Positions 1-62,754 of a DNA stretch of 62,754 bases are shown in pieces. Each line of letters opens with the position of its first letter. Within the stretch, counting starts at the first letter, position 1. This stretch comes from an uncultured Lachnospiraceae bacterium. Lineage in GTDB: Bacteria > Bacillota > Clostridia > Lachnospirales > Lachnospiraceae. The position numbers were made by a program, and so were the translations under genes. A model generated the notes under the pieces. The model searched no databases, was not told the origin of the DNA, and saw nothing but the letters and a program-made list of their open reading frames with translations. The DNA lies in NCBI GenBank assembly GCA_902780385.1, contig CACZFF010000028.1, positions 1 to 62,754 of the forward strand, read 5' to 3'.

Positions 1-277
1 TTTAGAATTCCTTACCGGCTGTTTCGAGGCAAAGGTGTGCCCCGACTGTTTACGGGGAGGGGGGCATTCAACAAGTTAACTCGTGAATAATTCAGGTTAA
101 TTCTTCATAAAATTGCCTGTATTATTAAACAATTCCTTGCATTTGTATATTTAAAAAGGGTACACGTTTTTTTATAATTATTTTTGGGCATATATGCATT
201 TGGGAATAATTTCAGACAGAGTAAGGAGCATGATCGGCAAATTATAGTCTGTCGACAAAGGAGGGAGGTTTAAACTC

Positions 278-835
278 ATGACTGCAGGCGATGCGAATGC
301 GCGGCTGGAAGGAGCATTTTTAAAACTGGTCGAGGAGAAACCATTCGCGAAAATCACTGTAAATGATATTGTTAAGGAAGCCGGAGTGCACCGGAATACT
401 TTTTATTATCATTATCAGAGTATCCCGGCTATGCTCAGTGAGATCTGCCGGAAAATGGTTTCTAAAATGGTAATCATTTATAAGGATGTGCAGTCACCTT
501 CCGACTGCATCTTGCCCTTGGTACGTTATTCGAAGGAACACAGGATGGCGATCCTGCATATTTATGAATCGGATGCCAGACAGATTCTGATGGATTACGT
601 TCGTCAGATCGGAAGATTTTCTGTTGAAAGATACATTGACCATCTGACGGAGAGAACGGGAATAAGCAGACATGATAAAGAGATCATGGTACGCTTTTAT
701 ACGGCCGGCATTGTCGGCGTGTGGACCGACTGGGTGGAAGACAATATGGAAACGGATTCCACGGAAGACTTTATCAGGATCGGCAACATTCTCGAAAAAA
801 CGACAATCGAGGCTTTCAATATCACAACGGATTAA
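278..835 (+). CDS. TetR/AcrR-family transcriptional regulator
   Basis: A 185-residue protein whose first 60 residues form a TetR-type DNA-binding helix-turn-helix (VNDIVKEAGVHRNTFYYHY at about 28-46, with the family's typical 'FYYHY' recognition helix end). The remaining two thirds is the variable ligand-binding/dimerisation part, which gives no ligand away. An AAGGAGGGAGG ribosome site about nine bases upstream supports the start. The gene stands alone: the first 277 bases hold no convincing gene and a strong terminator follows. TetR proteins usually repress a nearby or divergent gene when no ligand is bound; no obvious target lies inside the window, so the role is unknown. Confidence 0.85.
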   Translation: MTAGDANARLEGAFLKLVEEKPFAKITVNDIVKEAGVHRNTFYYHYQSIPAMLSEICRKMVSKMVIIYKDVQSPSDCILPLVRYSKEHRMAILHIYESDARQILMDYVRQIGRFSVERYIDHLTERTGISRHDKEIMVRFYTAGIVGVWTDWVEDNMETDSTEDFIRIGNILEKTTIEAFNITTD

Positions 836-890
836 ACCCGGACCTTACGATAATAATCATTCCTTGCAAAACTGCGGAACAAGCATCAGG

Positions 891-924
891 GCCGCCCGCC
901 TTCAACAGCGGGCGGTCTTTTTTT
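891..924 (+). terminator. Intrinsic terminator after the TetR gene
   Basis: Perfect 8-bp stem CCGCCCGC / GCGGGCGG (892-899, 908-915) with an 8-base loop, followed by TCTTTTTTT. It closes the single-gene TetR transcript. Confidence 0.9.
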
Positions 925-1166
925 GCGCGAATTAACTGTTATCATAAAAACATATATCCGAAATATTCATCCATTCACAGACAGAGGTCCTGAAAATTAT
1001 AATTCCCATAGAGTTCAGGCCATGGAACCATTTACATCGTGCTGTCTCTGCTTTGAACGGCAGGCTGCCTGTACACGCCCTCGATAGGGCCTGTACGGTA
1101 ACAAGGGCATCAGCTGTTCCGTCTGGTTCTGTCCGAAATGATTCCTTTGTTTTACTTGAGGTGTTT

Positions 1167-2072
1167 ATGGATAAAAAGAGCTTAGGGGATATTGAGAGCG
1201 CTTTCGCGTTTTTTCGTGAGACAAAAAGTGATGAGGAGCTTTCAAGACAGACGGTTTTTTTAAAGTACTGCGGGATTGAGAGATGTCTTCCGGGACACGG
1301 GTACGGACCGGCAAAGCGGGATTGCTTTCTGATCCACTTTATCCTGGACGGGCACGGCATTTATGAATATCAGGGGGAGAAGATCCATCTGGAGAAGGGC
1401 CAGTCCTTTCTGATCTATCCGGAGGAGGATGTCTATTATCAGGCGGATCTTGCCTCACCGTGGAAGTACTGCTGGGTGGCTTTCCAGGGGGAAATGGCAG
1501 CGGGTATTGTGGAGGAACTTGGATATACACACACATTTCCCGTCTGTACATTTATGGATATGGACAGCATCGAAAAAGGTATATCCGGAATTATCTCCCG
1601 GGGCGGCAGGGATACCAGCGATGTATTATGGCGGGAAGGAAGTTTTCTTCACCTGATCGCCAACCTGTTTGATCAGGCGGATGACCGGGAAATATACGGC
1701 CAGGATGACAGCGGAGGTGTGGAGCTGCGTCTTGGATCCAGAATGTATGCAGCGCAGGCCATACATTACCTTGAGACACGTTTCCGCGAAAAGATCCAGA
1801 TCCAGCAGCTGGCACAGGATATAGGGATTTCCCGCAGTTACCTGACGCAGCTCTTCAAGGAGGAGATCGGAATGTCCCCGCGGGAACTGCTGATCAACAT
1901 CCGGATGGAACACGCAACGGAGTTTCTGGAAAAATCGAATGACCCGATTCAGCTTGTGGCACTTGAATGCGGGTATGACGATGCGCTCGCCTTCTCAAAG
2001 GCTTTTAAGCAGCGGTTCGGGATGAGCCCGTCCAGGTATAGAAAAGAAAAACAGAAAGCTGCACGGATCTGA
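1167..2072 (+). CDS. AraC-family transcriptional regulator with N-terminal sensing domain
   Basis: About 301 residues. The open frame extends upstream to 1053, but the ATG at 1167 has a GAGGTG ribosome site and begins the sensible protein (MDKKSLGDIESAF). Residues of roughly the first half form a cupin-like effector/dimerisation domain (HFILDGHGIYEYQGEKIHL style). The C-terminal 100 residues carry the two AraC helix-turn-helix motifs (IQQLAQDIGISRSYLTQLF, then the second around DDALAFSKAFKQRFGMSPS). Such proteins typically activate sugar-use genes, but no sugar operon adjoins it here. The extended upstream region contains a GTAC...GTAC inverted repeat at about 1072-1096 that could be regulatory. 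Target and ligand unknown. Confidence 0.85.
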   Translation: MDKKSLGDIESAFAFFRETKSDEELSRQTVFLKYCGIERCLPGHGYGPAKRDCFLIHFILDGHGIYEYQGEKIHLEKGQSFLIYPEEDVYYQADLASPWKYCWVAFQGEMAAGIVEELGYTHTFPVCTFMDMDSIEKGISGIISRGGRDTSDVLWREGSFLHLIANLFDQADDREIYGQDDSGGVELRLGSRMYAAQAIHYLETRFREKIQIQQLAQDIGISRSYLTQLFKEEIGMSPRELLINIRMEHATEFLEKSNDPIQLVALECGYDDALAFSKAFKQRFGMSPSRYRKEKQKAARI

Positions 2073-2098
2073 TATGTCGGATCCGCGCAGCTTTTTCT
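2055..2098. terminator. Bidirectional terminator between AraC and DUF1846 genes
   Basis: A 15-position stem, AAAGCTGC-A-CGGATC against GATCCG-C-GCAGCTTT (2055-2069 / 2080-2094), with a T run on the plus strand; it overlaps the AraC stop codon. The converging DUF1846 gene ends at 2123, so it can serve both strands. Confidence 0.85.
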
Positions 2099-2122
2099 GA
2101 TACAGCCTGTTTTTACACCGTA

Positions 2123-3604
2123 TTATTTGTGATATAGTTTTTTGCTCTCGTAGCGGGCTTCGCAGGTCTGATTGACACCGAGCTTTTTGAAGACACCTTC
2201 GTCGATCTGCGAGAGAATGACAGAGGAGTGGGCGTCGAGCCCTGCCAGCAGGGGGAGGGCGTCGAGGGCTTTTTTGGCATTCTCATCCTCTACGGCTGCG
2301 ATTGCCAGGATGATGAGGATCTCATTGAGGTGCAGCAGGGGGCTGCGCTCGCCCAGATGGTCGACCATGAGGTTCTGGCTCGCCTCGATCATCACGGGAG
2401 AGAGGAGTTTGACCTGTTCCGAAATGTTGCCTAGATATTTGAGGGCATTGAGCAGCAGGGCGCTGGAGGCTCCCAGAAGCGCCGTGGTGCGTCCGGTGAG
2501 AATGGTCCCGTCAGGCATCTGCATGGCAGCTGCAGGGCCGCCTGTCTCCTCCTGGCGCACGTTGGCTGCCATGATGACGGGGCGGTCGCTCACGGAGATC
2601 TTTGCCTTTTTCATCAGGAGCTCGATCTTGTAGGCGGGTTCCTCGGATGCATTGCCCTTGCGGTACTCACACAGGGCCTGGCAGTAGCGGCGGATGATCT
2701 CCTGATTTGCAGCCTGTCGGCAGACCTCGTCGTCGCAGATGCAGAAACCGACCATGTTGACACCCATATCAGTGGGGGATTTATAAGGAGATTCGCCCTG
2801 GATCTTTTCGAAGATCGCATTGAGAACGGGGAAGACTTCTACGTCCCGGTTATAGTTGACGGCTGTCTTTTCATATGCCTCGAAATGGAAGGGATCGATC
2901 ATGTTGATGTCGTCCAGATCGGCCGTCGCTGCCTCGTAGGCGAGATTTACAGGATGGTTGAGGGGAAGGTTCCAGACCGGGAAGGTCTCGAACTTGGCGT
3001 AGCCTGCCTTGATCCCGCGCTTGTTCTCGTGGTAGAGCTGGGAGAGGCAGGTCGCCATCTTGCCGCTGCCGGGACCGGGGGCTGTGATGACCACAAGGGG
3101 ACGGCTGGTCTCGATATAGTCGTTGCGGCCGAAGCCCTCATCGCTGACGATCAGCGGAATATTGGAGGGATAACCGGAGATGGGATAGTGGCGGTAGACC
3201 TTGAGCCCCAGAGCCTTGAGCTTCTTTTCGTATGCGATGGCGGAAGGCTGCCCGGCGAAACGGGTCAGGACAACACTGCCCACGAACAGACCGTTGGAAG
3301 TGAAGGCGTCCACGAGGCGGAGCAGGTCCATGTCGTAGGTGATACCCAGATCGCCGCGGACCTTGTTTTTCTCAATATCACCCGCATTGATGACGATCAC
3401 GATCTCCACCTGTTCGCGCAGGGCCTTCAGCATAGTGATCTTGGAATCCGGCGCAAAACCGGGAAGGACTCTGGAGGCATGATAATCATCGAAAAGCTTG
3501 CCTCCGAATTCCAGATAAAGCTTGCCTCCGAACTGGGCGATCCGCTCCTTGATGTGACTGGACTGCGTCTGTAAATACTTGTCATTATCAAAACCGATCT
3601 GCAT
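2123..3604 (-). CDS. DUF1846 domain-containing protein
   Basis: A 493-residue soluble protein of the DUF1846 family, widespread in Firmicutes and Actinobacteria and without an agreed function. The start at 3604 (MQIGFDNDKYLQTQSS) follows a GGAGGAG ribosome site; an upstream in-frame ATG at 3625 lacks one. A glycine-rich nucleotide-binding-like loop, APGPGSGKMA, lies near residues 175-184 and is the most conserved stretch I can see. There is no signal peptide or membrane segment. It is transcribed alone from a good promoter (TTGCGG-18-TATAAT) and stops at a shared terminator. Identity as DUF1846 is firm; biochemical activity is not known to me. Confidence 0.9.
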   Translation of the reverse strand: MQIGFDNDKYLQTQSSHIKERIAQFGGKLYLEFGGKLFDDYHASRVLPGFAPDSKITMLKALREQVEIVIVINAGDIEKNKVRGDLGITYDMDLLRLVDAFTSNGLFVGSVVLTRFAGQPSAIAYEKKLKALGLKVYRHYPISGYPSNIPLIVSDEGFGRNDYIETSRPLVVITAPGPGSGKMATCLSQLYHENKRGIKAGYAKFETFPVWNLPLNHPVNLAYEAATADLDDINMIDPFHFEAYEKTAVNYNRDVEVFPVLNAIFEKIQGESPYKSPTDMGVNMVGFCICDDEVCRQAANQEIIRRYCQALCEYRKGNASEEPAYKIELLMKKAKISVSDRPVIMAANVRQEETGGPAAAMQMPDGTILTGRTTALLGASSALLLNALKYLGNISEQVKLLSPVMIEASQNLMVDHLGERSPLLHLNEILIILAIAAVEDENAKKALDALPLLAGLDAHSSVILSQIDEGVFKKLGVNQTCEARYESKKLYHK

Positions 3605-3651
3605 GGGACTCCTCCTGTGTATCATTCGATTGATAAATAAAAACAGTTTCC

Positions 3652-3681
3652 ATTATAATTCGGGAATCCGCCTTTCCGCAA
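3652..3681 (-). promoter_or_regulatory. Sigma-A-type promoter of the DUF1846 gene
   Basis: On the minus strand TTGCGG (3676-3681), an 18-base spacer and TATAAT (3652-3657), about 48 bases before the start codon. Confidence 0.7.
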
Positions 3682-4054
3682 GAGAAAAGTTGACTGCCGG
3701 CGTGCAGATCATTCCCGGATCATTCCTTTGATCGAAAAGTACAGCATTCAGAACCTCTGCGGGGACGGGGGATGTGTATTTTTTTTGAAGCGTTTATGTT
3801 TTTTCCTTTTCCGGCATTGCGAAAAGGGCGGGAATGTGTTACTTTGCACTTGAGCATTATTCGACGGAAAATGCATCATGATTATTTCTGCAGAAAGAGA
3901 CGTCTGCCGTACCGGGCAAAGTGTGAAGGGTATTCACCGCCTGGCCGTATGATCTGAAAGCGCGGCCCCGGGTGATCCCGAAAAACGGACGGCGGGCATC
4001 GGACGATTCCGGGCAATAAAGGCAGTGCCCATATGCGACTTGAAGGAGCGTGTA

Positions 4055-4189
4055 ATGGGAGGAACGGCGCGGTGCGGACCGGTGCGAAAACGGCTGGTTT
4101 ATGCGGACGGGTTTTTGCGGTCTTTTGTAAAAACTCATAAAAATTCTGATGGGGGCGTTCGCCCTGCTTTTTCCCTAATGCTTGTGTGA
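4055..4189 (+). CDS. Possible 44-residue basic small ORF ahead of the peptide transporter
   Basis: This lies in the 765-base gap (3605-4369) between the divergent DUF1846 gene and the ABC operon, which otherwise shows no gene. The frame starts at an ATG with an AAGGAG site six bases upstream and encodes a short basic peptide beginning MGGTARCGPVRKRLVYAD. A GGGGGCGTTCGCCC hairpin followed by TGCTTTTT lies within its 3' part (about 4151-4172), so the region could instead be a leader RNA with an attenuator. I recognise no family, and coding potential rests only on the ribosome site. Confidence 0.2.
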   Translation: MGGTARCGPVRKRLVYADGFLRSFVKTHKNSDGGVRPAFSLMLV

Positions 4190-4369
4190 CAATTTAATAT
4201 TTTCACATTCCTGTGCGCAGGGCTTTTTTTGGTGTGCATCCGGCACCGGTTTACGAGAGCCGGATCCCGGGATCTGATTCGGGAGCCGCATTGCCGGATT
4301 CATTTCGGCGCATGGGGCAGAACATTGTTTTGTTTATCAAAAAGTGAACAAAAAAGGGAGAAAAAACAA

Positions 4370-6034
4370 ATGAAAAAGAATATTCTGGCATTGGTTCTGG
4401 GGGCGGTGATGACTGCCTCACTGATTACAGGCTGCGGCGGGAAGACCTCTTCCGGCGGTTCTTCCGCACCCGCGGCGGACGCAGGCAGCACTTCTTCCGC
4501 TGCTTCCGGCAGCGAGGCTTCCGGACAGATGGTGGAAGGCGGCGATTTCATCAAGGGTGTATCCACGGAAGCACCCGGCTTCGATCCTTTTACCACACAG
4601 ACTGCTGACGCGAGAAGCATCTTCTTTAATATCTATGAAGGCCTGATGGCGACAGAGCCCGACGGCAGCTTTTCCCCTGCCCTTGCAGACTCCTGCCAGG
4701 CTTCTGACGATCTGCAGACCTATACCTTTACCCTTCGTCAGGGCGTCAAGTTCCACAATGGCAATGAACTGACCATGGACGATGTGATCTATTCCATCGA
4801 GAAGTCGATCACATCCGGTATCAACGGTTTTTCCGAGATCGCTCAGTTTTCCGCGGCCGGCAAGACTTATACTGTCGGTTCCGAGAAAGGAAAAGACGAT
4901 GAGGGCAAGGAGATCGACAAGCCCGTGGTAACAGCGGCTGATTCCGCAGACGCTCCTGCGGATGACACGACCCTTGTCATCAATCTCAACAAACCCGACA
5001 GCGGCTTCCCCGCAATCGCCACCAGCCCCATTGTCCCCAAAGATGCAGAGGATCTGGCTTCCCATCCCATCGGAACAGGCCCCTTCGAGCTGACTGAGTT
5101 CGTGGAACAGGACTATACTCTGCTGACCCGCTTTGACGATTACTGGGGAGAGCCCGCTCACCTCGATACTGTCACACTCAAGTATTATGAAAATACTGCC
5201 TCTCTGGCGACCAACTATCTGGCAGGCGCCATCGACGGCTTCAATTCCAACGCGGGCGGCTGGAAAGAGCTGGAGGGAACAGACTACGTACAGAATGTAC
5301 GTCATGCCAACGCTGTCCAGCTTCTGGCACTGAACAACGAGTTTGAGCCTTTCAAGGATGTGCGTGTGCGCCAGGCAGTTGCCTACGCTGTGGATTCTGA
5401 TGAGATCATCGAGAAAGTCAGCTATGGCCTGGGGACCAAGGCCGGCACACCCGTCATTCCCGGCCTGCAGAAGTATTTCAACGATGAACTGACCAATGTC
5501 TATGATGTCAACATTGACAAGGCCAAGGAGCTCCTCAAGGAGGCCGGTCAGGAGAATCTCAAGTTCAAGATCCGCGTTCCCTCTAACTACCAGGTCCATG
5601 TGGATACCGCCCAGGTTATCGCAAACCAGCTTGCCAAGGCAGGCATCACCGTGGAGATCGAGTCAGTTGACTGGAATACATGGCTGAACCGGGTCTACAG
5701 AAAGAGTGAATTCGAGGCCACCGTCGTTTCTGTTGACGGACCGATCGCCTACCCGACCTCTTTCCTGAACAGATATGTCTCCACCGCTTCCGACAACTTC
5801 GTGAATTTCCATTCCGAAGCCTTTGACGAGACCTATGCGAAGGCGCTCCTGGAGACAGATGATGCAGAGCAGGTCAGGCTCTTCAAGGAAGCACAGAAGA
5901 TCATCAGCGACGAATGCGCCAGCGTCTATATCCAGGATATCGACTCTGTCGTCATCAACAGCCCTGCCTTCGGAGGATTTGAGGCATATCCTCTGTATGT
6001 GGATGATTATTCCGCAATGTATGCCGTTCAGTAA
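4370..6034 (+). CDS. Peptide/nickel-type ABC transporter substrate-binding lipoprotein
   Basis: A 554-residue extracytoplasmic solute-binding protein (SBP_bac_5, DppA/OppA-like). The ATG at 4370 has an AGGGAG site and opens a lipoprotein signal peptide ending in the lipobox LITGC, so Cys22 should be lipid-modified. A Ser/Ala/Gly-rich linker follows, then the two-lobed binding fold (DPFTTQTADARSIFFNIYEG near the N-terminus, typical of family 5). It is the first gene of a complete five-gene importer. Two stem-loops separate it from the permease genes, as is common where the binding protein is made in excess. Substrate cannot be read from sequence: oligopeptides, dipeptides or a metal chelate are all possible. 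Confidence 0.9.
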   Translation: MKKNILALVLGAVMTASLITGCGGKTSSGGSSAPAADAGSTSSAASGSEASGQMVEGGDFIKGVSTEAPGFDPFTTQTADARSIFFNIYEGLMATEPDGSFSPALADSCQASDDLQTYTFTLRQGVKFHNGNELTMDDVIYSIEKSITSGINGFSEIAQFSAAGKTYTVGSEKGKDDEGKEIDKPVVTAADSADAPADDTTLVINLNKPDSGFPAIATSPIVPKDAEDLASHPIGTGPFELTEFVEQDYTLLTRFDDYWGEPAHLDTVTLKYYENTASLATNYLAGAIDGFNSNAGGWKELEGTDYVQNVRHANAVQLLALNNEFEPFKDVRVRQAVAYAVDSDEIIEKVSYGLGTKAGTPVIPGLQKYFNDELTNVYDVNIDKAKELLKEAGQENLKFKIRVPSNYQVHVDTAQVIANQLAKAGITVEIESVDWNTWLNRVYRKSEFEATVVSVDGPIAYPTSFLNRYVSTASDNFVNFHSEAFDETYAKALLETDDAEQVRLFKEAQKIISDECASVYIQDIDSVVINSPAFGGFEAYPLYVDDYSAMYAVQ

Positions 6035-6053
6035 AAATAAGAAAGTGCTGTCA

Positions 6054-6141
6054 GCCGTCTTCTGACGGACGGCAGAATGAAGCTGTAAGCTGCCTGGCAG
6101 TTTCCCGCGGAAATGATGGGAAGTGCCGACAGCTTACAGCT
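6054..6141 (+). other. Two intercistronic stem-loops between binding protein and permease genes
   Basis: First hairpin GCCGTC / GACGGC (6054-6059, 6068-6073). The second has a perfect 12-bp outer stem, AGCTGTAAGCTG / CAGCTTACAGCT (6081-6092, 6130-6141), with further inner pairing (GGCA..TTCCC with GGGAA.TGCC). Neither has a long T run, so mRNA stabilisation or partial read-through control is more likely than full termination. Confidence 0.7.
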
Positions 6142-6173
6142 GTTCATGAAGACTACGCCTACAGGAGATAACC

Positions 6174-7118
6174 ATGCGGTATTTCGTCAAAAAACTCGGG
6201 ATCATGTTGATAACGCTGTTTGTCATTTCCATAGTGACATTCTGGCTCTTTCACATTGTGCCCGGAGATCCCGCGGCCATGATGCTGGGAACCAGCGCGT
6301 CGCAGGAGCAGCTGGATGACCTGCGCGAAGAACTCGGGCTGGACCGTCCGCTGATAGAACAGTATACAGAATGGATCACAGGAGCTGTGCACGGCGACTT
6401 CGGCAAGTCCATTATGTACAGAAAGCCTGTGGCCAATCTCCTGAAAGGCAAGCTGTCTGTATCTCTTGCATTGGGGGCGATAGCCCTTGCTCTGGTCATC
6501 CTGATCGGGATTCCGCTGGGGGTCTTTACTGCAGGACGCAAGCACGCAATCTCAGAGCAGCTTCTCAATTTTGTCAATATTCTGGGTATTTCCATACCGG
6601 GATTCTTTCTCAGTATCCTGCTGATCTGGGTGTTCGGTCTGATCCTCCACTGGTTTACGCCGGGCAGATTCGTCACCTTTGCGAGAAATCCCGTCAAGTT
6701 TCTTCAGTTCATGATCTGGCCGGCGATCGCGATCGCGATTCCCCAGACCTGTGTCCTTTCCAAGTATATACGGACGGCTGTCATTGAAGAGGTCCGTTCC
6801 GACTACGTGCGGACGGCGCGAAGCAAGGGCAGCACCAAGTTCCGCATCATGTACGTACATGTTCTGAAAAATGCCATCATCTCCGTTGTTCCCCTGATCG
6901 GAATGATCGTAAGCGGTATTTTTTCCGGGTCGATCGTGATCGAGCAGGTTTTCGGTATTCCGGGGATCGGGCGTCTTCTGATCGCGTCTGTCACATCGAG
7001 GGATTATCCCACTGTTCAGACCCTGGTCATGTATATTGCGATACTGATCCTTGTCGTCAACTTTATCGTGGATATCCTGATCCAGATCCTGGATCCCCGT
7101 ATCAGGATTTCGCGGTGA
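6174..7118 (+). CDS. Peptide-type ABC transporter permease, DppB/OppB class
   Basis: A 314-residue inner-membrane permease with the DppB layout: an N-terminal helix (LGIMLITLFVISIVTFWLFHIVPGDP), an external loop, then about five more helices and the BPD_transp_1 domain. The EAA-type cytoplasmic loop that contacts the ATPases is visible around DYVRTARSKGSTKFRIM, a signature of this class. The start has an AGGAGA site. It pairs with the following DppC-class permease to form the heterodimeric channel. Confidence 0.92.
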   Translation: MRYFVKKLGIMLITLFVISIVTFWLFHIVPGDPAAMMLGTSASQEQLDDLREELGLDRPLIEQYTEWITGAVHGDFGKSIMYRKPVANLLKGKLSVSLALGAIALALVILIGIPLGVFTAGRKHAISEQLLNFVNILGISIPGFFLSILLIWVFGLILHWFTPGRFVTFARNPVKFLQFMIWPAIAIAIPQTCVLSKYIRTAVIEEVRSDYVRTARSKGSTKFRIMYVHVLKNAIISVVPLIGMIVSGIFSGSIVIEQVFGIPGIGRLLIASVTSRDYPTVQTLVMYIAILILVVNFIVDILIQILDPRIRISR

Positions 7119-7185
7119 GTACTGCGGCAGCACAGCGGGTGTCACAGCTTTTTGTGTCACGGTTTTTAAGAGAGCAGAGGATATT

Positions 7186-8106
7186 ATGGCAAATATATTG
7201 AATACGAGTCTTCCGGGAGAGACGATGCGGAAGAAAGTACAGAACGCCGCGGAAAAAGCCCGGAGCGAGAAAAAGGGGCAGAAAGCGAAGGCTTCAGAGA
7301 GTGTCTGGGTGACCGGAGAAGCGGAGCTGAAGATCGGATTTGTCATCGTGGGCATCATTGTTGCCCTCGGACTCCTGAGTATTTTTTATACGCCCTATGA
7401 TGTCTATGAGATGAATACGTCTGTGCGCTCACAGGCGCCCTCTCTGGCCCATTTTTTCGGTACGGACAATTTCGGACGCGATATCTTCAGCAGGGCCATG
7501 GTCGGTGCCCGCTTCACGCTTCTGGTCTCCGCAACGACAGTCTTTCTTGCAACAGTGATCAGTATTGTGCTGGGTCTTGTATGCGGCTATGCGGGCGGTA
7601 TGCTCGATGAGTTTGTGATGCGTGTCGTCGATGCCATCAACTCTTTCCCCAGCATCCTGATCGCCCTGGTCATGGTCAGTATCCTCAATTACGGAAAGCT
7701 GACCATTATTCCTGCCCTGGTGATCATGTTCATCCCCAGCTTCACGCGAATCGTGCGGACAGGAACTCTGCAGTACAAAAACGCAGACTTTGTACTGAGC
7801 AACAAGGTGTTCGGCGATTCGGACGTGCGGATCCTGTTTGTGCACATCCTTCCCAATATTTACCCGCTTCTGCTCTCCTCCATCGTCATCGGTCTTTCCA
7901 ACGCGATCCTGGCGGAATCCAGTATGAGCTATCTGGGACTGGGTATTCAGCCCCCGATCCCCAGCTGGGGACGCATGTTGAAGGAGGCGCAGGACATCAT
8001 CTTCTCGACGCCCTGGGCGGCACTGGCGCCCGGCGCCATGATCGTCCTGACGATCGTCGGGCTCAACTGTATCGGTGAAGGCATCCGAAAGAAATATCTG
8101 AGTTGA
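7186..8106 (+). CDS. Peptide-type ABC transporter permease, DppC/OppC class
   Basis: A 306-residue permease with a longer cytoplasmic N-terminus rich in Lys/Ala, then the OppC N-terminal helix and a BPD_transp_1 domain of about five helices. The motif HFFGTDNFGRDIFSR (about 85-99) is the hallmark of the DppC/OppC/NikC class, and GLGIQPPIPSWGRML near the C-terminus is equally typical. Its stop lies just upstream of the next gene's ATG, consistent with one transcript. Confidence 0.92.
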   Translation: MANILNTSLPGETMRKKVQNAAEKARSEKKGQKAKASESVWVTGEAELKIGFVIVGIIVALGLLSIFYTPYDVYEMNTSVRSQAPSLAHFFGTDNFGRDIFSRAMVGARFTLLVSATTVFLATVISIVLGLVCGYAGGMLDEFVMRVVDAINSFPSILIALVMVSILNYGKLTIIPALVIMFIPSFTRIVRTGTLQYKNADFVLSNKVFGDSDVRILFVHILPNIYPLLLSSIVIGLSNAILAESSMSYLGLGIQPPIPSWGRMLKEAQDIIFSTPWAALAPGAMIVLTIVGLNCIGEGIRKKYLS

Positions 8107-8126
8107 AAACAGAAAGGGATCAACAG

Positions 8127-9110
8127 ATGGGCGAAAATATTCTGGAAGTGAAGCACATGACCGTGACGCTGTATGAAAACGGCGGCGAATATAAGGTGGT
8201 CAACCGCATCAGCTTCACCGTCGGAAAAGGAGAGATCGTGGGCATTGTCGGCGAATCCGGCTGCGGCAAGAGCATGACGGCGCTGGCCCTGCAGGACCTT
8301 CTCAAAAACCATATCAAGGTGACAGAAGGCAGCATGATGTTCGACGGCAAAGATCTGCGAAAAGTGTCGGCGGCAGAGAGAAGGGAGATCAACGGAAACG
8401 ACATGACCATGATCTTCCAGGAGCCCATGACCAGCCTCAATCCCCTGCACCGCGTCGGCAGACAGGTCGGCGAGGTCCTGCTCCTTCACGGCAAGCATAG
8501 CCGCGAGGAGATCGAGCAGAGGACCCTGGAAGCACTGGAAATGGCAGGCCTGCCGGATCCCAAAAAGACGATGCAGATGTATCCCCATGAGCTTTCCGGC
8601 GGCATGCGCCAGCGTGTGATGATCGCCATGGGCATCATTGCCCGTCCCAAGCTTCTGATCGCGGATGAGCCCACGACGGCTCTGGATGTCACGACCCAGG
8701 CCCATGTTCTGGAGCTTCTGCAGCAGATCAACCGGCAGACCGGTACGGCGGTCCTTCTGATCTCCCATGACCTGGGCGTCATCAACAGGATCTGCAGCCG
8801 CGTCCTGGTCATGTATGCAGGCAAGATCGTGGAGCAGGGCCGCACAGAGGACATTCTGCGCAATCCGGTCCATCCCTATACAAAGGGACTGATCGCCTCG
8901 ATCCCGACAAGAAGGATGAAAGGGGCGCCGCTGGCCAGCATTCCTGGCCGCGTTCCCCCTGTCACGGAGGAAAAACCGCCCTGTCCCTTTGCCTCGCGCT
9001 GTGACAAGGCCGACAAACGATGCTTCACCGAATATCCCGGCCGCAAGACCATTTCCGATGAGCATATTCTCTGGTGCCACATCGATGAAACGAAGAAAAA
9101 AACGGTTTAA
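8127..9110 (+). CDS. Peptide-type ABC transporter ATP-binding protein, DppD/OppD class
   Basis: A 327-residue cytoplasmic ATPase. The start at 8127 (MGENILEVKH) has an AGAAAGGG site; the upstream TTG at 8103 overlaps the previous stop and is less likely. Walker A GESGCGKS (about 42-49), signature LSGGMRQR, Walker B LLIADEPT and the H-loop ISHDL are all intact. The C-terminal oligo_HPY extension carries several cysteines (PFASRCDKADKRC). Its partner ATPase is encoded next, after an unusual hairpin-rich gap. Confidence 0.93.
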   Translation: MGENILEVKHMTVTLYENGGEYKVVNRISFTVGKGEIVGIVGESGCGKSMTALALQDLLKNHIKVTEGSMMFDGKDLRKVSAAERREINGNDMTMIFQEPMTSLNPLHRVGRQVGEVLLLHGKHSREEIEQRTLEALEMAGLPDPKKTMQMYPHELSGGMRQRVMIAMGIIARPKLLIADEPTTALDVTTQAHVLELLQQINRQTGTAVLLISHDLGVINRICSRVLVMYAGKIVEQGRTEDILRNPVHPYTKGLIASIPTRRMKGAPLASIPGRVPPVTEEKPPCPFASRCDKADKRCFTEYPGRKTISDEHILWCHIDETKKKTV

Positions 9111-9117
9111 ACGAAAC

Positions 9118-9197
9118 AGGCCTGAAGCGTTTGAAACCCCGAAAGCAGGGGTTGAACCGTTTGAACCCCCGGTAACCGGGGCTTGAACAGGCCTGAA
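9118..9197 (+). repeat. Hairpin-rich repeated spacer between the two ATPase genes
   Basis: The 135-base gap contains a flanking direct repeat CAGGCCTGAA (9118-9127, 9188-9197), two copies of CGTTTGAA, and two GC stem-loops: AACCCC/GGGGTT (9135-9140, 9148-9153) and CCCCGG/CCGGGG (9167-9172, 9176-9181). No T run follows. It may tune relative expression or mRNA decay. Confidence 0.6.
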
Positions 9198-9245
9198 CCG
9201 ATAAAAGCCGATTAAAACCCTTATACCCTGAGGTCGAACAGATCA

Positions 9246-10232
9246 ATGAACAATAAGAGCGAAGAGATTCTGGAAATATCACATGTGACCAACCGATACC
9301 GCGACAGCGGCACGGGCTTCTTCTCCAGGTCAAAAATGACACGTGTCCTCAATGATGTGGATCTCACGATCCATCGCGACGAGATTTTCGGACTGGTGGG
9401 AGAGAGCGGGTGCGGCAAGTCCACACTCGGAAAGGCGGTGCTGGGGCTGATTCCCTTTGACGGACAGATTAAGGTTGCCGGCATGGAGTACTCCCGCAAA
9501 AACCGTCAGGAGTTCACGCGCTGTGTTCAGGCGGTCTTTCAGGATCCACTAAGTTCCCTGAACCCCAGAAGAACGATTGCTGCCACCCTTGAGGAGCCTC
9601 TTCTGGCACACGGGATCGGCACGCCGGAATCCCGCCGCGCAAAAGCCATCGAGATGCTGGAACTTGTCGGTCTGGACGGATCCTATGCGGACCGCCTCCC
9701 CCGGGAGCTCTCCGGCGGCCAGAGGCAGCGTGTATGTATCGGCGCCGCTCTGATGATCGACCCGGAGCTCGTCATCGCGGACGAGGCAACAAGCGCCCTG
9801 GATGTATCCGTAGGAGCCCAGATTCTGAATCTGTTTCAGGAGATCCATGACCGCAAGGATTTTGCCATGCTCTTTATCTCCCACAACCTGAACGTGGTCT
9901 ATTATCTGTGTGACCGGATCGCAGTCATGTACCGCGGCAGCATCGTCGAGCAGGGAGATTCGGAGAGCCTCTACAATGCGCCTATGCATCCCTATACCAG
10001 GACGCTGCTGTCTGCTATCCCCGAGATCGAAGAGGGAGATGAACTGAGCAGGTACGGATACCAGGAGACCCGCCGGGAGTCTGCGCCGGACGGCTGTGAT
10101 TTTTACCACAGATGTCCATTTGCGACAGACCAGTGCAGACAGCGCCCGGAGCTGACAGATGTCCTGACAGACAAGCAGGGCACAGAAAAAAGCAGCGAAC
10201 ATTTTGTCCGCTGCTGGAATCCGGTCAGATGA
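9246..10232 (+). CDS. Peptide-type ABC transporter ATP-binding protein, DppF/OppF class
   Basis: A 328-residue ATPase, the second nucleotide-binding subunit of the importer. Walker A GESGCGKST at about 52-60, signature LSGGQRQR, Walker B VIADEATSALD and H-loop ISHNL are intact. A short insertion near residues 20-31 (SGTGFFSRSK) before the first strand is usual for the OppF class. The C-terminal oligo_HPY tail again has spaced cysteines. With the preceding four genes it completes the transporter. The gene ends 40 bases from the converging AraC gene. Confidence 0.93.
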   Translation: MNNKSEEILEISHVTNRYRDSGTGFFSRSKMTRVLNDVDLTIHRDEIFGLVGESGCGKSTLGKAVLGLIPFDGQIKVAGMEYSRKNRQEFTRCVQAVFQDPLSSLNPRRTIAATLEEPLLAHGIGTPESRRAKAIEMLELVGLDGSYADRLPRELSGGQRQRVCIGAALMIDPELVIADEATSALDVSVGAQILNLFQEIHDRKDFAMLFISHNLNVVYYLCDRIAVMYRGSIVEQGDSESLYNAPMHPYTRTLLSAIPEIEEGDELSRYGYQETRRESAPDGCDFYHRCPFATDQCRQRPELTDVLTDKQGTEKSSEHFVRCWNPVR

Positions 10233-10271
10233 GGAAGCCGGAGCTGCTGTCAATATAAGACTCCGGATCTG

Positions 10272-11120
10272 TCAGTCCATCATGGCAATGCGCCTTCGGA
10301 CCTCCCGGGGAGTGGCGCCGTAGATCTCTTTGAACATACGGTTAAAGAGCTTGTAGTTGGTGAAGCCGTGCCGGTCCACGATCTCCATGATCGGCGCGTC
10401 GGAGGAACACAGATCGTGATAAATATGGGACAGGCGGACCTGGTTGAGGTGTTTTTTAAAGGGGATCCCGATCTTATGGGTAAAGAGACGGCTGAAGTAC
10501 TCGCTGCTCAGTCCGAAGTGATCGGAAATCTCTTCCAGTGAGATCGGCTTGTCGTAGTTTTCATCGATATAGGAAACGATCTCGCGGATACGCCGCTGAT
10601 CCTTGGACGGCTCCGGAAGATCACTCCGGTACAGCTGGATGGAGAAATGGGCGATCAGTTCGTAAAGGATATGAAGGACCAGAGAGGTGCTCTGGATCCG
10701 GTAACCGTAAGGATTCTCCACACAGTGATGCATGAGTTCCTTCAGAGAATCACAGATGGACAGATAGATTCCTACGCGGTCCTCCGTCAGTTCTGTGCGG
10801 TCGCAGATGATCTGGAAATTGCGCTGATTTTCCATGAATGAGGAAATGTATTCCGTGTCGATATGGATGACGATCTGCCTGTAGTCTCCCGAACACCGGT
10901 ATTCATGGATCTTGCCTGCGTCAACCGCGATGAATTCTCCCGCCACCATGGTATGGGGCGTTCCCTCCACAGTGATATTTGCCTGTCCGTCGATCAGATA
11001 GGTGATCTCCAGGGCGGAATGCCAGTGGGCGGGGACATAGGACTCATTGGTGCGGAAATCAATGGTGATATTCTGATTGATCAGGTCATATTTTGGAATG
11101 TAAATATTACTGCCAGCCAC
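10272..11120 (-). CDS. AraC-family regulator with cupin domain, converging on the peptide transporter operon
   Basis: A 282-residue regulator. The N-terminal half is an AraC-type cupin (HWHSALEITYLIDGQ at about 37-51 contains the characteristic His-containing barrel strand). The C-terminal 100 residues hold the paired helix-turn-helix (ISLEEISDHFGLSSEYFSRLF, then GFTNYKLFNRMFKEIYGATP). Because it adjoins the ABC importer it may regulate it, but it is convergent rather than divergent, so this is only a guess. Its promoter region contains an 11-bp palindrome. Confidence 0.87.
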   Translation of the reverse strand: MAGSNIYIPKYDLINQNITIDFRTNESYVPAHWHSALEITYLIDGQANITVEGTPHTMVAGEFIAVDAGKIHEYRCSGDYRQIVIHIDTEYISSFMENQRNFQIICDRTELTEDRVGIYLSICDSLKELMHHCVENPYGYRIQSTSLVLHILYELIAHFSIQLYRSDLPEPSKDQRRIREIVSYIDENYDKPISLEEISDHFGLSSEYFSRLFTHKIGIPFKKHLNQVRLSHIYHDLCSSDAPIMEIVDRHGFTNYKLFNRMFKEIYGATPREVRRRIAMMD

Positions 11121-11162
11121 AGGAACCCTCCTTATTTTACCGGCATGTGCTTTTTCGACTTA

Positions 11163-11191
11163 ATCTTACCCGAGTCGGGAAAAAAAAGCAA
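11163..11191 (-). promoter_or_regulatory. Promoter with internal palindrome, AraC gene
   Basis: Minus strand TTGCTT (11186-11191), 17-base spacer, TAAGAT (11163-11168). The spacer contains the palindrome CCCGA-N-TCGGG (11169-11179), well placed to act as a repressor or autoregulatory operator. Confidence 0.5.
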
Positions 11192-11318
11192 ATTGAATAT
11201 GATACCGGTCACACACCTGCCGATTATTGGGGGCTGTAATATAGTTTTTTGAATGAAAATGTCAAAAAAGACTAAATCTTTGTCAAAATATTATCTATAC
11301 TACTCGCGTGTATCATGC

Positions 11319-11578
11319 TATTATCATATCATCAAAGAAACAAATAAACAAAACAACACACGGTGCACGCAAAAAAGTCATGGATGCACTGTTTTATATA
11401 TCGAAGTAATTATTTAAAAGATTACTTCACTCAGAGCCGATTCCAATCGGGCTCAATTGATTTATTAAGGTTAGTCGAGTGCGACAGTACTCTGCTAATA
11501 TATTACCCCCCTAAGCATCTTGTAACATCCCTTGAAGAACACCCGGCAGTTTATCCCGCTGCCGGGTGTTCTTCTTTT
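11319..11578 (+). ncRNA. Candidate structured non-coding RNA with strong terminator
   Basis: No credible gene lies in the 614 bases from 11121 to 11734, yet a string of stem-loops ends in a textbook terminator. An extended -10 (TGC-TATTAT, 11316-11324) would start a transcript near 11331. Stem-loops follow: GTGCA/TGCAC (11364-11389), GAAGTAAT/ATTACTTC (11403-11428), GAGCC-GATT/AATC-GGGCTC (11434-11454), TTAG..GAGT/ACTC..CTAA (11471-11498) and a 15-bp terminator stem, AAGAACACCCGGCAG (11535-11549) with its complement (11559-11573), followed by CTTTTTG. I do not recognise the RNA family. Confidence 0.45.
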
Positions 11579-11734
11579 TGTTTGCCATATGTTTTCATAA
11601 CATTTATAATGTATAGATACGGGTTGATGCCCTTAAGACAGATATATTCTGTGTACGTTATCTGTACACGCCCTTTCGAAGGGAGGCGGCAGAGCCTGAC
11701 TTTGCTGTAACCTTTGTACTGAAGGAGGATGATA

Positions 11735-13432
11735 ATGGCGGATCGTATTCAGCGCTGCGGATATTGCGGAACAGAACTGACAGACGGAATCCCGGTCTGC
11801 CCGAATTGCGGCAGGGACAACAGTGTTCCTATGCTCGGCGCGAGACAGTCCCAGTCTTCCCTTTATCGAAATGAGTATGAAGACGATGAGTATGAAGACG
11901 ATGTGTTTGAAGACATGGAGGCAGAGGAAGAGGAGACTGTAAAGAAAACGGAACCGACAAAGCGGCCGGATCCTGCAAAGAGGACAAAGAAGAAAAAGAA
12001 ACGTAAAAAAGAGAATGAGGAAGGATCTGCTCCGAAGAAAAACAGCCGGAGGAAGGCTGATGCCGAAAGAGACAGACGCGGCAGGAAGACTGATCCCGAA
12101 AGAGACAGACGCGGCAGGAAAGCCGTTTCTGAAGATGATGAGTATGAGATGGAAAATGAGGAGAAGCGCTCCGGCATCCTTACCGTGCTGGCACTGGCTG
12201 CTATTCCGGTAATATTGCTGTGTCTTCTGATCCCCCGGATCGTAAAGGTTCTGCCGGATCCTTCTCTGGGCGGGGGGCTGCCTTTCCTCAGCAGTCAGGA
12301 AAAAGAAAAGAAGGAAGAGAAGGAAGGCCAGGCTGCTCAGCAGAAAAATGAAAAAGAGGATGAAAAAGAGAAGCCTGCCCAGTCCGCGGAGGCTCCGCTT
12401 CCTACATGGGAAAATTCTGCAGTGGAGCAGGCAGTGCGCTCGGCGGCAGGTGTCCCGGACGGTGAACTTACCAGAAAGGATCTGAGCGAGATCACTTACA
12501 TTGATTTTTCCAATGCGGGGATGAAAGACTTTTCCGTTCTGAAGGAGTTTCCCGCCCTTGTAAGCGTGGACCTGACCGGAAACGGAATCAGTGATCTCAC
12601 GCAGATCGCTGCCATGACCCGTCTGGAAGGCCTGTGTCTGGATGATAATCAGATCTCGGATCTCATGCCCCTGCGCAATATGACAGCGCTGCAGCGGCTG
12701 TATCTGAACAACAACCAGGTTTCCAACCTCAAGCCGCTCTCCACATTGACGGCCATGACTCAGCTTTACCTGGACAACAATCAGATCACGGATATCAGTC
12801 CTCTGACCGGGATGAAGAATCTGGGAATCCTTCATCTGGGAGGCAATCGTCTGCAGGATATCAGCGCCCTGTCCGGGCTGCAGAATCTGGAAGTGCTCAC
12901 ACTCTACAGTGACGGTGTGTCCGACCTGAAGCCTCTTGAAGGACTTGTGAAGATGCACCAGCTCAATCTCTGGGACAATGAAATCGGAGACATCAGCGTG
13001 CTTGCGGGCATGCCGGAGCTTTCCCTGCTGATGATCGGGAGCAACCGCGTAAAAGACCTTCAGCCGCTGAAGGATCTGGGAGCCATGGAATATCTGTATC
13101 TGTCCGATAACCTCATCGAAGACATCGGACCGCTCTCCGGACTGACGCTTATAAAGGCTATGGAGCTGCAGAACAATTCGATCCGCGATCTGTCACCGAT
13201 CAAAGATTACGCCAATCTGGAGTATCTTGATCTGCGGGGCAATCCGATCGAGAATTATGCAGGTGTCGATCAAAAGGAAATCGAAACACTGTACATGGAC
13301 AGCGCTGAAAGCGCGGAAAATACGGAGACTGCAGAAGGGGATGACAGTTCCGGCATCACGGAAGCTGCAGGAGGAGATGAAAATACGGAAGCTGCGGCAG
13401 CCGATGACGATTCCACGTCTCCGGATCAATAG
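11735..13432 (+). CDS. Membrane-anchored zinc-ribbon / leucine-rich-repeat protein
   Basis: A 565-residue mosaic. The ATG at 11735 is chosen because it lies six bases after AGGAGG; the in-frame ATG at 11729 touches that site. A zinc ribbon opens the protein (CGYC at 8-11, CPNC at 22-25). A long charged low-complexity region with an 11-residue duplication (ERDRRGRK) follows, then one transmembrane helix (about 147-168). Next comes a Lys/Glu-rich linker and about ten internalin-like 22-residue leucine-rich repeats (pattern LxxLxLxxNxIxDxxPL), ending in an acidic tail. Topology should place the ribbon in the cytoplasm and the repeats outside. Internalin-like repeats usually bind proteins; the partner is unknown. 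Confidence 0.8.
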   Translation: MADRIQRCGYCGTELTDGIPVCPNCGRDNSVPMLGARQSQSSLYRNEYEDDEYEDDVFEDMEAEEEETVKKTEPTKRPDPAKRTKKKKKRKKENEEGSAPKKNSRRKADAERDRRGRKTDPERDRRGRKAVSEDDEYEMENEEKRSGILTVLALAAIPVILLCLLIPRIVKVLPDPSLGGGLPFLSSQEKEKKEEKEGQAAQQKNEKEDEKEKPAQSAEAPLPTWENSAVEQAVRSAAGVPDGELTRKDLSEITYIDFSNAGMKDFSVLKEFPALVSVDLTGNGISDLTQIAAMTRLEGLCLDDNQISDLMPLRNMTALQRLYLNNNQVSNLKPLSTLTAMTQLYLDNNQITDISPLTGMKNLGILHLGGNRLQDISALSGLQNLEVLTLYSDGVSDLKPLEGLVKMHQLNLWDNEIGDISVLAGMPELSLLMIGSNRVKDLQPLKDLGAMEYLYLSDNLIEDIGPLSGLTLIKAMELQNNSIRDLSPIKDYANLEYLDLRGNPIENYAGVDQKEIETLYMDSAESAENTETAEGDDSSGITEAAGGDENTEAAAADDDSTSPDQ

Positions 13433-13505
13433 ATCAGGTTCCGGGTACAGTATTTATCGCGGCGGGGTGTGAACTGTAACTGCCCGCCGGAAAAACGGTG
13501 TTCAT

Positions 13506-15254
13506 ATGGTCAAAACAATTCTGTCACAGGTAAAGGAATTCCGACGGATCTCGATCCTGACGCCGGTCTGCATGATCGGAGAAGTTATCTGTGAAATGAT
13601 CATTCCTGTTCTGATGGGAAAAATAGTTGACAATGGCGTCATGGCAGGGAATGTCAGCTTTATCATGCGCACAGGCGCCGTGATGATCTGTGTGGCCCTG
13701 TTGGGTCTGACCTTCGGAATTATGGGAGGTTTTTTTGCCGCGCGTGCAGGTGCAGGACTTGCCAGAAATCTGCGCAAGGCAATGCATGACAATATCCAGA
13801 CTTTTTCCTTTTCAAACATAGATCACTTTTCCACATCCAGTCTGGTGACAAGACTTACGACGGATGTGACGAATATCCAGAATGCCTATATGATGATGCT
13901 CCGCATGGCAATGCGCGCGCCCTCGACCATGATCGTAGCCATGGTCATGTCCTTCATCATCAGCCCTCGTCTGGCCAGCATCTATTTTATCGCGGTGGCC
14001 TTTCTGGCATTGTTCATGTTTTTCATGATGCGCACGACGACCAAATACTTCAAGCAGGTGTTTGAGCGCTACGATGCCCTGAACGAGAGTGTGCAGGAAA
14101 ACGTCTCTGCCATCCGCGTGGTCAAAGCCTATGTCCGTGAGGACTATGAAAATAACAAGTTCCGGAAGGCAGCGGAGAATATCTACGAGATGTTCATCCG
14201 GGCCGAGATGAGGGTCGTGAGTATCTCTCCTGTCATGATGGGGGTCGTCTATGCCTGTATTCTGACGATCAGCTGGTTCGGTGCCAACATGATCGTATCG
14301 GATACACTGACGACCGGTAATCTGATGAGTCTTCTGACCTACTGCATGAATATTCTGATGAGCCTGATGATGCTTTCCATGGTATTCATCATGATCACCA
14401 TGTCGGAGGCCAGCGCAAGGCGTATCTCCGAGGTCATTAATGAAAAGAGTTCCCTGACCAACCCGGAAAATCCCGTCATGGAAGTCCCGGACGGCAGTAT
14501 CCGTTTTGAGGATGTGGATTTCTCCTACAGACCGGGCAGCGCAGAGCCGGTGCTCAAGGATATCGATCTCGACATTCATTCCGGCGAAAGCATCGGTATC
14601 ATCGGCGGCACGGGCAGCGCGAAATCGAGCCTGGTCAATCTTGTCAGCCGTCTCTATGATGTCACCCAGGGACGGGTCCTGGTGGGCGGACATGACGTGC
14701 GCGAATACGATATGGATGTACTGCGCAGACAGGTTTCTGTCGTCCTGCAGAAAAACGTGCTGTTTTCCGGCACGATCTATGACAATCTGCGGTGGGGAGA
14801 TGAGAACGCCACGGAGGAGGAGTGCAGACACGCCTGCGAGCTGGCCTGTGCGGATGAATTTATTGAAAAAATGCCGGAGGGCTACAATACTTACATCGAG
14901 CAGGGCGGAACCAATGTCTCCGGCGGTCAGAAGCAGCGCCTCAGCATAGCCCGCGCGCTCCTGCGCAAACCGAAGATCCTGATCCTGGATGACAGCACCA
15001 GCGCGGTGGATACAGCGACGGATGCAAAAATCCGCCGGGCTTTCCGTGAGGAGATCCCGGATACGACCAGGCTCATCATCGCGCAGCGCATTTCCAGCGT
15101 GCAGGAGTGTGACCGCATTATTGTCATGGACAACGGGCGCATCAGCGGTTTCGATACCCACGAGGAACTTCTGCGGACCAACCAGATCTACAGAGAAGTC
15201 TATGAGTCCCAGACAGGAATGGGTGCGGATGCCGACTTTGATAAACCTGCTTAA
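13506..15254 (+). CDS. ABC exporter half-transporter with degenerate ATP site (heterodimer subunit 1)
   Basis: A 582-residue exporter subunit: six membrane helices (about 15-310), then a nucleotide-binding domain. The Walker A is GGTGSAKSS (near 366-374), with Ala where Gly is usual. The catalytic Glu after Walker B is Asp (LDDSTSAVD, near 494) and the H-loop His is Gln (IIAQRIS, near 526). Its own signature motif, VSGGQKQR, is canonical. This is the non-catalytic half of a heterodimeric type IV ABC exporter of the YheI/LmrC class. The partner gene follows 127 bases later. Substrate unknown: drugs, lipids or peptides are possible. Confidence 0.9.
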   Translation: MVKTILSQVKEFRRISILTPVCMIGEVICEMIIPVLMGKIVDNGVMAGNVSFIMRTGAVMICVALLGLTFGIMGGFFAARAGAGLARNLRKAMHDNIQTFSFSNIDHFSTSSLVTRLTTDVTNIQNAYMMMLRMAMRAPSTMIVAMVMSFIISPRLASIYFIAVAFLALFMFFMMRTTTKYFKQVFERYDALNESVQENVSAIRVVKAYVREDYENNKFRKAAENIYEMFIRAEMRVVSISPVMMGVVYACILTISWFGANMIVSDTLTTGNLMSLLTYCMNILMSLMMLSMVFIMITMSEASARRISEVINEKSSLTNPENPVMEVPDGSIRFEDVDFSYRPGSAEPVLKDIDLDIHSGESIGIIGGTGSAKSSLVNLVSRLYDVTQGRVLVGGHDVREYDMDVLRRQVSVVLQKNVLFSGTIYDNLRWGDENATEEECRHACELACADEFIEKMPEGYNTYIEQGGTNVSGGQKQRLSIARALLRKPKILILDDSTSAVDTATDAKIRRAFREEIPDTTRLIIAQRISSVQECDRIIVMDNGRISGFDTHEELLRTNQIYREVYESQTGMGADADFDKPA

Positions 15255-15309
15255 TGATCATACATGTCTGCGGGTACCCGCCCGCGGCCGCAAGAATATG
15301 TGACACGGA
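15254..15309 (+). repeat. Dispersed intergenic element, copy A
   Basis: Begins at the stop codon of the exporter gene. Core ATCATACATGTCTGCGGG (from 15257), followed by the perfect palindrome GCGGGTACCCGC and a GGCCGCAAGAA end. Matching copies are at 24191-24246 and 35084-35136. Further hairpins (CACATGC/GCATGTG and TGCCGC/GCGGCA) follow before the next gene. Confidence 0.65.
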
Positions 15310-15380
15310 AAAAGCCTCGTACACATGCGGAGCATGTGCTGCCGCTCCGGCGGGCGGCATGTCAGGAAAGTGTTTGAAAT

Positions 15381-17330
15381 ATGGCAGAAAAAGTAAAAGA
15401 AGTAGGGGGCGGTCCCCGGGGTATGCGGGGGCGCCCGCGTCCCAAAGTGGAGAATCCCTGGAAGATCCTCCGCAGGATTCTATCATATGTTTTCCGGTTT
15501 TACGGTTTTCACATGGCTGCAGTGGCAGTCTGTATTGTGGTTTCTGTTCTGGCCAATGTTCAGGGGACCATGTTTACGAGGACGCTGATCGACAGCTATA
15601 TCACACCCATGGTGGAAAGGGTGAAAGCAGGAGAAGTCAACCCTGATTTTTCGCCGCTCCTGCACGCCATGATGCGGGTCGCCTGTTTTTATGTGATCGG
15701 TATCGCGGCGGCCTACACGCAGGCCCGCACAATGGCCTTTGTCACCCAGGGTACAATGAAACGGCTGCGCATAGAGCTCTTTGAGCACATGGAGAGCCTG
15801 CCGATCAAATATTTTGACACCCATGCCCACGGTGATATCATGAGTGTCTACACCAACGATATCGATACCCTGCGTCAGATGGTCAGCCAGAGTATGCCTC
15901 AGCTGCTCAACAGCCTGATCACGGTCACATCGATCCTGGCCATGATGCTGGTGCTCAGCATCCCGCTGACGGTCGTATCCCTCATGATGGTGGGTGTCAT
16001 GCTGTTTTCATCCGGAAAAGTAACCTCCATGTCCGGACGAAATTTCATTGCCCAGCAGAGGAATCTGGGTAAACTGAACGGGTTTATTGAGGAGACCATG
16101 ACCGGCGAAAAAGTCGTCAAGGTGTTCTGCCATGAACAGCAGGCGATCCGCGAATTCGATCAGCTCAATGAAGAGCTGTACCAGAGTGCCGCAAAAGCCA
16201 ATGGCTTTGCCAATATCATCGGTCCTGTCAATGGACAGCTGGGAAACACCAACTATGTGATCTGCGCGATCGTGGGCGGTATTCTGGCGATCAATTCCTA
16301 TGCCGGATTTACAGTCGGTGCCCTCGCCAGTTTCCTGACCCTGAACCGGGGTTTCTCCATGCCGATCAACCAGGTCAGCATGCAGTTCAACAGTATCATC
16401 ATGGCCCTGGCCGGCGCGGAGCGCATTTTCAAGCTCATGGACGCAGAGCCCGAGACGGACGACGGCTATGTCATGCTGGTCAACTGTGAGCGCGATGCAG
16501 ACGGGGAGATCGTCGAGACGGACAGGCATACGGGACAGTGGGCGTGGAAGCACTATCACAAGGCGGAGGATACGACCACCTATCAGGCCCTGGAAGGCGA
16601 TATCACCTTCAACGGCGTCGACTTCGGATACCGGGATGACAAGATGGTCCTGCATGATATCTGGATCCACGCAAAGCCCGGCATGAAGATTGCCCTTGTC
16701 GGCTCCACCGGCGCAGGCAAGACCACGATCACCAACCTGATCAACCGGTTTTATGATATACAGGACGGTAAGATCCGTTTTGACAACATCAATGTAAATA
16801 AGATCAAAAAAGGCGACCTGCGCCGCTCGCTCGGAATCGTGCTGCAGGATACCCACCTGTTTTCCGGTACAGTGCGGGAGAACATCCGCTACGGAAAGCT
16901 GGATGCGACGGATGCGGAGGTTGTCCGTGCCGCCAGGCTCGCCAACGCGGACGGTTTTATCAGGCGTCTTCCGCAAGGATATGATACAATGCTTACCGGG
17001 GACGGCGCCAACCTGTCTCAGGGCCAGCGGCAGCTTCTTGCCATCGCCCGCGCGGCCATTGCGGATCCGCCGGCTCTTATTCTGGATGAGGCGACGAGCT
17101 CGATCGATACCCGCACAGAGAAGATCGTGCAGGCGGGAATGGACAGCCTGATGAAGGACAGGACGACCTTTGTCATAGCCCACCGTCTCTCCACGATCCG
17201 CAACAGTGATCTTATCATTGTCCTGGAACAGGGCAGGATCGTCGAGCAGGGCACTCACCAGGAACTGATCGACCTGGGCCAGCGCTATTATCAGCTGTAC
17301 ACGGGCAAAAAGCCCGAACTGGCGGGTTGA
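15381..17330 (+). CDS. ABC exporter half-transporter with catalytic ATP site (heterodimer subunit 2)
   Basis: A 649-residue exporter subunit, longer than usual. After six helices there is a roughly 50-residue insertion (about 355-410, rich in charged residues and WAWKHYHKAED) before the ATPase domain. Walker A GSTGAGKTT, catalytic Glu in LDEATSSID (near 569) and H-loop IAHRLST (near 600) are intact, but the signature reads LSQGQRQ (near 543) instead of LSGGQ. The altered signature pairs with the degenerate Walker site of the preceding protein. Together they make a classic asymmetric exporter with one hydrolytic and one degenerate site. An AGGAAAG site supports the start. Confidence 0.92.
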   Translation: MAEKVKEVGGGPRGMRGRPRPKVENPWKILRRILSYVFRFYGFHMAAVAVCIVVSVLANVQGTMFTRTLIDSYITPMVERVKAGEVNPDFSPLLHAMMRVACFYVIGIAAAYTQARTMAFVTQGTMKRLRIELFEHMESLPIKYFDTHAHGDIMSVYTNDIDTLRQMVSQSMPQLLNSLITVTSILAMMLVLSIPLTVVSLMMVGVMLFSSGKVTSMSGRNFIAQQRNLGKLNGFIEETMTGEKVVKVFCHEQQAIREFDQLNEELYQSAAKANGFANIIGPVNGQLGNTNYVICAIVGGILAINSYAGFTVGALASFLTLNRGFSMPINQVSMQFNSIIMALAGAERIFKLMDAEPETDDGYVMLVNCERDADGEIVETDRHTGQWAWKHYHKAEDTTTYQALEGDITFNGVDFGYRDDKMVLHDIWIHAKPGMKIALVGSTGAGKTTITNLINRFYDIQDGKIRFDNINVNKIKKGDLRRSLGIVLQDTHLFSGTVRENIRYGKLDATDAEVVRAARLANADGFIRRLPQGYDTMLTGDGANLSQGQRQLLAIARAAIADPPALILDEATSSIDTRTEKIVQAGMDSLMKDRTTFVIAHRLSTIRNSDLIIVLEQGRIVEQGTHQELIDLGQRYYQLYTGKKPELAG

Positions 17331-17498
17331 TCCGGATTGGGATGAAAATGGCATAGAGAAATGACCGGAAACGAGCCGGGCCGGGATCAGATGACGGATT
17401 CGGGCGCGAGTCCTGAGCCCCGCGTGCGGGATCAAGTCAGACCGGGCCGGAACAGAAGCCAGGCCGGGCCGGAGCCGGGAAAGACAGGTGGGAAACAG

Positions 17499-17798
17499 AT
17501 GGAGAACGCAAATCGTCATATATCAAGAGAGGAGCTTTTTCCTTTCGTCCATTATGAATATGGAGAGGCATATTACGGCAGCTGCGGGGACCTGCGCTAC
17601 AGACTTGCCCGTGAACCGCTGCAGAATGTGCATTATACCCCTCCGGACAAGAGGGGGGAGGCTGTTCTCCGCGCCGTCACCTGGCGCGGGCCTTACGGCT
17701 ATGCCGCCACAGATGACGCCCTGAAGACAATCAGGGATTTTCCCTTCACAGAGGAGGGAATGCAGGAAGCCGCCAGATGGCTGGACAGCCAGGTGTGA
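17499..17798 (+). CDS. Uncharacterised 99-residue protein
   Basis: A small soluble protein beginning MENANRHISREELFPFVHYE; an in-frame ATG at 17361 would add 46 Pro/Gly/Arg-rich residues encoded by a GGGCCGG-repeat tract and is unlikely to be used. The 17499 start has AGGTGGG upstream. It is rich in aromatic and charged residues, with no signal peptide, membrane segment or cofactor motif. I do not recognise the family. It sits between the ABC exporter and gdpP and is followed directly by an 11-bp triple repeat. Confidence 0.6.
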   Translation: MENANRHISREELFPFVHYEYGEAYYGSCGDLRYRLAREPLQNVHYTPPDKRGEAVLRAVTWRGPYGYAATDDALKTIRDFPFTEEGMQEAARWLDSQV

Positions 17799-17799
17799 C

Positions 17800-17832
17800 C
17801 TTTTCGAAAGCTTTTCGAAAACTTTTCGGAGC
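17800..17832 (+). repeat. 11-bp tandem repeat, three units
   Basis: CTTTTCGAAAG, CTTTTCGAAAA, CTTTTCGGAGC in direct succession, starting one base after the stop codon of the 99-residue gene. Confidence 0.8.
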
Positions 17833-17902
17833 AGGGGGCCTGTAAAAACAAAACTGTACAGGATTCCAACTATGTTTCGAGAGGCGGAATGGAGATATTT
17901 GA

Positions 17903-20023
17903 ATGCAAAAAGTAAATGAAACTGACGCGCAGGATCCCTTTGCGCCTGATTCCAGGCCGGACAAGGGGACGGTGCAGACGGCGGGAAAAAGGAAGAACGG
18001 CCGTATTTCCGGATATTTCAGGATATCACTCATTCTGGGAGTAATTCTCTGGGTGACGGATTTTCTGATCTTCTTTCTTGACGCAAAGTCTTTTGCCGCA
18101 GCCTCGGCTGCCTGCCTGATCTATACCTGCGTGATGGCGGCTGCCTTTATCAACAGCCGGGCCATCTATATGAAAGAGATGTCGGCCTATGCAGAGGAGT
18201 TCCGCGGACTGGAGGACATGCTGCTGAGGGAGCTGGAAATGCCCTATGCTCTTCTGGATGAAGGAGGCCGCTTTATCTGGATGAATCCGGCTTTCGAAAA
18301 AGTAGTCCACAAGGACAAAACTTATCGCCGGCCCATTTCCACCCTGATCCCCGCCCTCACCCGGGATGTTTTTCCGATCGATGAAAAGCTGGTAAAGGTC
18401 CCCGTGGACCTGGTCGGGAACAGCTACAGTGCTCAGATGCACAGGGTGGCGGTCTCCCATATGATGATCGGATCCGAGATGTTCGGTTCCAGCATGGGCG
18501 ACAGTATTATAGCCCTGAACCTGGTTGACAACACAGCCATTCGGCTCGCGGTGCGGGAGGTGGACGACCAGAGTCTGGCGGTCGGACTGTTTTATATCGA
18601 CAACTATGATGAAGTCATTGACACTGTCGAAGAGGTGCGCAAGGTATTGCTGATCGCCCTGATCGACCGGAAGGTGAGCCAGTACATCAGCGCGATCGAT
18701 GGACTCTGCAGCAAAATAGAGAAGGACAAATATCTGGTCATCCTGCGCAAAAAGTCCCTGCAAAGTCTGCAGGAGGGACATTTTGATATACTGGAGGATG
18801 TCAAGAAGGTCAGCGTCGGCAATGAAATAGCTGTCACCCTCAGTCTGGGATTCGGTCTGGACGGCCTGGCCTACACCCAGAACTACGAGTTCGCCCGCAA
18901 TGCTGTGGATCTGGCTCTGGGAAGAGGCGGAGACCAGGCGATCATCAAATCTCCCGATAATGTTGTGTATTACGGAGGAAAGACCCGGCAGGTGGAAAAG
19001 AATACCCGCGTCAAGGCCCGTGTCAAGGCGCAGGCCCTCAAGGAGATCATCCGGGTGCGGGATGCGGTCTTCATCATGGGACACAAGCTGGGGGATCCAG
19101 ACAGCTTCGGAGCTGCTGTAGGTATCTACAGAATTGCAAAGACACTGGAAAAACAGGCCTATATTATTATCAATGAGCGCACGGTTTCCATAGAGCAGGT
19201 TCTTCGTCTGTTTGAACACAATCCGGAGTACGGCAATACTTTTATCATCAACAGCCAGCAGGCACTGGATATGGTCACAGACAACGCCTGTGTCGTAGTC
19301 GTCGACGTCAATACACCCGCCCGCACGGAGTGTCCGGATCTGCTGACCAGATGTAAATCGATCGTTGTCCTCGACCACCATAGGGCGGGCAAGGATGTGA
19401 TCGAGGGCGCGACCCTTTCCTATGTGGAGGGATATGCCTCCTCAGCCTGTGAAATGGTTGCGGAGATCGTCCAGTACACAGGTGAAAATATCCGCCTCCG
19501 TCCGGAAGAGGCAGATGCGATCTACGGCGGCATCGTTGTAGACACGGACGGTTTTGTCAACAAGGCAGGTGTGCGGACATTTGAGGCGGCCGCCTTCCTG
19601 CGCCGCAGCGGCGCGGATGTGGTGCGCGTGAGAAAGATGTTCCGCGAGGAAGCAGAAGAGTACAAGGCGAGAGCGGATGCGGTCTCTCAGGCGGAGATCT
19701 ACCGTGATGTCTTTGCCTTCACGACCTGTAACAGCGAGGGACTTCGCAGCCCGACCGTTGTCGGAGCCCAGGCGGCCAACGAGCTGCTCAATATCGACGG
19801 CGTCAAGGCAAGCTTTGTCATGACCCGCTATAATGGACAGATCTTTATCAGTGCCCGTTCCATAGACGAAGTCAATGTGCAGCTGATCATGGAGCGAATG
19901 GGAGGCGGCGGTCATATCAACATGGCGGGCAGCCAGATGGAAGGCACTGACTCCGGGGAAGCGATCCAGAAGGTCAAGAGAGTCATAGACCAGATGATAG
20001 AAGAGGGCGAAATCGACGCCTGA
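17903..20023 (+). CDS. gdpP: Cyclic-di-AMP phosphodiesterase GdpP
   Basis: A 706-residue membrane enzyme that hydrolyses c-di-AMP to pApA and so adjusts osmotic and wall homeostasis. Two N-terminal helices (about 35-90) anchor it. A PAS-like sensory segment (LLDEGGRFIWMNPAFEKV) and a degenerate GGDEF domain follow. The DHH phosphodiesterase domain shows the metal motifs GHKLGDPDS (near 392), VVVVDVN, LDHHRAG (near 489) and VVDTDGF. The C-terminal DHHA1 domain has GGGGHINMAG (near 667). Length and order match the family. The gdpP-rplI-dnaB order found here is conserved in Firmicutes. Confidence 0.95.
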   Translation: MQKVNETDAQDPFAPDSRPDKGTVQTAGKRKNGRISGYFRISLILGVILWVTDFLIFFLDAKSFAAASAACLIYTCVMAAAFINSRAIYMKEMSAYAEEFRGLEDMLLRELEMPYALLDEGGRFIWMNPAFEKVVHKDKTYRRPISTLIPALTRDVFPIDEKLVKVPVDLVGNSYSAQMHRVAVSHMMIGSEMFGSSMGDSIIALNLVDNTAIRLAVREVDDQSLAVGLFYIDNYDEVIDTVEEVRKVLLIALIDRKVSQYISAIDGLCSKIEKDKYLVILRKKSLQSLQEGHFDILEDVKKVSVGNEIAVTLSLGFGLDGLAYTQNYEFARNAVDLALGRGGDQAIIKSPDNVVYYGGKTRQVEKNTRVKARVKAQALKEIIRVRDAVFIMGHKLGDPDSFGAAVGIYRIAKTLEKQAYIIINERTVSIEQVLRLFEHNPEYGNTFIINSQQALDMVTDNACVVVVDVNTPARTECPDLLTRCKSIVVLDHHRAGKDVIEGATLSYVEGYASSACEMVAEIVQYTGENIRLRPEEADAIYGGIVVDTDGFVNKAGVRTFEAAAFLRRSGADVVRVRKMFREEAEEYKARADAVSQAEIYRDVFAFTTCNSEGLRSPTVVGAQAANELLNIDGVKASFVMTRYNGQIFISARSIDEVNVQLIMERMGGGGHINMAGSQMEGTDSGEAIQKVKRVIDQMIEEGEIDA

Positions 20024-20113
20024 AGAAACAACAGATACGTGTCATGAATGATACGCAGCGGCCGGTTTTCCGGCCCTATACAAGAGAATCTTGAAAAACA
20101 GGAGGAATATTAC

Positions 20114-20560
20114 ATGAAGGTCATTCTTTTACAGGATGTAAAATCTCTCGGCAAAGAGGGCGATGTTGTCAACGTCAGTGACGGATATGCAAGGAACTTT
20201 GTCATCCCCAAAAAGCTGGGTGTCGAAGCCAATGAGAAAAATAAAAACGATCTGAAGCTCAAGAAACAGCGTGAGGCGAAAGAGGCCGCTCAGCGCCTTG
20301 CAGATGCACAGAAGCTTGCGCAGGATCTGGAGAAGGTAACTGTCGTGGTCACAATGAAAGCCGGTGAAGGCGGCCGTGTCTTCGGCTCTGTCAGTGCAAA
20401 GGAAATCGCCCAGGAGGCAAAGAAGCAGCACAACCTCGACCTGGACAAAAAGAAGATCCAGCTCTCTGAGCCCATCAAATCCTTCGGAAGCTTTGAGATC
20501 CCGATCCGCCTGCATCCCCAGGTGACAGGCAAGTTCATGCTGAAGGTCACAGAGGCATAA
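20114..20560 (+). CDS. rplI: 50S ribosomal protein L9
   Basis: A 148-residue ribosomal protein. The start is at MKVILLQDVKSLGKEGDVV, preceded by GGAGGA; an in-frame upstream ATG lacks a ribosome site. The N-terminal globular domain with GYARNFVIPK (about 28-37) is the L9 signature, a long connecting helix rich in Lys/Glu/Ala follows, then the C-terminal domain (GRVFGSVSAKEIAQ). L9 lies at the base of the L1 stalk and helps keep the reading frame. A GGCCGG-TTTT-CCGGCC hairpin (20060-20075) stands just upstream and could affect translation. Confidence 0.97.
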   Translation: MKVILLQDVKSLGKEGDVVNVSDGYARNFVIPKKLGVEANEKNKNDLKLKKQREAKEAAQRLADAQKLAQDLEKVTVVVTMKAGEGGRVFGSVSAKEIAQEAKKQHNLDLDKKKIQLSEPIKSFGSFEIPIRLHPQVTGKFMLKVTEA

Positions 20561-20709
20561 AACCGGACCCCTGCTTCAATAAGCATGAGTATGATGTGAA
20601 CGTCTAAAGGTATCCAACAGCTTGACGAGACGGTATTCCCTTAACCACCTTTTGACCTCATCATCATGGGTATGGATATCCCGACTTATCTGTTTTACTG
20701 GAGAAAACA

Positions 20710-22044
20710 ATGGCACAGGATGATATAGTCAGCAGGGTCATGCCTCACAGTCTGGAGGCGGAGCGGTCTGTGCTCGGTTCCATGCTGATCGATCCGGAGG
20801 CAGTGGAGACCGCTTCCGAAATCATAAAAGAAGATGACTTCTATGCGCGGCAGAACGGGATCCTGTATCAGACCATGCTGGAAATGCATAGTAAAGGTAC
20901 AGCGATCGATCCAGTGACGCTGCAGACCAGGCTCCGGGAGAAGAATCTCCCCCCGGAGCTTTATTCTGATGAGCAGATCAGTGAACTGATCACCACTGTT
21001 CCTACATCGGCCAATATCAAATCCTACGCGAACATTGTTGCGGAAAAATCCCTGCTGCGGAAAATGATCCGCGCCAATGAAGAGATCGCCGGAAACTGCT
21101 ATGCAGAGAGTGAGGATATGGAATCGCTCCTCGACAAGGCTGAAAAGCGGATTTTTGAGATCTCGCAGAGACGGAACGCCAACAATTTCGTTCCGATCAG
21201 GGAGATCGTCCTCAACGCGATGGACAAAATTGAGCAGGCATCGCGGATCAAGGGCAATGTCACCGGCTTGTCAACAGGCTTTACGGATCTGGACAACCGG
21301 ACAGCCGGCCTGCAGCCCGCCGACTTTATTCTGATCGCGGCGCGTCCTTCCATGGGCAAGACCGCCCTGGTCCTCAACATTGCAGATTATCTGACCATGC
21401 GCGAAAACAGGTGTGTGGGTATTTTTTCATTGGAAATGTCCAAGGAACAGCTGGTTAACCGCCTTCTTGCCATGCAGTCCCATGTCGAAGCCCAGAAGAT
21501 CCGTACCGGAGATATGACGGAGAGCGAGTGGGCAGAAGTGGTCGAGAGCGCCGGCAATATCGGCGAGAGCCGGCTGATCATCGATGACACGCCGGCGATC
21601 ACGGTGGCCGAACTCCGCTCCAAATGCCGCAAGTACAAGCTGGAATTCGGTCTGGAGATCATCATCATCGACTACCTGCAGCTCATGAGCGGCTCAGGAA
21701 GGAGCGGTGACTCGCGTCAGCAGGAAATATCGGATATCTCGCGCTCCCTCAAAGCGCTTGCCAGAGAACTGAATGTGCCTGTTGTAGCCCTTTCCCAGCT
21801 TTCCCGTGCTGTGGAATCCAGACCCAACCACAGGCCCATGCTGTCCGACCTGCGTGAGTCAGGCGCCATTGAGCAGGACGCGGATCTGGTCATGTTCATC
21901 TACCGCGACGATTACTACAACGAAGATTCCGAAAAAAAGGGAGTCGCTGAAATCATTATTGCCAAACAAAGGAACGGCCCCATCGGCACTGTTGAGCTCA
22001 GCTGGCAGCCTTCACTCACCAGGTTTGCCAATCTGGCCCGCTGA
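20710..22044 (+). CDS. dnaB: Replicative DNA helicase DnaB
   Basis: A 444-residue hexameric 5'-3' helicase of the replication fork (called DnaC in Bacillus subtilis). The N-terminal DnaB domain starts VMPHSLEAERSVLGSML. The RecA-type ATPase core has Walker A ARPSMGKTA (near 210), followed by GIFSLEMSKEQLVNRLL, Walker B IIIIDYLQLM and the DnaB-type SQLSRAVESR and SDLRESGAIEQDADL motifs. Length is typical. Its C-terminal end FANLAR and stop codon form the first unit of a 34-bp tandem repeat that runs on for about 116 bases past the stop. Confidence 0.97.
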   Translation: MAQDDIVSRVMPHSLEAERSVLGSMLIDPEAVETASEIIKEDDFYARQNGILYQTMLEMHSKGTAIDPVTLQTRLREKNLPPELYSDEQISELITTVPTSANIKSYANIVAEKSLLRKMIRANEEIAGNCYAESEDMESLLDKAEKRIFEISQRRNANNFVPIREIVLNAMDKIEQASRIKGNVTGLSTGFTDLDNRTAGLQPADFILIAARPSMGKTALVLNIADYLTMRENRCVGIFSLEMSKEQLVNRLLAMQSHVEAQKIRTGDMTESEWAEVVESAGNIGESRLIIDDTPAITVAELRSKCRKYKLEFGLEIIIIDYLQLMSGSGRSGDSRQQEISDISRSLKALARELNVPVVALSQLSRAVESRPNHRPMLSDLRESGAIEQDADLVMFIYRDDYYNEDSEKKGVAEIIIAKQRNGPIGTVELSWQPSLTRFANLAR

Positions 22045-22160
22045 TCGCGACGCCGTATTTGCCAATCTGGTCCGTTGATCACAACACTGTATTTGCCAAC
22101 CCGGCCCGCTGATTACGGCACTGTATTTTGCCAATCTGGCTCGTTGATCGCGACGCCGTA
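22024..22160 (+). repeat. 34-bp tandem repeat starting in the dnaB 3' end, four units
   Basis: Units at 22024-22057, 22058-22091, 22092-22125 and 22127-22160, all of the form TTTGCCAATCTGG..CG.TGAT...AC..GTA. Unit 1 is the end of dnaB including its TGA. Units diverge by several bases, mostly transitions. A remnant TTGGTTTTGCC follows. Confidence 0.95.
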
Positions 22161-22247
22161 TTGGTTTTGCCCGCATATGCTTGTGAGCGCCGGACTATAG
22201 GCCGCAGATAAAAATAAATGTTATAACAGCTTCAGGAGGTACACAGG

Positions 22248-23555
22248 ATGGAACACTATTTTGAACCGCAGATTGAGTGCGCTTCACGGGAACAGATCAC
22301 TGCCTGGCAGGATGAACGTCTGGTCAAGACCGTAAAGCGCGTGTACGAAGCGGTTCCTTACTATAGACAGAAGATGGATGAACACGGTGTGAAACCGGAG
22401 GATATTGAAGGCATTAAGGATCTCCATAAGCTGCCTTTTCTGAGCAAGGAAGATCTGCGCAAGCAATATCCATACGGACTGCTGGCAGTGCCGCTCTCGG
22501 ACTGTGTCCGCATTCATTCGACAAGCGGTACGACCGGCAGACGTGTCGTCGCATGCTATACTCAGAACGATGTTGATATGTGGGAGGGCTGTGTCGCAAG
22601 AGCACTCGCGGCAGCAGGTGCCACCAAAGATGATATTGTTCAGGTCTGCTATGGTTACGGTCTCTTTACCGGAGGAGCCGGTATCCACGGCGGCTCACAC
22701 AAACTGGGTTCCCTGACTCTTCCCATGTCTTCCGGCAACACAGACCGTCAGCTCCAGTTCATGACTGATCTTGGTTCTACAATCCTGTGCTGTACTCCTT
22801 CTTATGCGGCCTATCTGGCGGAGACGATCACAGAGCGGGGTCTGCGCAATCAGATCAAGCTCAAGGCCGGCATTTTCGGAGCGGAAGCCTGGACAGAGGA
22901 AATGCGCCATGATATCGAAGACAAACTAGGGATCAAGGCCTATGATATCTACGGTCTGACGGAAATATCCGGACCCGGCGTCGCATACGAGTGTTCCTGT
23001 CAGAACGGTATGCACATCAACGAGGACAATTTCATCGCCGAGATCATCAATCCCCAGACCGGAGAGGTCCTTCCCTATGGTGAAAAGGGCGAGCTTGTGT
23101 TCACCAGTATCACCAAAGAAGCCTTCCCCCTCCTGCGTTATCGCACAAAGGATATTTGTGTCCTGAATCCCGAACCCTGTGCCTGCGGAAGGACTCACGT
23201 CCGCATGGCCAAGCCCATGGGCCGAAGCGACGATATGCTGATCGTCAAGGGCGTCAACGTATTCCCGAGCCAGATCGAAACGGTCCTGATGAACGACGGA
23301 TATCCGGCCAACTACCAGATCATCGTGACAAGAGAACACCACAGCGACCGCATCGAGGTCCAGGTCGAGATGACCCCCGAGATGTTCTCCGACTCCCTCA
23401 AGGACATCACAAAGAGGGAGAAGCAGCTTGTAAACGACCTCAAGGGTATGCTCGGTATCGCCTGTATCGTTAAGCTCGTCGCACCCAGGTCTATCCCCAG
23501 GAGCGAGGGCAAGGCAAAGCGTGTCATCGACAAGCGAAATCTTTATCAGGGATAA
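22248..23555 (+). CDS. paaK: Phenylacetate-CoA ligase family protein
   Basis: A 435-residue adenylate-forming ligase that joins an aryl acid to CoA with ATP. The start has an AGGAGG site. The AMP-binding loop HSTSGTTGRR (near 89-98) and the motif YDIYGLTEISGPGVAYEC match the PaaK family, as do RTKDICVL and GRSDDMLIVKGVNVFPSQIE in the C-terminal lid. In anaerobes such ligases often pair with ACT-domain proteins and 2-oxoacid:ferredoxin oxidoreductases, to handle aryl acids from aromatic amino acids. Here an ACT protein follows directly, and ferredoxin and a pyruvate-type oxidoreductase lie beyond it. The precise substrate is inferred. Confidence 0.9.
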   Translation: MEHYFEPQIECASREQITAWQDERLVKTVKRVYEAVPYYRQKMDEHGVKPEDIEGIKDLHKLPFLSKEDLRKQYPYGLLAVPLSDCVRIHSTSGTTGRRVVACYTQNDVDMWEGCVARALAAAGATKDDIVQVCYGYGLFTGGAGIHGGSHKLGSLTLPMSSGNTDRQLQFMTDLGSTILCCTPSYAAYLAETITERGLRNQIKLKAGIFGAEAWTEEMRHDIEDKLGIKAYDIYGLTEISGPGVAYECSCQNGMHINEDNFIAEIINPQTGEVLPYGEKGELVFTSITKEAFPLLRYRTKDICVLNPEPCACGRTHVRMAKPMGRSDDMLIVKGVNVFPSQIETVLMNDGYPANYQIIVTREHHSDRIEVQVEMTPEMFSDSLKDITKREKQLVNDLKGMLGIACIVKLVAPRSIPRSEGKAKRVIDKRNLYQG

Positions 23556-23712
23556 TGGATAACAGGTTTTAATGAAAAAACGCACAAATTGCGCATAACA
23601 TGCAAAACGCGCAAGAATCGCAAAAAGCGCAAAGCGTCTCGAATTTTGAGGCAGACTGAACAGTAACAACAGCAACCACAAGATCACTTTAGTTTCAAAA
23701 GGGAGGTAGGAG

Positions 23713-24150
23713 ATGACAGTTAAACAGATTTCAGCTTTCCTGGAAAACAAGCCGGGCGCGCTTGCAGCATTTACGAAAATCCTGCAGGACAATGAGATCG
23801 ACCTTCGCGCCTTGTCTCTTGCAGAGACGGAGGATTTCGGCATTGTACGAGTGATTGTCGATGATCCCTTCAAGACCGTCCAGATCCTGAAGGATGAGGG
23901 TTATGTATGCTCCCTGACCAAGGTTCTGGCGATCGTCTTCGAAGACAAGCCGGGTGCCCTGGTAAACGTTCTGAACCTGCTTGGAGACAACGGGATCAAT
24001 CTGGAGTACTCCTATGCATTCCTGGCAAAAAAGGCCAACAGTGCATGCATGATCTTCCGTGTCGCCGACAACGAAGCTGCGATCAGGATCCTCACAGCCA
24101 ACGGCCTTCGTCCTCTGTGCCACGAAGATATGGAAGGCATGTTTAAATAA
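23713..24150 (+). CDS. Tandem ACT-domain protein
   Basis: A 145-residue protein made of two ACT domains (VKQISAFLENKPGALAAF at the start, and VLAIVFEDKPGALVNVLNLL near 75-94). ACT domains bind amino acids and act as allosteric sensors; this stand-alone type is routinely found beside phenylacetate-CoA ligases, as here, and probably responds to an aromatic amino acid. An AGGGAGG site supports the start. The 157-base gap from the ligase gene is a curious low-complexity tract of GCGCAA/AAACGC words. Confidence 0.9.
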   Translation: MTVKQISAFLENKPGALAAFTKILQDNEIDLRALSLAETEDFGIVRVIVDDPFKTVQILKDEGYVCSLTKVLAIVFEDKPGALVNVLNLLGDNGINLEYSYAFLAKKANSACMIFRVADNEAAIRILTANGLRPLCHEDMEGMFK

Positions 24151-24190
24151 AAAGCCGTGGAGCGCGGGACGGGCGGAGCAGAGCGCAGCT

Positions 24191-24246
24191 TTCATCATAC
24201 ATGTTTGCTGGCACCCGCCCTAGGCCGCATATATACAGGTTACACG
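24191..24246 (+). repeat. Dispersed intergenic element, copy C
   Basis: Begins about 40 bases after the ACT gene stop. Core ATCATACATGTTTGCTGG followed by CACCCGCCC and GGCCGCA; most diverged of the three copies (others at 15254 and 35084). Confidence 0.6.
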
Positions 24247-24275
24247 TCTTTTACAGCATTTCTGCAGCATAAAAA

Positions 24276-24316
24276 CAGCAGCCGGGAAATGAATTCCCGG
24301 CTGCTGCTTTTTCATC
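24276..24316. terminator. Bidirectional terminator between the ACT and ferredoxin genes
   Basis: Stem GCAGCCGGGAA / TTCCCGGCTGC with a short loop, flanked by a T run on the plus strand (TGCTTTTT) and, in reverse, GTTTTTATG. It serves both convergent transcripts. Confidence 0.9.
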
Positions 24317-24390
24317 TTTTTTGTCACCTCCGTTTTAAACCGCGCTCACGCGGGTAAAACAGAAGGTCATGACATGTCTGTCCCGATCAA

Positions 24391-24561
24391 TTAAGCCTCG
24401 CTGATAGCGCCGACAGGACATGTACCCTCGCAAGCACCGCAATCGATGCAAGCATCTGCGTCGATCTCGTACTGAGCGTCGCCCTGAGAGATAGCTTCGA
24501 CGGGGCAGGAAGCAGCGCAAGTGCCGCAGCTGATGCAGGTATCATTAATAACACGTGCCAT
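24391..24561 (-). CDS. Small 2[4Fe-4S] ferredoxin
   Basis: A 56-residue clostridial-type ferredoxin. Two cluster-binding motifs, CISCGTCAASCPV and CIDCGACEGTCPV, are arranged in near two-fold symmetry, as in the classic eight-iron electron carriers. AAGGAGAT lies upstream of the ATG. It is the natural electron acceptor for the pyruvate:ferredoxin oxidoreductase encoded just upstream on the same strand, though it has its own good promoter. Confidence 0.95.
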   Translation of the reverse strand: MARVINDTCISCGTCAASCPVEAISQGDAQYEIDADACIDCGACEGTCPVGAISEA

Positions 24562-24643
24562 TTTGTAGATCTCCTTTCGAGTATAAAAGAAAATAATAAA
24601 GAATTTTAGGGGTTAGTACAAACTAAATATCCTAATCCTGACA

Positions 24644-24722
24644 CAAGCCACAGACCGCACCGAAATGCAGATCTGTGGCTTGCTATTGGTTATATGATAG
24701 CGGTTTTTTCAGAAGGCGTCAA
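24644..24722 (-). promoter_or_regulatory. Ferredoxin promoter and 5' leader hairpin
   Basis: Minus strand TTGACG (24717-24722), 17-base spacer, TATCAT (24694-24699). The predicted start is near 24687, immediately before an 11-bp stem CAAGCCACAGA / TCTGTGGCTTG (24644-24654, 24672-24682). The stem would form the very 5' end of the mRNA and probably protects it from decay. The remaining 24562-24889 gap shows nothing else clear. Confidence 0.75.
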
Positions 24723-24889
24723 GAGAATTTTCCTGTATCCGGGGAAATTAATTAAACGGGATTAACTCCTTTACGATAAAACGGAAATCTCTTTTTATAC
24801 GACGCATTCCTCCGATTCCGCGGCATTCAGCCGTGACGATAAACGGAATCGCCCTGGCCTTCTGCCATTTGATTTGTGTACAGTCCGAA

Positions 24890-27800
24890 TTATTCTTCGT
24901 TGTACAGTGCACCCAGTTTGCTCAGGTACTCGTAGTGAGCCTTCGCATTGGCTTCGTTCTCAGCATACATTCTCTCTGCGTTGGCCGGATTAGCCTTCTT
25001 CAGGGACATGTAACGAACTTCGCCGTTCAGGAATGCCTGGTAATCATCGGTAGCGGGCTTGCTGTCAAGGGAGAACTTCTTAGCGCCGCCGGCAGGGTTG
25101 AAGCGGAACAGGTTCCAGTAACCGGTTGTAACAGCCAGTTTCTCTTCATCCTGAACCTTAGCCATGCCCTTCTTGATACCATGGTTGATGCAAGGTGCGT
25201 ATGCGATGATGAGCGAAGGTCCGGGATATGCCTCAGCCTCAGCGATCGCCTTGATGCACTGATTTCTGTCAGCGCCCATGGAGATCTGTGCGACATATAC
25301 ATAGCCATAGCTCATTGCCATTGCAGCGAGGTCTTTCTGCTTGACTTCCTTACCGCCTGCAGCGAACTGTGCGACTGCGCCGATAGGAGTAGCCTTGGAG
25401 GACTGACCGCCTGTGTTGGAATAAACTTCAGTGTTGAAGCAGAATACGTTGATGTCCTTGCCGGAAGCGAGGATGTGGTCGACACCGCCGTAGCCGATAT
25501 CGAATGCCCAGCCGTCACCGCCGAAGACCCACTGGGACTTCTTGGCCAGGAACTGCTTCTGCTCAAGGATATCCTTGGCAGCGTCAGAGCCGTCTGCCTC
25601 GAGAGCAGCGACCAGAGCGTCTGTTGCAGCGCCGTTCTCAGCGCCGATAGCGAAGGTCTCGATCCACTTGTCAGCTGCAGCCTTGACAGCATCGCCCGCG
25701 GTCTCAGCAATTGCCTCAACCTTGGATTTCAGATTGTCGCGGAGAGCCTGGTTTGCAAGGAGCATACCATAACCGAACTCAGCGGCATCTTCGAACAGGG
25801 AGTTGGACCATGCAGGACCATTTCCGTTCTCGTCCACGGTGTAAGGAGTGGAAGGAGAGGAGTTGCCCCAGATGGAGGAGCAGCCTGTTGCGTTTGCGAT
25901 GTACATTCTGTCACCGAACAGCTGAGTGATGAGCTTAGCATAAGGAGTCTCACCGCAGCCTGCGCAAGCGCCGGAGAACTCAAGCAGGGGCTGCTTGAAC
26001 TGGGAGCCCTTGACAGTGGTCTCTTTGAACTTCGCAACGACGTCCTTCTTGATCGGGAACTTAACAGCAACGTTGAAAGCTTCCTGCTCGTTGGGCTGTG
26101 CCATGCCCTCTTCCAGACGGGTCATGTTCAAAGCCTTCTCGCCCTTCTTGCCAGGGCAGACATTTGCGCAGCTTCCGCAGCCTGTGCAGTCGAGAGAGGA
26201 AACAACGATCGCGAACTTGTAGCCGGGCATGCCCATCATATCCAGGCAGACTGTGCCGGCGGGAAGCTTGGCAGCCTCTTCCTCGGTCAGAGCCATAGGA
26301 CGGATTGCAGCGTGAGGGCATACATAGGAGCAGAACGTACACTGGATGCAGTTGTCTGCTGCCCATACGGGAACGTTGACAGCGATACCGCGCTTCTCAA
26401 ATGCAGCAGCGCCGGAAGGAGTGGAGCCTTCATAGTATGTGGAAACAACAGATACAGGAATCTTGTTGCCTTCCTGACCGTTGACCTTGGACTGGATGTT
26501 GTTGACGAAGTCAACGACGTCCTGACGATCGCCGGAAGCGACGGAGATATCATACTCTTCGCCTTCTGCCTGGCCCCAGCTGTCGGGAACATCTACCTTG
26601 ACGACGTTCTGAGCGCCGGCATCGATAGCCTTCCAGTTCTTCTCGACAACGTCCTGACCCTTGCGGCCGTAGGTCTTCTGAGCAGCAGCCTTCATGAACT
26701 TGATCGCCTCTTCCTCAGGGATGATGTTGGCGAGTTTGAAGAATGCGGACTGCAGGATGGTGTTGATCCTGGTCGGGCCCATGCCGGTCTCGATACCGAT
26801 CTTGACACCGTCGATGGTGTAGAACTGAATGTTGTGGTCGTGGATGAAGCGCTTGACCTGAGGAGGAAGGTGGGTCTCAAGGCCTTCCGGATCGCCCCAG
26901 CTGCAGTTCAGCAGGAAGGTGCCGCCATCGACCAGCTCCTGGGACATGTTGAACTTGCGGATGTATGCAGGGTTGTGGCATGCAACGAAGTTCGCCTGGC
27001 GTACCAGATAGGTGGACTTGATGGGCTTCTTACCGAAGCGGAGGTGAGACATTGTGACACCGCCGGACTTCTTGGAGTCATAATCAAAGTATGCCTGTGC
27101 ATACATATCGGTGTTGTCGCCGATGATCTTGATGGAGTTCTTGTTGGCACCGACAGTACCGTCTGCGCCCAGACCCCAGAACTTGCAGCAGATTGTGCCT
27201 TCGGGAGTGGACAGATTTGTGACATCGTCCGTGATACCGATGGTGAAGGTCTTCTTGGTATTGTTGTTGTAGACTGCGATGATCTGTGCAGGAGTGGTGT
27301 CCTTGGAACCAAGACCATAACGGCCGGAGAACACGGGAACATCCTTGAACTCTGTGCCTGCGATTGCTGCCTTGACATCCAGTGCCAGAGGCTCGCCGAT
27401 GGAGCCGGGCTCTTTGGTTCTGTCGAGGACGGAGATCTGCTTGACAGTCTTCGGAATAGCTGCCAGGAAAGCCTCGGTGCAGAAAGGTCTGTACAGACGG
27501 ACCTTGATCACGCCGACCTTCTCGCCCTTGGCTGCGAGGTAATCGATGGTCTCTTCAATGGTCTCGTTGACGGAACCCATTGCGATGATGATCTTCTCGG
27601 CATCGGGAGCGCCGTAGTAGTTGAACAGCTTGTAGTCTGTGCCGATCTTGGCATTGACTTTGTCCATGTACTCCTGGACGATCGCGGGCATTGCATCGTA
27701 GTAAGGATTGCAGGCCTCACGGGTCCGGGTCTGGAAGAAGATGTCAGGGTTCTGAGCGGAGCCCATCTGACGGGGATGTGTCGGGTTCAGGCAGTTGCGG

Positions 27801-28411
27801 CGGAACTCGGCAATCGCCTCATGGTCGATCAGGTCATTGAGATCTTCATAATCCCAGATCTGGATCTTCTGGATCTCGTGAGAGGTACGGAAACCATCAA
27901 AGAAGTTGATGAAAGGAAGTTTGCCCTTGACTGCTGCACAATATGCAACGGGAGTCAGGTCCATAACTTCCTGAACGCTGGACTCGCAGAGCATAGCACA
28001 TCCGGACTGACGGGCAGCGTAGACGTCGGAGTGATCACCGAAGATGTTCAGTGCGTGTGAACAGACAGCACGTGCTGCGACGTTGCAGACGGCCGGAAGA
28101 CCTTCGCCGGCGATCTTGTAGAGGTTGGGGATCATCAGAAGAAGACCCTGGGATGCTGTGAAAGTAGAGGTCATTGCACCAGCTGCGATGGAGCCGTGAA
28201 CAGCGCCTGCTGCGCCTGCTTCAGACTGCATCTCTGTAACCTGAACCTTCTGGCCGAAAATGTTCTTTCTTCCGGCAGTTGCCCACTCATCGACATGCTC
28301 GGGCATGACAGATGAAGGAGTGATAGGGTAGATGGTAGCTACTTCTGTATACGCATACGCGGCGTGTGCAGCAGCTTCGTTACCATCCATGGTGAGAAAC
28401 TTTCTTGCCAT
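24890..28411 (-). CDS. nifJ: Pyruvate:ferredoxin (flavodoxin) oxidoreductase
   Basis: A 1173-residue single-chain enzyme converting pyruvate and CoA to acetyl-CoA and CO2 with reduction of ferredoxin, the central pyruvate step of clostridial fermentation. The N-terminal domain has YPITPSS (28-34). A ferredoxin domain carries two [4Fe-4S] motifs, CIQCTFCSYVCPH (near 685) and CTGCGSCANVCPG (near 740). The C-terminal thiamine diphosphate domain includes a cysteine-rich CAGCGETPYAKLI and GDGWAFDIGYGG. Length is normal for the fused form. An AGGAGG site precedes the start, and a 270-base leader lies upstream. The gene is strongly enriched in preferred codons, suggesting high expression. Confidence 0.97.
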   Translation of the reverse strand: MARKFLTMDGNEAAAHAAYAYTEVATIYPITPSSVMPEHVDEWATAGRKNIFGQKVQVTEMQSEAGAAGAVHGSIAAGAMTSTFTASQGLLLMIPNLYKIAGEGLPAVCNVAARAVCSHALNIFGDHSDVYAARQSGCAMLCESSVQEVMDLTPVAYCAAVKGKLPFINFFDGFRTSHEIQKIQIWDYEDLNDLIDHEAIAEFRRNCLNPTHPRQMGSAQNPDIFFQTRTREACNPYYDAMPAIVQEYMDKVNAKIGTDYKLFNYYGAPDAEKIIIAMGSVNETIEETIDYLAAKGEKVGVIKVRLYRPFCTEAFLAAIPKTVKQISVLDRTKEPGSIGEPLALDVKAAIAGTEFKDVPVFSGRYGLGSKDTTPAQIIAVYNNNTKKTFTIGITDDVTNLSTPEGTICCKFWGLGADGTVGANKNSIKIIGDNTDMYAQAYFDYDSKKSGGVTMSHLRFGKKPIKSTYLVRQANFVACHNPAYIRKFNMSQELVDGGTFLLNCSWGDPEGLETHLPPQVKRFIHDHNIQFYTIDGVKIGIETGMGPTRINTILQSAFFKLANIIPEEEAIKFMKAAAQKTYGRKGQDVVEKNWKAIDAGAQNVVKVDVPDSWGQAEGEEYDISVASGDRQDVVDFVNNIQSKVNGQEGNKIPVSVVSTYYEGSTPSGAAAFEKRGIAVNVPVWAADNCIQCTFCSYVCPHAAIRPMALTEEEAAKLPAGTVCLDMMGMPGYKFAIVVSSLDCTGCGSCANVCPGKKGEKALNMTRLEEGMAQPNEQEAFNVAVKFPIKKDVVAKFKETTVKGSQFKQPLLEFSGACAGCGETPYAKLITQLFGDRMYIANATGCSSIWGNSSPSTPYTVDENGNGPAWSNSLFEDAAEFGYGMLLANQALRDNLKSKVEAIAETAGDAVKAAADKWIETFAIGAENGAATDALVAALEADGSDAAKDILEQKQFLAKKSQWVFGGDGWAFDIGYGGVDHILASGKDINVFCFNTEVYSNTGGQSSKATPIGAVAQFAAGGKEVKQKDLAAMAMSYGYVYVAQISMGADRNQCIKAIAEAEAYPGPSLIIAYAPCINHGIKKGMAKVQDEEKLAVTTGYWNLFRFNPAGGAKKFSLDSKPATDDYQAFLNGEVRYMSLKKANPANAERMYAENEANAKAHYEYLSKLGALYNEE

Positions 28412-28716
28412 TACATTGTCCTCCTGTAATTACCGCATTGTTCATGTGACTGTGAATAAGCAGCAAACGCATGTTCCGGATTTGCTGGTACCACCTGGGA
28501 AACCACTGAGAGACAGCTGTTTCCCTGCCACCCAAAACATGGTCTGGCTTACGAATCCCCCTCAGATTCCGCGCGCACCGGCAGTCGGCGGCCGTCGGAT
28601 CGAAAGATCACTCAGACTGTAAATGCTGCACAGCCCCCGATCAGACTCACGCAGAATACATGCTCCGTGAGTGGATCCAGCATATTTATGTTAACATTGA
28701 CATATAAAAAATGCAA
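28412..28716 (-). promoter_or_regulatory. nifJ promoter and long structured leader
   Basis: Promoter on the minus strand: TTGCAT (28711-28716), 17-base spacer, TAACAT (28688-28693). Transcription from about 28681 gives a roughly 270-base leader. It contains ACTCACG/CGTGAGT, GGGAAAC/GTTTCCC (28497-28525) and a GGTGGTACC motif (28487-28495) that partly resembles a T-box core. No clear terminator was found in it. Confidence 0.55.
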
Positions 28717-28955
28717 TGTGAATTGTCGGATTGTACACAAAAATATTCATTTAAAATGTATGAAAAACACGGTTATTAACAACTAACTTTTGGAAGATAT
28801 GAATAAAAAAGTTTCCTATATATATGACTTCTATTCGTTATTATTACTTTTAGGCATTATCCGCCGGCAGACTGTCCTTGCTGCTGCATAGGAATCCTCT
28901 TCTGTACCGGACCGGTCCTGCCTTATGCAAGACGGAAAAACACAGTGTACAGTGA

Positions 28956-28986
28956 TGAAAAAAGCCCCGCAGAATAACTGCGGGGC
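28956..28986 (-). terminator. Intrinsic terminator of mecA
   Basis: Minus strand CCCCGCAG-TTATT-CTGCGGGG followed by CTTTTTTC. It lies after the duplicated mecA 3' end. The AT-rich stretch 28717-28955 shows nothing else. Confidence 0.9.
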
Positions 28987-28987
28987 G

Positions 28988-29060
28988 GGAAAATCTTTTG
29001 GAGCGGAGGGCCTTATCTGCCTGGCTGGAAAATCTTTTGGAGCGGAGGGCCTTATCTGCC
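28988..29060 (-). repeat. Tandem duplication of the mecA 3' end
   Basis: Two identical 34-base copies at 28988-29021 and 29027-29060 (period 39). The gene-proximal copy contains the mecA stop codon (29052-29054) and the last codons. Confidence 0.95.
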
Positions 29061-29813
29061 GAGCCGGGCCAGGCTTTGAACAGCGTTCTGGGCGCAGATG
29101 ACTTCGCAGTGCTCGCGAAGATATTGCTCGCGGGCGGGGGTGATCGTCTCTGAAGTTCCGAACTCGGAAAAAGCGGACAGTGCCCTGGTATATTTTGCGG
29201 AATCCGTATCTTCCGAGGGGGCCAGGAACAGGTAGTATTTTGCGTCGGCAGGATCCCTGTACAGCGCGCTCTTTCCGTCAAATACGGAGGCGGTAAGACA
29301 GGCTGCGTCCGCTGCCTGGCCGAGGGCGGTAAATGTATACAGCTGGGCGCCGGCAGGAAGAATAGTGTCAGCCTTTTCCGAAGATGGTCTGCTGCCGGCG
29401 GATTTCTTTTTCCCCGGGGAGGCACTGCTGCTTTCATCGGTATCGCCGATCTCCCTGCGGATTGCGTCCAGAAGCTGTCCGAGGGCAGATGCGGGCTGGC
29501 CGGAATCGGATGAGCCGGCTTTGACGGAAGGAGCAAAGCTGGAAAAGCGGGTATCCAGTTCCTCGGGGTTGTCGACTTTGGTGACGATCAGCACAAGGCT
29601 GTCGTCGTGCAGGGGGACCGCCTCCACCATGACAGGAATGTTTTCCGCTTCAAAGCCGTAGCGCTTATAGGCTTCCTGCATCAGTTCGTGGAAAAGCCGC
29701 CTGGCCTTTTCTGTGCCGTAGGCGAGTTCTTTTAAATGGAGCTGACGGCTCTCCATGTCCTCTCTGGAGAGGTAACAGCGGATCTGGCTGTCATTGACTT
29801 TCTCTATTCTCAT
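29052..29813 (-). CDS. mecA: Adaptor protein MecA
   Basis: A 253-residue adaptor that delivers substrates to the ClpC-ClpP protease. The N-terminal domain starts MRIEKVNDSQIRCYLSREDM, the usual MecA opening, and continues with ELAYGTEKARRLFHELMQEA. A variable Ser/Lys-rich linker (about 95-150) leads to the C-terminal ClpC-binding domain, with the motif KYYLFLAPSEDTDSAKYTRAL. In bacilli it controls competence and sporulation factors; the clostridial targets are less clear. The 3' end is duplicated in tandem downstream of the stop. Confidence 0.9.
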   Translation of the reverse strand: MRIEKVNDSQIRCYLSREDMESRQLHLKELAYGTEKARRLFHELMQEAYKRYGFEAENIPVMVEAVPLHDDSLVLIVTKVDNPEELDTRFSSFAPSVKAGSSDSGQPASALGQLLDAIRREIGDTDESSSASPGKKKSAGSRPSSEKADTILPAGAQLYTFTALGQAADAACLTASVFDGKSALYRDPADAKYYLFLAPSEDTDSAKYTRALSAFSEFGTSETITPAREQYLREHCEVICAQNAVQSLARLGR

Positions 29814-30597
29814 ACCTGTACTGAACCTCTCGCGTGCGGATAAAGACAGTTACTGCTTATCAATTCATGGTATAACCTGGCGGGCTGAAGCGTCAAGCCC
29901 TCATTTTACTAAAACACTCAAACGCTTTGTACTAAATTCACAAGAATAGCAATTTTAGCATTTTCGTTCCCTGATCCTATTGTACCGAATTGATTCATCT
30001 TTTAAAATATCGTTGTCCTGCAAAGGGCATATGAATGTATCAGAAAGGAGGGCAGTTTTCGAATACGGCAGAAGGATTTTTGTATCAACTTATATCAAAA
30101 AGAATATAGATGAATCAATCTGATAATAGTACTTAGCCTTTAAATAAGGATATATATTAAGTATCTAAAAATGATTTTATCCGCCATACGACAAAATATA
30201 TAACTTAAGTCCTGCTGTTCATAAAGATGGTGTATTTTACCTGCAGAATTTATTTTTTGTAAATAATTATTCCGGATTGATGTTTCGATACAGCCCTGCA
30301 GGGCCGGGGGAGGAAAAAGGGATATAATTCCACGGAGTGTACTCCTGAGTTCTTGAGCCCCGATCCAACATTTCTGTTCTGGCGATCCTGCAGTCCCCTG
30401 CGGGGACAGGACCGGTTGTCTTTGAAACGTTCTTCAGAAGTCATATCACAGATGGCATATCTCCGGGAGAGCCTGTCCTGCTGTCCGGTCTGCAGGATGT
30501 TACAGACCGGCGCGCTTTGCCCTGTGCGGCATCCGCACGGCGGACAGGCTTCTACGTCTGCCCGCAGACAGCCCGTCTTTTCTATGTTAATTCCTTG
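29814..30597. other. Long AT-rich to GC-rich gap without a convincing gene
   Basis: About 780 bases between mecA and the GH18 promoter. It holds a 12-bp inverted repeat ATTGATTCATCT / AGATGAATCAAT (29989-30000, 30108-30119) enclosing a possible 30-codon frame at 30031-30123. Further on is a GC-rich fold, ATCCTGCAG ... CTGCAGGAT (30385-30393, 30490-30498), with an internal GTCCCC-TGC-GGGGAC hairpin. Overlapping frames on both strands at 30250-30690 read as shadows: no ribosome site and no recognisable protein. Confidence 0.5.
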
Positions 30598-30606
30598 TGC
30601 TATAAT
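30598..30606 (+). promoter_or_regulatory. Extended -10 promoter of the GH18 gene
   Basis: TGC-TATAAT, with no good -35 at the usual distance (TTTTCT). Predicted start about 30613, giving a roughly 150-base leader. Confidence 0.5.
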
Positions 30607-30765
30607 AAAACAGCGAGCCGACAGCGAGCCGGGCGGCTGCAAATGCCGTGGCCGCATGAATGAACTTCGCAGACATCTGACAGGCGTCTGAATCTGCGGA
30701 AGAAGCAGTTTGCGCGCAATCTATCATGAGACTCATAAATGCTCCCAACAGAAACGAGGCCACGA

Positions 30766-32460
30766 ATGAAAAAAGCGGTTCCCTATATCATTACGATCAT
30801 CCTGCTTCTTGTTATGGGAGGCGTTTTTTTTAAAGTATATTATGATCATTATATGTACACTGATGAGAGGGCGGATCTCAATGAATATTACGGTGTACAG
30901 GATGAAGATGATTTCCCGATCATATACGAGAATCTGGTTTCGGAGATGCATGCGCGCCGTTTCGACGGGGAATGTTATATGGATCTGGAGACTGCCAGGA
31001 GTCTGCTCAACAACAGATTCTATTACGGCACTCAGGATGATACGCTGATCTACTGTCTTCCGGAGGAAATGTACGTTGCCAGGGCGGGCGAGAAGAAATG
31101 GGAGAGCGATGTGAACGGCGTGACGGAGGAGGACTACGCCCCGGTCATCAAAGACGGAGAGACTGTCTATGTGGCGCTTCCTTATCTGCGGAAGTTCACC
31201 AATTTCTATTACGGAGTTTACGAGGGACCCAACCGTGTCGTTCTGCGCAATGATTGGGGAACTGAGAAGATGGCAACGGTCAGGGGCAGTACCAACATGC
31301 GCACACTGGGAGGCGTGAAAGCCCCGATCATCGCGGCGGTGGAAGAAGGGACGGATGTCCTGATCCTGGATCCGCTGGACGACTGGACCAGAATCGAGAC
31401 TGCTGACGGCTACTACGGATATGTGGAAAACAAGTACCTGTCCGAGACCAGGGAGCAGGAGATGGAACCGGTGACGGACGTTCCCGAATATGTTCCCCAG
31501 TACAGGAGTCTTGGAAAAAGAATCTGCATTGCCTGGAATATGATATATTTTGCCGAGAGCAACAAGGAGATCGACGGTATGCTGGTGGGGACCAAAGGGA
31601 TCAATGTGCTGGCTCCGACCTGGTTCACCCTGGAAAGCGAAGACGGAGATATCAATGTAAAGGCTTCCAAAAGCTATGTGAAGATGGCACATGATAAGGG
31701 TATGCAGGTCTGGGGTGTCCTGGACAATTTCCAGAACGATGATCTTTTTGTCTATACCCGGTTTTTGAACTCGCTGGAAGGCCGGCAGAAAGTGATCAGG
31801 ACACTCATCGAGGAGGCTGAGAACTTCGATCTGGACGGCATTAACGTGGATATCGAAGGTCTTGCCGAACCGACGGATGTATATGATTTTATCGAGTTTG
31901 TGCGCGAGATCTGCATCGCCTGCCGCCGGGCCGGACTCTATATTTCCGTCAACAACTATGTGCCCTACAATTACAACGACCATTACGATCTGGAAGAGCA
32001 GGCCTCTTTTGCGGATTATGTCATTATCATGGGATATGACGAGCATACCGTCGGCAGCCAGGAGGCGGGAAGTGTCGCCTCCATCGGATATGTGGAATAC
32101 GGCATTCAGGAGGCTCTCAAAGATGTGCCGGCCGAGCGTCTGATCAACGGTATCCCCTTCTATACGATCGGATGGGCGACGGAGGGCGGAACTGTATCCG
32201 GAAGAACACTGGATATGGCAGAGGCCAAGGCCTTTATGAAAGACCATGACATGAAAAAGGAATGGAACAGTACGGCCGGGCAGAATTATGCCGAGAAGGA
32301 ATCGGGCTCCAAACTCTACCAGATCTGGCTCGAGGACAAAAAATCCATCAGCACCAAGCTGGATCTGATGAAGGAAAACGGACTTGCAGGTGTCGCAGTA
32401 TGGCGCCTGGGCCTGGAGACAAATGATGTCTGGGACGTGATTGACGACTACGTGGAGTGA
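30766..32460 (+). CDS. Membrane-anchored SH3 / glycoside hydrolase family 18 protein
   Basis: About 564 residues from the ATG at 30766. An N-terminal helix (KKAVPYIITIILLLVMGGVFF) anchors it outside the cell. The middle contains a bacterial SH3-like domain (about 168-225: TNMRTLGG...VLILDPLDDWTRIET...GYYGYV). The C-terminal half is a GH18 barrel with the catalytic-type signature DGINVDIEG (near 356; final Glu is the proton donor) and NGIPFYTIGWA later. It resembles the YaaH/YdhD group of peptidoglycan-related GH18 enzymes from spore formers, where SH3 or LysM parts bind wall glycans. A role in wall or cortex turnover is inferred. Confidence 0.87.
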   Translation: MKKAVPYIITIILLLVMGGVFFKVYYDHYMYTDERADLNEYYGVQDEDDFPIIYENLVSEMHARRFDGECYMDLETARSLLNNRFYYGTQDDTLIYCLPEEMYVARAGEKKWESDVNGVTEEDYAPVIKDGETVYVALPYLRKFTNFYYGVYEGPNRVVLRNDWGTEKMATVRGSTNMRTLGGVKAPIIAAVEEGTDVLILDPLDDWTRIETADGYYGYVENKYLSETREQEMEPVTDVPEYVPQYRSLGKRICIAWNMIYFAESNKEIDGMLVGTKGINVLAPTWFTLESEDGDINVKASKSYVKMAHDKGMQVWGVLDNFQNDDLFVYTRFLNSLEGRQKVIRTLIEEAENFDLDGINVDIEGLAEPTDVYDFIEFVREICIACRRAGLYISVNNYVPYNYNDHYDLEEQASFADYVIIMGYDEHTVGSQEAGSVASIGYVEYGIQEALKDVPAERLINGIPFYTIGWATEGGTVSGRTLDMAEAKAFMKDHDMKKEWNSTAGQNYAEKESGSKLYQIWLEDKKSISTKLDLMKENGLAGVAVWRLGLETNDVWDVIDDYVE

Positions 32461-32477
32461 TACGCTGAAATAAACTG

Positions 32478-33530
32478 ATGAACACAATTTATGCAAAAAT
32501 GACAGAAGAGGAGATTGACAGGGAACAGATCCGGCTGGCCGGAGAGATCCTGCGCCGGGGCGGGCTGGTGGCCTTTCCGACAGAGACCGTGTACGGTCTC
32601 GGGGGAGATGCCTTCAATCCCGAATCCTCCAGGAAAATCTATGCGGCAAAAGGAAGGCCTTCCGACAATCCCCTGATCGTGCATATCTGCAGGCTTGAGG
32701 ATATGGAACGGGTGGCAGCCAGGGTGACGCGCGAGGCACGTCTTCTGGCAGAAGCCTTCTGGCCGGGACCTCTCACGATCATCCTGCCCAAAAGACCGGA
32801 ACTTCCCCTGGAGACGACAGGCGGACTTGATACAGTGGCAATTCGTTTCCCGTCCAACAAGATCGCCAAGGCCATGATCGATGCCGGCGGCGGCTTTATC
32901 GCTGCCCCCAGTGCCAACCGGTCCGGCCGTCCCAGTCCGACACTGGCGCAGTACTGCCGTGAGGATCTGGACGGGCGTGTGGATATGATCATCGACGGAG
33001 GACAGGTGGGACTGGGGCTCGAATCCACCATTATCGACCTGACAGATACGACACCTATAATCCTGCGTCCGGGCTTTGTGACCTGGGAGAAGCTGCAGGA
33101 GGTCCTGGGCAATGTGAATGCGGGCAGTCTCGTACCCGATCTGAATGACGAAACTGCGCCGAAAGCACCCGGCATGAAATACCGCCACTATGCCCCCCAA
33201 GGGAATCTGACCATTGTGGACGGACCGCAGGACAAGGTCACTGCCTATATCAACGAAAAAATCAGCATCCACAGGTCAGAGGGGATCCGCACCGGTGTGA
33301 TCTGCACAGAGGAGACAAAGAATGTCTATGCGGCTGACCTGGTCAAGAGTGCAGGCTCCAGAGAAGACGAGGAGAGTGTGGCAAGAGAGCTCTTCCGGAT
33401 CCTGCGGGAATTTGATGACGAGGGCGCCGGAGAAATCTACGCGGAGTCTTTTGACAGTACCGGGATCGGCAGGGCAGTGATGAACCGCCTGCTCAAGGCT
33501 GCAGGGCAGAGAATTGTACATCTTGGATAA
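32478..33530 (+). CDS. Threonylcarbamoyl-AMP synthase (Sua5/YwlC)
   Basis: A 350-residue enzyme that makes threonylcarbamoyl-AMP from threonine, bicarbonate and ATP for the t6A modification of tRNAs reading ANN codons. The YrdC/TsaC domain occupies the first 200 residues: [18 protein letters not shown] (about 32-49), [24 protein letters not shown]. The C-terminal Sua5 domain, present here ([14 protein letters not shown] onward), distinguishes the long Sua5 form from short TsaC. The ribosome site is weak. It starts 18 bases after the GH18 gene, so they probably share a transcript. Confidence 0.94.
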
Positions 33531-33687
33531 AAACCGGAATGACAGACCAGGACGACAGGATCCTGTTCCGGTTTATATTTATATTAAGAAAGATAAACGG
33601 TTATCGGGGGGCAGTAATCTTCTGGTAACAAAAAAGCACTCTGAATTTGAGACATCTTCATCAAACACCATAAGACAGGAGGAAAAA

Positions 33688-34317
33688 ATGGGAAAAGTAG
33701 TTGTAATGGATCATCCTTTGATTGCGCATAAAATCGGCATCATCAGGAAAAAGGATACCGGAACCAGAGAGTTTCGTGACATTATCTCTGAAATTGCCAT
33801 GCTTCTGTGCTATGAAGCGACAAGAAACCTGGAGCTTGAGGATGTGGAGATTGAGACGCCGATCTGCACGACCGTTACCCAGGAGCTCAGAGGCAAAAAG
33901 CTTGCGGTTGTTCCGATCCTCAGAGCAGGTCTGGGAATGGTGGAAGGCATGCTGGCTATGATCCCTGCAGCAAAAGTCGGACATATCGGTCTTTACCGCG
34001 ATCCTGAAACCCTGAAACCCGTGGAATATTACTGCAAACTGCCCTCTGACTGTGAAGAAAGGCAGATTTTTGTGGTGGATCCCATGTTCGCGACCGGCGG
34101 TTCCGCCATCGCAGCTGTAGATCTGCTCAAAGGACATGGCTGCAAGAACCTCTGCTTCCTCTGCATCATCGCGGCACCGGAAGGTGTAAAGGCATTTACG
34201 GAGGCGCATCCGGATGTGGATCTGTATATCGGAGCGCTCGACGATCATCTGAATGAACACGGCTATATTGTCCCCGGTCTCGGCGACGCCGGCGACAGGA
34301 TCTTCGGCACCAAGTAA
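33688..34317 (+). CDS. upp: Uracil phosphoribosyltransferase
   Basis: A 209-residue salvage enzyme forming UMP from uracil and PRPP. The start [17 protein letters not shown] follows AGGAGGAAA; the frame extends upstream but without support. The PRPP loop reads [11 protein letters not shown] (family usual: DPMLATGGS), and the uracil-binding C-terminal part ends in [18 protein letters not shown], a clear Upp signature. It sits with dCMP deaminase and prs, all pyrimidine or PRPP functions. Confidence 0.96.
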
Positions 34318-34340
34318 GGACGGCAGGGACAGGGGTGAAA

Positions 34341-34408
34341 GACCGGCGGAGCCGTACAGGCAAGGACAGCAAGTACAGGACTGGAAGACCGGCGGAGCCG
34401 TACAGGCA
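34341..34408 (+). repeat. Direct repeat in the upp-comEB gap
   Basis: Identical 22-base copies of GACCGGCGGAGCCGTACAGG plus CA at 34341-34362 and 34387-34408 (period 46), starting 24 bases after the upp stop. Confidence 0.9.
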
Positions 34409-34506
34409 CCGATCAGAACCTGCTGAAACGAGAGACATTAAATTCGATCCATTAAGGCAAAAAACATAAAAACAAGGCTCAGACTGGAACGGGAAAGGGG
34501 GGAACG

Positions 34507-34992
34507 ATGGCCGGAAAAAGAAGCGGATACATTTCCTGGGATGAATACTTTATGGCTGTAGCGCAGCTCGCCGGGATGCGCTCCAAAGATCCCAGTACAC
34601 AGGTCGGATCCTGTATTGTCAGCGACGAACACAAGATTTTGTCTATGGGATATAACGGTCTTCCGATCGGATGCTCGGATGATGACTTTCCGTGGGAGCG
34701 TGAAGGAAAACCGCTGATGACCAAGTACCCCTATGTGACACACAGCGAACTGAACGCCATACTCAATTTTCGCGGAGGGAGCCTGGAGGGCGCCACCATC
34801 TATGTCACCCTCTTTCCCTGCAATGAGTGTGCAAAGGCGATCATTCAGTCGGGGATCCGCAATGTTGTCTATGACAGCGATAAATATGCGGAGGCGGACA
34901 GCACGATTGCCAGCAAGCGCATGTTCGATGCCGCCGGAGTAACTTACCGCCAGTATGAACGCTCCGGAAGGAAGATCGAGATCGACCTGTAA
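34507..34992 (+). CDS. comEB: dCMP deaminase (ComEB-type)
   Basis: A 161-residue zinc enzyme converting dCMP to dUMP for thymidylate synthesis. Zinc ligands appear in THSELNAIL (the Cys/His-Ala-Glu motif in the His-Ser-Glu form) and PCNECAKAI. The N-terminal MRSKDPSTQVGSCIV stretch is typical. A GGAAAGGGGGG site precedes the ATG. In bacilli the comEB name comes from its place in a competence operon; no competence genes are here. Confidence 0.92.
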   Translation: MAGKRSGYISWDEYFMAVAQLAGMRSKDPSTQVGSCIVSDEHKILSMGYNGLPIGCSDDDFPWEREGKPLMTKYPYVTHSELNAILNFRGGSLEGATIYVTLFPCNECAKAIIQSGIRNVVYDSDKYAEADSTIASKRMFDAAGVTYRQYERSGRKIEIDL

Positions 34993-35083
34993 AGGCACAG
35001 GACTTTTCCGGACCTCTCCCGGACAGATGAAAGAGTCTCCCTGACGGGACTGTATGCTTCCGGGAAACTTTTGTCCATTGACG

Positions 35084-35136
35084 ATCATCATACATGTCTG
35101 CGGGCAGCCGCTCATGGCTGCAAGAAAAACAGAAAC
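35084..35136 (+). repeat. Dispersed intergenic element, copy B
   Basis: ATCATACATGTCTGCGGG (from 35087) followed by GCAGCC-GCTCAT-GGCTGC, a small hairpin, and AAGAAAAAC. Located about 90 bases after the comEB stop; copies A and C are at 15254 and 24191. Confidence 0.65.
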
Positions 35137-35176
35137 GGCGTATTCCTCCGGCAGAGGAATACGCCGTTTATTCTTC
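35133..35176. terminator. Bidirectional terminator between comEB and prs
   Basis: Perfect 16-bp stem, AAACGGCGTATTCCTC and its complement (35133-35148, 35154-35169). On the minus strand it is followed by CTGTTTTTC. A second hairpin, CAAGACTCG/CGAGTCTTG (35183-35204), stands beside it. Confidence 0.85.
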
Positions 35177-35251
35177 ATCGCGCAAGACTCGCGAGCGAGT
35201 CTTGAATCTATAGGGCAGTTTCATGATCACAGGGGTGTCCCTGTCCTGTTT

Positions 35252-36475
35252 TTATTGGTTTTCTCCGCTCTCTTCGCCTTTTCCGCCCTGTTTCTCCTCT
35301 TTGTACTGGGCGACGATGCTCCAGATACGCTCTGAAGGAATGAGCAGGTCGCTGATGGAACTGTCGTGGTTCAGAGTATCGATGATATAGGCGATGAATT
35401 TGCTCATGTCACAGCTGTGATGCCAGGGCCTGTCAAGCAGCTCCTGGGGCTGATAGATGAGGTTGGTGGTGTAGATTCCGGAGATGATTTCGTCCTCGTA
35501 GGCTTTGTCGAACTTGTCCAGGCCGCCGGTGAAGAGACCGAAGGTCGCGAATAAGAATACGCGCTTCGCACCGCGTTTTTTGAGAGCCTGAGCTACTTCG
35601 AGGGCGCTGTCACCGGAAGCGAGCATATCATCGATGACCACCATATCTTTTCCTTTTACGCTGGAACCCAGGAATTCAAAAGCAACGATCGGGTTGACGC
35701 CGCCCACCATACGAGTATAGTCACGGCGCTTGTAGAACATACCCATGTCCAGACCCAGGACGTTGGCGAAATATACGGCGCGTTTCATGCCGCCCTCATC
35801 GGGACTGATGATCAGCATATGGTCGCTGTCGATCTGCAGGTCGTCCACTGTATTCAGAAGGCCTTTGATGAACTGGTAAGCCGGCTGGACGGTGTCAAAG
35901 CCGTTGAGCGGAATGGCGTTCTGTACGCGGGGGTCGTGAGCATCAAAGGTAATGATATTGTCGACACCCATGCGGGTGAGCTCCTGCAGGGCGATCGCGC
36001 AGTCCAGGGATTCACGCGCGGTTCTCTTGGACTGAAGGCTTTCATACAGATAGGGCATGATGACCGTGATGCGGCGGGCTTTTCCGCCGACTGCAGCAAT
36101 CACACGCTTGAGGTTGGCGAAATGATCATCCGGAGACATGTGGTTGTCAAATCCAAACATGCGGTAGGTCTCATTGTAGTTGACCACGTCCACAAGGATG
36201 TAGAGGTCCATGCCGCGCACAGACTGTGCCACAACACCCTTGCCCTCGCCGGTTCCGAAACGGGGCTCTTTGGTATCGATGATATAGGTGGGACGGAGAT
36301 AGCCTGCGAAAGCCGGGCTGTCTTCATGCTCGTGCTGGCGCTCGGCGCGCCAGTCCTGAAGATAGGCATCGATTTCCTTCCCCATCGCTTCACATCCGGT
36401 GACGGTGATGAGGCCGAGCTCGCCGAAAGGGGCGTTGTCCAGAATACGTTTGTCGTGTTTTTTGTTGGATTCCAT
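35252..36475 (-). CDS. prs: Ribose-phosphate pyrophosphokinase
   Basis: A 407-residue PRPP synthetase (ribose-5-phosphate + ATP to PRPP + AMP), longer than the usual 310-320-residue class I enzyme, as in a clostridial long form. The start at 36475 (MESNKKHDKRILD) has AGAAAGGA upstream; an upstream in-frame start at 36544 is weaker. The PRPP-binding loop VVIDDMLASGDSALEVA lies near 277, and the N-terminal part contains the paired catalytic-domain strands (GMDLYILVDVVNYN). The extra C-terminal region (SDLLIPSERIWSIV) is not in short homologues. It supplies PRPP for upp and nucleotide synthesis. Confidence 0.9.
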   Translation of the reverse strand: MESNKKHDKRILDNAPFGELGLITVTGCEAMGKEIDAYLQDWRAERQHEHEDSPAFAGYLRPTYIIDTKEPRFGTGEGKGVVAQSVRGMDLYILVDVVNYNETYRMFGFDNHMSPDDHFANLKRVIAAVGGKARRITVIMPYLYESLQSKRTARESLDCAIALQELTRMGVDNIITFDAHDPRVQNAIPLNGFDTVQPAYQFIKGLLNTVDDLQIDSDHMLIISPDEGGMKRAVYFANVLGLDMGMFYKRRDYTRMVGGVNPIVAFEFLGSSVKGKDMVVIDDMLASGDSALEVAQALKKRGAKRVFLFATFGLFTGGLDKFDKAYEDEIISGIYTTNLIYQPQELLDRPWHHSCDMSKFIAYIIDTLNHDSSISDLLIPSERIWSIVAQYKEEKQGGKGEESGENQ

Positions 36476-36710
36476 CACGTTTGCAGTCCTTTCTGAAAAT
36501 GGGGTGACATATATCTGCAGGCATTTACTGAATTCTACCCGCATACTCTAACAGAATCATTTCCTTATTACAAGCCCTTATCAGGTGAGGGACTTGTAGT
36601 TATTGATACAGAGTGATGTACAGACCCGCCTGAAACGCGAGGCGGCGTACAGATCAGTAAAGGCTTGTGTGCTGACTTGTATATATATTAACTTTGCGCA
36701 CTGCAGCAGG

Positions 36711-37820
36711 CTATCGGCGTCCGCGGCGTCTTTGCTGCAGGCGGATATCTTTTCCGGTCAGTTTGCAGATCTCATAGGTGCTCGTGATACGAGAGAATAC
36801 CCGGTCGGAATAGCGGGCCTGCATTTCCTTCAGGGAGAGGTTGGTGGATATAATGGTCGAGTGCCTGTTCAGCTCGCGCTCGCTGATGCATGAAAACAGC
36901 TGTGAAGCGACGAAAGCGTTGGTAAATTCCGTACCCAGATCATCGATGATCAGCAGGTCACAGCTGTAAAGGTCGCCGGTAAATTCGCGCAGTGCGTCTC
37001 TGCTGCCGCTGCCGAAGGTGCAGTCGGCCAGCCTGTCAAACAGTGAGGCGGCGCTGAAGTACAAGACGGATCTGCCCCTCTCGATCAGGGCGCGGGCGGC
37101 GCAGACAGAGAGCATGGTCTTGCCGGTCCCCACGGTTCCGTAGAGATAGAGATTACGGTGCACCTGGTCAAATTCTTCTACAAAGCGCTCACATGTGCGG
37201 CGTGCCTGCCGGAAGTGCTCCAGGTCTTCACCGGTGTAATATTTTTCTGAAAGAGATGCGAAAACAGCACCCTCGGCGAGTTTTTCCAGATGAGACTGGT
37301 CATACAGAATGGCTGTCTCTCTTCTGCGGAGGCAGCGGCACTTTTCCCGGCCTATATAGCCCGTATCGCGGCAGTCGGGACAGTCCCAGGTCATTTCCAG
37401 ATAATCGGGCGGAAAGCCGTTTTCTGTCAGGAGCAGCGCGCGCTTTCGGGTGATCTGCGCGGCAGTTTCCCGGAAAGAATAAGGCCTGCTTCTGTAAGCT
37501 GACTGAGGATCTTCCGTCGGTGTGCGGGAAGCCGCAGGATGCATGGTCTGACTGCCTTCTGCCTGCGGATCTGGATTCACGGCGGATTCACCCGGGGATC
37601 CCGAGAGGCGCCTGCGCAGCAGGTCCATGGCCAGTGAAGGCGTCTGCTGCTCCAGCTCCTGCAGCGCGGGGATCCTTGCATATGCGCGGATGCGGCGCTT
37701 TTCGAGCTCATGGCGGTGCCTGTCACGGATGCCGGCATATTCAATCATGATTTGGTCGTACTGCTCTTTTTTTAAGGACACGTTGTATACCTGAAATGGC
37801 CTCCTGAGGTTATAAGTCAA
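36711..37820 (-). CDS. DnaC/DnaI-like helicase loader ATPase
   Basis: A 369-residue AAA+ protein that probably loads the DnaB helicase. A variable N-terminal part is followed by a cysteine cluster CPDCRDTGYIGREKCRC (about 142-158), which would bind zinc as in DnaI. The ATPase has Walker A LYGTVGTGKTML (near 228), Walker B LLIIDDLGTEF and sensor ISTNLSLKEMQ. The first codon is assigned as a TTG sharing bases with the dnaD stop (TTGA), but the ribosome site is weak and a GTG about 39 bases later is possible. It is translationally coupled to dnaD: a two-gene primosome unit. Confidence 0.9.
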   Translation of the reverse strand: MTYNLRRPFQVYNVSLKKEQYDQIMIEYAGIRDRHRHELEKRRIRAYARIPALQELEQQTPSLAMDLLRRRLSGSPGESAVNPDPQAEGSQTMHPAASRTPTEDPQSAYRSRPYSFRETAAQITRKRALLLTENGFPPDYLEMTWDCPDCRDTGYIGREKCRCLRRRETAILYDQSHLEKLAEGAVFASLSEKYYTGEDLEHFRQARRTCERFVEEFDQVHRNLYLYGTVGTGKTMLSVCAARALIERGRSVLYFSAASLFDRLADCTFGSGSRDALREFTGDLYSCDLLIIDDLGTEFTNAFVASQLFSCISERELNRHSTIISTNLSLKEMQARYSDRVFSRITSTYEICKLTGKDIRLQQRRRGRR

Positions 37821-39028
37821 GACCCGAGAAGTTCTTTTTCGAGTTGGTCAAAGTCGTAGTCGTTTTGCTCAAACTGGTTGAAGCTGTTTGAAGAGCGCGC
37901 CTGTTTTCCGGCTCTGCCCTGCTTTTTTTCAGCGGAGCGGGAGGCGGATGAGACGGCTTCCTGCCGGAGCATATATGCGGCTTCTCCGGCCTCGGAGTCT
38001 GCAGAGCCGTTTCCGCTGCCGGTCCCTTTCGCTTTCTTTTTCCGGGAGGGGACAGCCTTGCCCGCTGCTGCCTGTTCAGCCTGCAGAGGTGTTGAAATAC
38101 CGGACTCGGCCCAGTTTTCCGCAACCTTTTTGATATATCGGAAATCCTTTTTGCCGCGGTCCACGCAGTACTGCAGGAGATAGTCGATCATGTCGTCCGA
38201 AAAGTGCAGCTTTTCCGAAATATGGTAAATGATCCTGATTTCATTCAGGGACATGGGCTTTCCGATGTACTGCTCTATGACAAAGAGGAGCTGCCTGCGG
38301 CCGGGATCGCTGCGAAAGCCCTCGAGAGCCTCCAGCTCGGACGGAGCAGAGGCGGGGGATGAAGCATGGGCTTTACCGCTTCCGGAAAGGTCTTTCGGAT
38401 ATGCTCTGGTGATTTCCGCAGAGGAAGCCGTGGATTCTGCAGAGGAAGCCATGGATTCTGCAGAGGAAGCCATGGAATCCGCAAAGGAAATCATGGAATC
38501 TGCAGAGGAAACCATGGATTGCGCGAAGGAAGGTGCTGCTTCCGGACTTCCGCCCTGATCAGACTCCGGAAAACTGCCTGCTGACAGAGAAGCCCGGGCG
38601 GGATAAATGCCGCCGGCGGCCATGCGCAGACAGGCGTTTTCTCTTGCGGAATCCGGGAGCAAAACCGCGGCGGGCTGGGAAAAGGCCAGCACACGATTTG
38701 CATCCGACACACTGCTGCCGTAAGTGGAGTCCGGGACTGTTCCCGGACGGCGCATACGAATGGAAATCAGTGTATTCCTGCTGTCAAAATCCAGATTCAG
38801 AAGGCCCTTCCGCTCCCAGTAACGCAGAGAGCGCACGACATCCTTCTCAGTGTGATTGAACTGGTCTGCCATATCGGACACACTGGCAGCGCGGTGTGTG
38901 CCCATCATGCGCAGCAGATAGAGATAGACCTTGATCTGCGCATCATTGGCGCTTTTCATATATTCGTCTATAAAAAGATTCGACACCATGGTGGAATCGG
39001 ATCCGCTGTCGTTGTAAATGGTGAACAC
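37817..39028 (-). CDS. DnaD-domain primosome protein
   Basis: A 403-residue replication-initiation protein. It starts at a GTG (39028) placed seven bases after GGAGG. The N-terminal winged helix (KVYLYLLRMMGTHRAASVSDMADQFN in parts) and the C-terminal DnaD domain (LLFVIEQYIGKPMSLNEI) match DnaD/DnaB-type proteins of Firmicutes. Between them lies a 7-residue repeat, SMASSAE and variants, about six units, encoded by a 21-bp minisatellite. The C-terminus is Lys/Ser-rich. It pairs with the loader gene that overlaps its 3' end, and DnaA boxes lie upstream. Confidence 0.87.
   Translation of the reverse strand: MFTIYNDSGSDSTMVSNLFIDEYMKSANDAQIKVYLYLLRMMGTHRAASVSDMADQFNHTEKDVVRSLRYWERKGLLNLDFDSRNTLISIRMRRPGTVPDSTYGSSVSDANRVLAFSQPAAVLLPDSARENACLRMAAGGIYPARASLSAGSFPESDQGGSPEAAPSFAQSMVSSADSMISFADSMASSAESMASSAESTASSAEITRAYPKDLSGSGKAHASSPASAPSELEALEGFRSDPGRRQLLFVIEQYIGKPMSLNEIRIIYHISEKLHFSDDMIDYLLQYCVDRGKKDFRYIKKVAENWAESGISTPLQAEQAAAGKAVPSRKKKAKGTGSGNGSADSEAGEAAYMLRQEAVSSASRSAEKKQGRAGKQARSSNSFNQFEQNDYDFDQLEKELLGS
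38412..38537 (-). repeat. 21-bp in-frame minisatellite within dnaD
   Basis: Six units of 21 bases based on GATTCTGCAGAGGAAGCCAT plus G (plus-strand view); units 2 and 3 are identical, the outer ones diverged. Each adds seven residues, keeping frame, so unit number can vary. Confidence 0.95.
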
Positions 39029-39160
39029 TGTCTTTCCTCCGCTGCAATTAATTCATTAAATCTGGGAAACTCATGATAACACAGCGGGAGACAGATTTTA
39101 AATGGACAATATGACGATTAATTTCGGGCTTTTGAGAGTGCCGGGCACTCGGGGTTAAAT

Positions 39161-39275
39161 TGTGGATAACGTTGAAAATGTGGATAAGCGGGGAAAAACG
39201 CATACATCCCGCAGGTCGATTTCCACAATGGAAAAGATTCTGCGGGATGGGGATAAATGTGGATGATGTTGATAA
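39161..39275. promoter_or_regulatory. Cluster of DnaA-box sequences upstream of dnaD
   Basis: Two perfect boxes TGTGGATAA (complement TTATCCACA) at 39161-39169 and 39179-39187. Three one-mismatch boxes follow: TGGGGATAA (39248-39256), TGTGGATGA (39258-39266) and TGTTGATAA (39267-39275), all in the same orientation. They flank the murC terminator. Confidence 0.7.
39191..39249 (-). terminator. Terminator of murC
   Basis: Minus strand: CATCCCGCAG / CTGCGGGATG outer stem (39240-39249, 39205-39214) enclosing an inner TTTCCA/TGGAAA hairpin, followed by TATGCGTTTTT. It lies inside the DnaA-box cluster. Confidence 0.8.
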
Positions 39276-39280
39276 GTGGA

Positions 39281-40663
39281 TCAGGAAAGCAGGTTTTCCC
39301 CGATCTTATCGACGTTTCCTGCGCCCATGGTTATCACCAGATCATTTTTTCGGCAATTTGCCAACAGGTATTCTTCAATTTCTGAAAATGTCGGGAAATA
39401 GAGACAATCGTGTCCGAGCTTTTTAATTTCTTCCTGCAGGGTCCGGGAACTGATTCCCAGGGTGTCGGTTTCACGCGCGGCATAGATATCCGCCAGAATC
39501 ACAATATCCGCGAGAGAAAGTGCCTTCGCGAAGCCGGACATAAATGATTTCGTCCTCGTATAGGTGTGGGGCTGGAAAACGCAGATGATCCGGCTGTAGG
39601 GGCATGCCCTGGCGGCACGCAGGGTGGCTTCGATTTCAGTCGGATGGTGTGCGTAGTCATCGATGATGGTGAACCCATTCCTTTCGCCCTTGTACTGGAA
39701 ACGACGGTCTGTTCCTTTAAAGAGGGACAGACCTTTTGCGGAGGCACTTCTGGGAATGTCCAGCCGGTCCGCGGCAGCGACCGCAGCGAGAGCGTTGCCG
39801 ATGTTGTGCATGCCGGGAACACACAGGGTGATCTCTGTATCAGCGCCGCAGGAGGCGGGCCCGTGCAGCGTGAACGAAGGGTGTCCGTTTTTGTCGAAGG
39901 TGATATCGGAAGGATAGTAGTCGGCACCCGGCTCTGAAGAAAAGGTCACCACTTTGCAGGGAAGATCTTTTGCGATCTCCTCCCAGTTATCGATCTCTGC
40001 ATTGATGATCAGGGTGCCTTCCGCAGGGATCAGCTCCGCAAAACGACGGAAAGAACGACGGATATCCGAAAGATCCTTGAAGAAATCAAGATGGTCTTCT
40101 TCTATATTCAAAATAATACCGATTCCGGGGAACATGTGCAGGAAACTGTTGGTGTATTCGCAGGCCTCCGCCACAAAGTAACCGCTGTTTCCGATGCGCA
40201 CATTGCTGCCGATATCAGAGAGAAAACCTCCGATCGAAAGAGTCGGGTCGACATCTGCCGCCAGCAGGACCTCGGACAGCATGGAAGTCGTGGTTGTCTT
40301 GCCGTGTGTGCCGCTTACCGCGACGGGCAGACGGTAATTTTTCATGAGCTGACCGAGCAGTTCCGCCCTGCTCAGGCAAGGGATGCCTTTTTCGTGCACC
40401 GCTTTGTATTCGGGATTGTCGGGATGAATGGCTGCTGTAAAGACGGCGAGGTCGATGTCATCTGTGATGTTTTCGGCCTTCTGGCCTATTAAGACCTTGA
40501 TCCCGCAGGCTTCCAGCTCCTGTGTGGCGGCAGATTCGGCCCGGTCCGAGCCGGATACGGTGAAGCCTTCGCTGGCGAGGATCTGGGCGAGACCGCTCAT
40601 GGATATGCCGCCGATTCCGACGAAATAGACGCGGACCGGATGCTTAAAATCTATCTGATACAT
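39281..40663 (-). CDS. murC: UDP-N-acetylmuramate--L-alanine ligase
   Basis: A 460-residue Mur ligase adding L-alanine to UDP-MurNAc in peptidoglycan synthesis. The N-terminal UDP-binding fold has VYFVGIGGISMSGLAQIL (12-29). The ATP loop is VSGTHGKTTTTSML (117-130). Further motifs are YTNSFLHMFP, NIEEDHLDFF and the C-terminal DDYAHHPTEIEATL. Length is standard. AAAGGAGA precedes the ATG. It is transcribed away from glgC and ends in a strong terminator. Confidence 0.96.
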   Translation of the reverse strand: MYQIDFKHPVRVYFVGIGGISMSGLAQILASEGFTVSGSDRAESAATQELEACGIKVLIGQKAENITDDIDLAVFTAAIHPDNPEYKAVHEKGIPCLSRAELLGQLMKNYRLPVAVSGTHGKTTTTSMLSEVLLAADVDPTLSIGGFLSDIGSNVRIGNSGYFVAEACEYTNSFLHMFPGIGIILNIEEDHLDFFKDLSDIRRSFRRFAELIPAEGTLIINAEIDNWEEIAKDLPCKVVTFSSEPGADYYPSDITFDKNGHPSFTLHGPASCGADTEITLCVPGMHNIGNALAAVAAADRLDIPRSASAKGLSLFKGTDRRFQYKGERNGFTIIDDYAHHPTEIEATLRAARACPYSRIICVFQPHTYTRTKSFMSGFAKALSLADIVILADIYAARETDTLGISSRTLQEEIKKLGHDCLYFPTFSEIEEYLLANCRKNDLVITMGAGNVDKIGENLLS

Positions 40664-41261
40664 AGTGTAAATGTCTCCTTTGCTGAAAATGCGTCACTTT
40701 AAAGAATCACCTGAAACGCGGGGTGTTTTTCGCGGCTTTACAGTAATGTACACCACAAGACTCTGTTTCGCAAGTGCATGTGCCGCATCATCTTCTTTCC
40801 GCGGATCATCGGCTGCATTTCATACCTGTACCGGCCTCGCGGCGTTTTCCTGCATCCTGCCCAGGCTCCCCGGATTGGACTGACAGCAGCGGTCTGTATG
40901 AAGAGAATCATCGGCTGTCAGTAAAAGTGTACAAAAAGCGGATGGGGGCGGGGAAATTGTTTCATATGGAAAAATCCTTTTAGCTAAGCACTTTTTTGAG
41001 TATAAGAATATTTTGAAATATAGTGAAAACAGAGTGGATTGTGGATGTGTTTAAACATTATATAATATATGTACAGCAATGTGCAGTTCCTTTTCCTGTT
41101 ACACTGTGATATAATTAAATTGCGAATATATTGACGGAATATTGTCAATTTGTTCGTAATATGGTATTTTCTTATCTGCCGCGTCCTTTTCGGACACGGC
41201 GAAATTCTGCAAATATTCAGTCTTGGTCCGCATCAGACGGGCTAACGGGAGGAAGATTAAG
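40664..41261. other. Divergent intergenic region between murC and glgC
   Basis: About 600 bases with no credible gene. The glgC-proximal 280 bases are very AT-rich, with several -10-like words (TATAAT within ATTATATAATATATG near 41060, and GATATAATTA near 41110) and an ATTGAC..GTCAAT inverted repeat near 41129-41150. I cannot assign one promoter with confidence. Confidence 0.4.
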
Positions 41262-42539
41262 ATGATAGTAAAGAAGGAAATGATTGCCATGCTCCTGGCA
41301 GGAGGACAGGGCAGCCGACTCGGTATACTTACTTCTGATGTGGCAAAACCTGCTGTTTCCTTTGGCGGCAAGTACAGGATCATAGATTTCCCGCTCAGCA
41401 ACTGCATTAATTCGGGTATTGATACAGTGGGAGTTCTTACACAGTACATGCCTCTTCGTCTTAACGCGCACGTGGGTATCGGTATCCCGTGGGATCTGGA
41501 CAAGAATCTGGGCGGCGTGAGTGTTTTGTCGCCTTATGAAAAAATCCAGAATACAGAGTGGTATACAGGAACTGCAAACGCGATTTATCAGAACATGGCT
41601 TATATGGAAAGCTTTAACCCGGAATATGTTCTGATCCTGTCCGGTGATCATATTTACAAGATGGATTACGAGGCTATGCTTGAAGCACACAAGGAGAACG
41701 GCGCGGCAGTGACGATCGCGGTCATGCCCGTTTCTCTGGAGGAAGCCAGCCGTTTCGGAATTATGATCACCGACGAAAACGGAAGAATCACGGATTTCGA
41801 GGAAAAGCCTGCTCATCCTCGCAGTACCCTGGCGTCCATGGGAATCTATATCTTCAACTGGAGTACGCTCAAAGAGGCTTTGATCGCAAACAGAAATGAG
41901 CCCGGAATGGATTTCGGCAAGCACATCATTCCGTATTGCAGAGAAAAGGGAGCACCTCTTTACGCGTACGAATTCAACGGTTACTGGAAAGATGTCGGTA
42001 CCCTGACTTCCTATTGGGAAGCCAACATGGAACTGATCGACATCGTACCTGAGTTCAACCTGTACGAAGAGTACTGGAAGATCTATACCAAGAGCACATC
42101 GATCACACCGCAGTTTTTCGGTCCGGACAGTGTCATTGAAAGAACAATTGCAGGAGAAGGCACTGAAATATACGGAAAGGTTTACAGCTCGGTGATCGGA
42201 TGTGACGTCACTATCGGAGCGGGAAGTATAGTTCGCAATTCCATCATTATGAACGGCGCGGTGATCGGTGAAGGATGCATCCTGGACAAGGTCATCTGCG
42301 CTGAAAATTCGGTGATCGGCAGCGGAGCGGTTCTCGGAGAGGGCGAGGAAGCTCCAAACGACACAAGACCTGATATATATTGCGCAGGACTTGTCACTGT
42401 AGGAGAGGGTACAGTGATTCCGGCCGGCGTCCATATCGGGAAAAACGTGATGATTTCCGGACATACGACGGAAGCGGATTACCCCGGCGGGCGGCTTGCC
42501 AGCGGCAAAACGCTGCAGGTCACGGCGCAGGAGCCGTGA
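41262..42539 (+). CDS. glgC: Glucose-1-phosphate adenylyltransferase catalytic subunit
   Basis: A 425-residue ADP-glucose pyrophosphorylase, the committing step of glycogen synthesis. The start [15 protein letters not shown] has GGGAGGAAG upstream. The nucleotidyl-transferase loop [20 protein letters not shown] (12-31) carries the substrate-binding Gly/Arg/Lys set, and [12 protein letters not shown] holds the catalytic Asp. A C-terminal left-handed beta-helix of hexapeptide repeats ([19 protein letters not shown]) follows. GlgD is encoded next; in Firmicutes GlgC and GlgD form a hetero-oligomer. Confidence 0.96.
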
Positions 42540-42699
42540 CATAAGCGGCTGCGCCCGGATCAGACTGCAAAGCACTGCAGCTGTGTGAGATCCGGACGCT
42601 GATTGACTCGGATTCTTTTGTGCGTGGGCGCACAGGGATCCCTCGAGACCTTACTGCATGGATAGACACGAAAAAGCCTCATAAGAAGGAGGTCGAGGC

Positions 42700-43818
42700 A
42701 TGAGAGCAATAGGCATTATACTGGCAGGCGGAAACAGTAAACGGTTGAAGGAGTTGTCCAGAAGGAGAGCAGTTTGTGCTATGCCGGTGGCAGGGAGCTA
42801 CCGCAGCATTGACTTCGCACTCAGCAACATGGAATATTCCCGTATCCAGAAGGTTGCGGTGTTGGCACAATACAACTCAAGAAGTCTCAACGAGCATCTT
42901 GCGTCTTCAAAATGGTGGAACTTCGGACGAAAGCAGGGAGGGCTGTTTTTGTTCACACCTTCTTTTGCAGATGCGGACAGCAACTGGTACCGCGGAACGG
43001 CAGACGCGATGGCTCAGAATATTCATTATCTGAAAACATCGCATGAGCCCTATGTAGTCATTACATCCGGCGACTGTGTTTACAAAATGGATTATAACGA
43101 CATTCTGACCTATCATGTCGACAAACGGGCGGATATTACGGTCGTGGTCAAGGAAATGCCGGAGAACTTCAATGTGGAACGATACGGCATCGTCAGCATG
43201 GATGAAGAGAACCGGATTCAGGATTTCGTTGAGAAACCCGTGGTGGCACAGTATCGCACGATTTCGTGCGGCATTTATGTCATCCGAAGGAGACTTTTGA
43301 TCGAGCTCCTTGAAAAGAGCATGGATGAAAACCGCTATGACTTTGTACAGGATATTCTGATCCGGTACAGAGGTCTGAAGCGGATCTACGGATACCGTAT
43401 GGAAAGCTATTGGAGCAATATTGCTTCCATAGAAGACTATTACCGTACCAATATGGACTTTCTGAAGGCACCGATCAGGGATTTCTTTTTCAGACAATAC
43501 CCGGAGGTCCACTCGCGTGCCGCGGATCTGCCCCCTGCCAAATACAATGTTGGCGTGAATATTAAGAACAGCCTTCTTTCGAGCGGCTGTATCGTAAATG
43601 GTACGGTGGAGAATTCCATACTGTTCCATCAGGTTTATGTGGGCAATAATTGCGTAATAAGGAATTCTTTAATTTTGAATGATGTGTACATCGGAGACAA
43701 TACTATTATCGAAAACTGCATCGTGGAAAGCGGCGACACCATTCAGGCTAATTCCTGTTACAGAGGAGAAAATGGTATAAAAATCGTCATTGAAAAGGGT
43801 GAACGCTATACCATTTAG
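42700..43818 (+). CDS. glgD: Glucose-1-phosphate adenylyltransferase subunit GlgD
   Basis: A 372-residue GlgC paralogue. The N-terminal loop is altered ([20 protein letters not shown] in place of [14 protein letters not shown]), and [15 protein letters not shown] has Cys where GlgC has His after the catalytic-type Asp. It is the regulatory partner of GlgC in Firmicutes and is shorter at the C-terminal hexapeptide domain. An AAGGAGGTCGAGGC site supports the start. A TGTGCG/CGCACA hairpin (42619-42634) lies in the gap before it. Confidence 0.95.
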
Positions 43819-43832
43819 AAATGGAGAACGCT

Positions 43833-44111
43833 ATGCATGTTACAGACGTTAGAGTGAGAAGGATTGCCAGAGAAGGCAAGATGAGAGCAGTCGTTTCTAT
43901 CACGATCGACAATGTGTTCGTCGTCCACGATATTAAAGTAATCGAAGGTGAAAAGGGACTTTTTATTGCAATGCCGAGCAAAAAGTCAGCAGATGGTGAA
44001 TACAGAGACATTGCTCATCCTATCAATTCCGAAACCAGAAGTATGCTGGAAGAGATTATTTTAAAGAGTTATGAAGAGAGTGCGATCCAGGAAGAGGGCG
44101 CTCAGGACTAA
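43833..44111 (+). CDS. spoVG: Septation/sporulation regulator SpoVG
   Basis: A 92-residue protein beginning [20 protein letters not shown]. The start at 43833 is chosen because GGAGAA lies just ahead; an ATG four codons upstream, right after glgD, has none. SpoVG proteins bind nucleic acids and influence septation, sporulation and virulence genes in Firmicutes. [23 protein letters not shown] is the conserved family core. Probably cotranscribed with glgC-glgD. Confidence 0.96.
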
Positions 44112-44187
44112 TTAATAATGGAGCAATAGTACCGACAGCATAGTATTTACATCTTTGCACCATGACAGTTTATATGAAATCTTATTC

Positions 44188-44219
44188 AGAAGGGGGCGTC
44201 ATGAGCGCCTCCTTCTTTC
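44188..44219 (+). terminator. Probable terminator after spoVG
   Basis: AGAAGG-GGGCG paired with CGCC-TCCTTCT (44188-44198, 44206-44216), followed by a short TT. The T run is weak, so partial read-through into pth is likely. Confidence 0.5.
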
Positions 44220-44289
44220 ACTGACAGCCGAAAAGAGATCGGCCGGCAGGCGGATGAAAAGAGCAGCAGAACAGCTAAAGGAATACACA

Positions 44290-44979
44290 ATGGATTCGTT
44301 TTTTATCATTGCAGGCCTGGGAAATCCGGGCAGAAAATATGACGGCTCAAGGCACAATGTGGGTTTCGATGTGATCGATGAACTTGTGGACCGCTACCAT
44401 ATCGGCGGCCCGGAGAGATTCGGAAAATCGATGATCGGGAAAGGGAGGATCGGAGACCGCAAGGTGATCCTTGTAAAACCGCTGACCTATATGAACCTCA
44501 GCGGAGAGGCCATACAGGAGATCGTCCATTTCTATAAGGTGGATCCCAGGGAGGATCTGCTGGTCATTTCGGACGACATCGACCTGGAGGCCGGCCGGAT
44601 CCGCATCCGCAAAAAGGGCAGCGCGGGGGGACACAACGGACTCAAAAACATTGTACAGCATCTGGGGACGGAGGAGTTCTCCAGGATCCGTGTCGGAGTC
44701 GGCGCAAAGCCGGATCCCGATTTTGACCTTGCTGACTATGTACTGGGCCATTTTTCCGGGGAAGAGAAAAAGGTCATGGACGAGGCGCTTGCAAAGGCTG
44801 CGGAAGCTGCCGCCTGCGCAGTCACGGACGGGATCGACCTGGCGATGAACCGCTATAATACACCGAAGAAAAAGAAAAAGAAGGCTCCAAAAGCAAACGA
44901 GACTGAAACGGGAGCAGAGGCTGCGGCCCCGAAAGAGGCTGAGACTCCCGCAGAGACCGGCACTTCAGGAGACAGCTGA
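44290..44979 (+). CDS. pth: Peptidyl-tRNA hydrolase
   Basis: A 230-residue enzyme that recycles peptidyl-tRNAs. The frame is open upstream to 44155, but MDSFFIIAGLGNPGRKYDGS is the family start and has AAGGA ahead. GLGNPGRKYDGSRHNVGF (9-26) contains the catalytic His (H22) and Asn; VISDDIDLEAGRIRIRKKGS contains the catalytic Asp. Odd feature: about 35 extra C-terminal residues, a lysine run followed by a Glu/Ala/Thr/Pro-rich tail, absent from standard 190-residue homologues. It precedes mfd by 35 bases, the common pth-mfd pairing. Confidence 0.95.
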   Translation: MDSFFIIAGLGNPGRKYDGSRHNVGFDVIDELVDRYHIGGPERFGKSMIGKGRIGDRKVILVKPLTYMNLSGEAIQEIVHFYKVDPREDLLVISDDIDLEAGRIRIRKKGSAGGHNGLKNIVQHLGTEEFSRIRVGVGAKPDPDFDLADYVLGHFSGEEKKVMDEALAKAAEAAACAVTDGIDLAMNRYNTPKKKKKKAPKANETETGAEAAAPKEAETPAETGTSGDS

Positions 44980-45014
44980 TCTCAGCGTAATAGCGCTCCG
45001 ACACAGAGGGACAT

Positions 45015-48000
45015 ATGAACGTTTTTTCAGAACCGCTCAGAGAGCTGGAAGCATATAAAATACTGAAAGAGCAGCTGGAATCTGCAAAAGACGGGGAAGG
45101 CGGAAGAAGTCTTCTGGCGGACAGCTGTGTGGATCCGCAGAAAGCGCACCTGATGTATGCGCTCTGCAGGGAGGATACGGTCGCGGATCACGCCAGGCTG
45201 CGCCTGGTGCTGACATACAGTGATCTGCGGGCCAGGGAAATCGCCCAGGACTGTATGTTTTATGACAAGAATGTGTGCGTTTTCCCGGCCAGGGACCTGA
45301 TCTTTTATCAGGCGGATCTCCGCGGCAATGAGATCGACAAGGAACGCCTGCAGTGTCTGCGCAGGATCATGGAAGGAAAACCCGTGACAGTGGTGACCAC
45401 TTTTTCGGCCCTTCTGACACCGCAGATCCCGACGCGGATCCTGAAGGGAAGTGTTCTGGGGATCGGCAGACGGGATGTCATCGATCTGGCGGGAACGGTC
45501 GACCGGCTGACCGCCATGGGATATGAAAAGAACTATCAGACAGAGCGGCCGGGACAGTTCGCGGTCCGCGGAGATATTCTGGATATATTTGATCTCACAC
45601 AGGAGAACCCCATCCGCATTGAATTGTGGGACGACGAAGTGGAGACGATCCGCAGCTTTGACGTCTTGAGCCAGCGCTCTGTGGAGCAGCTTGAATATGT
45701 GCAGATCTTCCCGGCATCGGAGATGATCCTGGATGATCTGCGTCTGCACGACGGCCTCAAGAGGATGAAGCAGGAGGCAGACCGTGTCAGCAGTCAGTTC
45801 CGGGAAAATGGCCGGCTTGAGGAGGGAAACAGGATAGGATCAGAGATCGCGCGCATCACGGAGGAAGCGCGTGAACTTCATGTCTACACGGGACTGGAGA
45901 GTTTTATTCATTATTTTTATCCGATGACGGAAGGTCTTCTGGATCTGTTCACACCGGAAAAATCCCTGGTATTCCTCGATGAACCGCTCCGGATCCTGCA
46001 GCACGCGAGGGCCGTGGAAACGGAATTTCGGGACAGCATGATCAACCGGTCGCAGAAAGGATATGTTCTGCCCGGGCAGATGGAACTGATCCGGGAGACA
46101 TGCGGGATCCTCAGAGATCTGGAACACTACCTTCGTGTCGGCTTTTCCGTGCTCTCCGGCGTTCCCCTGAACAGGAGCGCTGTGATCTCCCTGCCGGATG
46201 AGGATGACTGTGCCTTCTCCTTCGAAAAGACTGTTCAGATGCACGCAAGGGATGCCTCTCTGTCGGGAATGAGCTTTGAGACTCTGCGGGAGGACCTCAA
46301 AAGACGTCACAGGAACAGAGAACGGGTCATCATTGTCTCCCCTTCCCGCACGCGCGCAAAACGTCTGGCGGAGGAACTGACGGCAGAGGATGTCGTCACC
46401 TATTTCCGCGAAAATCCCGGCAAAGCCATGAAACCGGGAGACATCATGACCTGTGTCGGGCGCATGCGCAGGGGATTTGCCTATCCGGACCTGGGATTTA
46501 CGATTTTTACAGAATCGGATATTTTCGGAGAAGAAAAAAAGAAGAAAAAGAAGACCCGGCGGTATGAGGGCGGAGAGCAGATCCGCAGCTTCGCCGAGCT
46601 CCGTGTCGGAGACTACGTGGTGCACGAGCACTACGGAATCGGAATCTACAGGGGTGTTGAAAAGATCGAAGTAGACCATATTGCGAGGGACTACCTCAAG
46701 ATTGAGTACGGCGCAGGCGGCGTACTTTTTGTCATGCCCACAGACCTGACAGTCCTGCAGAAATATGCGGCGGTCGAGGGAGCCAGAAAGCCTAAGCTCA
46801 ATAAGCTGGGAACTCAGGAGTGGTCGAACACCCGCGGAAAAGTAAAAAAGGCTGTGGAAGAGGTCGCGCAGGATCTCGTTGAGCTGTACGCGAAACGCAT
46901 GGCCAGAAAGGGGCATGTCTACGGAGAGGACACAGTCTGGCAGAGAGAGCTGGAGGAGACTTTCCCCTATCAGGAGACAGATGATCAGCTTGCGGCTATC
47001 GAGGACACTAAACGGGACATGGAGAGCGGCAGGATCATGGACCGCCTGATCTGCGGCGACGTGGGATACGGAAAGACGGAAATTGCCATCCGGGCTGCCT
47101 TCAAAGCCGTGCAGGAGGGCATGCAGGTGGCTGTCCTGGTGCCGACGACGATCCTTGCCCAACAGCATTTCAACACTTTTTCCGAGAGAATGCATAATTT
47201 CCCGGTCAATATCGATGTGCTTTCCCGTTTCCGCACCGCAAAAGAGCAGAGAAAGACGATCCGCGACCTGGAGACGGGCGTCGTGGATATCATCGTGGGA
47301 ACGCATCGCCTTCTGTCCAAGGATGTGAAATTCAAAAATCTGGGGCTTCTGGTCGTGGACGAGGAGCAGCGATTCGGAGTCACGCATAAAGAAAAGATCA
47401 AAAAGATGAAAGAGGACGTGGATGTGCTGACCCTCTCCGCGACGCCCATCCCCCGCACACTCCATATGAGCATGGTGGGGATCCGCGACATGAGCGTACT
47501 GGAGCAGGCGCCCGGCGACCGCGTGCCGATCCAGACCTATGTCATGGAATATAATGAGGAAATGGTCCGCGAAGCCATCGTCAGGGAACTATCCCGCAAA
47601 GGCCAGGTCTACTATGTCCATAACCGTGTCAATGATATAGCCAGGGCTGCTCTGGAAGTTCAGAACCTGGTTCCTGAGGCCAGGGTGACTTATGCCCACG
47701 GAAAGATGAAGGAATCCGAGCTGGAACAGATCATGTATGATTTTATCAGCGGCCAGATCGATATTCTGGTATCCACAACGATCATCGAGACGGGCCTGGA
47801 TATTTCCAATGTCAATACCATCATCATCAGCGACGCGGACAAGCTGGGCCTCTCCCAGCTTTATCAGCTGCGGGGACGTGTCGGCCGTACGGGAAGGACT
47901 GCCTTCGCTTTCCTCATGTATCAGCGCGGCCAGATCCTCAAAGAGGTCGCAGAGAAGCGCCTGGCTGCCATCCGTGAGTTCACAGAACTGGGAAGCGGTT

Positions 48001-48626
48001 TCCGCATCGCCATGCGGGATCTGGAAATCCGCGGTGCAGGCAGTGTCCTGGGCCGTGCCCAGCACGGAAATATGACAGCGGTCGGCTACGACCTGTACTG
48101 CAAGTTTCTGGAAGGCGCTGTCAAAAAAGCAAAAGGCGAGGAGATAAAAGAGGAAAAGACGGTCACGGTCAATCTACTGGTAGACGCTTTCCTGCCCGAA
48201 AATTACATAGTCAATGAAGAGCAGAAGCTGGAGATCTATAAAAGAATCGCGGCCATCGACAGCGTCTCCGACGTTGAGGATGTCCGCGATGAGCTGATGG
48301 ACCGATTTGGAAATCTGCCGCTGCCGGCAAGGAACCTTCTGCGTGTCGCCCTGATCCGCTCAGTTGCCGCGCGCCTGGATCTGTCGGAGATCACCGGAAA
48401 CGGCGGCTCCCTCAAGATCATACCGGATGCGGAGGCAAAGGGTCTGAAGGTGGAGAATATCCCCCGTCTTCTCCAGGTTTACCGGGGACACCTCTCTTTT
48501 ACGGCAAAGGGAACTCCTCAGTTCCAGCTGAAGTACCCTGTGTCCGGAAGCGTTGTCAAGGATGTAGAGACCCTCCTGCAGGTGACCGAAGACCTGCTGG
48601 TGAATATGTCAAAACTCCTGCGTTAA
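45015..48626 (+). CDS. mfd: Transcription-repair coupling factor
   Basis: A 1203-residue DNA translocase that displaces stalled RNA polymerase and recruits UvrA. The N-terminal UvrB-like region spans about 1-340. The CarD/RID polymerase-interaction domain starts near 530 (GDYVVHEHYGIGIYRGVEKI). The helicase core has Walker A GDVGYGKTEIA (near 680), DEEQRFGV (near 782) and SATPIPRTLHMSM. The C-terminal TRCF domain ends the protein (FLPENYIVNEEQKLEIYKRI). Length is typical. It converges on pyrC with a 61-base gap and no clear terminator. Confidence 0.97.
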   Translation: MNVFSEPLRELEAYKILKEQLESAKDGEGGRSLLADSCVDPQKAHLMYALCREDTVADHARLRLVLTYSDLRAREIAQDCMFYDKNVCVFPARDLIFYQADLRGNEIDKERLQCLRRIMEGKPVTVVTTFSALLTPQIPTRILKGSVLGIGRRDVIDLAGTVDRLTAMGYEKNYQTERPGQFAVRGDILDIFDLTQENPIRIELWDDEVETIRSFDVLSQRSVEQLEYVQIFPASEMILDDLRLHDGLKRMKQEADRVSSQFRENGRLEEGNRIGSEIARITEEARELHVYTGLESFIHYFYPMTEGLLDLFTPEKSLVFLDEPLRILQHARAVETEFRDSMINRSQKGYVLPGQMELIRETCGILRDLEHYLRVGFSVLSGVPLNRSAVISLPDEDDCAFSFEKTVQMHARDASLSGMSFETLREDLKRRHRNRERVIIVSPSRTRAKRLAEELTAEDVVTYFRENPGKAMKPGDIMTCVGRMRRGFAYPDLGFTIFTESDIFGEEKKKKKKTRRYEGGEQIRSFAELRVGDYVVHEHYGIGIYRGVEKIEVDHIARDYLKIEYGAGGVLFVMPTDLTVLQKYAAVEGARKPKLNKLGTQEWSNTRGKVKKAVEEVAQDLVELYAKRMARKGHVYGEDTVWQRELEETFPYQETDDQLAAIEDTKRDMESGRIMDRLICGDVGYGKTEIAIRAAFKAVQEGMQVAVLVPTTILAQQHFNTFSERMHNFPVNIDVLSRFRTAKEQRKTIRDLETGVVDIIVGTHRLLSKDVKFKNLGLLVVDEEQRFGVTHKEKIKKMKEDVDVLTLSATPIPRTLHMSMVGIRDMSVLEQAPGDRVPIQTYVMEYNEEMVREAIVRELSRKGQVYYVHNRVNDIARAALEVQNLVPEARVTYAHGKMKESELEQIMYDFISGQIDILVSTTIIETGLDISNVNTIIISDADKLGLSQLYQLRGRVGRTGRTAFAFLMYQRGQILKEVAEKRLAAIREFTELGSGFRIAMRDLEIRGAGSVLGRAQHGNMTAVGYDLYCKFLEGAVKKAKGEEIKEEKTVTVNLLVDAFLPENYIVNEEQKLEIYKRIAAIDSVSDVEDVRDELMDRFGNLPLPARNLLRVALIRSVAARLDLSEITGNGGSLKIIPDAEAKGLKVENIPRLLQVYRGHLSFTAKGTPQFQLKYPVSGSVVKDVETLLQVTEDLLVNMSKLLR

Positions 48627-48687
48627 GAATGCAATAGACGCGGGGAGGTCGGGAGAGAGGGCAGCAGAGCTGCCTATGCCCTGTTTC

Positions 48688-49974
48688 CTATCTTTCAAAA
48701 ATGATCTCTCCCGAGGCGATGGTATAGCGGATCAGGCCGGGAAGTTCCATTCCCAGGAAGGGGGAGTTGGAGGAGCGGGAGGCGAAGGGCTTTTCTACTG
48801 TCCATACGGCACCGGGGTCAAACAGGACAAGGTCGGCAGGCGCATCCTCGCTGACGCGGCCGGCCTTGAGATGATAGAAATCCGCCGGATTGCAGGTGAG
48901 GCAGGCGAGGAACTGCCGCATGGTCAGATATCCAGGCTGCACAAGGTTTTTCAGGCCCAGGGAGAAAGCCGTCTCCAGGCCGATCATTCCGCTGGGAGCC
49001 TTGGGGAAATCCTGCGCCTTTTCGAAATCCGCGTGGGGGGCGTGATCGGTGGCGATCAGGTCGATCGTGCCGTCCGCCAGGCCCTCTATGATCGCGCGGC
49101 GGTCCTCTTCTGTGCGCAGAGGAGGGTTGACCTTGGCGAGAGTTCCGCAGCGGAGAACGGCGTCTTCCGTCAGGGAGAAATGATGCGGCGTTGCTTCCGC
49201 GTGGATGCGGGGATTCTGCCTTCGGGCTTTGCGGACAAGGTCCACACCCTCTGCGGTGGATATATGCTGGATGCAGAGGGGCGCACCGGTCCTGACTGCC
49301 AGCTCCACATCTCTGCGGATCAGGGTGATCTCCGCCTCGCGGGGAGATCCGGCAAGGCCAAGAGATTGAGCAGCCTTTCCGCCGCCGTTGACCCCGTTCT
49401 GGGAGATCAGTGTTTTGTCCTCCTCGTGGAGGCTGACGGGCAGATTCAGGCGTTTTGCCGCCAGCAGGGCTTTTTCCAGGACGGACGAGTCCATGACGGG
49501 GACACCGTCATCTGTAAAGCCTGCGGCTCCCGCGGCGGCAAGGGCATCGAAATCGACCGTCTCTTTTCCCTTCATGCCCTGCGTGACATTGGCACAGCTG
49601 TAGAGATGGATCTTTTCCTTCTTTGCCCGTGTCAGAATGTCGGAGAGGACAGATACGCTGTCCACGACAGGATTGGTGTTGGCCATGAGGATTATACTCG
49701 TATATCCGCCACGTGCCGCCGCAAGAGATCCGGTGTGCAGATCTTCCTTGTGCGTATATCCGGGATCACGGAAATGCACGTGGGTATCAATGAGGCCCGG
49801 CGCAGCACAGAGACCCTCGCCGTCAAGCACGCGCAGTGAGGGAATACTGTCCCCGGAATTCAGGGAAAGATCCCTTCCGATACGCGAAAACTTCCCGTTT
49901 TCGATCAGCAGATCTGTTTTCTGTTCTGTTCCGGAGGCGGGATCATACAGATAGACATTCTTTATAAGAAACAT
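48688..49974 (-). CDS. pyrC: Dihydroorotase
   Basis: A 428-residue class I dihydroorotase that cyclises carbamoyl-aspartate in pyrimidine synthesis. The start MFLIKNVYLYDPASG follows GGGAGG. Metal ligands appear in DTHVHFRDPG (H65, H67) and SLHEEDKTL, with ATDHAPH late in the protein. Length matches the class. It is oriented away from plsC-pyrK-pyrD but belongs to the same local pyrimidine group. Confidence 0.95.
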   Translation of the reverse strand: MFLIKNVYLYDPASGTEQKTDLLIENGKFSRIGRDLSLNSGDSIPSLRVLDGEGLCAAPGLIDTHVHFRDPGYTHKEDLHTGSLAAARGGYTSIILMANTNPVVDSVSVLSDILTRAKKEKIHLYSCANVTQGMKGKETVDFDALAAAGAAGFTDDGVPVMDSSVLEKALLAAKRLNLPVSLHEEDKTLISQNGVNGGGKAAQSLGLAGSPREAEITLIRRDVELAVRTGAPLCIQHISTAEGVDLVRKARRQNPRIHAEATPHHFSLTEDAVLRCGTLAKVNPPLRTEEDRRAIIEGLADGTIDLIATDHAPHADFEKAQDFPKAPSGMIGLETAFSLGLKNLVQPGYLTMRQFLACLTCNPADFYHLKAGRVSEDAPADLVLFDPGAVWTVEKPFASRSSNSPFLGMELPGLIRYTIASGEIIFER

Positions 49975-50049
49975 GGTTTTCCTCCCTGTAAAGTCTTCGG
50001 CGGCGGGATGCCGGATTTTTGTGCTTTCCTGTACCCAGTATAGCACAAA

Positions 50050-50098
50050 AGGAGACAGGAGGAGACAGGGGACGGTTCTTTGTCTCCTCCTGTCTCCT
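50050..50098. repeat. REP-like palindrome with GGGGACGGTTCTT loop, copy 1
   Basis: A perfect 18-bp inverted repeat, AGGAGACAGGAGGAGACA and its complement (50050-50067, 50081-50098), with the 13-base loop GGGGACGGTTCTT. Related copies are at 57019-57068 and 60182-60210. The rest of the 49975-50283 gap holds only a TATACT -10-like word near 50133. Confidence 0.85.
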
Positions 50099-50283
50099 AA
50101 CACTAATTGTTTTAAAAAACTATGACAGTGTGGTATACTATTTCAGAACAAATGGAACTGTTTACTGTAAAAGTTCGATCAAGCGGCTGCGCGGTTTGGG
50201 GGTGCATGGCCTCAGGTATGAATGAGGCAAGTGTCCGGCCCCTGAAGAGCGGACCGGAAAGATAGAAAGGTTATGATTTAAAT

Positions 50284-51024
50284 ATGTGGATAATTCGTCT
50301 GGCACTGACAGCAATCGTTCTGGTGCTGGTACTTTTGATCGGTGTAATTGAGCATGTGATCACCTGGGTGGTCGGGAAGATCAATCCCGATGCGAGCCTG
50401 CGGATGAGAAGCAGTTATGTACGCATGGGGACGAAACTGGTCTGGCTGATCGCGGCCGGAAAAACGACTGTGATCGGAAAAGAAAAAATCCCGACTGACA
50501 GGCCGGTCCTGTTCGTCGGCAACCACCGCAGTATGCTGGATGTCGTGATCTGCCTGTCGGTGATCCCCTTCCCTGTCGGCTTTATTTCAAAAATCGAACT
50601 GGAAAAAATTCCTCTCCTGCGCATGCAGATGCGGGATATCAACTGTCTCTTCCTCGACAGAAAGGATGACAGAAAGGCACTGAAGGTGATCCTCAGAGCT
50701 ATCGAACTGGTCAAGGGCGGGCAGTCCATGTTTATTTTCCCGGAGGGGACCCGGCCCAAAGAGGAAGGGAAATTCCTCCCCTTCCACGCGGGCAGTTTTA
50801 AGATCGCGACAAAGGCAAAGGTTCCTGTCGTTCCGGTCACCATCGTGGGAACAGGGGATATTCTGGAAGACCACTTCCCTAAGATCAAGGCGGCACCGGT
50901 CGTCGTGGAGTTCGGCGATCCGATTGAGACCGCTTCCATGAGCCGCGACGAGCAGAAGGAACTTCCGGACCGCGTACGCGATCTGATCATGGAGACATAT
51001 GACCGCAACCGCAGGCTCTTGTAG
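50284..51024 (+). CDS. plsC: 1-acyl-sn-glycerol-3-phosphate acyltransferase
   Basis: A 246-residue membrane-associated acyltransferase making phosphatidic acid. An N-terminal helix (LALTAIVLVLVLLIGVIEHVI) anchors it. The catalytic NHRSMLD (80-86, an HX4D motif) and FPEGTRPKEEG are the two defining motifs. Length is typical. No strong ribosome site is visible beyond GAAAGG. It starts the plus-strand cluster leading into the pyrimidine genes. Confidence 0.93.
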   Translation: MWIIRLALTAIVLVLVLLIGVIEHVITWVVGKINPDASLRMRSSYVRMGTKLVWLIAAGKTTVIGKEKIPTDRPVLFVGNHRSMLDVVICLSVIPFPVGFISKIELEKIPLLRMQMRDINCLFLDRKDDRKALKVILRAIELVKGGQSMFIFPEGTRPKEEGKFLPFHAGSFKIATKAKVPVVPVTIVGTGDILEDHFPKIKAAPVVVEFGDPIETASMSRDEQKELPDRVRDLIMETYDRNRRLL

Positions 51025-51043
51025 ACAGGAGACGATCTGACTG

Positions 51044-51844
51044 ATGAAAAAAAAGACAACAATGACCGTTCTTGACAGCCGTATGCTGGCGCAGGATATA
51101 TGGTCCCTGGAACTTGCCTATGCGCCGGAGGACCTTCCGGAAAAAGTATGCCCGGGACAGTTTGCCGGGCTCTATCCCGCCGGAGGCGAGATGCTCCTTA
51201 TGCGTCCCATCAGTATCTGCCGCTGGGACAGCGGGCGCGGCGCCCTGCGCTTTGTCTACCGGGCAGCGGGAAAAGGTACGCGTTCCTTTACGGAGCTCAG
51301 GGCCGGGGACAAAATGGATATGCTCGGCATTCTGGGCAACGGATATGACCTCGATGAGCTTGGCGGAAAGCATGTGCTATTGCTGGGAGGCGGAATCGGT
51401 GTGCCCCCCATGCTGGAACTGGCGGCTGCCCTGAACAGGTCGGAGGACGCGGGGACCAGGGTCACCGCTGTGATGGGATATAGAAATAACGAGCTCTTCC
51501 TCAAAGAGGAGATGGAGGAGTTTGCGGACGTCTACATTGCCACTGAGGACGGCAGCGCCGGCACCAGGGGCAATGTTCTGGACGCGGTACGGGAGAATGA
51601 ACTTCAGGCGGATGTTCTGTGTGCCTGCGGCCCTCTTCCCATGCTGCGCGCCATCAAGCACTATGCGCAGGAAAAGGATATTCCCGCTTTTCTGTCTCTG
51701 GAGGAGCGGATGGCCTGCGGGGTAGGTGTGTGCCTTGGCTGTGTTGCAAAGACGACCAGGACAGATGAACATTCCAAAGTCCACAATGCCCGTGTCTGTG
51801 TGGAAGGCCCGGTCTTTTCAGCGGATGATGTAGACCTGGACTGA
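51044..51844 (+). CDS. pyrK: Dihydroorotate dehydrogenase B electron-transfer subunit
   Basis: A 266-residue flavoprotein-type subunit carrying FAD and a [2Fe-2S] cluster that passes electrons from PyrD to NAD+. FAD-binding RPISICRWDSG and NAD-binding LGGGIGVPPMLELAAAL are visible, and the C-terminal cluster motif reads CGVGVCLGC with a later Cys in RVCVEGP. It pairs with pyrD after a 102-base gap containing a terminator-like hairpin. Confidence 0.95.
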   Translation: MKKKTTMTVLDSRMLAQDIWSLELAYAPEDLPEKVCPGQFAGLYPAGGEMLLMRPISICRWDSGRGALRFVYRAAGKGTRSFTELRAGDKMDMLGILGNGYDLDELGGKHVLLLGGGIGVPPMLELAAALNRSEDAGTRVTAVMGYRNNELFLKEEMEEFADVYIATEDGSAGTRGNVLDAVRENELQADVLCACGPLPMLRAIKHYAQEKDIPAFLSLEERMACGVGVCLGCVAKTTRTDEHSKVHNARVCVEGPVFSADDVDLD

Positions 51845-51897
51845 CGTAAAAAGCCTCTCACGGCAGTGTGCCATGGCAGAATTGTATCTCTGTAAAC

Positions 51898-51918
51898 AAC
51901 CGGATTTATCCGGTTTTT
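51898..51918 (+). terminator. Terminator-like hairpin between pyrK and pyrD
   Basis: AACCGGA-TTTA-TCCGGTT followed by TTT (51898-51918), 29 bases before pyrD. As the two genes encode subunits of one enzyme, it may attenuate rather than stop transcription. Confidence 0.6.
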
Positions 51919-51946
51919 CCCTGCTTATTGTATAGAGGAACCTCCA

Positions 51947-52888
51947 TTGAACACTTCCAATTCATTACCTGAAATGTCATTACAGAAACCGGACATGTCC
52001 GTGACCATTGCGGGCGTGACCTTCAAAAATCCGGTGCTCACGGCTTCGGGAACCTTTGGATCCGGGCTTGAGTATGCGGAATTCATCGACCTTGGCCGGC
52101 TGGGCGGTGTCGTTACAAAAGGTGTTTCCAATGTCCCGTGGCCGGGTAATCCCACGCCGCGCGTGACAGAGGTCAGCGCCGGTATGCTCAATGCCATCGG
52201 CCTGCAGAATCCGGGCATGGAGGTCTTCATCGAACGCGATCTGGCTTTTTTGAAAGGCGTGGACACGAAAGTGATCGTCAATGTCTGCGGCAAGAGCGTA
52301 GAGGACTATCTGGACGTTGTCAGGCGCCTGCAGAAGGAGGCAGTGGACATGCTCGAGATCAACGTCTCGTGTCCCAATGTCAAGGAGGGCGCCATCGCCT
52401 TCGGCCAGAATCCGGACGCGCTGTATGACATCACCTGCAGGATCAAAAAAGAGGCGGCGCAGCCTGTGATCATGAAGCTCACACCCAATGTGACTGATAT
52501 CACGCAGATGGCCCGCGCGGCAGAGGCAGGCGGCGCAGACGCGATCTCTCTGATCAATACGATCACGGGAGCAAAGATCGATATTGAAAAGAGACAGTTC
52601 GTGCTGGCCAACAAGACCGGCGGTCTTTCCGGTCCTGCGATCAAACCGGTCGCGGTCCGTATGGTATGGCAGGCGGCCCAGGCGGTCTCCATTCCCGTGA
52701 TCGGTATGGGCGGAATCGCCACAGCAGAGGATGCCATTGAATTTATGATGGCAGGAGCGTCCGCTGTTGCTGTCGGAGCCATGAATTTCCATGATCCCTA
52801 TACGACAGTGCGTGTGGCGGAGGGCATGGAAAAATGGTGCGCCTCCCACGGAGTGGACCGTGTGTCTTCCCTGACAGGAATAGTCTGA
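51947..52888 (+). CDS. pyrD: Dihydroorotate dehydrogenase B catalytic subunit
   Basis: A 313-residue class 1B enzyme oxidising dihydroorotate to orotate with FMN. A TTG at 51947 is chosen as start because GAGG lies nine bases upstream; the next ATG (51974) has no ribosome site. Motifs include NPVLTASGTFGSGLEY, NAIGLQNPG, NVSCPNVKEG with the catalytic Cys, and GMGGIATAEDAIEFMMAGAS. It works with PyrK. The GAGGAACCTC around the ribosome site is self-complementary and could affect initiation. Confidence 0.95.
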   Translation: MNTSNSLPEMSLQKPDMSVTIAGVTFKNPVLTASGTFGSGLEYAEFIDLGRLGGVVTKGVSNVPWPGNPTPRVTEVSAGMLNAIGLQNPGMEVFIERDLAFLKGVDTKVIVNVCGKSVEDYLDVVRRLQKEAVDMLEINVSCPNVKEGAIAFGQNPDALYDITCRIKKEAAQPVIMKLTPNVTDITQMARAAEAGGADAISLINTITGAKIDIEKRQFVLANKTGGLSGPAIKPVAVRMVWQAAQAVSIPVIGMGGIATAEDAIEFMMAGASAVAVGAMNFHDPYTTVRVAEGMEKWCASHGVDRVSSLTGIV

Positions 52889-53134
52889 ATATGGGGAGCA
52901 GGGCGGCACAGATATGCTGATTTCATATGTTTTCGCATATGTTCAGACGGATGTGTCGGATACCCGCATGCGGGGTAAAAAACCTGCGGGCGGGTCTTGA
53001 ATGGATACCCTTATAAAAATTTTTTGAAGGATACAGACAAGCAGCATTTGATTCACTGAAAGCTCGTCGGGACAGAAAGAAAAAGCATGAAGGGGGTATG
53101 CGTTTTCTGATGTCAGGACGGATGATAAAAATGT

Positions 53135-54034
53135 ATGGATAAGAAAAAAACGATTACCAGAAATGCCTGTGCCAAGATCAATCTGGGTCTTGATGTTGTA
53201 GGTGTCCGCGGGGACGGCTATCATCTGCTTCGCATGATCATGCAGCAGATCGACCTGTTTGATACGCTGACTTTCACAGTCACGGAAGCACAGGGGACAG
53301 GGGAGATCCGCCTCATCGATGAGAGCGGGCTGTCTCCCGTCGGAGAGGACAATCTGATCTGCCGCGCGGTCCGCATGATGAAGGAGCAGTATGATCTTCA
53401 TGCGGATGTTGAAGTGCGTCTCATCAAGAGAATTCCGCTTGCGGCAGGGCTTGCAGGCGGGAGTACGGACGCGGCGGCTGCATTTATCGCGATCAGAGAT
53501 CTTCTGGTCCCGCAGGTGACTGATCAGGAACTGATGGAACTCGGCGTCCGTCTGGGCGCTGACATTCCTTACTGCATCGCCGGCGGGACGAAGCTGTCCG
53601 AGGGAATCGGTGAAATACTCACAGAACTTCCGCCCATGCCGGAATGCGCCATTGTCCTCATTAAGCCGGAGGCGTCTGCTTCCACAGCTCATGTCTACAA
53701 GGCGCTGGACGCACTCGGCGGATATCATCATCCCGATATTGACGGACAGATCGAGGCCTTGCGTGCCGGCGATCTGCGAGGCCTGTCGGAGAGATGCGAA
53801 AATGTTCTGGAGCTTGTCACGGGAGCAAATCTTCCTGTTATCGGCAGGATAGAGGAATTCCTGATGGAACAGGGCGCCATTGCCTCTCGTATGAGCGGCA
53901 GCGGCCCAAGTGTGTTCGGTATTTTTGAAACCCGGGAGCAGGCAGAAAATGCCCGAGAGGCATTTCTGCAAACAGAATCTGCAGCGGGATGCCATAGCTT
54001 CATCTGCGCCCCCGTATCTGATTCTGGGATGTAA
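53135..54034 (+). CDS. ispE: 4-diphosphocytidyl-2-C-methyl-D-erythritol kinase
   Basis: A 299-residue GHMP kinase of the MEP isoprenoid pathway. KINLGLDVVGVRGDGYHLL (about 11-29) and the ATP loop PLAAGLAGGSTDAAAA are the clear IspE signatures, and SGSGPSVFGIF is the third GHMP motif. The ribosome site is weak. The 246-base gap before it contains a CCCGCATGCGGG palindrome near 52966 but no clear terminator. Confidence 0.94.
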   Translation: MDKKKTITRNACAKINLGLDVVGVRGDGYHLLRMIMQQIDLFDTLTFTVTEAQGTGEIRLIDESGLSPVGEDNLICRAVRMMKEQYDLHADVEVRLIKRIPLAAGLAGGSTDAAAAFIAIRDLLVPQVTDQELMELGVRLGADIPYCIAGGTKLSEGIGEILTELPPMPECAIVLIKPEASASTAHVYKALDALGGYHHPDIDGQIEALRAGDLRGLSERCENVLELVTGANLPVIGRIEEFLMEQGAIASRMSGSGPSVFGIFETREQAENAREAFLQTESAAGCHSFICAPVSDSGM

Positions 54035-54082
54035 TACTTGCTTATCGCCGAATATGGATCCGGCGGATGCTTGGAGGTAACA

Positions 54083-54820
54083 ATGTCAGAACAGAAAAAG
54101 AAGAAATACAATGAAAAAGAGTTCCTGTCTGTGATTCCCGAGGCAATGCCCGCGCAGGATGATCAGCAGTCCATCCCCCTCAGAGAAACGGTTTTTCTGA
54201 CTCTTCGAAAACTGATCCTGACGGGAAAACTTGATCCCGGAGAAAGGCTTACCGAAGTCCGTCTGGGGAAAATCCTCGGAACCAGCAGGACGCCCATCCG
54301 CGAAGCCATCCGCAAGCTGGAGATTGAAGGACTTGTCACCATTACGCCCGGAAGCGGCGCCAGAGTCGCCAAGATCACGGAAGGTGATCTGCAGGATGTC
54401 ATGGAAGTGAGAAGCACACTTGATCAGCTGTGTGCCAGGCTGGCCAGTCAGAGAATTTCCGAGGAAGACAAGAAAGAGCTTATCAAGGCAAATGAGACCT
54501 TTGAGTACAGCACCAAATTCGGCAATGAACAGGAAATCGCGGAGAGCGATGTCCATTTTCATGAAGTGATCACAAGAGCCGCGGGAAACAGACGTCTGGA
54601 CCAGGTGATGAACGGCATGGCAGACACTATATACCGCTTCCGCTATGAATATATACGGGATGATCTGCACTATGAAGAACTGATCATGGAGCACCGCGCG
54701 ATCTGCCGCGCCATTCTGGACAGAGACCCGGAACAGGCAGCCGCTGCGGCAAAGGACCATATCGACCGTCAGCACGAGTTCATCCTCGGGCAGCTTCGCA
54801 AATCCAAATCCGAAAAATAA
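54083..54820 (+). CDS. GntR-family (FadR/FCD type) transcriptional regulator
   Basis: A 245-residue regulator starting MSEQKKKKYNEKEF after GGAGG. The winged helix is LGKILGTSRTPIREAIRKLE with GLVTITPGSGARVAKI. The C-terminal FCD domain has spaced histidines (DVHFHEVI, HRAICRAI, DHIDRQH) that usually bind a metal and an organic acid ligand. It sits between ispE and murI, neither a typical FCD target; regulon unknown. Confidence 0.9.
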   Translation: MSEQKKKKYNEKEFLSVIPEAMPAQDDQQSIPLRETVFLTLRKLILTGKLDPGERLTEVRLGKILGTSRTPIREAIRKLEIEGLVTITPGSGARVAKITEGDLQDVMEVRSTLDQLCARLASQRISEEDKKELIKANETFEYSTKFGNEQEIAESDVHFHEVITRAAGNRRLDQVMNGMADTIYRFRYEYIRDDLHYEELIMEHRAICRAILDRDPEQAAAAAKDHIDRQHEFILGQLRKSKSEK

Positions 54821-54842
54821 TGTATAGTAAAGACTGATACAT

Positions 54843-55724
54843 ATGATTATGAGACAGTACAGCGAATTGAATCCGGAAATGCCGATCGGTGTCTTTGATT
54901 CCGGTATCGGCGGTCTCACTGTCGCGCGGGAGATCATGCGCCAGATTCCCAACGAAAAGATCGTTTATTTTGGAGATACGGCACGTGTTCCCTACGGAAG
55001 CAAATCGAGGGAGACCGTGACGCGCTATTGCAGGCAGATCGTCCGTTTCCTTTTGGAGCGCAAAGTCAAGGCCATTGCGATTGCCTGCAATACGGCAAGT
55101 GCATATGCCCTTCCGGAGATCGAGCGGGAATGCCCGGTTCCGGTCATCGGTGTGATCCGTCCCGGAGCCCGCACTGCATGTGAATGCACCAAAAACGGCA
55201 GGATCGGTGTCATCGGCACACGTGCGACGGTTTCCAGTGACTCTTACACGGAGTTTATCCATCAGATCATGCCCGATGCCCAGGTCTTCGCCCAGGCCTG
55301 TCCGCTTCTTGTCCCCCTTGTGGAAGAGGGACTGTGGGAGGATCCGGTGACAGACGAGATCACTCGAAGATATATGGCATCCCTTCTGCATCACGGGATC
55401 GACACATTGATCATGGGATGTACCCACTATCCGCTGATCCGCAAAACGATCGGCAGGGCAGCGGGTGATTCGATTTCTCTGATCAATCCCGCCTATGAAA
55501 CGGCTATGGAGCTTCGCAGCATGCTCGACAATATGGGACTTCTGGCTGACCACCGTCCCGCCCTGGGGACAGGTGTTCCCCAGTACCGTTTTTATGTCAG
55601 CGATATGGCCAACCAGTTCCAGCAGTTTGCCAATTCCATCATTAAGTACGGGATCCTGGCATCGGAAAAGATCGATATACATACCTATTCCTCAGCCCCG
55701 CTCTCCGCAGGGGAGAAAAGCTGA
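54843..55724 (+). CDS. murI: Glutamate racemase
   Basis: A 293-residue cofactor-independent racemase providing D-glutamate for peptidoglycan. FDSGIGGLTVAREIM near the start, AIACNTASAYALPE (first catalytic Cys) and MGCTHYPLIRKTI (second catalytic Cys) are intact. The 25-30 residue C-terminal extension is modest. No strong ribosome site is seen. The stop overlaps the next start by one base, so they are coupled. Confidence 0.95.
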   Translation: MIMRQYSELNPEMPIGVFDSGIGGLTVAREIMRQIPNEKIVYFGDTARVPYGSKSRETVTRYCRQIVRFLLERKVKAIAIACNTASAYALPEIERECPVPVIGVIRPGARTACECTKNGRIGVIGTRATVSSDSYTEFIHQIMPDAQVFAQACPLLVPLVEEGLWEDPVTDEITRRYMASLLHHGIDTLIMGCTHYPLIRKTIGRAAGDSISLINPAYETAMELRSMLDNMGLLADHRPALGTGVPQYRFYVSDMANQFQQFANSIIKYGILASEKIDIHTYSSAPLSAGEKS

Positions 55725-56362
55725 TGACCGCCATGTCCGGCGCCGGAAAAGGAGGAGGAAGAGGTCTCTGCGACGGGGGAGATCGATTTGCCATGGAAGA
55801 TCATTTTCATAAGGCGGATCCCCCGGAGACAATGCCGGATCAGGAGGGAGTGCCTGTTCTTCTGACTGTGACGGGTAAGCAGACTGACCCGGACGGAAGC
55901 ACACAGGAGAACACCTCTGTGTATCGGGCGGTCTGCAGAAATAAAGAGGATGGATTCTTTTTTTCCTATTTTGACGAAGGAACCAAGGTCAACCTCTTTT
56001 TATCCCGCGGCAGCGCCTGGATGCAGAGAGGGACGGTCAGAAGCGCCCGGATGGTCTTTGACCCTTCTGTGCCTTCGACCAGATGCAGCTATGAGACTGA
56101 TTACGGCATTATCCCTATGGAGATACGCACGGAAGGCATCTCCGTGATGGCGGGGGGCCTGCGCAGAAAAAGTGTCGAAAGCAGGAAAAGCATTGCGGAT
56201 GACAGGGTCAGCAATAGGGACAGCAGCATCAGCGGGAACCGGAGCGATGACTTTTCCCGGGCTGCCCGGAGCCTTCAGGCACGGATCCGTTATACCCTTG
56301 TCATGGACCGGGAATACGAGCTGAAATGTTCAGTGACAATAAAAACGCAGCAGATCGTCTGA
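55724..56362 (+). CDS. DUF1934 (YwiB-like) protein
   Basis: A 212-residue protein whose central part (PVLLTVTGKQTDPDG to the C-terminal beta strands, including CSYETDYGIIPMEIRT) matches DUF1934/YwiB, a small beta-barrel family of unknown role. Two unusual features are a Gly/Ala-rich N-terminal extension of about 45 residues and a Ser/Arg/Asn-rich insertion (about 145-185). A later ATG around codon 24 is an alternative start. It overlaps murI by one base (TGATG). Confidence 0.75.
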   Translation: MTAMSGAGKGGGRGLCDGGDRFAMEDHFHKADPPETMPDQEGVPVLLTVTGKQTDPDGSTQENTSVYRAVCRNKEDGFFFSYFDEGTKVNLFLSRGSAWMQRGTVRSARMVFDPSVPSTRCSYETDYGIIPMEIRTEGISVMAGGLRRKSVESRKSIADDRVSNRDSSISGNRSDDFSRAARSLQARIRYTLVMDREYELKCSVTIKTQQIV

Positions 56363-56386
56363 TGATCTGCTGCGTTCTTTTTTCTC
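56345..56386 (+). terminator. Terminator of the murI operon
   Basis: Perfect 12-bp stem ACGCAGCAGATC / GATCTGCTGCGT (56345-56356, 56364-56375), then TCTTTTTTCTC. It overlaps the DUF1934 stop codon. Confidence 0.92.
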
Positions 56387-56407
56387 TTTATTGCTGCCTT
56401 ATGTAAA

Positions 56408-56875
56408 TTATTTTACAGGCTTGGCACCGGCCTTTTCCTGAAGCTTTTCGACCCAGCTCTTTTTCCTGGGAGTGGTATCTGTCTGAAGACGTCCGCGGAG
56501 TCCCTTGACTTCCACAATATAAATGCCGCTCACCATTGCCTTGATCTGCTTCTTGACAGGGATGCTGTCAAAAATCTTTTCATCGCAGATGAAGTTGATG
56601 AACTGCGGACCGACCTTTGCCTTGACCACCGGTACCTTGGAACGCTTGGCGTACCACGGAGTCTGCTGGATGACCTGATCGGGAAGGCCCGACTCCTTCA
56701 GCTTCAGCCGCTTCTTGTCAATGACCAGCAGCGTCATGGGCTGCTTCATGGCCTGGATTTGTTCGTTTGACTGTTCCTGCCTTGCCTGCAGGCGCTTACC
56801 GATAAAATACAGTGCTATGAGCACGCCTACAAGGATGACAGTTATAATGAGTAATATAATTGTTACACGGCTCAA
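56408..56875 (-). CDS. Single-pass membrane protein of unknown function
   Basis: A 155-residue protein with an N-terminal helix (VTIILLIITVILVGVLIALYFIG), then a soluble domain on the cytoplasmic side if the basic KRLQARQ following the helix sits inside. The central stretch, KQPMTLLVIDKKRLKLKESG to GIYIVEVKGLRGRL, is well ordered and looks like a beta-rich fold. I have no family name for it, though proteins of this type seem common in Lachnospiraceae. It is monocistronic. Confidence 0.75.
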   Translation of the reverse strand: MSRVTIILLIITVILVGVLIALYFIGKRLQARQEQSNEQIQAMKQPMTLLVIDKKRLKLKESGLPDQVIQQTPWYAKRSKVPVVKAKVGPQFINFICDEKIFDSIPVKKQIKAMVSGIYIVEVKGLRGRLQTDTTPRKKSWVEKLQEKAGAKPVK

Positions 56876-57018
56876 GATAAACCCTCCATCTGTTCTTCAT
56901 TTTTAAATATCTACTGAAAATATAATCTGTATCCGCCGTATCACGGCGACTATTTTTGGCTGTTAATCATTCTAACATTCTTTTCCTGTCAAAACAAGAC
57001 AGAAGTGTAAAGGTATTA

Positions 57019-57068
57019 GGGGAGACGGGTTGGAGACAGGTTGGAGACAGGGGACGGTTCTCTTCCCC
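57019..57068. repeat. REP-like element, copy 2 (degenerate)
   Basis: GGGGAGAC followed by two TTGGAGACAGG units, the GGGGACGGTTCTC core and TTCCCCC. Arms are imperfect compared with copy 1 (50050). It lies in the 364-base gap 56876-57239. Confidence 0.7.
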
Positions 57069-57138
57069 CGGCATGTTTACAGCATTGTTTTCAACACAGT
57101 TTTTTCAGAATTCTTCCCTTTTAAGTTTTCAGGTCCTG

Positions 57139-57222
57139 TGATACACTATAGCAGTTAATATCTTTTTCAGGTAAGTAATGCTGGACAAAAAGAGCAGAAT
57201 AACAGATGTAAACTGCTCTTTT
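57139..57222 (+). promoter_or_regulatory. Extended -10 promoter and leader hairpin of the foldase gene
   Basis: TGA-TACACT (57139-57147) is an extended -10. The leader contains a perfect 10-bp stem AAAAGAGCAG / CTGCTCTTTT (57188-57197, 57213-57222) only 17 bases before the start codon, placed like an attenuator or translation modulator. Confidence 0.5.
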
Positions 57223-57239
57223 CAAATGGAGGTAAACGA

Positions 57240-58607
57240 ATGAACAAAAACGTGCTTGCCCTGATTGCGGGCGCAGCAGCCCTGTGCATGATGACAGCCG
57301 GCTGCAGTTCGCAGACAGCAGACAACACTACAGCAACAGCAACAGAAGGCGCTACATCGGCTGCAGCGGCAACGACTGCGGCAGCAGCCGCTGCGGAAGA
57401 GGAGCCGGGCTGGCAGGATGATGACATGGCATATCTCTCCGGCATTAAAGCGTCGGATTATGTCGAACTGCCCGATGGATATAAACATCAGGAAGTAGAG
57501 GCCGCGAAACCCAAGGATCCCACGGATGAGGATGTAGAGAAAAGGATCGAGGCAGTCCTGCAGAGTAACGGAACTCTCGAGGAAGTCGACCGCAAGGTCG
57601 AGGAATGGGATACCGTCAATATCGATTATGTCGGAAAGATCGACGGGAAAGAATTTGAAGGCGGCAGCGGAAACTACGATCTGGTCATCGGTTCCGGCAC
57701 TTTCATCGAAGGATTCGAGGATGGCCTGATCGGTGCAAAAAAGGGTGAAAAACTGGATCTGAATCTGAAGTTTCCTGAGAGCTATCCGGCGGCGGATGTT
57801 GCCGGCAAGGATGTTGTCTTTACCGTCACTGTCAACAAGATTTCCGATTATAAGCTCACAGATGATTTCGTCAAGAGCCTGAATCTGACCAATGCCTTCG
57901 GACAGGCTGTCACAGACGTATCTACTTTCCAGGAATATGTCCGCAGCAATATGATCGAAGAGAATGAAGCTGCTTATACATGGACTGTCAGGCACCAGAT
58001 CGACAACCGGCTTCTGGAGACCTGCACCTTCAAGCAGGATATCCCCGAAAATATGCTGGAGAGCTATTATTTCCAGTATCAGAATTATCTGAATAATGCT
58101 GCTTCCGCCAGTTACATGGATCTGCCCACATATATGCAGAGACAGTACGGTGCAACCCAGGATAATTACGAGACCATGATCCATGATTTCGCCAAACAGG
58201 GCGCGCAGCTGGGGATCATTTATCAGGCGATCGCGGATGAGCGTGAACTCAACCCCACCGCGGAAGAGATCCAGGGAGCGATCGGCGAGTATGTGAAGGC
58301 CGATACCACCGGATTAAAGGCGGACGATCTGGATCGTTTTATCAAGGAGTATATCCGCGACGAGCTCGTGAGCAACCGCGTGCGCAGCTGGCTTTATGAA
58401 AACTGTAAAGTGACAGAGCCCGAAGATGATTCCGAAGAAAAATCCGATGAGGACGCTTCTGCATCCGAAACATCTGAAGAGAACACTGAGGATGCTTCCG
58501 CCGGCAATTCTTCTTCTGACAATGCGGAGAATGCAGACACCGGCTCTTCGGCAGAGGATTCCGGCGAGGGACAGACCGCAGACAGCGCGGCCGCGCATGA
58601 AAACTAA
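57240..58607 (+). CDS. Secreted trigger-factor-like FKBP peptidyl-prolyl isomerase lipoprotein
   Basis: A 455-residue lipoprotein. The signal peptide ends in the lipobox MTAGC (Cys22). After an Ala/Thr-rich linker the protein resembles trigger factor parts: an FKBP-type isomerase domain (DTVNIDYVGKIDGKEFEGGS, GSGTFIEGFEDGLIGAKKGE) and a helical C-terminal arm. It lacks the ribosome-binding N-terminal domain, which fits an extracytoplasmic foldase. The last 60 residues are a Ser/Glu/Asp-rich tail. It should help fold exported proteins, like PrsA in bacilli. Confidence 0.88.
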   Translation: MNKNVLALIAGAAALCMMTAGCSSQTADNTTATATEGATSAAAATTAAAAAAEEEPGWQDDDMAYLSGIKASDYVELPDGYKHQEVEAAKPKDPTDEDVEKRIEAVLQSNGTLEEVDRKVEEWDTVNIDYVGKIDGKEFEGGSGNYDLVIGSGTFIEGFEDGLIGAKKGEKLDLNLKFPESYPAADVAGKDVVFTVTVNKISDYKLTDDFVKSLNLTNAFGQAVTDVSTFQEYVRSNMIEENEAAYTWTVRHQIDNRLLETCTFKQDIPENMLESYYFQYQNYLNNAASASYMDLPTYMQRQYGATQDNYETMIHDFAKQGAQLGIIYQAIADERELNPTAEEIQGAIGEYVKADTTGLKADDLDRFIKEYIRDELVSNRVRSWLYENCKVTEPEDDSEEKSDEDASASETSEENTEDASAGNSSSDNAENADTGSSAEDSGEGQTADSAAAHEN

Positions 58608-58667
58608 AACAAAAACAGATTATTCACTATTCAAGGAAGAAAAGACTCGAAAAGAGGGGAAAACAGT

Positions 58668-60071
<1,404 letters not shown>

Positions 60072-60133
60072 TCGAACATTGGCGAAGAGCCATACACACA
60101 ACCGCTTGATCGGAATTTTGCAGTAAATAAAAG

Positions 60134-60176
60134 CACAGGCGCGTCGAGCTTGCTCGAAAGCGCCTGTGTTTTTTTT
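60134..60176 (+). terminator. Terminator of asnS
   Basis: CACAGGCGC / GCGCCTGTG (60134-60142, 60160-60168) with an inner TCGAG/CTCGA hairpin, followed by eight Ts. Confidence 0.92.
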
Positions 60177-60181
60177 GCCGG

Positions 60182-60210
60182 GGGAGACAGGGGACGGTTC
60201 TTTGTCTCCC
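60182..60210. repeat. REP-like element, copy 3
   Basis: GGGAGACA / TGTCTCCC (60182-60189, 60203-60210) around the same loop GGGGACGGTTCTT as copy 1. It directly abuts the -35 box of the next promoter. Confidence 0.8.
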
Positions 60211-60240
60211 TTGACAGCAACTTCCGCTTTCGTGTAATAT
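60211..60240 (+). promoter_or_regulatory. Sigma-A promoter of the SAM-riboswitch transcript
   Basis: TTGACA (60211-60216), 18-base spacer, TAATAT (60235-60240); predicted start about 60247, at the riboswitch P1 helix. Confidence 0.85.
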
Positions 60241-60243
60241 TAA

Positions 60244-60387
60244 TCATGCCTATAGGGAGTGCGCGAGAGACAAGCTCGATGACCGCACAGCAACCTGCTG
60301 ATCACTGCAGTAAGGTGCTAAAGCTTGAACGATGGGTGTGAATCGTGATCTTTGCTGCACCTGTCTTAACGATGGGTGCTTTTTTTA
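60244..60387 (+). promoter_or_regulatory. SAM-type riboswitch (S-box / SAM-I-IV-like) with terminator
   Basis: Core features of the S-box aptamer are visible: CGAG-AGACAAG-CTCG-ATGA (P3 with the conserved AUGA, 60264-60281), CAGCAACC (about 60288-60295) and AAGGTGCTAA (about 60312-60321). P1 can form from TCATGCC (60244-60250) and GGTGTGA (60335-60341); P2 from GTGCG/CGCAC (60259-60263, 60284-60288). A terminator, GCACCT / GGGTGC plus eight Ts, follows (60357-60387). AACGATGGGTG occurs in both the P1 3' strand and the terminator, so GCACC can pair with either. That is the mutually exclusive switch expected if SAM binding favours termination. The usual kink-turn sequence is not obvious, suggesting the SAM-I/IV variant. 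Confidence 0.78.
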
Positions 60388-60479
60388 TTGTATTTTCATT
60401 GATAAGCTGACAAGCTTCGGCTCATGTCCGCACTCCCGGGAAATCAGATTATCTTTATCTTTACAGGAGGACGACATCT

Positions 60480-60875
60480 ATGAAGAAATCGCTGAGAAAA
60501 GAGAGAACCGTGACAGAGCTTCTGGCTGTGAAAAACAAAAGCCTGATCGACAGGATCCGGTACAGGAATCTGCCGCGCCATACCTTTATTTACTGCAGAA
60601 GCCGGAACATTGCCGAACGATTCCTTGCCGATGCAGAGGCGGAAGGCTTCACCTTCGGGGACGGTAGAAAGCCTGCAGAAAAAGAATATGATGATATTTT
60701 TTCTCTGCATGATGACCTCACGATCTCCTATACCGGATGGGCAGGACATGTGCTGTTCAGAAACGCCGTCGGGAACCTTATACGCATCGACTACGGGAAA
60801 TATATTGCGGGAGCTTCGGATTATCAAATGCCCTGCGCACGCGGGCGGAAAAACAGATCGCCGCGTCCTTGTTGA
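60480..60875 (+). CDS. Unknown 131-residue protein under SAM-riboswitch control
   Basis: Starts MKKSLRKERTVTELLAVKNK after a strong AGGAGG site. It is basic at the N-terminus, with a mixed alpha/beta middle (TFIYCRSRNIAERFLADAEA, then ISYTGWAGHVLFRN) and a short Cys/Arg/Pro tail. No signal peptide, membrane helix or metal motif is evident, and I recognise no family. The clear riboswitch in front predicts a role tied to methionine or SAM supply, such as regulation, transport support or recycling, but the protein itself does not show one. It is the only gene between that leader and fba. Confidence 0.7.
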   Translation: MKKSLRKERTVTELLAVKNKSLIDRIRYRNLPRHTFIYCRSRNIAERFLADAEAEGFTFGDGRKPAEKEYDDIFSLHDDLTISYTGWAGHVLFRNAVGNLIRIDYGKYIAGASDYQMPCARGRKNRSPRPC

Positions 60876-60942
60876 ATACTGATAAAAAAACCTGCTGATC
60901 AATTTAAAAATTGTGGATATTGAACATCTTTGCCGCAATTCG

Positions 60943-60951
60943 TGCTATTAT
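60943..60951 (+). promoter_or_regulatory. Extended -10 promoter of fba
   Basis: TGC-TATTAT, with TTGAAC about 20 bases further upstream. The predicted start lies about 45 bases before the ATG. Confidence 0.6.
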
Positions 60952-61001
60952 ATATACATACCTGCATCATTTGTATTTTCTTAAAAAAGGAGGAAAAAGA
61001 A

Positions 61002-61940
61002 ATGGCACTTGTAACCACGACAGAGATGTTTAAAAAGGCTTATGATGGAGGCTATGCGATTGGCGCCTTCAACGTCAACAACATGGAGATCGTCCAGGCC
61101 ATCACTGAGGCAGCTGCCGAGCTGAAATCCCCTGTCATCCTGCAGGCTTCCGCGGGCGCCAGAAAGTATGCCAATTCCGTATACCTGAAAAAACTGGTTG
61201 AGGCAGCTGTAGAGCTGTATCCGGATATCCCGATCGCCCTGCATCTGGACCACGGCGCAGACTTTAATGTTTGCAAGGAATGCGTCGACGGCGGCTTTAC
61301 TTCCGTCATGATCGACTATTCCAGCCATTCCTTTGAGGAGAATATCGAGGAGTCCAGACGTGTTGCGGAGTATGCGCATGAGCACGGCGTAGTCGTAGAG
61401 GCTGAGCTCGGAACACTTGCAGGCATCGAGGATGCCGTCAAGGTTGACGCCGACAAGGCAATGTTCACAGATCCCGACGAAGTCGAGGAATTTGTCAAGA
61501 GAACCGGCGTGGATTCCCTTGCGATCGCAATCGGCACCAGCCACGGCGCATACAAATTCAAACCCGGCACAGATCCCAAGCTCCGCTTTGATGTTCTGGA
61601 GGAAGTGGCCAGAAGACTGCCCGGATTCCCGATCGTTCTCCATGGCTCCTCCTCTGTTCCGCAGGAGTATGTAAAGATCATCAATGCCCACGGCGGCGCT
61701 CTGAAGGATGCCATCGGCGTACCCGAGGATCAGCTTCGCAAAGCAGCTGCAGGCGCGGTCTGCAAGATCAATATCGACTCGGATCTCCGCCTCGGCATGA
61801 CAGCCGGTATCCGCGAGCACTTCGTGGCACATCCGGATCACTTCGATCCCAGACAGTACATCGGCGACGGCCGCAAGTATGTCAAGGACATCGTTGCGCA
61901 CAAGATCACCAAGGTGCTCGGATCCGACGGCAAGGCATGA
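61002..61940 (+). CDS. fba: Class II fructose-bisphosphate aldolase
   Basis: A 312-residue zinc-dependent aldolase of glycolysis. The start MALVTTTEMFKKAYDGGYAI has AAGGAGG upstream. Metal-binding HLDHGADF (near 81-88), EAELGTLAGIED, and the C-terminal VLHGSSSVPQEY and KINIDSDLRLGM are all in place. Strong codon preference suggests high expression. It is monocistronic and ends at a long hairpin. Confidence 0.96.
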   Translation: MALVTTTEMFKKAYDGGYAIGAFNVNNMEIVQAITEAAAELKSPVILQASAGARKYANSVYLKKLVEAAVELYPDIPIALHLDHGADFNVCKECVDGGFTSVMIDYSSHSFEENIEESRRVAEYAHEHGVVVEAELGTLAGIEDAVKVDADKAMFTDPDEVEEFVKRTGVDSLAIAIGTSHGAYKFKPGTDPKLRFDVLEEVARRLPGFPIVLHGSSSVPQEYVKIINAHGGALKDAIGVPEDQLRKAAAGAVCKINIDSDLRLGMTAGIREHFVAHPDHFDPRQYIGDGRKYVKDIVAHKITKVLGSDGKA

Positions 61941-61976
61941 TCCGCTGATAACAAACATCGTTAAATCCTGATTTAA

Positions 61977-62016
61977 ACAGGGGCCGTTTCCCGGTGTGCC
62001 GGGAAACGGCCCCTGT
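61977..62016. terminator. Long hairpin between fba and the GNAT gene
   Basis: A perfect 18-bp stem (61977-61994 with 61999-62016) and a TGTG loop. The plus-strand side lacks a T run; the minus strand has TTTAAAT after it. It serves the two convergent genes. Confidence 0.8.
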
Positions 62017-62027
62017 CTGCAGAGCAT

Positions 62028-62609
62028 CTACCTGATCCATTTGTCTGTGACGGTCGGTCTGTCGTATCCCCAGTCTTCATCCACTGCATGAACGACCAGC
62101 TGAAAGCCGTTTTTCCTTAGCACATTGGCAGAGGCCCGGTTTTCAAGCATGGTGCTGGCAGTGATGATCTCGATATCTGTCTCGTTATAGAGATAGTCAA
62201 TCATCATTCCCAGGGCTTCGCGTGCGATTCCTTTTCCCCAGTATCGCTCCAGGAGCCTGTAGCCCACACTGATTTTGTGGATCGGATCCCGATATCCGTA
62301 CATTTCCGCCAGGCCGCAGAATTCATCCTCCATGAATACCCCCAGGATAATCGACTCTTTCCAGCATTCGTCATAAAGATGGTCGATCACATACCCGACA
62401 TCCGGATATTTCTGTTCGAACAGAAACGTCGGCAGATACCGATAAACGCTGGGGCTGTCCACCAGTTCCTGCAGACCGGACTGATCTGCCCGGGTCAGGC
62501 GTCTTAATGTGAGCCTTGTCCCCTTCAGGAAGGGTATTTCGGAAAACAGCTTCTTTTTTACAGGACTGTTTAAATTTGAACCGGCGGTTTCACCTGTCTG
62601 CTTCAGCAT
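62028..62609 (-). CDS. GNAT-family N-acetyltransferase
   Basis: A 193-residue RimJ/RimL-type acetyltransferase. The start at 62609 (MLKQTGETAGSNLN) has AAGGAGAT ahead; upstream in-frame starts lack a site. Family features are LTLRRLTRADQSGLQELV near the start, then VGYRLLERYWGKGIAREALG, the acetyl-CoA binding V/Q-x-x-G-x-G/A segment, and ENRASANVLRKNGFQLV. The substrate could be a ribosomal protein N-terminus or an antibiotic; not readable here. The last 145 bases of the window show no gene, but GGGAGG near the very end may be a ribosome site for a gene starting beyond it. Confidence 0.9.
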   Translation of the reverse strand: MLKQTGETAGSNLNSPVKKKLFSEIPFLKGTRLTLRRLTRADQSGLQELVDSPSVYRYLPTFLFEQKYPDVGYVIDHLYDECWKESIILGVFMEDEFCGLAEMYGYRDPIHKISVGYRLLERYWGKGIAREALGMMIDYLYNETDIEIITASTMLENRASANVLRKNGFQLVVHAVDEDWGYDRPTVTDKWIR

Positions 62610-62754
62610 TGTATTCGATCTCCTTTTGAGAAAAACCTTTGCAGACCAAGTATAAACGTAAGCGTCAAATGTCATGTACCTTTTATTGAGAGCCCCATCC
62701 CTTTATGATGGTGTGTAACTGGATACTTATACACACTTACTGGGAGGTTCTCAT

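Follow-up and report, generated by a model that had tools for sequence, protein, structure and literature searches.

Introduction

Among the closest described relatives of the RNA discussed here is the SAM-I (S-box) aptamer, whose core nucleotides are listed in the excerpted text of PMC3764141, among them a G11-C44-G58 triple for the methionine part. According to the available portions of PMC6890682, SAM-IV shares the pocket, has no P4, and carries a pseudoknot PK-2 with a P5 stem-loop as well as a four-nucleotide turn. SAM-I/IV is described in the same portions as having an undivided P2, no PK-1 and a P4, and the excerpts of PMC2864571 describe its P2 internal loop as missing. Rare SAM-I variants, in turn, reject SAM and sense spermidine; their changes lie in J1/2 and in the P3 internal loop, as far as the excerpted part of PMC10853860 describes them. 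Riboswitch linkage is among the best ways to place an uncharacterised gene in a pathway. Here, we analyse a leader and a small gene on a stretch of 62,754 bases, which as a whole we call the window.

Results

An earlier note on this DNA had proposed a SAM-type riboswitch, and the covariance search agrees: with cmscan, the Rfam family RF00162 (SAM) matches the forward strand at 60247-60338 with 57.5 bits (E 1.1e-10), above its gathering cut-off of 44.4 bits, as the sole Rfam match at gathering threshold in all 62,754 bases. Only two RNAs of this type are found in the 3.3 Mb of the window's genome; the other has a P4, precedes metK and reaches just 26.8 bits with the model R1 described below. 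The alignment of the window aptamer to RF00162 covers the full length minus 17 deleted model positions, which constitute the P4 region. On the forward strand, the remaining parts follow as helix P1 (60247-60253/60332-60338), helix P2a (60259-60263/60284-60288), the kink-turn nucleotides (60264-60266/60278-60283), helix P2b (60267-60269/60275-60277), P3 (60289-60319) and the pseudoknot PK-1 (60271-60274/60324-60327), formed between CAAG in the P2 loop and CUUG in J3/4.

The note had further considered the kink-turn to be lacking and had pointed to the SAM-I/IV type, and in both respects it has to be corrected. P2 of the window aptamer contains the SAM-I turn GAG ... GAUGA, with the tandem G.A nucleotides G19, A20, G35 and A36 all present, the last three being invariant in 30 aptamers; the helix that is missing is P4. 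SAM-I/IV identity was rejected, as P2a/P2b, the kink-turn and PK-1 are present and RF01725 is silent: at E 0.001, neither this model nor RF00634 (SAM-IV) has a match in the window's genome. The assertion that S-box core motifs are kept fared better. With the numbering mapped by ourselves, the window retains every SAM-I nucleotide listed in the excerpts of PMC3764141 except U4, which is a C paired with G89. At position 10 of J1/2, the Rfam consensus and almost every relative have an A, where the window and its close kin carry a G; A10 is absent from that excerpted list, yet conserved in Rfam. The leader thus appears to hold a SAM-I-type aptamer minus one helix, and because P4 is absent from it, we file it as a P4-less SAM-I variant and not as a plain member.

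Besides the Rfam score, this assignment draws on covariation among relatives, including the pseudoknot. In our alignment A8, which comprises 30 aptamers and whose structure was named from Rfam's alignment, 93.9% of the cells are paired. Changes on both sides occur in 15 of the 28 pairs, compared to a shuffled mean of 7.5 and with none of 500 shuffles as high; the count of further pair types, 28, was reached by 26 of 500 shuffles. All cells of the four PK-1 pairs are paired (100%), three of the four pairs changing on both sides. Eleven core positions are invariant in the 30 aptamers (G11, A12, C45, A46, A47, C48, G69, U70, G71, A86 and U87), while G19 varies in a few relatives, G43/C59 are exchanged jointly in 5 of the 30, and P1 pair 4 is C-G in 29 of 30. 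From A8, and hence from aptamers linked to the gene family, we built model R1, which favours their like: in 250 Lachnospiraceae genomes it yields seven matches of at least 87.9 bits, in four genomes, with all others at 47.4 bits or below. In 391 genomes of the window's taxonomic class it yields 23 matches of at least 75 bits, with a less clean score gap, as the tail spans 48.6-66.1 bits among the matches listed.

Around the aptamer, the leader shows the elements of an attenuator. A promoter-like TTGACA-18-TAATAT just upstream (60211-60240, forward strand) agrees with the consensus in 10 of 12 bases, in line with the near-ideal promoter announced earlier, albeit the promoter scan alone, with 3 such sites in the region against 1.4 expected, is close to chance. 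The same holds for the intrinsic terminator (60357-60386, forward strand), which was found by sequence scan and folding as a 9-pair stem (60357-60365/60371-60379) followed by T7: it is where the note had placed a strong terminator, but one hit against 0.8 expected is hardly above chance for the scan alone. The duplication of AACGATGGGTG, at 60328-60338 and 60368-60378, was confirmed together with the alternative pairing ascribed to it. Within it, GATGGGTG at 60331-60338 holds the P1 3' strand and recurs at 60371-60378 in the 3' arm of the terminator. The 5' arm can accordingly engage in either 8 pairs with the first copy, forming a putative antiterminator between 60331-60338 and CACCTGTC at 60358-60365 (60331-60365 overall, forward strand), or 9 pairs with the second, forming the terminator; the antiterminator helix is mutually exclusive with both P1 and the terminator. 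This layout recurs. An antiterminator helix of at least 7 pairs is found in 22 of 30 leaders of the aptamer class, window included, and for each of these 22 helices no more than 4% of shuffled arms do as well. A permissive script reports a terminator-like hairpin in all 30 leaders, although L029 and L032, where the gene starts about 45 nt past the aptamer, have no convincing terminator there. The MFE structure of the whole leader is the terminated form, with the terminator rather than P1, and its stability is not unusual (z -0.67; 44 of 200 shuffles fold equally well). A ribosome-binding-site-like AGGAGG (60465-60470, forward strand) lies 9 nt before the ATG of the 131-codon ORF.

In the mechanism that we propose, P1 would close on the first GATGGGTG copy at high SAM, whereupon the terminator would form and the gene would be off. 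At low SAM, the first copy would pair with CACCTGTC, and RNA polymerase would read into the 131-codon gene. As it is with SAM that P1 would close on the first copy, termination is expected at high SAM, and we are fairly confident that the leader is a transcription-attenuation riboswitch of the SAM-I type without P4, off at high SAM and linked to a small gene. The opposite sign, with SAM turning the gene on, would result if SAM-bound P1 used the second copy, so that the hairpin of the first copy with CACCTGTC became P4 and the terminator arm was taken up. Such an arrangement is conceivable insofar as the P1 5' strand of the window can pair equally with either copy, 7 pairs each, and in five relatives (L012, L042, L043, L045 and L053) Rfam's own match favours the longer register, reaching the second copy and taking the intervening hairpin for P4. 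Accordingly, 31 of the 36 linked RF00162 matches are 85-95 nt in length and five are 106-124 nt, with Rfam running to the second copy; four of the five long-register relatives were cut at the first copy for A8. However, all 30 first copies retain the P1 A-U letters conserved in SAM-I (A86 and U87, the partners of A6 and U7), whereas 4 of 30 terminator arms (L031, L038, L046 and L052) have lost them, and an on-switch would be senseless for metK, which the same aptamer class precedes. Counted by script, P1 has more pairs with the first copy in 12 of 30 leaders, with the second in 3 and equally many in 15, counts for which the script, anchored on AT of the first copy, picked a wrong second site in several rows. 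We hence regard the on-switch as improbable and retain an off-switch at high SAM.

The gene behind the leader (60480-60875, forward strand) encodes a protein of 131 residues without a match in Pfam, NCBIfam, PHROGs or PADLOC, as the earlier claim of a gene without recognised family would have it. When 19 or 25 of its relatives were scanned against the same libraries, only weak matches of one or two members emerged, the best with E 0.0012, and no description of the gene family was found in the full-text literature of open-licence papers, main text only. It thus seems to be a member of an undescribed family, and for the window protein a beta-alpha-beta-beta-alpha-beta core is predicted at about residues 34-110. 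Among four close copies, dN/dS is 0.145-0.217 in five of six pairs, indicative of purifying selection, and 0.593 in the closest pair; given the low values in the five pairs, the ORF is a real gene. A spurious ORF beside an old S-box, for which one could cite the lack of a known family, is contradicted by these ratios and by the linkage of aptamer and gene in both directions described below, and can hardly be believed. The window copy is situated between asnS and a class II fructose-bisphosphate aldolase gene. The notion that it is the only gene downstream therefore holds in part: the 131-codon gene does follow the leader, but the aldolase gene is next on the same strand (ATG 61002), and since our scan found no terminator between the two, cotranscription may be possible.

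Searching by protein alone, we obtained 42 homologous places in Clostridia genomes, viral contigs and one phage. Nine are in 7 of 195 genomes (window included); six more come from a search positive in 6 of 397 genomes of the bacterial family and five more from one positive in 6 of 391 genomes of the class (window included in both); a further 12 were contributed by 20 loci, 8 of which were already known, nine by viral contigs and one by a Ruminococcus phage. The places are not all independent, with the proteins of L032 and L033 being identical. In one member (L038:2635-3258), also behind a SAM aptamer, the family protein is fused to about 120 N-terminal residues without Pfam match, and genome G266 has aptamer and gene three times, on three contigs (L017, L019 and L020).

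The note had suggested checking whether homologues also follow SAM riboswitches, and the outcome is strongly positive: in 36 of the 42 places, window included, an above-cut-off RF00162 match lies upstream on the same strand. Five places have sequence at hand yet no such aptamer. Upstream of L009, RF00162 scores 33.1 bits, below the cut-off, and R1 64.4; at L015 only the 3' half of the aptamer is found (23.5 bits with R1); L006, a frame-broken gene copy, L016, which has a different N-terminus, and L018 show no aptamer match upstream. At L008, the contig begins inside the gene. The family gene is not always first, as it comes second behind a MORN-repeat ORF at L007/L039 and behind two other ORFs at L046.

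In the reverse direction, two exact DNA patterns, themselves taken from linked aptamers, retrieved 36 stretches of viral contigs, 33 of which have an R1 match. The family gene directly follows 26 of these 33 P4-less aptamers; six of the 26 genes repeat others, leaving 20 distinct proteins. For six of the 33, the protein search had already turned up the contig; five of these are among the 26, and the sixth, L144, is the contig of L046. One short contig, L028, carries two P4-less SAM aptamers (1858-1945 and 3340-3429), with the family gene directly behind the first only. Judging by these predicted aptamers, other Clostridia of gut and rumen have the same pair, as do phages. Because aptamer and gene recur together in both, regulation by SAM probably belongs to the gene's role.

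In bacteria the link is looser, and the aptamer class also stands before genes outside the family. Among the 23 R1 matches in the 391 genomes, eight precede family members, namely six (window included) plus two remote ones (L094 and L102). Directly behind two others is metK (L103 and L109); L107 is followed by an N-formylglutamate amidohydrolase gene and then metK, L099 by a partial amidohydrolase ORF and L092 by an ADP-ribosylglycohydrolase. Behind the remaining 10 are other genes or none that is clear, for the most part small and without known family. L115 and L116, at 57 and 55 bits and 84 and 90 nt, also stand before metK (L116 by sequence only), such that metK is found behind the P4-less class, of the same type and length, in five loci, in one of them (L107) as the second gene.

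Some of the other genes recur as well. N-formylglutamate amidohydrolase-like ORFs (PF05013) occur behind P4-less SAM aptamers at L085:1608-2525(-), L099:1897-2376 (partial) and L107:1671-2420, an unexpected link of SAM control to this family. The protein behind the L092 aptamer (96.5 bits with R1) is an ADP-ribosylglycohydrolase-SseB domain protein (L092:1753-3027). A second recurrent family of small proteins is represented by L090:1675-2046, L118:7316-7705(-) and L127:2277-2726, with a phmmer E of 6e-15 between L090 and L118 and a much weaker value for L127. Three more related pairs of small proteins follow such aptamers: L091:1664-1873 with L101:1175-1423(-), L100:1656-1955 with L105:1646-1951, and L112:1673-2011 with L113:1663-2013, L112 and L113 being behind aptamers of 61-62 bits with R1. 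For these three pairs, hhalign found no homology to the window family (probability at most 2.7%).

Discussion

The best reading of the locus is a mobile cassette of promoter, P4-less SAM-I riboswitch and small gene that would be off at high SAM. SAM is the likely ligand, because metK follows the same aptamer class and the core pocket is kept; the metK genes appear to be the best sign of this. A changed ligand has a precedent in the spermidine-sensing SAM-I variants (PMC10853860, in the excerpted text), and in the class described here P4 is gone, P1 pair 4 is almost always C-G, the window's clade has a G at J1/2 position 10 and the majority of linked genes are not SAM genes. Set against the description of the spermidine class in those excerpts, the window has its P3 internal loop, G11 and A12 unchanged, and A10 replaced by G in its clade. 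With the eleven core positions from G11 to U87 invariant and metK behind the class in five loci (L116 by sequence only), a change of ligand is unlikely, and SAM remains our choice.

As for the protein, our guess is an accessory role with a tie to SAM or to DNA methylation. Possibly it is a small accessory protein of phage type that is of help to the host or the phage during SAM shortage or after methylation has drained the pool. A related possibility, to be entertained with the same reserve, is a phage counter-defence or methylation-related protein whose SAM sensor times the gene to SAM drain by methyltransferases. Homologues in a phage and in viral contigs would fit, as would a predicted fold weakly resembling uncharacterised phage proteins. 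A motif scan of 30 phage loci called putative DNA-methyltransferase-like ORFs in 12 of them, as a raw count. At L012, a convergent neighbour annotated as hypothetical carries a C5-methyltransferase motif, with DNA methyltransferase as the annotation of the next gene. However, four of these 12 repeat a single sequence and several more belong to one clade, so that one old arrangement may explain them; furthermore, PADLOC gives no match, and the window copy has asnS and the aldolase gene as its neighbours.

The classical S-box role, in which the gene would serve SAM or methionine supply, is likewise no more than tentative. A supply gene would suit an off-switch by SAM; metK, too, is served by the same class, once (L107) behind the N-formylglutamate amidohydrolase gene, and in just two related species the family gene is followed by one for a TauE/SafE permease. 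Against this, the gene is present in phages, is rare (6 of 397 genomes of the bacterial family, window included) and has no conserved metabolic neighbour in the loci inspected. For the sulphur or methyl-metabolism component that the note had envisaged, support was not found: by eye, no conserved sulphur gene stands beside the family gene at the loci inspected. Returning to the accessory role, we would venture, as a speculation, that Clostridial phages and mobile elements have a regulon-like set of small accessory genes, with this family at its head, and that a P4-less SAM sensor dedicated to them answers changes in the host SAM pool, for example a drain by DNA methyltransferases, with the protein acting on SAM-dependent methylation or its consequences.

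The near-fixed link to SAM, seen on viral contigs as well as on chromosomes from several Clostridia families, makes an unannotated family directly testable. It also presents a SAM aptamer that kept its core while shedding P4, and SAM sensing in phages beyond the methionine and cysteine genes that are its usual setting. Our search of the full-text literature, covering the main text of open-licence papers, turned up no account of a P4-less SAM-I subclass.

Among the known classes, the spermidine-sensing variants (PMC10853860, excerpted text) resemble the window aptamer in being rare SAM-I variants with their own gene set, but they keep four stems, whereas the window class is without P4 and its P3 internal loop is unchanged. 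SAM-I/IV (RF01725) shares the SAM core; in all three features given in the excerpted descriptions, the window aptamer is the reverse, with a P2 divided into P2a and P2b, PK-1 present and P4 absent. SAM-IV (RF00634), as portrayed in the excerpts, has the shared pocket and the absence of P4 in common with the window aptamer; it is described there with PK-2/P5 and a four-nucleotide turn, and the covariance score sets the window RNA apart from it. The fullest agreement is with SAM-I (RF00162), which has the same core, P1, P2a/P2b with kink-turn, P3, PK-1 and terminator-based layout and matches above its cut-off; the window aptamer departs from it in having no P4 and in controlling, as it seems, a gene that is no known sulphur gene.
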